Shown: positions 1 through 34,337 of the stretch, piece by piece | Layout: each line of letters begins with the position of its first letter | How positions within the stretch are numbered: the stretch's first letter is position 1 | From: Chloroflexota bacterium | Lineage (GTDB): Bacteria > Chloroflexota > Anaerolineae > UBA4142 | Assembly: GCA_016865935.1 (NCBI GenBank) | Contig: VGOB01000029.1 | Location: 1-34,337 of the forward strand | Reading direction: 5' to 3' | DNA length: 34,337 nt | Program-made: the position numbers and the translations under genes | The notes under the pieces: generated by a model | What the model saw: the letters and a program-made list of their open reading frames with translations, nothing else | What the model was told of the DNA's origin: nothing | The model's database searches: none

Positions 1-25
1 GGCGTCGTATGGTATAATGTCTTTG

Positions 26-87
26 GGGTTCTCATGCACTCCTCTTTCCTCGGTCGGATAGGATAGAGACAGTATCCATGAGAACCC
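26..87. repeat. 11-bp perfect inverted repeat (GGGTTCTCATG / CATGAGAACCC) enclosing a 40-nt pyrimidine/purine-biased loop; possible structured leader
   Basis: Arms at 26-36 and 77-87 read directly; TATAAT-like box at 13-18 just upstream. Confidence 0.5.
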
Positions 88-167
88 TCTTTAGTCAAAT
101 CCCAAAGTGAGTTTTGCGGTATTGCCTTAAAATATCCGGTTGTCCTGAAATCAGAACCGGGAATGAA

Positions 168-506
168 ATGATTGATGAATCCGGACAAAAAATATTTCCT
201 GAAAATATGGCTGAGAGGAAATACAAGAAACGGTTTTCGTTTTCATACGTCAATATTCCAATTGGATCAGAACTAACCTTTACTCGGGATCAAAGTAAGA
301 AAGCCATTGTGGTGTCGGACAGTGAAGTAGAATATCAGGGCGAGAGGTATTCTCTTACGAAATTAGCGTTCAAGTTGCTTCGCGAACAGGGATATGATTG
401 GAAAACTGTCCAAGGACCCGCGTTCTTCGAGCATGATGGAAAGACGCTTTTTGAAATCAAGAAAGAACAAGAAACAGACGATGGCGATTCAGATGAAGAG
501 GAATAG
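168..506 (+). CDS. Small protein with a DUF4357/RAMA-like modified-DNA reader-type domain (tentative)
   Basis: ORF 114..506 (TTG) with internal ATG at 168; 'IPIGSELTFTRD...VEYQGERYSLTKLAFKLL...VQGPAFFEHDGKTLFEI' resembles that domain pattern. Confidence 0.4.
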   Translation: MIDESGQKIFPENMAERKYKKRFSFSYVNIPIGSELTFTRDQSKKAIVVSDSEVEYQGERYSLTKLAFKLLREQGYDWKTVQGPAFFEHDGKTLFEIKKEQETDDGDSDEEE

Positions 507-533
507 GACGAAATTGGATGGGACTGGACGTTC

Positions 534-770
534 ATGCCAACCGTAGACAACATCGGTCCATACAGATTCTTCTTCTACTCGAGTGATTGTGACGAGCCGC
601 CGCATATTCACGTCGAGCGCGAGAGGAACAAAGCCAAATTCTGGCTCGACCCGATCCGACTCGAATACAGCAGAGGTTTCGGTCAAACTGAGATCAACAG
701 GATCCAGAGACTTGTTGAGAAAAACATCAAGTTCTTTTCGAGGAAATGGGATGAATACTTTGGAGATTGA
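534..770 (+). CDS. DUF4160 domain protein (copy 1)
   Basis: 78 aa; 'GPYRFFFYSSDCDEPPHIHVERERNKAKFWLDPIRLEYSRGF' pattern. Confidence 0.85.
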   Translation: MPTVDNIGPYRFFFYSSDCDEPPHIHVERERNKAKFWLDPIRLEYSRGFGQTEINRIQRLVEKNIKFFSRKWDEYFGD

Positions 771-1164
771 ATTACGAACAATCACCGCGCAACGTGTCAT
801 AGTGAGCGCAGATGCGCTTTGGGTTGACCTAACTGACGGGCGCACCGTTTCGGTTCCTCTGGCATGGTACCCGCGACTTGTTCACGGCACAGCAAAAGAA
901 CGTAACAAGTGGCGGCTCATTGGCGAGGGCGAAGGTATTCACTGGCCCGACCTTGATGAAGACATAAGCGTTGAGAGCATAGTGCTGGGCAAACATTCTG
1001 GCGAAAGCCAGCGCTCCTTAAAGAAATGGCTTGAGCGACGCGCGACACAGCGTCACAAGGTCGCGAGGGAACGTGCGAGTTCACAAGCGCGCGCCTCTCG
1101 ACAACAACAGGCGCGTGGCTTGTCGGCATCGTCGCGTCGCCGAGGAACTAACTCACTTGCTTAA
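751..1164 (+). CDS. DUF2442 domain protein (copy 1)
   Basis: In-frame ATG at 751 overlaps the DUF4160 3' end; 'VSADALWVDLTDGRTVSVPLAWYPRL...IHWPDLDEDISVESIVLG'. Confidence 0.8.
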   Translation: MNTLEIELRTITAQRVIVSADALWVDLTDGRTVSVPLAWYPRLVHGTAKERNKWRLIGEGEGIHWPDLDEDISVESIVLGKHSGESQRSLKKWLERRATQRHKVARERASSQARASRQQQARGLSASSRRRGTNSLA

Positions 1165-1231
1165 CTCTCTCTGGCTCGTCCCCGCGCTCCCACTCGCGGG
1201 CGCAACAATCAACGCAATCTTTTCGGGCACG
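1155..1231 (+). pseudogene. Duplicated 5' fragment of nuoL
   Basis: About 77 bp roughly 90% identical by eye to 1833-1909; translates LNSLWLVPALPLAGATINAIF versus INSLWLIPALPLAGATINAIF in nuoL, then diverges. Confidence 0.85.
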
Positions 1232-1294
1232 CTCCGCGTGCCGCGCGCGGCTGAACCCAGTCATTATGAACTCATTTGACGAGGAGATATTGGC

Positions 1295-1549
1295 ATGCCA
1301 GTGATAACACGATTCTTCGGGATCGTTATCAAGATGTACTTTAGCCAAAGCGAACATGGCGTTCCGCATTTTCATGCCATCTATGGCGAGTACAACGCCG
1401 TCTTCGATATTCAAACACTCGACATGCTTGAGGGCGACTTGCCCGAGCGCGCCCAAAGGTTAGTGCGCGAGTGGGGCGCGCAATACCAACAAGAACTGCT
1501 GCGGATGTGGGAGAACAATCAATTCAAGCAATTACCTGGATTGGAGTAG
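1295..1549 (+). CDS. DUF4160 domain protein (copy 2)
   Basis: 84 aa; 'FFGIVIKMYFSQSEHGVPHFHAIYGEYNAVFDIQTLDMLEGDLP'. Confidence 0.85.
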   Translation: MPVITRFFGIVIKMYFSQSEHGVPHFHAIYGEYNAVFDIQTLDMLEGDLPERAQRLVREWGAQYQQELLRMWENNQFKQLPGLE

Positions 1550-1553
1550 GGCT

Positions 1554-1838
1554 ATGAATACGCCAAGAATAGAATCGGTGACGCCTCTACAAGGAAAACG
1601 GCTACTGGTCACATTTGTCAACGGAATCCAAAAAATTTATGACTGTCAGGGCGTCCTGAACCTCGATCGTTTTCAGTTATTGAAACATGACGCCTTTTTC
1701 AAAGCGATCACGGTTGACCCTGGAGGATATGGCGTGTCGTGGAGCGATGAAACGGATTTGAGTGAATACGAGTTATGGAACAATGGCGTTCAAGCCGCAA
1801 GCCCGCTTGATGTCTTCAGCAAGGAATTATTAACTTGA
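1554..1838 (+). CDS. DUF2442 domain protein (copy 2)
   Basis: 94 aa; 'VTPLQGKRLLVTFVNGIQKIYDC...VDPGGYGVSWSDETDLSEYELWNNG'; overlaps nuoL start. Confidence 0.85.
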   Translation: MNTPRIESVTPLQGKRLLVTFVNGIQKIYDCQGVLNLDRFQLLKHDAFFKAITVDPGGYGVSWSDETDLSEYELWNNGVQAASPLDVFSKELLT

Positions 1839-3784
1839 TCAACTCTCTCTGGCTCATCCCCGCGCTCCCACTCGCGGGCGCGACAATCAACGCAATTTTC
1901 TCGCGCAAACTCCCGCGCTGGCTCGTCAGCGTAATCGCGTGCGGCGCGGTCGGCGCGTCGTTCGTCGTTTCGCTCCTCGCGTTCTTCGCGATGCAATCCA
2001 CGGACGAGCACCACCGCGTCTTCAACGTATCCTTGTTTACCTGGATACCTGTCGCCGATTTTAAGGTTGACGTCGCGTTCCTGCTCGATCCCCTTTCCGC
2101 GCTGATGCTCCTCGTCGTCACAGGCGTCGGCTTTCTCATCCACGTCTACTCCATCGGCTATATGGACGCGGAGCGCGACGACGGGTACGGACACTTCTTT
2201 ACGTACCTCAACCTCTTTATCTTTTCGATGCTGATGCTCGTGCTCGGCAGCAACTATTTGCTGATGTACGTCGGATGGGAACTCGTCGGCTTGTGTTCGT
2301 ACTTGCTGATTTCGTTTTGGTTTCACAAACCCGAAGCAGCATCGGCGGGTAAGAAAGCTTTCATCACGACGCGCGTCGGCGATTTCGGTTTCGGTCTCGG
2401 CGTGTTGCTCATCTTCACGACGTTCGGCACGCTCGACTTTGCCGACATCTTCGCGCACGCCAAACTAATTGACCAATCACTAATCACCATCATCACTTTG
2501 CTTTTATTCGCAGGCGCGGTCGGCAAATCGGCACAGATTCCGCTCTACGTCTGGCTACCCGACGCGATGGAAGGTCCCACGCCCGTCAGCGCGCTCATCC
2601 ACGCCGCGACGATGGTGACCGCCGGCGTCTATATGGTCGCGCGCTCGCACGCCTTGTTCGAACTGTCGCCGTTTTCGTCCGAGGTCGTCGCGTGGACCGG
2701 CGCGCTCACCGCGATCTACACCGCGACGATCGCGCTCGTGCAAATGGATCTCAAGCGCGTCCTCGCGTACTCGACGATTTCGCAACTCGGCTATATGTTC
2801 GTCGCGGTCGGCATCGGCGCGTACGGCGCGGGCATTTTCCATTTGATGACGCACGCGTTCTTCAAGGCGCTGCTCTTCCTCGGCGCGGGCAGCGTGATGC
2901 ACGCGATGAACGGCATCATTGATATGCGGCAGCTCGGCGGCTTGCGCGCGAAAATGCCGCGCACGTACATCACATTTCTTGCCGCCGCGCTGGCGATTGC
3001 GGGCTTTCCATTCTTCGCGGGTTTCTTCAGCAAAGACGAAATTCTCGCGAGCGCGTTCGCGACTGGTCACACCGCGATCTGGGTCATCGGTTTGATCACG
3101 GCGGGCTTGACCGCGTTCTACATTTTCCGCGCCTTCTTTCTCACATTTCATACTGAGCCGCGCTGGACGACCGACGACCGAAGACCGTTGACCGAAGACG
3201 ACAGTCATCGGTCCTCGGTCAACGGTCATCGGTCCGTCCATCCCCACGAATCTCCCGCCGTGATGACGATTCCGCTTGCGATTCTCGCGGTGCTGTCGGT
3301 GATTGGCGGGTTCGCCGGTATGCCGAAAGTGATGGGCGCGAATTTCCTCGAGCATTATTTCGAGCCGGTGTTCAAGCCGCACGATTTGCATCTCGCCGCG
3401 TCAACCGAGTGGATGTTGATCGGCGCGTCGGTCGCCGCGGGCTTGCTCGGCATCGCGCTCGCGTACTGGTTCTACATCGCGCGTCCGACGATTCCTGTGA
3501 CACTCGCGCGCCGATTCAGCGGCATCTACAATTTGCTCTGGCACAAATATTGGATTGACGAAATTTACAGTTGGCTCTTTGTGGACAAGGGGTATCGTCT
3601 CGCGATGTTCCTGTGGCAAGTGCTTGACGTGAAAATCATTGACGGCGCGGCGAACGGACTGGGGCGCGCGACCGCCGCGCTCAGCCGCGTCACGCGCAGT
3701 TGGCAATCGGGTTACGCGCGCGCGTACGCGCTGATGATGTTGATCGCGACGGTGATCGTGCTGGGGTGGTTGATCTTGCGGTGA
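1835..3784 (+). CDS. nuoL: NADH-quinone oxidoreductase subunit L
   Basis: 649 aa; proton-pumping antiporter motifs 'LLMYVGWELVGLCSYLLI', 'PLYVWLPDAMEGPTPVSALIHAATMVTAGVYM'; TTG start. Confidence 0.97.
   Translation: MINSLWLIPALPLAGATINAIFSRKLPRWLVSVIACGAVGASFVVSLLAFFAMQSTDEHHRVFNVSLFTWIPVADFKVDVAFLLDPLSALMLLVVTGVGFLIHVYSIGYMDAERDDGYGHFFTYLNLFIFSMLMLVLGSNYLLMYVGWELVGLCSYLLISFWFHKPEAASAGKKAFITTRVGDFGFGLGVLLIFTTFGTLDFADIFAHAKLIDQSLITIITLLLFAGAVGKSAQIPLYVWLPDAMEGPTPVSALIHAATMVTAGVYMVARSHALFELSPFSSEVVAWTGALTAIYTATIALVQMDLKRVLAYSTISQLGYMFVAVGIGAYGAGIFHLMTHAFFKALLFLGAGSVMHAMNGIIDMRQLGGLRAKMPRTYITFLAAALAIAGFPFFAGFFSKDEILASAFATGHTAIWVIGLITAGLTAFYIFRAFFLTFHTEPRWTTDDRRPLTEDDSHRSSVNGHRSVHPHESPAVMTIPLAILAVLSVIGGFAGMPKVMGANFLEHYFEPVFKPHDLHLAASTEWMLIGASVAAGLLGIALAYWFYIARPTIPVTLARRFSGIYNLLWHKYWIDEIYSWLFVDKGYRLAMFLWQVLDVKIIDGAANGLGRATAALSRVTRSWQSGYARAYALMMLIATVIVLGWLILR
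3166..3238. repeat. GACCGAx heptamer palindrome in frame inside nuoL
   Basis: GACCGACGACCGAAGACCGTTGACCGAAGAC... pairs with ...GTCCTCGGTCAACGGTCATCGGTC; encodes TTDDRRPLTEDDSHRSSVNGHRSV. Confidence 0.85.
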
Positions 3785-3786
3785 AG

Positions 3787-4224
3787 TTATTTCGCGAGGA
3801 GTGATTCAATCTCGCGAATCAAGACGGGGAGATTGGGTCGTTCAAAGCTTATACCAGGCGCGGGAACGCGCGTATGTTTGATGTCTTGCCCAACGTGTTT
3901 GTGATGCGGGTGAGTGCTTGCCAATGATTTTTCGCGCGGATGCGGCCAAGGATCGTACCACCAAACTTTACTGCCGCGTTGATAAAGCTCGTAACTGTAT
4001 GCTCGGATCAGTTTGTCGTGGAAATCCACGAACTGACGTACACGCAGAATTGTGTCTTTGGAGAAATGCAACTCGCCTTCAATCCGCGCGGTGTCAATAC
4101 TCGTGCGAACGAAGACGAGCGTGGAAAACTCGATGCTTGGAAAAACATCTGGCAGCGAGTAGATGAATTCTTCGTATGCATCTGACGAGACAAGCGGGTT
4201 TGCGCTACGCGGCGACACGGGCAA
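3787..4224 (-). CDS. TumE-family (DUF6516) toxin-like protein
   Basis: 'VWWYDPWPHP...STHPHHKHVGQD' matches the His-rich TumE/DUF6516 pattern; overlaps upstream ORF. Confidence 0.6.
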   Translation of the reverse strand: MPVSPRSANPLVSSDAYEEFIYSLPDVFPSIEFSTLVFVRTSIDTARIEGELHFSKDTILRVRQFVDFHDKLIRAYSYELYQRGSKVWWYDPWPHPREKSLASTHPHHKHVGQDIKHTRVPAPGISFERPNLPVLIREIESLLAK

Positions 4225-4498
4225 CTTTACCTTCCCGATTCAGCGCGGTAACAATTGGCGCGACTTCGGATTTGAAAAGCCGACGATATTCTTTTTCGCG
4301 CGCCAACAGCGTTTCGTACATACCCAGCCACATCAAGAATTCTGGAGATTGTTCAAGTTTACCGCCGTGCGCGAGACGATAAAAATCTTGCGAGCGCAGA
4401 CGATACTTGCGTTCGTATTTGTGCAATTCCTTTTCCAATCCCTGAATATCATTGATGAGACGAGACAACTTGCGTAGTTCGGGACTCATTGCAATCAC
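4205..4498 (-). CDS. Putative antitoxin partner (coiled-coil, 97 aa)
   Basis: Overlaps the toxin-like ORF; 'LEKELHKYERKYRLRSQDFYRLAHGGKLEQSPEFLMWLGMYETL' like small partners of DUF6516 proteins. Confidence 0.55.
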   Translation of the reverse strand: MIAMSPELRKLSRLINDIQGLEKELHKYERKYRLRSQDFYRLAHGGKLEQSPEFLMWLGMYETLLAREKEYRRLFKSEVAPIVTALNREGKVARVAA

Positions 4499-4565
4499 CT
4501 CCGATTGATGGCATTGTATCTCTGATGCAGAGCGTTGTCAAACATAATAGGATTGAGGTCGGCTG

Positions 4566-5018
4566 TTGGACATCGAAGTTGATCAAAGCGGCAAGATCGA
4601 AGACACGCGCGCTGATACCGTGATTGCATTTTCCGATAGCGTGAGTGGAGCGGCACTCATTCCAGCCGTCGTCAAACGCGCTTGCATCCGCGCTTTGCGC
4701 GAACGCGACTGGCGTAGCCGAACTTTCGTATTCAAGATTTTCGCCGCCGCGTTGTTCGTTCTCATTCAACCGCACATTGGAAAAATCGAACGAATTGTCA
4801 TTGATGTTGAATACCCAGAGAGAATGGGAGACATCAAGGGCAAGTTGCTACATTTGATTCAACACATTCGGCGCGATTTCACGCGCGGGCAGATTGTGTT
4901 CGATCGCGTCGGGAAGCGCTCGCCCGCGCACAAAAAGGCGATTGCCGTGTATCGTGGTCGCGCCGCGCCTGACCGCGTCTTGACAGCGAATGAAATCTTA
5001 CGCGTGATTGGAAAATAA
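4566..5018 (+). CDS. Conserved hypothetical protein, possible RNase H-like fold
   Basis: 150 aa, TTG start; 'MDIEVDQSGKIEDT', 'IERIVIDVEYPE', 'GKRSPAHKKAIAVYRGRAAPDRVLTANEI'. Confidence 0.5.
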   Translation: MDIEVDQSGKIEDTRADTVIAFSDSVSGAALIPAVVKRACIRALRERDWRSRTFVFKIFAAALFVLIQPHIGKIERIVIDVEYPERMGDIKGKLLHLIQHIRRDFTRGQIVFDRVGKRSPAHKKAIAVYRGRAAPDRVLTANEILRVIGK

Positions 5019-5020
5019 AA

Positions 5021-5108
5021 GCGGATCGAGGGAGTCGCTCGGCGGCGACACAACCTCTGGCTAAATCCTAGTGGTGTTCTAGGGAATCACCAGAGCACTC
5101 GATCCTGC
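5021..5108. other. Candidate structured RNA/DNA element with a three-way-junction-like set of nested stems
   Basis: GGATCGAG(5023-5030)/CTCGATCC(5098-5105); GTCGC(5034)/GCGAC(5049); CTCTGG(5055)/CCAGAG(5095); CCTAG(5067)/CTAGG(5083). Confidence 0.45.
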
Positions 5109-5144
5109 AACCTTATCTTAGCACTTCGTCTCGGACTTGTCAAC

Positions 5145-6614
5145 ATGGGCTTTTTGTCGGTTCTCATCGTTCTACCACTCGTCGGCGCGCTGATTCTGCT
5201 CTTCATCCCGCGCCAATCCGAACGCGCGATTCGCTATTTCGCGCTTTTCGTCGCGTTCGCGACTTTCGCGGTTTCCGCGATGCTTTTCGCGTCCTTTCGC
5301 GCCGCGCCCGAAATGCAATTCGTCGAGCGCGTCGCGTGGATTCCGCAATTCGGCATCTCGTACTACGTCGGCGTGGACGGCTTGAGCATTCTGCTCGTGA
5401 TGCTGACGACGTTCCTGATGATCATCGCGATTGGCGGATCCTGGGTCGGCATCACCGAACGCGTCAAAGAGTATCACATCTTTTTCCTGCTGCTCGAAGC
5501 CGCGATGCTCGGCGTCTTCGTCTCGCTCGATCTCTTTCTCTTCTACGTCTTTTGGGAATTCACGCTGATTCCGATGGCGTTCCTCATCGGCATTTGGGGA
5601 CATACGCGGCGCGTCTACGCGGCGATCAAATTCATCTTGTTCACGATGTTTGGCTCGACACTGATGCTCGTCGCGATCCTGGTTTTGGTCTTTGCAAATC
5701 GCGATGTGACGGGCGCGCTGACGTTCGCGTTGCCCGAACTTTTGGAAACACCCGTGCCGCTTGGACTGCAGCCGATTCTGTTCGGCGCGTTCGCGCTCGC
5801 CTTTGCGATCAAAGTGCCGATGTTCCCGTTCCACACCTGGCTGCCCGACGCGCACGTCGAAGCGCCGACGGCAGGCAGCGTAATTCTCGCGGGCGTGCTG
5901 TTGAAGATGGGGACATACGGCTTTGTTCGATTCAACCTGCCGCTGTTTCCCGAAGCGTCGCAGCAATTCGCGCCGCTCATCATCGCGCTCGCGCTCATCG
6001 GCATCATCTACGGCGCGATCGTGTCCGCCGTGCAGCGCGACATCAAATCGCTCGTCGCGTTTTCATCCGTGTCGCATCTTGGTTTCGTGATGCTCGGCTT
6101 GTTCGCGTTCAACGCGCAAGGGATGAGCGGCGGCATTTTGCAAATGATCAATCACGGTTTGTCAACAGGCGCGCTCTTTTTGCTCGTCGGAATGTTGTAC
6201 GAGCGGCGTCACACGCGCCTCATCGCCGACTTTGGCGGCGTCGCCAAAGTGATGCCGATCTACGCGGCGTTCTTGCTGATCGTGATGTTCTCGTCCGTCG
6301 GCTTGCCTGGCTTGAACGGCTTCGTCGGCGAGTTTCTCATTCTCGTTGGCGCGTTCCGCGCGAATGTGTGGTACGCTGTGTTCGCCGCGACCGGCGTCGT
6401 GCTGTCCGCGATCTACTTGCTCTGGATGTACCAACGCGTGATGAACGGTCCGCTCACGCGCGACGAAAACAAATCGCTGAAAGATTTATCGCCGCGCGAA
6501 ATCGCGCTCCTCGTCGCGCTCGTCGTCTTCATCGTTTGGATCGGCGTCTACCCACGCACGTTCCTGGATCCGATGATGCCGAGTGTCACGAGTCTGTTGA
6601 CTATGCTGAAATGA
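5145..6614 (+). CDS. nuoM: NADH-quinone oxidoreductase subunit M
   Basis: 489 aa; '[20 protein letters not shown]', '[31 protein letters not shown]'. Confidence 0.97.
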
Positions 6615-6615
6615 A

Positions 6616-6688
6616 AGAGTGGGAGAGAGGGAGCGCGGGAGAGTGGGAGATTTTTCCCCCCTCTCCCCTTCTCCCTCTCTCCCCCTCA
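6616..6688. repeat. GGGAGAGA-type 8-bp-period purine/pyrimidine palindrome
   Basis: GGGAGAGA GGGAGCGC GGGAGAGT GGGAGA / CTCTCCCCTTCTCCCTCTCTCCCCCTC between nuoM and nuoN. Confidence 0.75.
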
Positions 6689-6704
6689 CGACCAAAGGTG
6701 ATAT

Positions 6705-8147
6705 GTGAGTCTCTCTGTTCCCGATCTCAACTTTCGCGTGATCGCGCCCGCGTTGATCGTCGCGCTCACCGCGCTGATCGTCTTGCTCGCTGAACTCGTC
6801 ACACCCGCGCCGCGCAAACGCTGGCTCGGCGTCCTGGGTTTGATCGGTTTGCTGATTGCGGCGGGCGCGACGGTTGGCTTGTGGGGCGCGCCCGCGAGCG
6901 CGTTCGGCGGAATGGTCGTCGCCGATAACTTTGGTTTGTTCCTAACGCTCGTGATTTTGCTCGGCGCGGCGTTGAGCATTTTGCTCGCGCTCGATTTTGT
7001 GCGCGCGCACCGCGTCGATCAAGGCGAGTACTATGTGCTGGTGCTGTTCGCCGTCGTCGGAATGATCTTGATGGCGACGGCGACCGATCTCATCGTCATT
7101 TTTCTCGCGCTCGAATTGCTGTCGCTGCCACTGTACATTCTCGCCGCGTTCAAGCGCGCGGACGCGCGTTCGCTCGAAGCGGGGCTTAAATATTTTTTGC
7201 TCGGCGCGTTCTCGTCCGCGTTTTTCCTCTACGGCATCGCATTCATTTTCGGCGGGACGGGCACGACGAACTTGATGAAGATCGCCGACGCGCTGGCGAA
7301 AAATCCGCGCAACGATCTGTTGCTCGTCGGCGCGGGCTTGTTGCTCGTCGGCTTTGCGTTCAAAGTCGCGCTCGTGCCGTTTCACTGGTGGACGCCGGAC
7401 GTGTACGACGGCGCGCCGACGGCGGTCACCGCGTTTATGAGCGTCGGCGTCAAAGCCGCGGCGTTCGGCGCGTTCTTCCGCGCGTTCCTCGTCGCGCTCC
7501 CCGCGTTCGCGTTCGATTGGCGCATCGTCCTCGCCGCGCTCGCGGTGCTGACGATGACGCTCGGCAATGTCGCCGCGCTGCTGCAATCGAATGTCAAGCG
7601 GATGCTGGCGTACTCGAGCATCGCGCACGCGGGCTACATCTTGATCGCGCTCGTCGCGATGGGCGCGAGTGGCTTGTCGTCCGCGCTATTCTATCTGCTC
7701 GCGTACACGCTGACGAACCTGGGCGCGTTCGGCGCGGTGATCGCGTTGAGCGACGGCGAACGCGAGAGATTGGAGATTAGAGATTGGGGCGGCGCGGCGC
7801 GGCAGTATCCGTTCATCGCGGCGATGTTTGCGATCTTTATGCTGTCCCTCGCGGGCTTTCCGCCGCTCGCGGGCTTCACGGGGAAATTTCTCATCTTCAG
7901 CGCGGCGGTCGAAACGGGGTGGGCGTGGCTCGCGGTGATCGGCGTGCTGAACAGTCTCGTGTCGGCGTACTTTTATCTGCGCCCGATCGTGCAAATGTAC
8001 ATGAGCGAACCTGTCCCAGGTTGGGATCGCATTCGCGTCGCGCCGCTCGTCGCGCTCGCGCTCGTCCTCGCGCTGATCGGCGTGATCGCGCTGGGGCTGT
8101 ATCCGACGCCTGCGATTGTGATGGCGACGGGCGGCTTTCTGCGATAA
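6705..8147 (+). CDS. nuoN: NADH-quinone oxidoreductase subunit N
   Basis: 480 aa; 'LIVIFLALELLSLPLYILAAF', 'PFHWWTPDVYDGAPTAVTAFMSVGVKAAAF'; GTG start. Confidence 0.96.
   Translation: MSLSVPDLNFRVIAPALIVALTALIVLLAELVTPAPRKRWLGVLGLIGLLIAAGATVGLWGAPASAFGGMVVADNFGLFLTLVILLGAALSILLALDFVRAHRVDQGEYYVLVLFAVVGMILMATATDLIVIFLALELLSLPLYILAAFKRADARSLEAGLKYFLLGAFSSAFFLYGIAFIFGGTGTTNLMKIADALAKNPRNDLLLVGAGLLLVGFAFKVALVPFHWWTPDVYDGAPTAVTAFMSVGVKAAAFGAFFRAFLVALPAFAFDWRIVLAALAVLTMTLGNVAALLQSNVKRMLAYSSIAHAGYILIALVAMGASGLSSALFYLLAYTLTNLGAFGAVIALSDGERERLEIRDWGGAARQYPFIAAMFAIFMLSLAGFPPLAGFTGKFLIFSAAVETGWAWLAVIGVLNSLVSAYFYLRPIVQMYMSEPVPGWDRIRVAPLVALALVLALIGVIALGLYPTPAIVMATGGFLR
7766..7786 (+). repeat. Three GAGATTG heptamers in frame within nuoN
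   Basis: GAGATTG GAGATTA GAGATTG = 21 bp. Confidence 0.75.
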
Positions 8148-8157
8148 AAAATTCGGG

Positions 8158-8263
8158 AGTAGGGGCGAGGCATTTGCACAACATTTTCGCGCTGAGCGAA
8201 TCGCTTCCAACGCCAAACCATCTGGCTTGAGAAGTGTATTGCGGCAAATGCCTCGCCCCTACT
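8158..8263. mobile_element. 106-bp MITE-like element with 20-bp perfect terminal inverted repeats
   Basis: AGTAGGGGCGAGGCATTTGC (8158-8177) and GCAAATGCCTCGCCCCTACT (8244-8263); followed by T run. Confidence 0.75.
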
Positions 8264-8269
8264 TTTTTG

Positions 8270-8298
8270 TTGACCTGTTCTTGGATGTGTGATAAGAT
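8270..8298 (+). promoter_or_regulatory. Predicted sigma70-like promoter
   Basis: TTGACC-N17-TAAGAT. Confidence 0.5.
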
Positions 8299-8320
8299 AG
8301 TTGCGGAAGGGAATCAAAGT

Positions 8321-8461
8321 ATGGAAGCAGCCGAATCAACCGAGAAGGAAGATTGGGCGCGACTGACCGCCGAACAATTCTTTCAAGGATATTCAGACAG
8401 CGATAGCATCTATGATAAACTCTCCTGCAGAAGACAAAGTCTTGACGACGTTGAGGAGTAA
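8321..8461 (+). CDS. Small (46 aa) antitoxin-like hypothetical protein
   Basis: Internal ATG of ORF 8234..8461; 'TAEQFFQGYSDSDSIYDKL'; overlaps next ORF. Confidence 0.35.
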   Translation: MEAAESTEKEDWARLTAEQFFQGYSDSDSIYDKLSCRRQSLDDVEE

Positions 8462-8867
8462 TCTCCAATCTCCAATCTCTAATCTCCTCGGTCTACTCGC
8501 CGCCACGCTCCACGACAATTTCCCGCACTACACCGGCGTTTACATTTACTTGCTCGAAGGCGAAACACTCGTGCTGGGTCCGTATCGCGGACGCCCAACC
8601 GAACACACGCGCATCCCGATTGGCGCGGGCATTTGCGGACGCGCCGCGCGTGTGAAAGAAACGGTCGTCGTGGACGATGTGAACGCGGACGCGGAATATA
8701 TCGCGTGCAGTTTGCAGACGCGCAGTGAAATCGTCGTGCCGATTATGCGCGACGGGCGCGTCTTTGGCGAAATTGACATTGACAGCGACGCGCCTGCCGC
8801 GTTCACCGCGCGCGATCGCGAATTTTTGGAAGAGATCGCACGATTACTTGCGCTCATATGGGGATGA
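8412..8867 (+). CDS. GAF domain protein related to free methionine-(R)-sulfoxide reductase
   Basis: 'IPIGAGICGRAARVKETVVVDDVNADAEYIACSLQTRSEIVVPIMRDGRVFGEIDIDS'. Confidence 0.75.
   Translation: MINSPAEDKVLTTLRSNLQSPISNLLGLLAATLHDNFPHYTGVYIYLLEGETLVLGPYRGRPTEHTRIPIGAGICGRAARVKETVVVDDVNADAEYIACSLQTRSEIVVPIMRDGRVFGEIDIDSDAPAAFTARDREFLEEIARLLALIWG
8460..8487 (+). repeat. Four AATCTCC heptamers within the GAF gene
   Basis: AATCTCC AATCTCC AATCTCT AATCTCC; encodes part of SNLQSPISNLL. Confidence 0.8.
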
Positions 8868-9007
8868 AGGGTCGTATCAGGAGAACGCTGAAACTGAACC
8901 GCTGGCTGTGACGCGTATGGGCAAAACTCAAAATTCATTCCACTACGGGTCTTGCCAAAAAATCGTTTGGCGTCGAATAGAACCAAAACCAACTTGGGAG
9001 GACAACG

Positions 9008-10024
9008 ATGTCTGAACAACTCGAACGCAATCTCGCGCTCGATCTCGTGCGCGTCACCGAAGGCGCGGCGCTCGCCGCGGCGCGCTGGATGGGTCGCGGC
9101 AACAAGAACAGCGCCGACGAAGCCGCCGTCAACGCGATGCGCCTGCTTCTCGGACAGATCAACATTGACGGCACCGTCGTCATCGGCGAAGGCGAAAAGG
9201 ACGATGCCCCGATGCTGTACAATGGCGAACGCATCGGGCGCGCCGTCCAATCCACCGCGCCGAACGACAAATCAATTCAATTCGTTGACATCGCCGTAGA
9301 CCCGATTGACGGCACGCGCCTCTTGTCGCTCGGCTTGCCGAACGCGCTCTCCGTGATCGCGATCGCGGATCGGGGCGCGATGTTCGCGCCGGGTCACCTC
9401 GTCTATATGGACAAGATCGCGGTCGGTCCCGCCGGACGCGGCGTGATCCACATTGATGCGTCGGTCGCGGAGAATTTGCGCGCGCTCGCACGCGCCAAAA
9501 ATCGCGAAGTGAGCGACCTGATCGCCGTCATCCTGGACCGCCCGCGCAATGCCCAGTACGTCGAAGCCGTGCGCGCGTGCGGCGCGCGCTTGAAACTCGT
9601 CACCGACGGCGACGTGGCGGCGGGCGTCGCGACCGCGCTCGAAGGCACCGGCGTGGACATTCTCTTCGGCATCGGCGGATCGCCGGAAGGCGTGATCACC
9701 GCCGCCGCGATCAAATGCCTGGGCGGCGATATGCAGTGCAAACTGTGGCCCCGCGACGATTCTGAGCGCGCGTACGCCAGACAAGTCGGCTACGATTTGA
9801 ACAAGACGCTCGTGCTCGACGATTTGGTGGCAGGCGACAATGTGTTCTTCTCCGCCACCGGCATCACCGACGGCGAAATGCTGCGCGGCGTCCATTACTC
9901 CGGCAACGGCGCGACGACGGAATCGTTCGTGATGCGTTCGCGCTCGGGCACGATCCGCCGCATCGCGTCTTCGCATCGTCTAGAGAAACTGATGCGCTTT
10001 TCCCAAGTCCAGTACGGCAATTGA
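9008..10024 (+). CDS. glpX: Class II fructose-1,6-bisphosphatase
   Basis: 'LDLVRVTEGAALAAARWMGRGNKNSADEAAVNAMR', 'IGEGEKDDAPMLYNGE', 'DPIDGTRLLSLG'. Confidence 0.96.
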   Translation: MSEQLERNLALDLVRVTEGAALAAARWMGRGNKNSADEAAVNAMRLLLGQINIDGTVVIGEGEKDDAPMLYNGERIGRAVQSTAPNDKSIQFVDIAVDPIDGTRLLSLGLPNALSVIAIADRGAMFAPGHLVYMDKIAVGPAGRGVIHIDASVAENLRALARAKNREVSDLIAVILDRPRNAQYVEAVRACGARLKLVTDGDVAAGVATALEGTGVDILFGIGGSPEGVITAAAIKCLGGDMQCKLWPRDDSERAYARQVGYDLNKTLVLDDLVAGDNVFFSATGITDGEMLRGVHYSGNGATTESFVMRSRSGTIRRIASSHRLEKLMRFSQVQYGN

Positions 10025-10036
10025 ACCCGCTCACCC

Positions 10037-10069
10037 ACCCGAAGAGAATTACCTTCGGGTCTCTTTTTT
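10037..10069 (+). terminator. Rho-independent terminator after glpX
   Basis: ACCCGAAG-agaattac-CTTCGGGT then TCTTTTTT. Confidence 0.85.
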
Positions 10070-10111
10070 GCAACTACCCAATCTGAGAAAACCGAGTATA
10101 ATAACGACGCT

Positions 10112-12826
10112 ATGTCTGCCAACGACGCCCGCGATCAAATCCGCCGCGTGATCTTCACGTAGGGCGCGCTCACGCTGTTGTACTTCTTCCTCACCTGGCT
10201 CGTCATCGAATTGGCGACGCGCGATCCCCACGCCCGCCTGCTCGCCGCGCTGGCGACGACGATCACGTACTCCGCCATCGCCGTCGCGCTGGGACGCACT
10301 CTCCTGCGCGAAATCAGCGCCACCAATCGCGCGCTGCAAGCAAGCAACGCGCGCCAGCGCGAAACCGAAACGCAACTGCGGCAGGAATTGATCGAGCGCC
10401 AACACGCCGAAGAAATTCTCAGCCGCACCAACGCGGAACTGGACGCGCTCAACGCGACGACGCTGGGCTTGCTCAACCGGCTCAACCCGCAAGGAATGTT
10501 GGAAGAAATCGTCCGGCGCGCCGCAGTGCTGATGAAAACGCGGCACGGCTTTTTGTTCGTCGTCGAGCCGGAGCGGCAAGAACTGGTGATGCGCGTCGGC
10601 ATCGGACGGTACGCCGACCGCGTGGGGTATCGCCTCGCGCGCGGGCAAGGAATGTCCGGGCTGGTCTGGAAAACCGGCGAACCGATGATCGTGAGTGATT
10701 ACAGCCATTGGGATCGCCGCCGTCCCGGCTTTGAATGGGTGCGCGCGCAAATCTGCTTGCCGCTCCGGACCGATCTCGAAATCGTCGGCGTGATCGGCTT
10801 GGTCTATCTGGAACCCGGACGCCAGTTCGGCGAAGAAGACGTCGCGCTCCTGGAACGCTTTGGGCAAATGGCTTCGCTCGCGCTGGAGAACGCGAATCTC
10901 TACGCGGAAACGCGGCACGAATTGAAAGAGCGGCGCCGCGCCGAGAATCAGTTGAAGGAAACCTTGCGCGAGATCGAGCGCGCGCAAACCAAAGCCCGCG
11001 CGATCCTCGACGCGGCGACCGATAGTATGCTCTTGCTCACGCCGGATCAAACGATTATCTCCGTCAATCGCAGCTTCTGCGAAAATTTTTCGGGCGACGA
11101 GCCGCGCACCGTCTACGGCAAACAGCTGAGCGATTATCAAACCCAATTGCAACGCGCGTTCGATCAGCCGAACGCGTTCCAAGCGATCGTCCAAAGCACC
11201 TTGTCCGACACCGCGCAATCGTTCACACACAACCTCACCCAACGCGCGCCGCACGCGCGCGAACTCCAGCTCTTTTCCAATCCCGTGCGAACGCAGAATG
11301 GCGAGTACCTGGGGCGGCTCTACGTTTTTCACGACGTGACCAAAGAGCGCGAAGTCGATCGGATGAAAAGCGAATTCGTCTCGATGGTCTCGCACGAACT
11401 GCGCACCCCGCTCACTTCGATCAAAGGTTACGTGGACTTGATCCAAACCGGCGAAGTGGGCGAACTCACCGACGTGCAACGCGAATTTCTCGACATCGTC
11501 AAGACGAACACCGATCGCCTGGTCGAACTGATCAACGAATTGCTCGACATTTCGCGCATCGAAGCGGGACGGATCGAGTTGCGCCGCAAGGCGCTCGATC
11601 TGCCCGGGCTCATCCACCAGGTCGCCGATACGATGCATCCGCAACTGCGCGCCAAACGCCAAGCGTTGACGCTCGAGCTCGCGCCCGATCTGCCGCCCGT
11701 CTCCGGCGACAATGATCGCGTGATCCAGATCCTCACGAACCTGGTTTCCAACGCGCACAAGTACTCGCCCGTCGAAGGCGCGCTCACGATCGCGGCGCAC
11801 CGGGTTGGCGCGTACGTGCGCGTGGATGTATCGGACACCGGCATCGGCTTGTCGCCGGAAGATCAAGCCCGGCTCTTCTCCAAATTTTTCCGCGCCCAAA
11901 ATCGCGCCACACAAGAAACGCCCGGCACCGGGCTGGGACTCGCGATCACGCGCTCGCTGATCGAAATGCACGGCGGACAAATCTGGGTGGACAGCGCGCC
12001 GGGCAAGGGCTCGACCTTCAGTTTCACGCTGCCCCTCGCGCCCACCGCCGTCGAACAAGAAACGCCCAGCCCCTCCCAGCCCGGCAAACGCATTCTGATC
12101 GTGGACGACGAGCCGGACATCGCGCGTTTGCTTCGCCGCTATTTGGACCGCGCGGGCTATCGCACCCTGGTCGCGCATACCGGCGCCGACGCGCTGCGGA
12201 TCGCGCAAACCGAACGTCCCGATCTGATCACGCTCGACATCGTTTTGCCGGACGCCAACGGATTGACCGTGCTGGAGTGGCTCAAGTGCGATTCGCAAAC
12301 GCAAACGATTCCGGTCATTCTCCTTTCGATCCTGGGCGACACCGAACAAGGCACCTTGCTCGGCGCGGTGGATTATCTCGCCAAGCCGGTGGACGAGCGA
12401 ACGCTGTTGCAACACGTCGGACGCGTGTTGGCAAAAGATCAATCGCGGCGCGTCTTGGTGGCGGAGGATGATGAAGACAGCCGCCGCCTGATCGTCGAAT
12501 ATTTGCGGCGCGCGCAGTACGAGGTGCTGGAAGCGCGCGATGGCGCCGAAGCATTGCGAATCACGCGCGAACAGAATCCGGTGGTGCTGTTGCTCGATAT
12601 TCGAATGCCGCAAATGGACGGCATGGCTACCCTCCAGCAATTGCGCGCCGACGCGCGCACGCGCGAGGTGCCGGTGATTATGATGACCGCGTTTTCAAAC
12701 GCGTTGGAAGAACATCGCGCGACGATGGCGGAACTCAACGCGCCGCTCGTCTTGACCAAGCCGTTCACCGCCGAACAACTCGTCGCCGCGATCACTCAAA
12801 CGCTGCCGCCGGGAATCGCCGGATGA
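10112..12826 (+). CDS. Hybrid sensor histidine kinase (TM, GAF, PAS, HisKA, HATPase, two receiver domains); ORF open only from 10178 because of TAG at 10160
   Basis: 'EFVSMVSHELRTPLTSIKGY', 'NLVSNAHKYSP', 'GTGLGLAI'; 'RILIVDDEPD', 'RVLVAEDDED'; ATG at 10112 in frame with ORF 10178..12826. Confidence 0.9.
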
Positions 12827-13200
12827 GCATCCGCATCCTCGTCGCCGACGATGACGCGTTCATCCGCCAACTCGTCGCCTTTACGCTGAAAACGCGCGGC
12901 TATGAAGTTCTGGAAGCGCGCGATGGCGCGGCGGCGCTCGCGTTGGCGCGGCAAACCCTGCCCGATGTGGTCGTGTTGGATGTGCTGATGCCGGAACTGA
13001 GCGGACTCGAAGTGACGCGCGCCCTGACGCAAGACCCCGCGACCGCGCACATTCCGATCGTGATCGTCTCCGCCAACGCGCAACAAGCCGATATTGCCGC
13101 CGGACTTGCCAGCGGCGCCGTCGCGTACCTGATCAAGCCCTTCGAACCGCGCGCGCTCGCCGAGCGCGTGGCGGAGATTCTGGAAAGGCGAAACACCTAG
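12823..13200 (+). CDS. Response regulator (single receiver domain)
   Basis: 'IRILVADDDAFIRQLVAFTLKTRGYEVLEA...VVVLDVLMPELSGLEVTRAL...YLIKPF'; ATGA overlap with kinase. Confidence 0.93.
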   Translation: MSIRILVADDDAFIRQLVAFTLKTRGYEVLEARDGAAALALARQTLPDVVVLDVLMPELSGLEVTRALTQDPATAHIPIVIVSANAQQADIAAGLASGAVAYLIKPFEPRALAERVAEILERRNT

Positions 13201-13220
13201 CGAATCGGAATGTCTTTGTC

Positions 13221-13255
13221 AAACGAGCCGGGTCAAACGGCTCGTTTTGTTTTTC
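13221..13255 (+). terminator. Rho-independent terminator after response regulator
   Basis: AAACGAGCCG-ggtcaaa-CGGCTCGTTT plus T-rich tract. Confidence 0.85.
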
Positions 13256-13264
13256 TCTCCACGC

Positions 13265-13293
13265 TTGACATATTCAACCGAACACAGTATAAT
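13265..13293 (+). promoter_or_regulatory. Perfect consensus promoter of ChrB-like operon
   Basis: TTGACA (13265-13270)-17 nt-TATAAT (13288-13293). Confidence 0.9.
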
Positions 13294-13310
13294 GTAACTA
13301 CAGTTACATT
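13291..13310 (+). promoter_or_regulatory. Palindromic operator candidate
   Basis: AATGTAACT-AC-AGTTACATT, 9-bp arms, overlapping the -10/start region. Confidence 0.75.
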
Positions 13311-13325
13311 TCTATCGAGGTGCTT

Positions 13326-13760
13326 GTGTCGGTCTGGCTTTTATTGCACTACAAAATCCCCACGCATCCAACCGCGCGCCGTGTCTACATCTGGCGCAAA
13401 CTGCAACGGCTCGGCGCAATCTTGTTGCACGATGCGGTCTGGGTTTTGCCCGCCAACTCCCGCACGCGCGAGCAACTTCAGTGGCTGACCTGCGAAATCA
13501 CGGAATTGCGCGGCGCGGCGTTCTTGTGGCAAGGTCAATTGCTGCAAGGCACCCAGGAAGACGCATTGATTCAGCGCTTTACCGCGCGCACGGATCAAGA
13601 GTACCAGAAAATTCTCTCCGCGCTCAAACACGCCCCGCGCGACCTGACTATCTTGTCCCGCCGATTTCAGCAGGTCCAATCGCAAGATTATTTCCAATCA
13701 CCGCTAGCCGATCAAGTGCGCCAGACACTGGTATCGGCGCGCGAAGGAGTGACGCGATGA
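13326..13760 (+). CDS. ChrB N-terminal-domain protein (likely transcriptional regulator)
   Basis: 'YKIPTHPTARRVYIWRKLQRLGAILLHDAVWVLPANSRTREQLQWLTCEI'; GAGG 5 nt before GTG 13326 (ORF track start 13320). Confidence 0.75.
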   Translation: MSVWLLLHYKIPTHPTARRVYIWRKLQRLGAILLHDAVWVLPANSRTREQLQWLTCEITELRGAAFLWQGQLLQGTQEDALIQRFTARTDQEYQKILSALKHAPRDLTILSRRFQQVQSQDYFQSPLADQVRQTLVSAREGVTR

Positions 13761-14245
13761 AATGGATTACCTGGGAAAACGTCGGCGTGGATCGAATCGC
13801 GTGCGCGTGGTTGATTTGCCGGTGCCTTGACCCGCGAGCCACCTTCGTGTTCGTGCCGGTCGGACAAAAACCTCTGCCCCCCGGAAACACATTTGATATT
13901 CCAGGCAGTCGGTACTCACACCATCGCGAGCATTGCACGTTTTATACGCTGCTGCGCGAGTTCGACTTGCGAGATCCAATCTTGCAGAGAATCGCGCGGA
14001 TCGTGGACGAAGCCGATGTCGTCCAAGCAGTCACCATCGAGCCAACCGCGTCCGGACTCGACCTGATCTGTCGCGGCATTCGCTTGACCAGCCCTGATGA
14101 CACTACCGCTATCGAGCGCGGCAGACTGATCTATGACGCGCTGTACGCGCAATTAGTCAGTGACACTGGGCTACCCATCACCCCGAAAGCAATCGTCAAC
14201 AAACCAACTCCAAAATCCAAATCAAAAAAGGAGAAGAAAAAATGA
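13757..14245 (+). CDS. ChrB C-terminal-domain protein (copy 1)
   Basis: 'KWITWENVGVDRIACAWLICRCLDPRATFVFVP...YSHHREHCTFYTLLREFDL'; ATGA overlap. Confidence 0.8.
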   Translation: MKWITWENVGVDRIACAWLICRCLDPRATFVFVPVGQKPLPPGNTFDIPGSRYSHHREHCTFYTLLREFDLRDPILQRIARIVDEADVVQAVTIEPTASGLDLICRGIRLTSPDDTTAIERGRLIYDALYAQLVSDTGLPITPKAIVNKPTPKSKSKKEKKK

Positions 14246-14682
14246 AATGGCTCACTCGTTCGCATGTGCACGTTGATCGCGTGGCGTGTCCCTGGCTCAT
14301 CACGCGCTTTGTGGACAACGACGCCGAATTTCTGTTCGTGCCAAAGAATCAGGTTGACCGCGTCGCGAAAGAAACCGGCGCGATTCCGTTCGACGCGCCC
14401 GACGTGGAACTGGGGCATCACAATGGCAAGTGTTCGTTCGAAGCGATCATCGTCAAGTACGACTTGAAAGACCCCGCGCTTGTGCGGATGGCGAAGATCG
14501 TTCACGCCGCCGATGTCGCCGCCGACCTTGACACCGATCCGATCGCGCGCGGACTTGAAGCGATTGCGGTCGGCTATTCGCTCCGCTTTCCCTGTGACGA
14601 AGAAAATCTTCTGCATCAATTCGAGGTCTACGACGCGCTGTACGCTTGGTGCCGCTTGCAAGTAGCAAAGACACAATCCTAA
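14242..14682 (+). CDS. ChrB C-terminal-domain protein (copy 2)
   Basis: 'KWLTRSHVHVDRVACPWLITRFVDNDAEFLFVPKNQ...ELGHHNGKCSFEAIIVKYDL'. Confidence 0.85.
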   Translation: MKWLTRSHVHVDRVACPWLITRFVDNDAEFLFVPKNQVDRVAKETGAIPFDAPDVELGHHNGKCSFEAIIVKYDLKDPALVRMAKIVHAADVAADLDTDPIARGLEAIAVGYSLRFPCDEENLLHQFEVYDALYAWCRLQVAKTQS

Positions 14683-14684
14683 AT

Positions 14685-14769
14685 GAGAGGGGGAGCGCGG
14701 GAGAGGGGGAGAGAGGGAGAAAAACTCTCCCGCGCCCCCCCTCTCCCCATCTCCCCCTCTCCCTCTCCT
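14685..14769. repeat. GAGAGGGG-type 8-bp-period purine/pyrimidine palindrome
   Basis: GAGAGGGG GAGCGCGG GAGAGGGG GAGAGAGG ... CTCTCCCG CGCCCCCC CTCTCCCC ATCTCCCC CTCTCCCT. Confidence 0.75.
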
Positions 14770-14778
14770 AATAACGCA

Positions 14779-16017
14779 ATGACACTCACCACCGACGGCA
14801 AACTCCTCTTCGCCACGCGGATCGCGCGCCTGTTCGCGTACGGATTCCTCTCGATCATCCTTGTGCTGTATCTCGCGCAAGTCGGTTTGAGTGGCGCGGA
14901 GATCGGCGCACTGCTCACACTGACGCTTCTCGGCGACGCGGTGATCTCACTTTGGATCACCACTTCAGCCGATCACATCGGGCGGCGCAAAATGCTTTTG
15001 CTCGGCGCGGGACTGATGCTGTTCGCCGGCATCGCGTTTGCGTTGACCGGCAACATCGTTCTGCTCGCGGTCGCGGCGATCATCGGCGTCATCAGTCCGG
15101 GCGGCGGTGAAATTGGACCGTTCCTTTCGATTGAACAAGCCGCGCTCGCGCACATCGTCCCGAACGATCAGCGCACGCGCGTCTTTGCGTGGTACAATCT
15201 CGTCGGCTCGTTTGCCACAGCGACCGGCGCGCTCGTCAGCGGCGCGCTCGCGCAATTTTTGCAAGCGACTGGTTTCGCCGCGCTCGATAGTTATCGCGTG
15301 ATCGTGATCGGGTACGCGCTGTTTGGAATTTTGCTGGCGTTGATGTTCGCGCGCTTGTCGCCGCGCGTGGAAGTGGAGACGTTTGTAGGGGCGTTTAATA
15401 AAACGCCTCTACCATCATTCGGTTTGCATCGTTCGCGCGGCATCGTGCTGAAATTGTCCGCGCTCTTCGCGCTCGACGCGTTTGCGGGCGGGTTCATCGT
15501 GCAGTCGCTGATCGCGTACTGGTTTCAAATTCGCTGGGGCGTCGAACCGGCGTTGCTGGGCGCGATTTTCTTCGGCGGAAATATTCTCGCGGGAATTTCC
15601 GCGCTCAGCGCGGCGCGGATCGCGGCGCGCGTCGGTTTGATCAACACGATGGTGTGGACGCACATCCCCTCGAATATTTTGCTGATGCTTGTGCCGCTGA
15701 TGCCGACGCTGCCGTTCGCGATTCTAGTTCTGCTCGTCCGCTACAGCATTTCGCAGATGGACGTGCCGACGCGCCAGTCGTACACGATGGCAGTCGTCGC
15801 GCCGGACGAACGCTCCGCCGCGTCCGGCATCACGACGATCGCGCGCTCGCTGGGCGCGGCGTGGTCGCCTGCGCTGACCGGCGCGTTGCTCAGCGCGTCG
15901 TTGCTCACCGCGCCATTTTTTCTCGCGGGCGGATTGAAAATTATTTACGACTTGACCTTGTGGCGTAGTTTTCGCGCGTTGAAACCGCCGGAGGAAAGGA
16001 TGAAGGCAGAAGGATGA
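14779..16017 (+). CDS. MFS transporter
   Basis: In-frame ATG at 14779; many TM segments; 'SADHIGRRKMLLLGAGLML'. Confidence 0.88.
   Translation: MTLTTDGKLLFATRIARLFAYGFLSIILVLYLAQVGLSGAEIGALLTLTLLGDAVISLWITTSADHIGRRKMLLLGAGLMLFAGIAFALTGNIVLLAVAAIIGVISPGGGEIGPFLSIEQAALAHIVPNDQRTRVFAWYNLVGSFATATGALVSGALAQFLQATGFAALDSYRVIVIGYALFGILLALMFARLSPRVEVETFVGAFNKTPLPSFGLHRSRGIVLKLSALFALDAFAGGFIVQSLIAYWFQIRWGVEPALLGAIFFGGNILAGISALSAARIAARVGLINTMVWTHIPSNILLMLVPLMPTLPFAILVLLVRYSISQMDVPTRQSYTMAVVAPDERSAASGITTIARSLGAAWSPALTGALLSASLLTAPFFLAGGLKIIYDLTLWRSFRALKPPEERMKAEG
15385..15412. repeat. 28-bp palindrome with GTAGGGGCG terminus, in frame inside MFS gene
   Basis: GTAGGGGCGTTTAATAAAACGCCTCTAC; encodes FVGAFNKTPLP; shares terminus with element 8158-8263. 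Confidence 0.7.
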
Positions 16018-16024
16018 AGGATGA
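15992..16024. repeat. GGATGAA heptamers spanning MFS stop and next start
   Basis: GGATGAA GGCAGAA GGATGAA GGATGAA. Confidence 0.75.
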
Positions 16025-17312
16025 AGCCCGGAAAATCGAAAAACGCATTCGCGCGGAACGCGCGCGCTATCACAAACTGAACTTGCCTGCCGAATTCATC
16101 GCGCCGAATTACGGCGGACGATCCATCGTCAACGTTCCCGCGACGATCATTCGCGCGCTCGGCGGACACTTTCACACGCCGCCGCTCGATCCGGAAATCG
16201 TCAAAGGTTTCACAACCGGCGTTCAGCGCGTCGTCTACGTCGTCGTGGACGCGATGGGCTATTGCCGGTTGCTCGACGCGCTCGACGCGAATCCACAAAA
16301 CGGTTTTAACAAACTGCTCCAGCGTGGCGCGCACCTCGTGCCGATCACTTCGACCTTTCCTTCGACGACGACTGCCGCGCTCACGTCGCTCTGGTCGGGC
16401 TACACGCCCGCCGAACACGGGTTCATCGGTTATCAACTTTTTTTGCGCGAGCAAAGCGTGCGCGCGAATATGATCAAGTTCAGCCCCGTCGCCACGCAAG
16501 ATTTGGGTTGGCAACAACTGGTGGATGCGGGACTCAAGCCCGAAAATTTTTTGCCGATTCCCGCGTTGCCGCAAACGCTGGATCGTTTTGGAATTCCCGT
16601 TTACAATTTCATCGAAGCGCCGTACACCGAATCTGCACTCTCGCACGTTCAAATTCGCGGCGTCAAAGAAACCTTCGGCTTTGTCACATCGTCCGATTTG
16701 TGGGTCACGCTGCGCCACGCCATCGAACAACATCGCGCCGAGCGCGCGTTGTTCGTCGCGTACTGGAGCGCGCTCGACGACATCGGGCATCGCTACGGAC
16801 CGTCGCACGATGCGACGATCGCGGAGCTGAACAATTTCGGTTACTCGTTCGAGTACGAATTTTGGCGCAAACTTTCGCCTGCCGCGCGCGATGGCACACT
16901 CTTTCTGCTCACCGCCGATCACGGTCAGCTTGATGCGCCGCCTGAGCGCGCGATTTTTTGGCGCAACCATCCCGCGCTGCGCGAGCATCTGGTGATGGAT
17001 TTTGTGGGCGAGGCGCGCGCGGCGTACCTGTACTGTCGCAACGGCGAAGTGGACGCGGCGCGCGATTACATCGAGACGCGGCTCGGCGACAAGTTCGTCG
17101 TGCTCGATTCGCGCGACGCGCTCGACGCGGGCTTGTTCGGCAGCGGCAAACCCGCGCCCGAACTGAAACACCGCGTCGGCGATCTGATCGCGCTCGCGCG
17201 CGAAAATTTTTACTGGGAAGAAAAAGAGGAAGCGAAAATGCGTGGGCGGCACGGCGGACTCGCGGAGCAAGAAATGCTCGTGCCGTTACTCGTCGCGCGG
17301 TTGGAGGCGTGA
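16014..17312 (+). CDS. Alkaline phosphatase-superfamily protein (nucleotide pyrophosphatase/phosphodiesterase-like)
   Basis: 'VYVVVDAMGY...ITSTFPSTTTAALTSLWSGYTPAEHGFIGYQ', 'LLTADHGQ'. Confidence 0.88.
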   Translation: MKDEARKIEKRIRAERARYHKLNLPAEFIAPNYGGRSIVNVPATIIRALGGHFHTPPLDPEIVKGFTTGVQRVVYVVVDAMGYCRLLDALDANPQNGFNKLLQRGAHLVPITSTFPSTTTAALTSLWSGYTPAEHGFIGYQLFLREQSVRANMIKFSPVATQDLGWQQLVDAGLKPENFLPIPALPQTLDRFGIPVYNFIEAPYTESALSHVQIRGVKETFGFVTSSDLWVTLRHAIEQHRAERALFVAYWSALDDIGHRYGPSHDATIAELNNFGYSFEYEFWRKLSPAARDGTLFLLTADHGQLDAPPERAIFWRNHPALREHLVMDFVGEARAAYLYCRNGEVDAARDYIETRLGDKFVVLDSRDALDAGLFGSGKPAPELKHRVGDLIALARENFYWEEKEEAKMRGRHGGLAEQEMLVPLLVARLEA

Positions 17313-17443
17313 TTGCTTTTTCTGCATACTGTCTCAAAAGCGAAAACGCTCAATCACAAGCCGCACGTTTTTTCATACAATAGCCCTTTGTCATTCTGCG
17401 TCGAGTAGATTATAATGCGACTGCTGAAGGCAACTGAATTTCA

Positions 17444-20400
17444 ATGCCAAAAATCAATCCGCTCCCAGAAATTACCCAAGCCGATGCCGCCGCCGTTGCG
17501 GGCTTAATTCGCCGCGCGGCTGACCAGGCATTGCAACGCGTCGCGCGCGGCGGCAGACCTGAAGCCAACTTTGAAGAGTTGGTCAAACCGATTCTGGAAA
17601 AAGCCGCGCGCGATGTTGGCGCAAAAGATGTTCAGTTCGTCGCGCAGAAAGGCATTATCGGCGCGGGACGACGCGGAGGCACGGGCGCGGCGGATTACGT
17701 CTTCAACAACATCGTCTTGGAATTCAAAGCCCCTGGTGCGCTTGACCAAGCAATCGAAGAACGCATTCCAGTTCCTGAAGTAAAGGAACGGACTATCGGG
17801 AATGTTCAGATTCTACCGCGCGTTCCGTCAGCAAACCGCGAAGCGATCAGCGAAGTCGTCAAGTACGTTACGGGACTCGCGCTCGACCAGTACGGCAACG
17901 ACTGGCGCGCGAACCTGGGGCGCTACGCCGCCGTCATCCTTGACGGGTACTTGATGTTCTTCGTGCGCTATCTCCCCGCGCTCGAACATTTTGTCGTGAC
18001 CGCGCCGCAAGAAATCTCCACCAAGAATTTTTACGGTATCCATCGTTTGCTGACACTTTTCCGTTCGGTGGACAAAAAACCGCTCAACGCCGATTATCTC
18101 GCCGCCGATTTCGGCATTGTCGAGGAAAAACGCGCGCGCGTCGCGAGCCAGTTGGCGAAACGCGTCGTCGGCGTGTTCTACGCGCGCATCAAGGACGCGG
18201 TCGAAAACAGCAGCGCGCGCGGCGCGATGATTCGCTCGCGCTATCAAGAATGGCGCAAACTCTTTCGCCAAGTCGTTTCATTTGAGGAAAAGGAAGCACA
18301 ACAACGCTTTGGCAATCTTCGCACCGATTACGCCATCGGCGGGAGCAAAACGGATTTCAATGTCGCCGCATTTTTCTTCGCGCTTTCCACGTACTATGGC
18401 TTGCTCATCAAACTGCTCGTTGCGGAATTGCTCGTCAACTATTGTTGCAAGACCGTGACGACGACGCTCGAAAATATTTCGGCGCTGCCGTCAGACACAT
18501 TGCGCGAGACGCTCGAAAGTTTGGAGCGCGAAGGCGGATTCATTTCGTCGCTGAACGTTCGCAATTTCCTCGAAGGCGAATTGTTCGATTGGTACGTTGA
18601 CCCGCGTGGCTGGGACAAGGAACTCGACGGCGCGGTGCGGAGCGTCGTTTCCAAATTGTCGGGTTACGAAGTGACGACATTCGTGTTGAAACCCGAAGAG
18701 ACGCACGACTTGCTCAAGGATTTGTACGAACGCTTGATTCCGCGCCAAGCGCGCCACGACCTGGGCGAGTATTACACGCCCGATTGGCTCGCGCAATTTG
18801 TGTTGGGCGAACTGCGCGATTTGGCGGGCTACGACGGCGACGTGTTCAAGCGCGTGCTCGACCCGACGTGCGGCAGTGGCACATTTTTGGTCGAGGTGAT
18901 CAAGCAAGCGAAAGATTCGCCGCAAGCCAAGACGCTTGCGCCCGAACAAGTTTTGCAAGCCATCACGCGCAACATCGTCGGTTTTGATTTGAATCCGCTT
19001 GCGGTGTTGGCGGCGCGCGCGAATTACATCATCGCGCTCGGCGATTTGATTCGCGGGAGCGAGGGCTTGCGCTACATCCCCGAACCGATCACGATTCCGA
19101 TTTGGCTGACCGATTCGATTCTCGTGCCTGCCGCGCCGCGTCAGGCGGGCTTGGGACAAACGAATCCCGCGTATCAAGTGTCGCTCGAAGTGTTGAAAGA
19201 ATTACGACCACGCGGCAAGCCATCGGAGCATCAATTGTTCGTCCCGCGTCCGCTCGTGGACGAGGGCAAGTTGGAAGTGTTGGCGGAAACCGTTCAACGC
19301 GGCATCGAACAAGATTGGAATGCCGAACGCTTTGCCGATGCAATCTTCGACGCGGCGAATCTCGAAACGTGGTATCGAGCGCGCAACTCTGACCGCAGAA
19401 TTGTCGAAGAAGAAATCGTAACGGCGCGGCGTCTGTTGCGCGAAATGTTCGAGACGTTTCGCGAATTGAAAGCGAAAAATCTCGACGATGCGTGGGCGCG
19501 TTACCTCGTCAATCGTTTCGCGCCGATTTACACGACGCGCGAATCGAAATTCGATTTCGTCGTCGGCAATCCGCCGTGGATCAACTGGGAGAGTTTGCCC
19601 GACGATTATCGCGACGCGCAACAATCGCTTTGGAAAGAGTACGGCTTGTTCAAGCAGGCAGGCACAGGCAACAAAGGCACGTCGGTTCGACACGGCGCGG
19701 GCAAAAAAGACCTTTCGATGCTCGTCACCTACGTCGCGGTGGACAAACTGTTGCGCGACGGCGGACACATCGCGTTCGTCATCACGCAAACCGTTTTCAA
19801 AACCGAAGCGGGCGAGGGATTCCGCCGCTTTGTCATTCCGCAAAACGTCACGTACTTTGCGCCGCTGCGCGTTCACGATTTCTCCGCGTTCCAACCGTTT
19901 GAAGGCGCGACGAATCGCACGGCGGTCTTTGTCGCGAAAAAAGGGCAAGAAGTTCAGTACCCCGTTGATTACTTGCTGTGGCGCGCGCACGAACCCGTTT
20001 ACGCGTCCGACGCTTACGCCGACGTCACGCGCAAGACGACGCAACTGAAATTTGCCGCCGAACCAGTGAACAAGGCGGTCAACGGAATCAAAAACGACCG
20101 TTGGCTCACGGCGGGACCGCAAGCGATTCGCGCGCTGCGAAAATTCACGGGCGCGGTGCAACAATTTTATCAAGCATACGAGGGATCAAACACGGGCGGC
20201 GCGAACGGCGTGTACTGGCTTTCGATTGACGAGAAATTGGGCAAGAAACACGCGCTCGTCACCAACTATTTGAAAGGTGCAAAGCGCAAGGTCAAGCAGT
20301 ACACGAATTATAAAATCGAAACCGAATTACTATACCCGTTATTGCGCGGGCGTGATGTCCAGCGATGGAACGCGTTCCCTAGTTTGCACATTCTTGCAGT

Positions 20401-21055
20401 GCAAGACCCAGAAAAGCGCGTGGGCTATCGTGAGGATTGGCTCCAAGATAAAGCGCCGCTAACGTTTGCGTGGCTCAAACAATTCAAGAAGGAATTAGCC
20501 GAGCGCAAGTCGAGCGTCATTCCAAGAGATCCGTTTTACTCGATGTACGCGATTGGTACGATAACATTTTCGCCGTACAAAGTCGTTTGGTCAGAAATCG
20601 CGCGTACGCTCCAAGCCGCAGTAATCAGTGATGTCGAGGACGAGAAACTCGGGCAAAAAGTTGTCGTGCCAGACCACACAGCCGTCTTCATTCCGTCCAA
20701 AACCGAAACCGAAGCGCATTACCTCTGCGCGTTGCTCAACTCTGCGCCCGCGCAATTGGCGGCAATGTCGTACATCGTTTTGCATCCCGACCCGCACGTT
20801 CTCACGCGCATCGGCATTCCCAAGTACGACGCGAAGAACGAAACGCACGCCGCGCTTGCCGCACAATCCAAACGCGCGCACAAGGCGCAAACGAAAGAAA
20901 ACGCGGACGCGGTGAAAGAAGCGGAAACAGAAATAGACGCGCTCGCGGCGAAGGTGTGGAATCTGACGGACGCCGAGTTGCGCGAAATCCAAGACGGTTT
21001 AGCGGAGTTGACGGGAACGTCAGGCGCAGAAGATGGCGAAGAGGAAGAGGAATAA
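17444..21055 (+). CDS. Type IIG-like fused restriction nuclease / N6-adenine DNA methyltransferase
   Basis: 1203 aa; 'ADYVFNNIVLEFKAPG' (PD-(D/E)XK-like), 'LGEYYTPDWLAQFV...VLDPTCGSGTFLVEVI', 'FDFVVGNPPWINW'. Confidence 0.88.
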   Translation: MPKINPLPEITQADAAAVAGLIRRAADQALQRVARGGRPEANFEELVKPILEKAARDVGAKDVQFVAQKGIIGAGRRGGTGAADYVFNNIVLEFKAPGALDQAIEERIPVPEVKERTIGNVQILPRVPSANREAISEVVKYVTGLALDQYGNDWRANLGRYAAVILDGYLMFFVRYLPALEHFVVTAPQEISTKNFYGIHRLLTLFRSVDKKPLNADYLAADFGIVEEKRARVASQLAKRVVGVFYARIKDAVENSSARGAMIRSRYQEWRKLFRQVVSFEEKEAQQRFGNLRTDYAIGGSKTDFNVAAFFFALSTYYGLLIKLLVAELLVNYCCKTVTTTLENISALPSDTLRETLESLEREGGFISSLNVRNFLEGELFDWYVDPRGWDKELDGAVRSVVSKLSGYEVTTFVLKPEETHDLLKDLYERLIPRQARHDLGEYYTPDWLAQFVLGELRDLAGYDGDVFKRVLDPTCGSGTFLVEVIKQAKDSPQAKTLAPEQVLQAITRNIVGFDLNPLAVLAARANYIIALGDLIRGSEGLRYIPEPITIPIWLTDSILVPAAPRQAGLGQTNPAYQVSLEVLKELRPRGKPSEHQLFVPRPLVDEGKLEVLAETVQRGIEQDWNAERFADAIFDAANLETWYRARNSDRRIVEEEIVTARRLLREMFETFRELKAKNLDDAWARYLVNRFAPIYTTRESKFDFVVGNPPWINWESLPDDYRDAQQSLWKEYGLFKQAGTGNKGTSVRHGAGKKDLSMLVTYVAVDKLLRDGGHIAFVITQTVFKTEAGEGFRRFVIPQNVTYFAPLRVHDFSAFQPFEGATNRTAVFVAKKGQEVQYPVDYLLWRAHEPVYASDAYADVTRKTTQLKFAAEPVNKAVNGIKNDRWLTAGPQAIRALRKFTGAVQQFYQAYEGSNTGGANGVYWLSIDEKLGKKHALVTNYLKGAKRKVKQYTNYKIETELLYPLLRGRDVQRWNAFPSLHILAVQDPEKRVGYREDWLQDKAPLTFAWLKQFKKELAERKSSVIPRDPFYSMYAIGTITFSPYKVVWSEIARTLQAAVISDVEDEKLGQKVVVPDHTAVFIPSKTETEAHYLCALLNSAPAQLAAMSYIVLHPDPHVLTRIGIPKYDAKNETHAALAAQSKRAHKAQTKENADAVKEAETEIDALAAKVWNLTDAELREIQDGLAELTGTSGAEDGEEEEE

Positions 21056-21056
21056 A

Positions 21057-21088
21057 GACCCGAAGGGTTTTTGGAAACCCTTCGGGTC
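21057..21088. repeat. 14-bp perfect hairpin after methyltransferase stop
   Basis: GACCCGAAGGGTTT-TTGG-AAACCCTTCGGGTC, no U tract. Confidence 0.75.
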
Positions 21089-21101
21089 TGGGAGAAAACG
21101 A

Positions 21102-21356
21102 ATGGCAGTCATCGCACGTGATTTGATGAAAAACATAATGGTTGTCGGCAACGCGCGGTACGCCCGCGCGCGCGTCTCGCGCTTGGAAACCGCACGGCAA
21201 AAACTGGAACGCGGCGAAAACTTTTACTGGCAAACGCCGCGCGGCTTGTTCTACGTCAACCTGTACGCGTACGACGCGATGGCAATTCCGCGGCAGCAAG
21301 TTTCAGAACATCTCAAGCGAACGATGCTCACTAAGCGAACGCGGTCCCGTTTGTAA
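21102..21356 (+). CDS. 84-aa hypothetical protein (alternative start 21033 overlapping the methyltransferase gene)
   Basis: 'MAVIARDLMKNIMVVGNARYARARVSRLETARQKLERGENFYWQTPRGLFYVNLYAYDAMAIP'. Confidence 0.5.
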   Translation: MAVIARDLMKNIMVVGNARYARARVSRLETARQKLERGENFYWQTPRGLFYVNLYAYDAMAIPRQQVSEHLKRTMLTKRTRSRL

Positions 21357-21357
21357 A

Positions 21358-21396
21358 AAATAAACGCGCGGACAACGAATCCGCGCGTTTATTTTC
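21358..21396. terminator. Bidirectional terminator between convergent units
   Basis: AAATAAACGCGCGGA-caacgaa-TCCGCGCGTTTATTT, A run before and T run after. Confidence 0.88.
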
Positions 21397-22804
21397 GCCG
21401 ATACATCTTCAGCGCGCGCTCGCGCTGAACCGCGTGCTCCACCATCGGCGCGGGATAATCCGTGCCGATTTCCACACCCGCGCGGCGCGCGATTTCGCGC
21501 GGCATCGTTGAGGGCGCGTGAATATACTCGCGCGGCACGCGCGCGAGTTCGGGAATCCACCGCTTGACGTACGCGCCGTCGGGATCGAATTTCGCGCCTT
21601 GCAACAGCGGGTTGAAGATGCGAAAGAACGGCTGCGCGTCCGTGCCAGTGCCCGCCGCCCACTGCCACCCGCCATTGTTCGACGCGATGTCGCCGTCAAT
21701 CAAATTCCGCAAGAAATATTTTTCGCCCCAGCGCCAATCAATCAGCAAGTCCTTCGTGAGAAATGATGCGACGATCATCCGCGCGCGATTGTGCATCCAG
21801 CCCGTCGCGTTCAGTTGCCGCATCCCTGCGTCTACGATGGGAAATCCCGTCCGACCCTCACACCACGCCGCGAATTTTTCCGCGTCATTTTCCCACGCGA
21901 TTGCATCGTACTCGCGCCTGAACGCGCCGCGCGCCGCGTGCGGGAAATGCCACAAGACCTGCGCGTAAAATTCGCGCCACACGAGTTCGTCAATCCACGT
22001 TTTGCCCTGCTTGCCCGCGTCCGCGTCGCGCGCCGCGCGCGCCAGTTCGCGCGCCGAGACGGTGCCGAAATGCAAATGCGACGACAGATGCGACGTCGCA
22101 TCGCGCGCGAGGAAATCGCGCAGATCGCGATAGCGCGCCAAACCATCGTCACGACGAAAGAACGCGCGCGCAAGCTTCAACGCTTCCGTTTCGCCGCCGC
22201 GCGCAAAACGATCGTCGCGCGGCAGACGCGGCAATTCCAGCGACACAATGTCGCGCGGCGTGTTCAAATCGCCGCGCGTTGCGTAACGATTCGGGATGAT
22301 CACGCGCTCTTCAAAACGCAGGCGAAAGCGCGTGTACACAGTGTACGGCGTGCCGTCGTCTTTCAAGACCTGTTCAGGCGCGGCAAGATAGTTATCGTCG
22401 AACGTTTCAACACGCACACCGAGCGCGTTCAGCGCGTCCGTCACACGCGCATCGCGCGCTCGCGCGTACGGCGTGTAATCGCGATGAAAGTAGACCGCAT
22501 CGGCGCGCGTTTCGTGGACGAGACGCGGCAACTCGCGCGCGGGATCGCCGCGTTGCACGATCAGTCGCCCGCCGCGTTCGCGCAAGCGCGCGTCAAGATC
22601 GGCGAGCGAATCGAAAAGAAATTGTTTGCGCGCGGGCGCGAGTTTGTCGCTGTTCAGCAAACGCGAATCGAGAATGAAAACAGGGATGATGCTGTCCGCA
22701 TCGCGCAACGCGTAGTGCAAAGCGACATTATCGGTCACGCGCAAATCGCGCCGCAACCACCAGAGGATTCTCTGTCTCACGGTCCTACTGCCCCAGCGCG
22801 CCAT
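21389..22804 (-). CDS. phr: Deoxyribodipyrimidine photolyase (start ATG 22804 or GTG 22780)
   Basis: 'RILWWLRRDLRVTDNVALHYAL', 'WREFYAQVLWHFP', 'GRTGFPIVDAGMRQLNATGWMHNRARMIVASFLTKDLLIDWRWGEKYF'. Confidence 0.95.
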   Translation of the reverse strand: MARWGSRTVRQRILWWLRRDLRVTDNVALHYALRDADSIIPVFILDSRLLNSDKLAPARKQFLFDSLADLDARLRERGGRLIVQRGDPARELPRLVHETRADAVYFHRDYTPYARARDARVTDALNALGVRVETFDDNYLAAPEQVLKDDGTPYTVYTRFRLRFEERVIIPNRYATRGDLNTPRDIVSLELPRLPRDDRFARGGETEALKLARAFFRRDDGLARYRDLRDFLARDATSHLSSHLHFGTVSARELARAARDADAGKQGKTWIDELVWREFYAQVLWHFPHAARGAFRREYDAIAWENDAEKFAAWCEGRTGFPIVDAGMRQLNATGWMHNRARMIVASFLTKDLLIDWRWGEKYFLRNLIDGDIASNNGGWQWAAGTGTDAQPFFRIFNPLLQGAKFDPDGAYVKRWIPELARVPREYIHAPSTMPREIARRAGVEIGTDYPAPMVEHAVQRERALKMYRRK

Positions 22805-23381
22805 CCATCGGCTTGCTCCAACTCGTCCCCAGCACGCCGCGCAACAACAAATCAGTGAGCGGATGATCGGCAATCGTGTCGTAATAGTACGGCAAACGAA
22901 TTTTGCCGTCCGTGCCGATGATGAACGCGCCGGACATTTGCATCACGTCCTGGCTGCGCGGCGGTAATTCGGTCTTGTGTCCACGCCACCACGCGCGCAA
23001 CGTGCCCAGCAAAACTTGCGGCGACAACATCACTTGCCACAAACTACCGCGTTCCAAGCCGAACGCGCGGTACGCTTTGCGTTCGGGATCGGCGAGGCAC
23101 GCGATTCCTGGCGCGCGTTGTTCGCAAAACACACGCGCCGCGTCCGGGTCGCCTTGCGTAACCGCCGCAATCGTCAAACCCGCGCGCGCGATTTCGGATT
23201 TCGCTTCGACGATCTGCGCGAGCATCTCTTTGCACTGCGGACAACCAAAGTGGCGCGTGAACACCAGCAGAATCGTTTTTTCTTTCCACAACGACGACAA
23301 ACGGATCGCTTTGTTTTCCGTCGTTAAGATTTCCGCATCTGGGGCGGGATCGTTAAATTTCAAACGAGCGAATTTTGCCAT
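22785..23381 (-). CDS. Peroxiredoxin-like (AhpC/TSA family) protein
   Basis: ATG 23381 with GGGAG upstream; 'ILLVFTRHFGCPQCKEML'. Confidence 0.88.
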   Translation of the reverse strand: MAKFARLKFNDPAPDAEILTTENKAIRLSSLWKEKTILLVFTRHFGCPQCKEMLAQIVEAKSEIARAGLTIAAVTQGDPDAARVFCEQRAPGIACLADPERKAYRAFGLERGSLWQVMLSPQVLLGTLRAWWRGHKTELPPRSQDVMQMSGAFIIGTDGKIRLPYYYDTIADHPLTDLLLRGVLGTSWSKPMDGALGQ

Positions 23382-23392
23382 CGGTATCTCCC

Positions 23393-24130
23393 TCAATTCG
23401 CCGTCACCGCTTCGCCCGTCGTCGCGAACGCGCGAATCTCGGCGGGATCGCTGATGACGCGACGCAGCTTGCCATCGCGCATTTGAATGATGCGATCCGC
23501 GTACTGCGTCATCCGTAAATCGTGCGTCACCATAATTCCCGCGCGCTGCTGCTCGTGAATCAAATTCGCAAATGTCTGGATGACTTGATGCGCGCGTTCG
23601 GTGTCCAGCGACGCGGTCGGTTCGTCCGCCAGCACGAGCGCGGGCGTGTGGATCAACGCGCGCGCAATCGCGACGCGTTGTTGTTGTCCGCCGGATAATT
23701 GGCGCGGCAAATTTTTCAGTCGTTCCCCCAGACCCAGCCGCGCAAGTAATTCGCGCGCGCGCTCGCGTCCCGCGCGATCGTACTTGCCGTTCAAGCGCAA
23801 CATCAATTCGACGTTTTCGAGCGCGGTCAAGTACGGCACGAGATTATTCGCTTGAAACGTAAAGCCGATCTTCTCACGGCGAAAGCGCGCGCGCTTGGCT
23901 TCGCTCATCTGGCTCAACTCCGCGCCGTCAATCATCACCGACCCTTCGTTCGGACGCAAGAGCGCGGCGAGAATCGCCAGCATCGTCGTCTTGCCCGAGC
24001 CGCTGGGTCCAACCAGCGCGACGAATTCGCCGTTCGCGACGTTGAGCGAAACCTCGTCCACCGCGCGGATCGTGCCGATGTCGCTCTTGTAGATTTTCGT
24101 GACCGATTTTGTTTCGAGTGCGTTTACCAT
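23393..24130 (-). CDS. ABC transporter ATP-binding protein (MacB/LolD/DevA-like)
   Basis: Walker A 'GPSGSGKT', signature '[15 protein letters not shown]', '[10 protein letters not shown]'. Confidence 0.95.
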
Positions 24131-24145
24131 TAAATCACCTTGCGG

Positions 24146-24225
24146 TTGTCATTCTGAGCGCAGCGAACGCTTTGCGTCTCGCGATGTGCTTTGCGAGACG
24201 CTTCGCTCCGCTCAGCGTGACAATG
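24146..24225. repeat. TGTCATTCTGAGCG-type palindromic intergenic repeat
   Basis: TTGTCATTCTGAGCGCAGCGAACG... pairs with ...CGCTCCGCTCAGCGTGACAA. Confidence 0.8.
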
Positions 24226-24230
24226 CCACA

Positions 24231-25385
24231 CTACCCCGTCAATCCCAGCGCGGTCAGCGGCTCGACGCGCAGCGCGTAGCGTACCGAGACCAAGCCGCCG
24301 ATCGGTCCAACCAACATCAGGGACGCGACGCCGATCACAATCGCCATCGGCGAGAAAACGATCGGTATCGTTGCGGGAAACGTAAACGACAACAAAACCG
24401 TTGCCAACGCGCCGATGCTCACACCCAGGATCGTCACCAAAACGATTTGTGTCAGCGCGGCAATCGCGATCAGAAGATTCGGCGCGCCAATCGCTTTTAA
24501 CATTCCGATCTGCGGGACTTTTTGCAGCGTTTGAATCTGGAAAAATCCGCCGATGACGAGCACGCCGATCAAGAGCGTGAAAAATCGTTGCGTGTCGAGC
24601 GTGCTTTGCTGCGCGCTGTACCCCGGCGTGTTTTGGTACGCGGTCTGTCGGTCAACGGCTTGAATCCCTTCAACTTGATTCGCGAGCGTTATCGCCATCG
24701 CTTTCCAATTCAACGGCTCGTCCAATTGCACAATGATCAGATTGGAAACCAGATCGGTCGCGTTCACAACCGGTACGCCAGGTTTGACGCGATCGAACGT
24801 TGGATGCGAGACGATCACACTCGGTTGCAACGAGTATTGTCGCCCATCGCTTATGCCGACGATGCGCAAATCGTAAAATTCTTCCTGCGTACCTTGAATC
24901 GCTTTGAGACGGAGTTGATCGCCGACCGTGTAGCCAGTTCGCAACGCAACATTGCGATCGATGATCGCTTCGCTGCTACTTTTGTCACCGAGTCCGCGGC
25001 CCAATACCACAGGCGGCTCGCCGGGTTTCCCAGGTTCGACGCCGATCAGCGCGACGTTGAATTTTTTGCCTTCGCTTTGAAGCAACACCACACTGCTAAA
25101 ACTGGCTTGCCCCGCGTCTTTCACACCCGGCACACGCACAATCGCGCGCAACTGCGAACGATCCAGACGGCTCGCGCCAATCGAAAGGTCAACATTCGAT
25201 TTGTACACGATCAGCTCACCGTTCAGTTTTTCGATGTACTCGCGGTTACCATTCCCCAAGCCGTCGGCAAGCGCGGCGATGAACAACACGAGCAAGGTGA
25301 TCAGCGCGATCACAAGACTGAACAAGAGAAAGCGTCCGCGATTGCGCCAGATTTCTTTGAGCGTGAGATAAAAGGGCGTCGTCAT
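24231..25385 (-). CDS. ABC transporter permease (FtsX/DevC-like)
   Basis: 'MTTPFYLTLKEIWRNRGRFLLFSLVIALITLLVLFIAALADGL' and C-terminal TM segments. Confidence 0.87.
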   Translation of the reverse strand: MTTPFYLTLKEIWRNRGRFLLFSLVIALITLLVLFIAALADGLGNGNREYIEKLNGELIVYKSNVDLSIGASRLDRSQLRAIVRVPGVKDAGQASFSSVVLLQSEGKKFNVALIGVEPGKPGEPPVVLGRGLGDKSSSEAIIDRNVALRTGYTVGDQLRLKAIQGTQEEFYDLRIVGISDGRQYSLQPSVIVSHPTFDRVKPGVPVVNATDLVSNLIIVQLDEPLNWKAMAITLANQVEGIQAVDRQTAYQNTPGYSAQQSTLDTQRFFTLLIGVLVIGGFFQIQTLQKVPQIGMLKAIGAPNLLIAIAALTQIVLVTILGVSIGALATVLLSFTFPATIPIVFSPMAIVIGVASLMLVGPIGGLVSVRYALRVEPLTALGLTG

Positions 25386-25711
25386 TGCGCGCGATCTCCC
25401 ATCCAAAATTTTTTCCAATCGCCGCGACTCGCGTTCAGCGCGAGCAAAACGTACAGCGCGGCAGTCCAATTCCCCAGCACCATCATCAACGCGACCCAAA
25501 CGATTTTCGCCGCCAGCGATTTCTCGCGGTACACGATCCACAACGAGAAAAGCGTAAAGCCGACGTAGAGATCAACCAGCGAGACGATGCCCCAGGGATG
25601 CGACGTGATCCACGCGCCTTCGACCGCAAAATTGCCGAACGCGAATGCATAGACAATCGCGATGGTCATTACCAGCAAACCGAGAATCGAAATTGCTTTT
25701 GCGATGTTCAT
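25382..25711 (-). CDS. DUF1475-like membrane protein
   Basis: 'GAWITSHPWGIVSLVDLYVGFTLFSLWIVYREKSLAAKIVWVALMMVLGNWTAALYVLLAL'. Confidence 0.7.
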   Translation of the reverse strand: MNIAKAISILGLLVMTIAIVYAFAFGNFAVEGAWITSHPWGIVSLVDLYVGFTLFSLWIVYREKSLAAKIVWVALMMVLGNWTAALYVLLALNASRGDWKKFWMGDRAQ

Positions 25712-25726
25712 TGTTCCTCCTTTCAC

Positions 25727-25803
25727 GACCGATGACCGATGACCGATGGCCGATTTCCTCCGTCCTCCGTCTTCGGTCATCGGTCATCGGTCATCGGTCA
25801 TCA
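25727..25803. repeat. GACCGAT heptamer palindrome
   Basis: GACCGAT x3 + GGCCGAT ... CGGTCAT x4. Confidence 0.88.
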
Positions 25804-26676
25804 ATCCCACAAACGTGGAACCAACACCGGCGTCCGTTTTTTGTATGCCTCGTACTCGGGTTGCCCGCCCCATTTCTTATCCGCTTTGGCTTCCAGCAAC
25901 GGAACGCCGCTGACGCGCGTGAGCAACACGGTAACGAACACAGGCGAAATCAGCGCGACCCATTGCCACCCTTGCAGAACGGGCAACGCGATCACCGCGA
26001 CGCCGATCCAGAGTACAATCTCGCCAAAGTAATTGGGGTGACGCGAGCGCGACCACAAACCGGTTTGAATGAACTTGCCTTTGTTCGCTGGGTTTGCGCC
26101 AAAGCGATTTTTTTGCGCGTCCGCGATAACCTCGATTGCAAAACCGAAAGCCCAAACGACCAAACCAACGAGCGCAAACACATCCAAGTCTCTGCGCGTG
26201 GTCGTCGTGATCGCGACGAGCGCGGCGGCGGCGGTGAATGTGACCCACAAACCTTGGATCGTCCACACATTCAGAAAACGAATGAACGACGGCTTGAGAT
26301 CATCAAAGCGATCATCCTTGCCTGCGCGTTGGATACGCCGGAACAAAAATGTTCCCAGGCGCGCCGCCCAGATCACGACCAATGCCCACAGAAGGATCGT
26401 GCGCGCATCCATCGCGGGACTGAAACGCAACGCCAAAGTCGTTACGGAAATGTAGGTGATGCTCCCCGTGAGATCGAAAAACTTTTCCGTCTGTCGCAGG
26501 TAGGACGGAACAAAGACCAGCCACTGGATCAGAAAAGCCAGCCCGACCGCCAAGGCAAACAACGGAATTCCGCCAAACAAAGTTCCACCCTGACTACCCG
26601 CCCAAGCCACCGCCGTGCCGATCAAGATCAAAACGACAAAGATGAGCCATCCTTTGAAATCTATCGTCTTCATCAT
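25801..26676 (-). CDS. DUF1295 / isoprenylcysteine carboxyl methyltransferase-like membrane protein
   Basis: 'GLWSRSRHPNYFGEIVLWIGV', 'GVPLLEAKADKKWGGQPEYEAYKKRTPVLVP'. Confidence 0.9.
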   Translation of the reverse strand: MMKTIDFKGWLIFVVLILIGTAVAWAGSQGGTLFGGIPLFALAVGLAFLIQWLVFVPSYLRQTEKFFDLTGSITYISVTTLALRFSPAMDARTILLWALVVIWAARLGTFLFRRIQRAGKDDRFDDLKPSFIRFLNVWTIQGLWVTFTAAAALVAITTTTRRDLDVFALVGLVVWAFGFAIEVIADAQKNRFGANPANKGKFIQTGLWSRSRHPNYFGEIVLWIGVAVIALPVLQGWQWVALISPVFVTVLLTRVSGVPLLEAKADKKWGGQPEYEAYKKRTPVLVPRLWD

Positions 26677-26681
26677 ACGCC

Positions 26682-26717
26682 TCCTTCATCCTTCATCCTT
26701 CATCCTTCATCCTTCGT
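26682..26717. repeat. CCTTCAT heptamer array
   Basis: CCTTCAT x4 then CCTTCGT. Confidence 0.85.
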
Positions 26718-27550
26718 CACTGCTTGCTCACGACCGCAAACCCGACCGCGCCTGGACCGATGTGCGCGCCGATGACGGGCGTAATGTCCGTCGCGATAAC
26801 TTCGGACGGCAAGAGGTGTGCGGCGTGCGCGCGCAATTCCGCGACGCGCGTCGGCGCGTTGGTATGAACGATCGCGACGCGTTCCAGCGCGCCAACCTCG
26901 TGCAGCATTTCGAGCAAGCGTTGCGTCGCGCGTTCGCGCGTGCGGACGCGCTCCGCGCCTGGCTTGCCGTCGTACATCGTCAGAATCGGTTTGAGTTGCA
27001 AGAGCGTGCCGAAACTCGCGATCACGCCGTTCATTCGCCCGCTGCGTTTCAAGAATTCCAACGTATCGAGCGCGGCAAACACGCGCGAGCGTTTGATTTG
27101 CGCGTTGAGCGCAGGAATAATTTCGCCGACCGTGCGTCCTTCCGCCGCGAGTTTCGCCGCCGTCTCGACCAGAAACCCCGTGCCCAAACTCAGTTGCCGC
27201 GAATCGAACACGGTGACAGGAACTGATTGCGTTTCGCGCGCGCCGATTTGCGCGGTATCCAGCACCGCGCTGAGCGCGCTCGAAATGTGAATGGACAAGA
27301 CCTGGGTCGCGTCTTCATCTGCCAGCGCGTCGTACATCGCGCGAAATTTCAGCGGCGATGGCGCGGCAGTTGTCGGGTGCGCGGGAAAAGTCGGCAAGCG
27401 ATTGTAAAATTCCTCGCGCGTCAGATCAATCCCGTCGAGAAAACCTTGTTTGCCCACGTTGATGTACAGCGGCACGACGCGAATGTCGTAGCGCGCAATC
27501 GTCTCTTTGGGCAAATCACACGTACTATCGGTAACGATTCGAACAGACAT
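26717..27550 (-). CDS. DegV family (fatty-acid-binding) protein
   Basis: 'VRIVTDSTCDLPKETIARYDIRVVPLYIN', 'TTAAPSPLKF', 'LEFLKRSGRM'. Confidence 0.93.
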   Translation of the reverse strand: MSVRIVTDSTCDLPKETIARYDIRVVPLYINVGKQGFLDGIDLTREEFYNRLPTFPAHPTTAAPSPLKFRAMYDALADEDATQVLSIHISSALSAVLDTAQIGARETQSVPVTVFDSRQLSLGTGFLVETAAKLAAEGRTVGEIIPALNAQIKRSRVFAALDTLEFLKRSGRMNGVIASFGTLLQLKPILTMYDGKPGAERVRTRERATQRLLEMLHEVGALERVAIVHTNAPTRVAELRAHAAHLLPSEVIATDITPVIGAHIGPGAVGFAVVSKQ

Positions 27551-27565
27551 ATTTCCTTCTCTTTG

Positions 27566-27597
27566 CGACCGCCGACGGCTGACCGCCGACCGCCGTA
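27566..27597. repeat. GACCGCC heptamer-type repeat
   Basis: GACCGCCGACGGCTGACCGCCGACCGCC. Confidence 0.6.
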
Positions 27598-27603
27598 CAA
27601 TTT

Positions 27604-27948
27604 TTAGATGACAAGAATCGCGCCCAGAATTATTTCGATGACGAGACTGATGATATTCGATTGGGCGTACGACTGATCGAACACGATCGAAAACGCGCGC
27701 GCGACGGCAATCGCCAGATAGCCGATGCCGAGCACTTGATACGCGGTTGCGCCCAGGAAGAGCGGCGCGAGACCGAGCGCGATGAACAAGCCGCCGAAGA
27801 TCGCGCGAATCTCCGAGACGCCGCGCGCGCCGTTCGCGTTCAAGCCGATAAAGCCGTACGTCGCAGCGGGCTTGACGAATGCGAGCAACCCAGTGGCTGC
27901 CGTCGCCAATGCCGCGATGATTTTCAAAACTGTCAAGATGTCGTTCAT
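27604..27948 (-). CDS. DUF4345-like membrane protein
   Basis: 'GLNANGARGVSEIRAIFGGLFIALGLAPLFLGATAYQVLGIGYLAIAVARAFSI'. Confidence 0.7.
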   Translation of the reverse strand: MNDILTVLKIIAALATAATGLLAFVKPAATYGFIGLNANGARGVSEIRAIFGGLFIALGLAPLFLGATAYQVLGIGYLAIAVARAFSIVFDQSYAQSNIISLVIEIILGAILVI

Positions 27949-29396
27949 TTTTCCTCCAAGCGTTCCGCCTGTTTTGCAATCGCGTCAACCATTCCAGAGA
28001 AGACGACGGCGTGCAGCGGATACAACACGTACCAATACAACAAACCGAACAAACCTTTTGGAATGAAGAACGCAGTTTGAATGAGCCGCGCTTTGCCATC
28101 GCCCTGCGGCTCAGCGCGATATTCCAACCACGCAGGTCCTGGCGATTTCATCTCGGCGCGCAAACGCAACAGCCGATTCGGTTCGATTTTTTCCACGCGC
28201 CAAAAATCAAGCGCGTCGCCGACGTGCAATTCGTCGGGATGCCGCCGCCCGCGCCGCAGACCGACGCCGCCGACAAGTCGATCGAGCGCGCCGCGAATGC
28301 GCCACAGCCAATTCGCGTACAGCCAGCCGCGCTTGCCGCCCAGTCCCGTGAAGACGCGATACGCCGCTTCGGGACTCGCGGCGACGATGCGTTGCCGCGT
28401 TTCGGTGATGATGCCTTCGCGATACACGAATTTGGCTTGCGCCGCGTCCCCTCTGCTGCTCAACAACGCATCGCTCCACGATGTTTCGACCTGGCTCGCG
28501 TCGAGTTGCGCGAGCGCATCGTCCAACGCGCGCGCGAAATCGAGCGGCTGAATGTTCGGAAAAATCTTTCGCGCCGCGTCATCGCGCACAATCACTTCGT
28601 TCCGCAATCCTTCGATCAACGGATGCGCGATGTTCGCCGGAATCGGCGTCATCCAGTGCACCCAGTACGCGGAAAGTTTGGGCGTCAACACCGGCACCGG
28701 AATCAACCAGCGTTTCAAACCGCGCGCGCGCGCGTACCCCAGCATCATATCGCCGTACTTTTGCGCATCCGCGCCGCCAATTTCGATGATGCGCCCCGCG
28801 CTCTCTGGCACGCGCAACGCGGTGACGAGATAATCGAGGATGTCGCGAATCGCAATCGGTTGGACGCGCACGTAGACCCAGCGCGGGCAAATCATCAGCG
28901 GCACGCGTTCCGTCATCGTGCGAATGATTTCAAACGACACACTGCCCGACCCGACGATAATCGCGGCGCGAAATTCGGTGACAGGAATTCCCGACTCGCG
29001 CAACGCGTCGCCCGTTTCTTGGCGCGAACGCAAATGCTTGGACAATTTCTCATCGGGATTGCCCAAGCCGCCGAGATAAATAACGCGCTGAACATTTGCG
29101 TCGCGCGCGGCGCGACCAAAATTACGCGCGGCGGTCAAATCGCGGTTGCGAAAATCGCGGAACTCGCTCATACTGTGGACGAGATAGTACGCCGCGTCCA
29201 CGCCTTGCATCGCGCTCGTCAGCGTTTCCGCTTGCAACACATCGCCTTGCGCGATTTCGACGCGCGCATACCAGGGACGATCCTGCAAGCGTTCGGGATC
29301 GCGCGCGAGCACGCGCACGCGATAACCCGCGTCAAGCAACTGCGGCACGAGGCGTCCGCCGACGTACCCCGTCGCGCCTGTGACCAAGACTTTCAC
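27945..29396 (-). CDS. SDR-family NAD(P)-binding protein with DUF2867 domain
   Basis: 'MKVLVTGATGYVGGRLVPQLLDAGYRVRVLARDPERL', 'AYYLVHSM', C-terminal DUF2867 pattern. Confidence 0.9.
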   Translation of the reverse strand: MKVLVTGATGYVGGRLVPQLLDAGYRVRVLARDPERLQDRPWYARVEIAQGDVLQAETLTSAMQGVDAAYYLVHSMSEFRDFRNRDLTAARNFGRAARDANVQRVIYLGGLGNPDEKLSKHLRSRQETGDALRESGIPVTEFRAAIIVGSGSVSFEIIRTMTERVPLMICPRWVYVRVQPIAIRDILDYLVTALRVPESAGRIIEIGGADAQKYGDMMLGYARARGLKRWLIPVPVLTPKLSAYWVHWMTPIPANIAHPLIEGLRNEVIVRDDAARKIFPNIQPLDFARALDDALAQLDASQVETSWSDALLSSRGDAAQAKFVYREGIITETRQRIVAASPEAAYRVFTGLGGKRGWLYANWLWRIRGALDRLVGGVGLRRGRRHPDELHVGDALDFWRVEKIEPNRLLRLRAEMKSPGPAWLEYRAEPQGDGKARLIQTAFFIPKGLFGLLYWYVLYPLHAVVFSGMVDAIAKQAERLEEK

Positions 29397-30313
29397 TTTA
29401 GCACATCCTTCAACGCATTGTCCGCGTTCGCAAATTGAAATTTGAAACCCGCGCGCAACAATCGTTCAGGCACGGCGCGCTGACCGCTGAGCAAAAGCAA
29501 TTCCGCCATTTCGCCCAGCGCGAGTTTGAGCGCGAACCCAGGAACGGGAAACCAGAACGGACGATGCAACACGCGCGCGAGCGCGCGCCCAAAATCGGCG
29601 TTCGTCAACGGATTCGGCGCGGTCAAGTTGAAGACGCCGCGCGCATTTTCGTTTTCGATGAGAAATTGGATCGCGCGAACATAATCGGCGAGATGAATCC
29701 ACGCGATAAATTGTCTGCCGCTGCCAATCGGTCCGCCAAAAAACAATCTGAACGGCAAAGCCAAGTACGGAAACACGCCGTCCGATTTGTCGAGCGGCAA
29801 GCCCGTGCGAATAATCGCGCGGCGCACGCCAAGCGCTTCCACTTGCGCGCTCGACGCTTCCCATTGCGTCGCGACATCACCCAGAAAATCATCCCCCGCT
29901 GAATTTTTCTCGGTGATGATCTCTTCGCCGCGCGCGCCATAGTATCCGACGCCCGATGCTTGGATAACGACGCGCGGTTTCACGCGCGCGAGCCGTACCG
30001 CTTCGACCATCGCTTTGCCTGCGTTGACGCGGCTATCGCGAATGCGCCGCTTGCGTTCGTTCGTCCAAGGGATCGGCGGAATGCCGATGCTTTCCCCCGC
30101 GAGATTCACAATCGCGAACGCGCCATCGGCGAGCGCGCCCCAGCCCTGCGCGGTGCGCCCATCCCATTTTTCGACGCGCACGCCGCTCGGAACGTCGCGC
30201 GTTGTTTCGGGATTGCGACCAAGCCAAACGATTTCGTATCCCGCGCGCAACAATTCGTCTGTCAGCGCGCGCCCCAGGAATCCCGAACCGCCCGTGATCA
30301 CGATGCGTTTCAT
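29393..30313 (-). CDS. TIGR01777-family NAD-dependent epimerase-like oxidoreductase
   Basis: 'MKRIVITGGSGFLGRALTDELLRAGYEIVWLGRNP', 'VNLAGESIG', 'FNLTAPNPLTNADFGRALA'. Confidence 0.93.
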   Translation of the reverse strand: MKRIVITGGSGFLGRALTDELLRAGYEIVWLGRNPETTRDVPSGVRVEKWDGRTAQGWGALADGAFAIVNLAGESIGIPPIPWTNERKRRIRDSRVNAGKAMVEAVRLARVKPRVVIQASGVGYYGARGEEIITEKNSAGDDFLGDVATQWEASSAQVEALGVRRAIIRTGLPLDKSDGVFPYLALPFRLFFGGPIGSGRQFIAWIHLADYVRAIQFLIENENARGVFNLTAPNPLTNADFGRALARVLHRPFWFPVPGFALKLALGEMAELLLLSGQRAVPERLLRAGFKFQFANADNALKDVLK

Positions 30314-30327
30314 TTCGACCTCCAATG

Positions 30328-30378
30328 TGACCGATGACCGAAGACCGAAGACCGAAGACCGAAGACGGACGACCAGGG
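30328..30378. repeat. GACCGAA heptamer array
   Basis: GACCGAT GACCGAA GACCGAA GACCGAA GACCGAA GACGGAC. Confidence 0.88.
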
Positions 30379-30412
30379 ACGCGACCTTCGTCATTCATCC
30401 TTCGTCTTTCGC

Positions 30413-31693
30413 CTAACTTTTTATCCGCGCAACCAGTGGTTGATACAACCGATTTTGTTCTTGCGGAAACGCTTTTGCGAGCACGCGCGCGAACGTCTCA
30501 ATGTGCTTGTCGAGCAATTCCGCCGTCACCGCGCGCGAGGGCATCATTTCGTCCAACCACGCGCGTTCCGCATCCATCAATTCGGGCGCGTCGAACGCGA
30601 GCGCGCACACCAACGCATCGGCAAGAAACAAGGTCGCGCGATTAAGGTCAGTCACATTCCATTTAGGTTGAAGATTCGGCGACAGCGCCGCCATAAATCG
30701 CGCGACGGTATCGCCCGCAAGTTTGAGTCGCTGGGCGCGCAGCGCGTTCGTCGCGATCCATACGCGCTTGCTGGGCGACCAGTACTTGGCGCGCGGTTTG
30801 AACGCGACCAAATCGCGCGCCGCCGCGTCAACATCCGCGCCGAGGTACTCGCCAGGCAAATGCTCGCGCAAAGTGGACGATGCGTCTACGATCCGTCCGC
30901 CAAAAACTAATTTCACGCGCGGACGCTGCGCGGCATCGAGCCAGGGGATCAATCCCGCCAAACCAATCACCGTCGTCACGGTGACGACGACCACGTTCGG
31001 CTTTGCCGTGCGCGCAATGTCATTCAGGTCGGCAAGCGGCGTACCTTGACCCAGGAAAATGACGCGCCAACCTTGACGCTGCGCGAGCAGCGCAAAAGTC
31101 AACAGACCGAGCGTGTGTTCTTCGTTCGGCGCGCACGCGGCGACGAGCGACGGCGCACCCATCGGCGGCGTGGGTTGCGATTGCAAGATGGCGTACAGTT
31201 TTTGCTGGACGAGATTGCTCGCGAGATGTTCCTGCCACACGGTCAGCTCGTTCCGCATCCAGCGCGCGCCGATTTCGCGCATCGTCGGCTCGATGATTTG
31301 CAACGCGACTTGCTCGGGCGCGAAGAGCGCGAACGCCTCGTCGAGAACGCGCCGCGCCGCCGTTTCGTCCGATTGCGCGAACGCGTCGAGCAGCGCGGTC
31401 TGCGTCGCGGCAATTGGCTGCACCGCTTCAGACAACGCGACACCGCGCGGTTGCTCGTGCCGTTGGCGCAAGAACGCGCTCGCCTGCGCGGGCGGGATTC
31501 CCGATTCGACTTGCTGTTTCAGCCACAACACATCGGCAACGTCGTCTTCGCCGTACAAACGATAGCGATTCTCCGCGCCGCGATTTGGTTTCGGCACGCC
31601 GTAGCGGCGTTCCCACGCGCGCAAGGTGTGAACCGAAACGCCCGTGCGTTCCGCGACGAGTTTGATCGTAAAGCCAAACGTTTGATCGTTCAT
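30413..31693 (-). CDS. MerR-type, B12-binding transcriptional regulator (CarH/LitR-like photoreceptor)
   Basis: MerR HTH 'LVAERTGVSVHTLRAWERRYGVP'; W-x9-EH motif 'WMRNELTVWQEH'; 'NEEHTLG' ExH B12 motif; ATGA overlap with upstream gene. Confidence 0.9.
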   Translation of the reverse strand: MNDQTFGFTIKLVAERTGVSVHTLRAWERRYGVPKPNRGAENRYRLYGEDDVADVLWLKQQVESGIPPAQASAFLRQRHEQPRGVALSEAVQPIAATQTALLDAFAQSDETAARRVLDEAFALFAPEQVALQIIEPTMREIGARWMRNELTVWQEHLASNLVQQKLYAILQSQPTPPMGAPSLVAACAPNEEHTLGLLTFALLAQRQGWRVIFLGQGTPLADLNDIARTAKPNVVVVTVTTVIGLAGLIPWLDAAQRPRVKLVFGGRIVDASSTLREHLPGEYLGADVDAAARDLVAFKPRAKYWSPSKRVWIATNALRAQRLKLAGDTVARFMAALSPNLQPKWNVTDLNRATLFLADALVCALAFDAPELMDAERAWLDEMMPSRAVTAELLDKHIETFARVLAKAFPQEQNRLYQPLVARIKS

Positions 31694-32457
31694 CGCCGCG
31701 CAACCACCAATTTTTTAGCGCGATACCAGATGCTCAGCGGAATCAACAGAACGACGAGCGCGGTCATCGCCCACGTCGCATTCGCAACCAAGGGGACGGC
31801 GGATTGCTTGATCGCGATTCCGATGAACGACCAAATGATCACCACGAGATACGCCACATCGCCGCGCGTCCAAGCCATCGCTAGCGTCAGCGCCGACGCG
31901 ACGACGAGCATCATCACCGCCCACACTTGCGGCGCAATGCCAAATCCATCCCAGTTCCAAAAGTACAACAAATCGGTGACGTTCGCAATCGTCGCGACGC
32001 TAATCCAGCCGAGATAGATACCGAACGGAATATCCACACACATTTTTTCGATTGCGGTTGTGTGCGCACGTCCGATGTTCAAGCGTACGTAAATCGCGAT
32101 TAGCGACAAGAGGAGCACAAGCATCACGACGACGGATAACGGAAAAAGTTCATAGTGCCACGCGAACAACCAAGCGGCGTTCGCGAGACAGCTCAGCACA
32201 AACAACCAGCCGATGCGGTGAAGGCGCGGATTATCCCGTTGTCCCGGCAATGCCTGATACACGATGAACGCGATCCAGCCGAGGTAGATCACGCCCCAGA
32301 TGGCAAAGACATAACCCGCGGGGACAAAGAAAACTTTGAACTGGTCTGAAATCGCGCCCGTGCTTTGACCGTTCAAGGGCAGCGCGCTCGCCAGCCCATT
32401 CACCGCTAGCGCGATTAGCGCCGCCGCAATATTGATCCAAGGTAACCACCGTTTCAT
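31690..32457 (-). CDS. TspO/MBR-related tryptophan-rich membrane protein
   Basis: 'VFAIWGVIYLGWIAFIVYQ', 'NAAWLFAWHYELFPLSVVVMLVLL', 'PFGIYLGWISVATIANV'. Confidence 0.75.
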   Translation of the reverse strand: MKRWLPWINIAAALIALAVNGLASALPLNGQSTGAISDQFKVFFVPAGYVFAIWGVIYLGWIAFIVYQALPGQRDNPRLHRIGWLFVLSCLANAAWLFAWHYELFPLSVVVMLVLLLSLIAIYVRLNIGRAHTTAIEKMCVDIPFGIYLGWISVATIANVTDLLYFWNWDGFGIAPQVWAVMMLVVASALTLAMAWTRGDVAYLVVIIWSFIGIAIKQSAVPLVANATWAMTALVVLLIPLSIWYRAKKLVVARR

Positions 32458-32475
32458 CTTTGCCTCCCGTTGCAT

Positions 32476-32494
32476 TTCTACAGACATTATACAA
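32476..32494. promoter_or_regulatory. Candidate CarH operator: two direct repeats nTnTACAn 11 bp apart
   Basis: TTCTACAG (32476-32483) and TTATACAA (32487-32494). Confidence 0.65.
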
Positions 32495-32514
32495 CGATCA
32501 GTACGTTGTGTCAA
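32486..32514 (-). promoter_or_regulatory. Perfect consensus promoter of the tspO-carH-...-phr unit
   Basis: On minus strand TTGACA-17 nt-TATAAT; operator overlaps -10; ACAACG/CGTTGT inverted repeat in spacer. Confidence 0.88.
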
Positions 32515-32545
32515 GTGTTTGTCTAATGTTTTAACGATGTTCTAA

Positions 32546-32592
32546 CGAAAAAACCTGCCAGGTTTTCGCGCACGCGACCTGACAGGTTTTCG
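32546..32592 (-). terminator. Terminator-like palindromic repeat downstream of hypE
   Basis: Minus strand AAAACC-TGGCA-GGTTTTTT; paired AACCTGCCAGG/CCTGACAGGTTT copies. Confidence 0.6.
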
Positions 32593-32594
32593 GT

Positions 32595-33656
32595 TTAGCA
32601 AATCCGCGGCAACTGCTCGCCGCTCAGCAGATCCACCACGCGCCTTCCGCCGATGCGGCTCCGCAAGTACACCTTGCCTGGATGCTCCGCGACCACCGCG
32701 CCGATGATCGCCGCGTCTGCGCCGAGCGGATGCGCGCGCATCGCCGCCAGAACTTGCTCCGCGTCTTGCCGCGCGACGACGACGATGACCTTGCCTTCGT
32801 TCGCAACGTAGAGCGGATCGAATCCGAGAATCTCGCACGCGGCAGCAACGGCGGGACGTACAGGCAACGCGTCTTCGCGGATGACGATGCCCGTCTGCGA
32901 TTGCCTGGCGATTTCGTTCAGCGTCGTTCCCACGCCGCCGCGCGTTGGATCGCGCAGGACGTGAACGCGCTCGCTCGTCGCGATGATTTGCGCGATCAGA
33001 TGATTGAGCGGCGCGATGTCGCTTTGCACTTCCGCTTCAAATCCCAGGTCGCCGCGCGCGCTGAGTACCGCGATGCCGTGATCGCCGATCGTGCCAGACA
33101 GAATGACGATGTCGCCTGGTTGCGCGCGCGCGCCGCCGATCGCAACGCCCGCTTGAATCGTGCCGACGCCCGTCGTCGTGATGTACAGTCCATCGGCTTT
33201 GCCTCTTTGCACGACCTTGGTATCGCCCGCGACGATCTGCACGCCCGCCTCTGCCGCTGCCGCGCGCATTGATTCGATCACGCGCGCGAGCAGCGCGAGC
33301 TGCAATCCTTCTTCGAGAATGAATCCTGCGGTGAGATACAACGGCGTCGCGCCCATCATCGCCACGTCGTTCACCGTGCCGCAGACGGACAATCGTCCAA
33401 TGTCGCCGCCTGGGAAAAAGAGCGGCGTGACGACGTGCGAATCGGTGCTGATGGCGAGGCGCGCGCCCACCTGGGTCGGGACGACGCCCGCGTCATCACC
33501 CGCGCGCAACACGGGATTGTCGAACGCGGGCGTAAAATATTTGGCGATGAGATCGTGCGACATTTTGCCGCCGCTGCCGTGTCCCATCACGATTTGCTCG
33601 TCGTGCGAGAGCGGAATGGGGCAGACCGCGCCTTGCATAGTTGTTGGTTCAGTCAT
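32595..33656 (-). CDS. hypE: Hydrogenase maturation protein HypE
   Basis: 'IVMGHGSGGKMSHDLI', 'DSHVVTPLFFPGGDIGRLSVCGTVNDVAMMGA', 'RDPTRGGVGTTLNEIA', C-terminal 'PRIC'. Confidence 0.94.
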   Translation of the reverse strand: MTEPTTMQGAVCPIPLSHDEQIVMGHGSGGKMSHDLIAKYFTPAFDNPVLRAGDDAGVVPTQVGARLAISTDSHVVTPLFFPGGDIGRLSVCGTVNDVAMMGATPLYLTAGFILEEGLQLALLARVIESMRAAAAEAGVQIVAGDTKVVQRGKADGLYITTTGVGTIQAGVAIGGARAQPGDIVILSGTIGDHGIAVLSARGDLGFEAEVQSDIAPLNHLIAQIIATSERVHVLRDPTRGGVGTTLNEIARQSQTGIVIREDALPVRPAVAAACEILGFDPLYVANEGKVIVVVARQDAEQVLAAMRAHPLGADAAIIGAVVAEHPGKVYLRSRIGGRRVVDLLSGEQLPRIC

Positions 33657-33892
33657 TGGTTATCCTTGGTCACGAAAATATTGGAACGCGGAAAACTTGG
33701 AACGCGAAACTCGCGAAAGGGAGGAAAGCCGCGAAAGAAGTCCGACCTTTTCGCGTTTCGCGGTTATCGCGTTATTTCGCGGGTTTCGTGATCCAAAGTT
33801 CCGCTGCTATTGCCTTTCTCAAGAGTTGTGGTATAATTTGTACATAGTCTATTATACGGAAAAAATTCTGCATAACAACCCCCAGCAGAGGT

Positions 33893-33915
33893 TTATGCGG
33901 AAACGTTCCGCATAA
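33893..33915. repeat. 10-bp perfect hairpin
   Basis: TTATGCGGAA-ACG-TTCCGCATAA, preceded by a degenerate copy TTATACGGAA/TTCTGCATAA. Confidence 0.7.
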
Positions 33916-33951
33916 GACGTAGTTGGGCGGCACTTATAGTAGGTGACATAC

Positions 33952-34245
33952 ATGAATTGGAAACATTATCTACTCTTATTTTTGATGGCAACATTCTTTG
34001 CCTTAATATCACTTATTGCACATCAACATGAGACAGTATGGTTAGATTCATTTGCTAGCAATCTTTCTTCAGGATTTCTAGGGTCACTCTTAACAGCTTG
34101 GCTCATCGATCGCTCACTTAGTAGAGTACGAGATGCAGAAATTAAAAAGGTGCGTGATATTGTATTATCGCAACTTAGACCCATATTGCTTCGACACTTA
34201 ATTCTTATTACTGTAGTTTGGCGAAATTTCGACCCAGGATTATAA
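33952..34245 (+). CDS. AT-rich small membrane-anchored hypothetical protein, possibly truncated
   Basis: Internal ATG of ORF 33943..34245; N-terminal TM segments 'HYLLLFLMATFFALISLIA', 'GFLGSLLTAWLIDRSLSRVRDAEI'; composition unlike the rest of the window. Confidence 0.5.
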   Translation: MNWKHYLLLFLMATFFALISLIAHQHETVWLDSFASNLSSGFLGSLLTAWLIDRSLSRVRDAEIKKVRDIVLSQLRPILLRHLILITVVWRNFDPGL

Positions 34246-34337
34246 TTATGCCCGAGATCCGACACGGCACAGATTTGTCGTTACGCTCTAGCCCCCACGG
34301 CACAGGCGATCACCGCATCGCTACGGGTTTGTTTTCC

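Follow-up and report, generated by a model that had tools for sequence, protein, structure and literature searches.

A CarH-like regulator with a photocobilin-type domain and its candidate carotenoid-free photoprotection operon in a Chloroflexota bacterium

Introduction

CarH is known mainly as a carotenoid-synthesis switch. What would such a switch govern in a bacterium in which carotenoids are apparently not made? The question is raised by contig C29 of a draft Chloroflexota genome (G000; 4.8 Mb, 94% complete), whose 34,337 bases are the whole stretch analysed and are called the window here. A CarH-type switch and a matching operator appear to control a unit free of carotenoid genes in a genome without detectable phytoene synthase (PF00494), which was also not found in four of seven relatives. 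A literature search returned no paper joining two or more of DUF1295, TIGR01777, DUF1475, DUF4345 and photolyase.

A first-pass annotation had taken the locus for a single photoprotection unit under a CarH-type regulator. That reading is partly supported: a putative operator lies on the only strong promoter, linkage to the photolyase gene (phr) and to several lipid- and redox-type genes is conserved in other families, and other lineages of the class have carotenoid genes next to the regulator. The first-pass annotation had noticed neither the operator nor the photocobilin-type domain, nor that carotenoids are apparently not synthesised here. We consider it likely that the regulator is a CarH-type, AdoCbl-dependent dark repressor of its own carotenoid-free photoprotection operon, a reading in which light response, AdoCbl binding and co-transcription are properties that we infer.

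Organization of the unit

Open reading frames and family searches delimit eleven to twelve co-oriented genes on the minus strand, from tspO to phr (32457-21389), and bear out the orientation and gene list given earlier. Read from the tspO end, the features are as follows.

32540..32600, minus strand: terminator-like hairpin and T run, 3' of the hypE-like upstream gene; bounds the unit at its start (fold energy -28.6 kcal/mol, z -5.5)
32486..32514, minus strand: sigma-70 promoter, TTGACA-17-TATAAT (12/12 match)
31690..32457, minus strand: tspO-like membrane protein, 255 aa (PF03073, 29.7 bits; homologues adjoin merR at loci L035 and L037)
30413..31693, minus strand: MerR-B12-photoglobin regulator (CarH-like), 426 aa (Pfam, PDB sequence, fold, conservation; W145, E155-H156, E191xH193, W379)
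29393..30313, minus strand: TIGR01777-family NAD(P)-binding oxidoreductase (ThyD-like) with DUF1731 (310 bits, above cut-off)
27945..29396, minus strand: SDR/NmrA-type oxidoreductase fused to DUF2867 (family search)
27604..27948, minus strand: DUF4345 small membrane protein (family search)
26717..27550, minus strand: DegV family protein, lipid binding (261 bits)
25801..26673, minus strand: DUF1295 membrane protein, steroid-reductase/ICMT-like (224 bits)
25382..25711, minus strand: DUF1475 small membrane protein (29 bits, above cut-off)
24231..25385, minus strand: FtsX-type ABC permease (family search)
23393..24130, minus strand: ABC ATPase, DevA/LolD/MacB type (best NCBIfam match DevA, 220 bits, under its cut-off)
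22785..23381, minus strand: SelL-related redoxin (145 bits, above cut-off)
21389..22780, minus strand: class I photolyase, phr (best PDB matches, at E about 1e-105, to cyanobacterial and type I photolyases; scores below the NCBIfam equivalog cut-offs)
21350..21400, minus strand: terminator-like hairpin and T run, 3' of phr; end boundary of the unit (RNA fold -27.5 kcal/mol, z -6.1)

DegV, earlier counted among the membrane proteins, belongs to a soluble lipid-binding family. The name TspO is a weak assignment, as the PF03073 match stands against an empty hmmscan result and no match in the PDB. Its start is placed at ATG 32457; TTG 32514, where the open reading frame begins, was dropped as a start because the promoter occupies 32514-32486.

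The 4-bp overlaps described previously are exact at tspO/merR (31690-31693), TIGR01777/SDR (29393-29396), SDR/DUF4345 (27945-27948) and DUF1475/permease (25382-25385). The overlap claimed for redoxin and phr exists only with an upstream phr start; from GTG 22780 the genes lie 4 bp apart. The larger gaps do hold repeats, with heptads at 30329-30374, 26682-26715 and 25769-25802. Between the genes of the unit lie heptad repeats in tandem, of the GACCGAT/TCCTTCA type, and strong hairpins that lack a T tail, at 25712-25800 (z -9.3), 26682-26715, 30329-30374 and 24131-24231 (z -6.3), possibly dispersed elements tuning distal genes; the hairpins at 25712-25800 and 24131-24231 may tune distal expression.

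The 12/12 promoter is the only one of its strength in the 11.6 kb from 21100 to 32700, the remaining promoter-like sites there all scoring 9/12. Terminator-like sites in this interval numbered 18, against 22.3 in shuffled sequences, and there was no internal excess. A B12 riboswitch or other known RNA was not found in an Rfam scan. On the plus strand, at 17444-21055 of the window, an ORF of 1203 aa with an NPPW motif resembles an Eco57I/type IIG-like DNA methyltransferase.

A putative operator

Published CarH operators consist of tandem 11-bp repeats with the consensus nAnnTnnACAn that overlap the promoter (PMC8156234). In Thermus thermophilus, three such repeats lie at -34, -23 and -12, with the -35 box as the second of them. 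The candidate counterpart in the window is:

32497..32529, minus strand: putative CarH-type operator, 11-bp repeats ACATTAGACAA, ACACTTGACAC and degenerate AACGTACTGAT (from sequence only; conserved in nine clade promoters)

The TnnACA core occurs 5' of tspO at -34 and -23, counted from the start of the -10 box, with a degenerate third copy at -12, and the second repeat is the -35 hexamer itself. Repeats of this core 11 bp apart precede merR or tspO-merR in nine promoters of the window clade, which has a support of 1.0 in a FastTree tree. The mean core match in these promoters, out of a maximum of 4, is 3.44 at -34, 3.89 at -23 and 2.78 at -12, and it is lower at nearly all other offsets (offset -7 also reaches 2.78). 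With at most one mismatch, TNGACAAACAYTDDACA locates the merR or tspO-merR promoter in seven of eight genomes; control matches amount to one or two per genome in some of the eight. TG directly 5' of the -10 box, together with GTTTGTC 3' of it in several clade promoters, suggests possible inverted half-sites over the -10 box.

The region upstream of carH on Thermus pTT27 reads TGTACA/TTGACA/TATACA, its TTGACA flanked by repeats that are likewise 11 bp apart. Full three-repeat arrays precede crtB, crtI or merR in some distant families. Overall there are 0.34 matches per locus, versus 0.05 in simple shuffles, and most distant loci have none.

Elsewhere in G000 (C183:8179-8195, locus L095) a second operator-like match with one mismatch overlies a TTGACA...TATCCT promoter, 5' of a gene for an M50-type membrane metalloprotease that likely carries a CBS domain. 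Since the neighbours of the site in genome G012 are arranged differently, this match was not included among the regulator's targets.

Conservation of gene order and the carotenoid link

A contig scan with the regulator gave one distant locus only, and the class figures come from whole-genome searches, in which 127 of 396 genomes contained regulator matches (E 1e-40). Neighbourhoods were compared at 40 loci and the window; these are draft genomes and absences are provisional. The first gene downstream of the regulator is co-directional with it at 38 of the 41 loci. Among co-directional downstream genes, phr recurs at 18 loci in nine families, TIGR01777 at 12 loci in six, FtsX and ABC at five loci in five and the redoxin at three loci in three; DegV, DUF1295, DUF1475 and DUF4345 are found in two families (f1 and f29) and SDR2 in f1 only. 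The suspicion that the neighbours might be unlinked to carH in relatives is therefore not borne out for phr, TIGR01777, DegV, DUF1295, DUF1475, DUF4345 or FtsX/ABC, and the linkage is weaker for SDR2, the redoxin and tspO.

Genomes with the regulator hold 34 strong copies of DUF1295, weak matches having been excluded as probably other families. Eleven of these lie within 12 kb of the regulator, against well under one at random placement, although the eleven include the window and its relatives and are not independent events; the other 23 are far from it or on other contigs.

These neighbourhoods bear on whether the whole unit answers to one switch. The regulator might govern the proximal genes only (tspO-merR, perhaps the SDRs), with distal genes including phr served by internal promoters or mere neighbours. 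Gaps of 44-101 bp with repeats, the strong hairpins at 25712-25800 and 24131-24231 and gene sets that vary among relatives would all suit such an arrangement. We nevertheless judge it unlikely: same-strand promoters elsewhere do not exceed 9/12, neither hairpin is followed by a T tail, and DegV, DUF1295, DUF1475, FtsX/ABC and phr repeatedly lie co-directionally downstream of merR in other families.

In other families crtB, crtI, lycopene cyclase and P450 genes adjoin the regulator, these neighbours being named by sequence reading and likeness to the annotated Thermus cluster rather than by profile search. Since the same switch stands beside carotenoid genes in relatives, and such genes are apparently lacking here, light protection is probably achieved by other means.

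Two further arrangements were observed. In family f5 (L044-L056) the same regulator type has a different putative target set, a conserved trio of SDR, SRPBCC-like and SDR genes taking the place of photolyase downstream. At L041 (G003:C94, 10440-12383) a shorter, tail-less MerR-B12 protein is encoded, and the TIGR01777 and DegV genes run divergently from it; even at this locus the two are thus linked to a regulator of the MerR-B12 kind.

The regulator and its B12 and light residues

The regulator combines a MerR helix-turn-helix with both B12 domains (PF13411, PF02607 and PF02310, all above Pfam cut-offs), and its top PDB sequence match is Thermus CarH. Its last 127 residues lie outside CarH and have their counterpart, by alignment, in the photocobilins' photoglobin domain. 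Together the B12 and globin regions match photocobilins over residues 94-406 (hmmsearch E 3e-35). An AlphaFold model (mean pLDDT 87.7) found photocobilins 8J2W, 8J2X and 8J2Y as the best Foldseek PDB matches, ahead of CarH, with TM-scores by target of 0.76-0.80. Matches from a plasmid search were confined to carH-type genes of Thermus and a single MerR from Caballeronia, and the globin tail is covered by none of them. The combination of MerR, B12 and photoglobin domains is likely to be listed already in the 2022 photoglobin paper by Schneider.

Counting the window, 40 of 41 homologues have the globin tail; it is absent in L041, and that of L050 is cut by a contig end. The W-x9-EH motif (W145, E155, H156) and the lower-ligand H193 are invariant in all 41, and position 191 is E in 40 and D in one (E/DxH). 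The protein scores 146 bits against the NCBIfam CarH equivalog, whose cut-off is 400 bits, and for this reason it is termed CarH-like rather than CarH sensu stricto. His132, required for monomerisation of T. thermophilus CarH, varies in photocobilins too (PMC11796333); the residue that corresponds here to this His of the bis-His light state is Met146, at a position that varies across the class. By cut-off and by His132 the protein is no canonical CarH; the best-supported assignment is to the wider MerR-B12 light family, with a CarH-like mode of action. Supply of AdoCbl is likely, as CobA/BtuR was found in eight of eight genomes; PduO adenosyltransferase gave a broken weak match only and was set aside, CobA/BtuR being found in its place.

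With Met at the His132 position, the protein might instead sense the level of cobalamin or the redox state, light being incidental. There are precedents in Myxococcus CarA, a B12-independent CarH paralogue (PMC8156234), and in a Vibrio MerR proposed to answer to reactive oxygen species (PMC5241685). Such a sensor is rather improbable here, where the light signature residues are invariant and the partners are a photolyase, which needs light, and, elsewhere, carotenoid genes.

Does the regulator use a bilin?

In the photocobilin SasPcob, biliverdin is held by Asp270 and Trp296, and once the equivalent Asp is lost from AbPcob its occupancy by biliverdin drops to about 20% (PMC10979010). To reconcile the two numberings, 6 was taken as the difference between the chain index and the residue numbers of that paper, a value deduced from the positions of W61, E71, H72 and H108. 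The equivalent of Trp296 is Trp379, kept in 39 of 40 homologues. The equivalent of Asp270 is Ala353, or Phe356 if a 3-residue gap in the profile is accepted; Asp occurs at 353 in none of 40 homologues and at 356 in two, and the Asp270 position is Ala across the whole window clade. Heme oxygenase (PF01126) was found in neither G000 nor its close relatives, and in only three of 396 class genomes.

With heme oxygenase nearly absent from the class and the key bilin Asp apparently missing, red sensing through biliverdin is doubtful. Use of biliverdin by this regulator appears doubtful likewise; the heme oxygenase search covered PF01126, and supply by other enzymes or by uptake would be possible. 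A full photocobilin, with biliverdin in the globin extending sensing to red besides green or blue, is thus quite improbable in spite of the full-length match to SasPcob and AbPcob in sequence and fold and the conserved Trp, and the regulator is not a demonstrated photocobilin. What, then, is a photoglobin domain for in a cell that apparently makes no bilin? Probably it protects or stabilises the corrin, or it holds some ligand other than biliverdin from the cell's own synthesis.

Proposed mechanism and significance

As a dark repressor, the regulator would bind adenosylcobalamin in the dark, oligomerise and occupy the 11-bp repeats that cover the -35 box. With the single promoter, upstream of tspO, blocked in this way, the genes from tspO-merR to phr would be silent, the regulator's own among them. 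In light, the Co-C bond would break, the assembly would dissociate or rearrange, and the unit would be expressed. Photolyase would then repair DNA and the redoxin remove peroxides, and the DegV, DUF1295, DUF1475, DUF4345, SDR and ABC genes would probably serve in the repair or export of light-damaged lipids or pigments.

Domain architecture, B12 and light residues, operator geometry, the single strong promoter, boundary hairpins and conserved linkage favour this reading. Against it are the missed CarH cut-off, Met in place of His132, the degenerate third repeat, the length of the operon with its strong internal hairpins, and several distant loci without a full operator array.

A broader proposal is offered tentatively. 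These proteins may be widespread transcriptional photoreceptors of photocobilin fold that have given up bilin, with the globin a structural or other-ligand module and AdoCbl the only switch, and the CarH regulon may have moved in this lineage from carotenoid synthesis to lipid repair and export and DNA repair. If so, DegV, DUF1295, DUF1475, DUF4345 and the FtsX/ABC exporter would be new photoprotection genes. The unit provides a short, testable list of uncharacterised candidates for light protection, and a DNA-binding relative of the photocobilins may serve as an optogenetic part.

Relation to known systems

The protein resembles T. thermophilus CarH, also a MerR and B12 repressor, whose cluster on pTT27 has phr, P450, lycopene cyclase, crtB and SDR genes nearby. 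The Thermus system differs in that CarH has no globin tail and has His132, carotenoid genes are present, and the regulator is divergent from crtB-phr. With the photocobilins SasPcob and AbDPcob the protein shares a B12 domain with a C-terminal globin, the same fold and the W-EH and E/DxH motifs; unlike them, it has a fused MerR DNA-binding domain and Ala at the Asp270 position, and no heme oxygenase was found. The third likeness is to the class II LitR clusters of Pseudomonas (PplR/PmlR), in which a MerR-type light regulator occurs with photolyase, SDR and a lipid-type gene. There, phrB, an SDR and a lipid-modifying gene form a light-induced polycistron (PMC9758184). The Pseudomonas regulators differ in being controlled by a LOV partner protein, and their lipid genes are others (ufaM).
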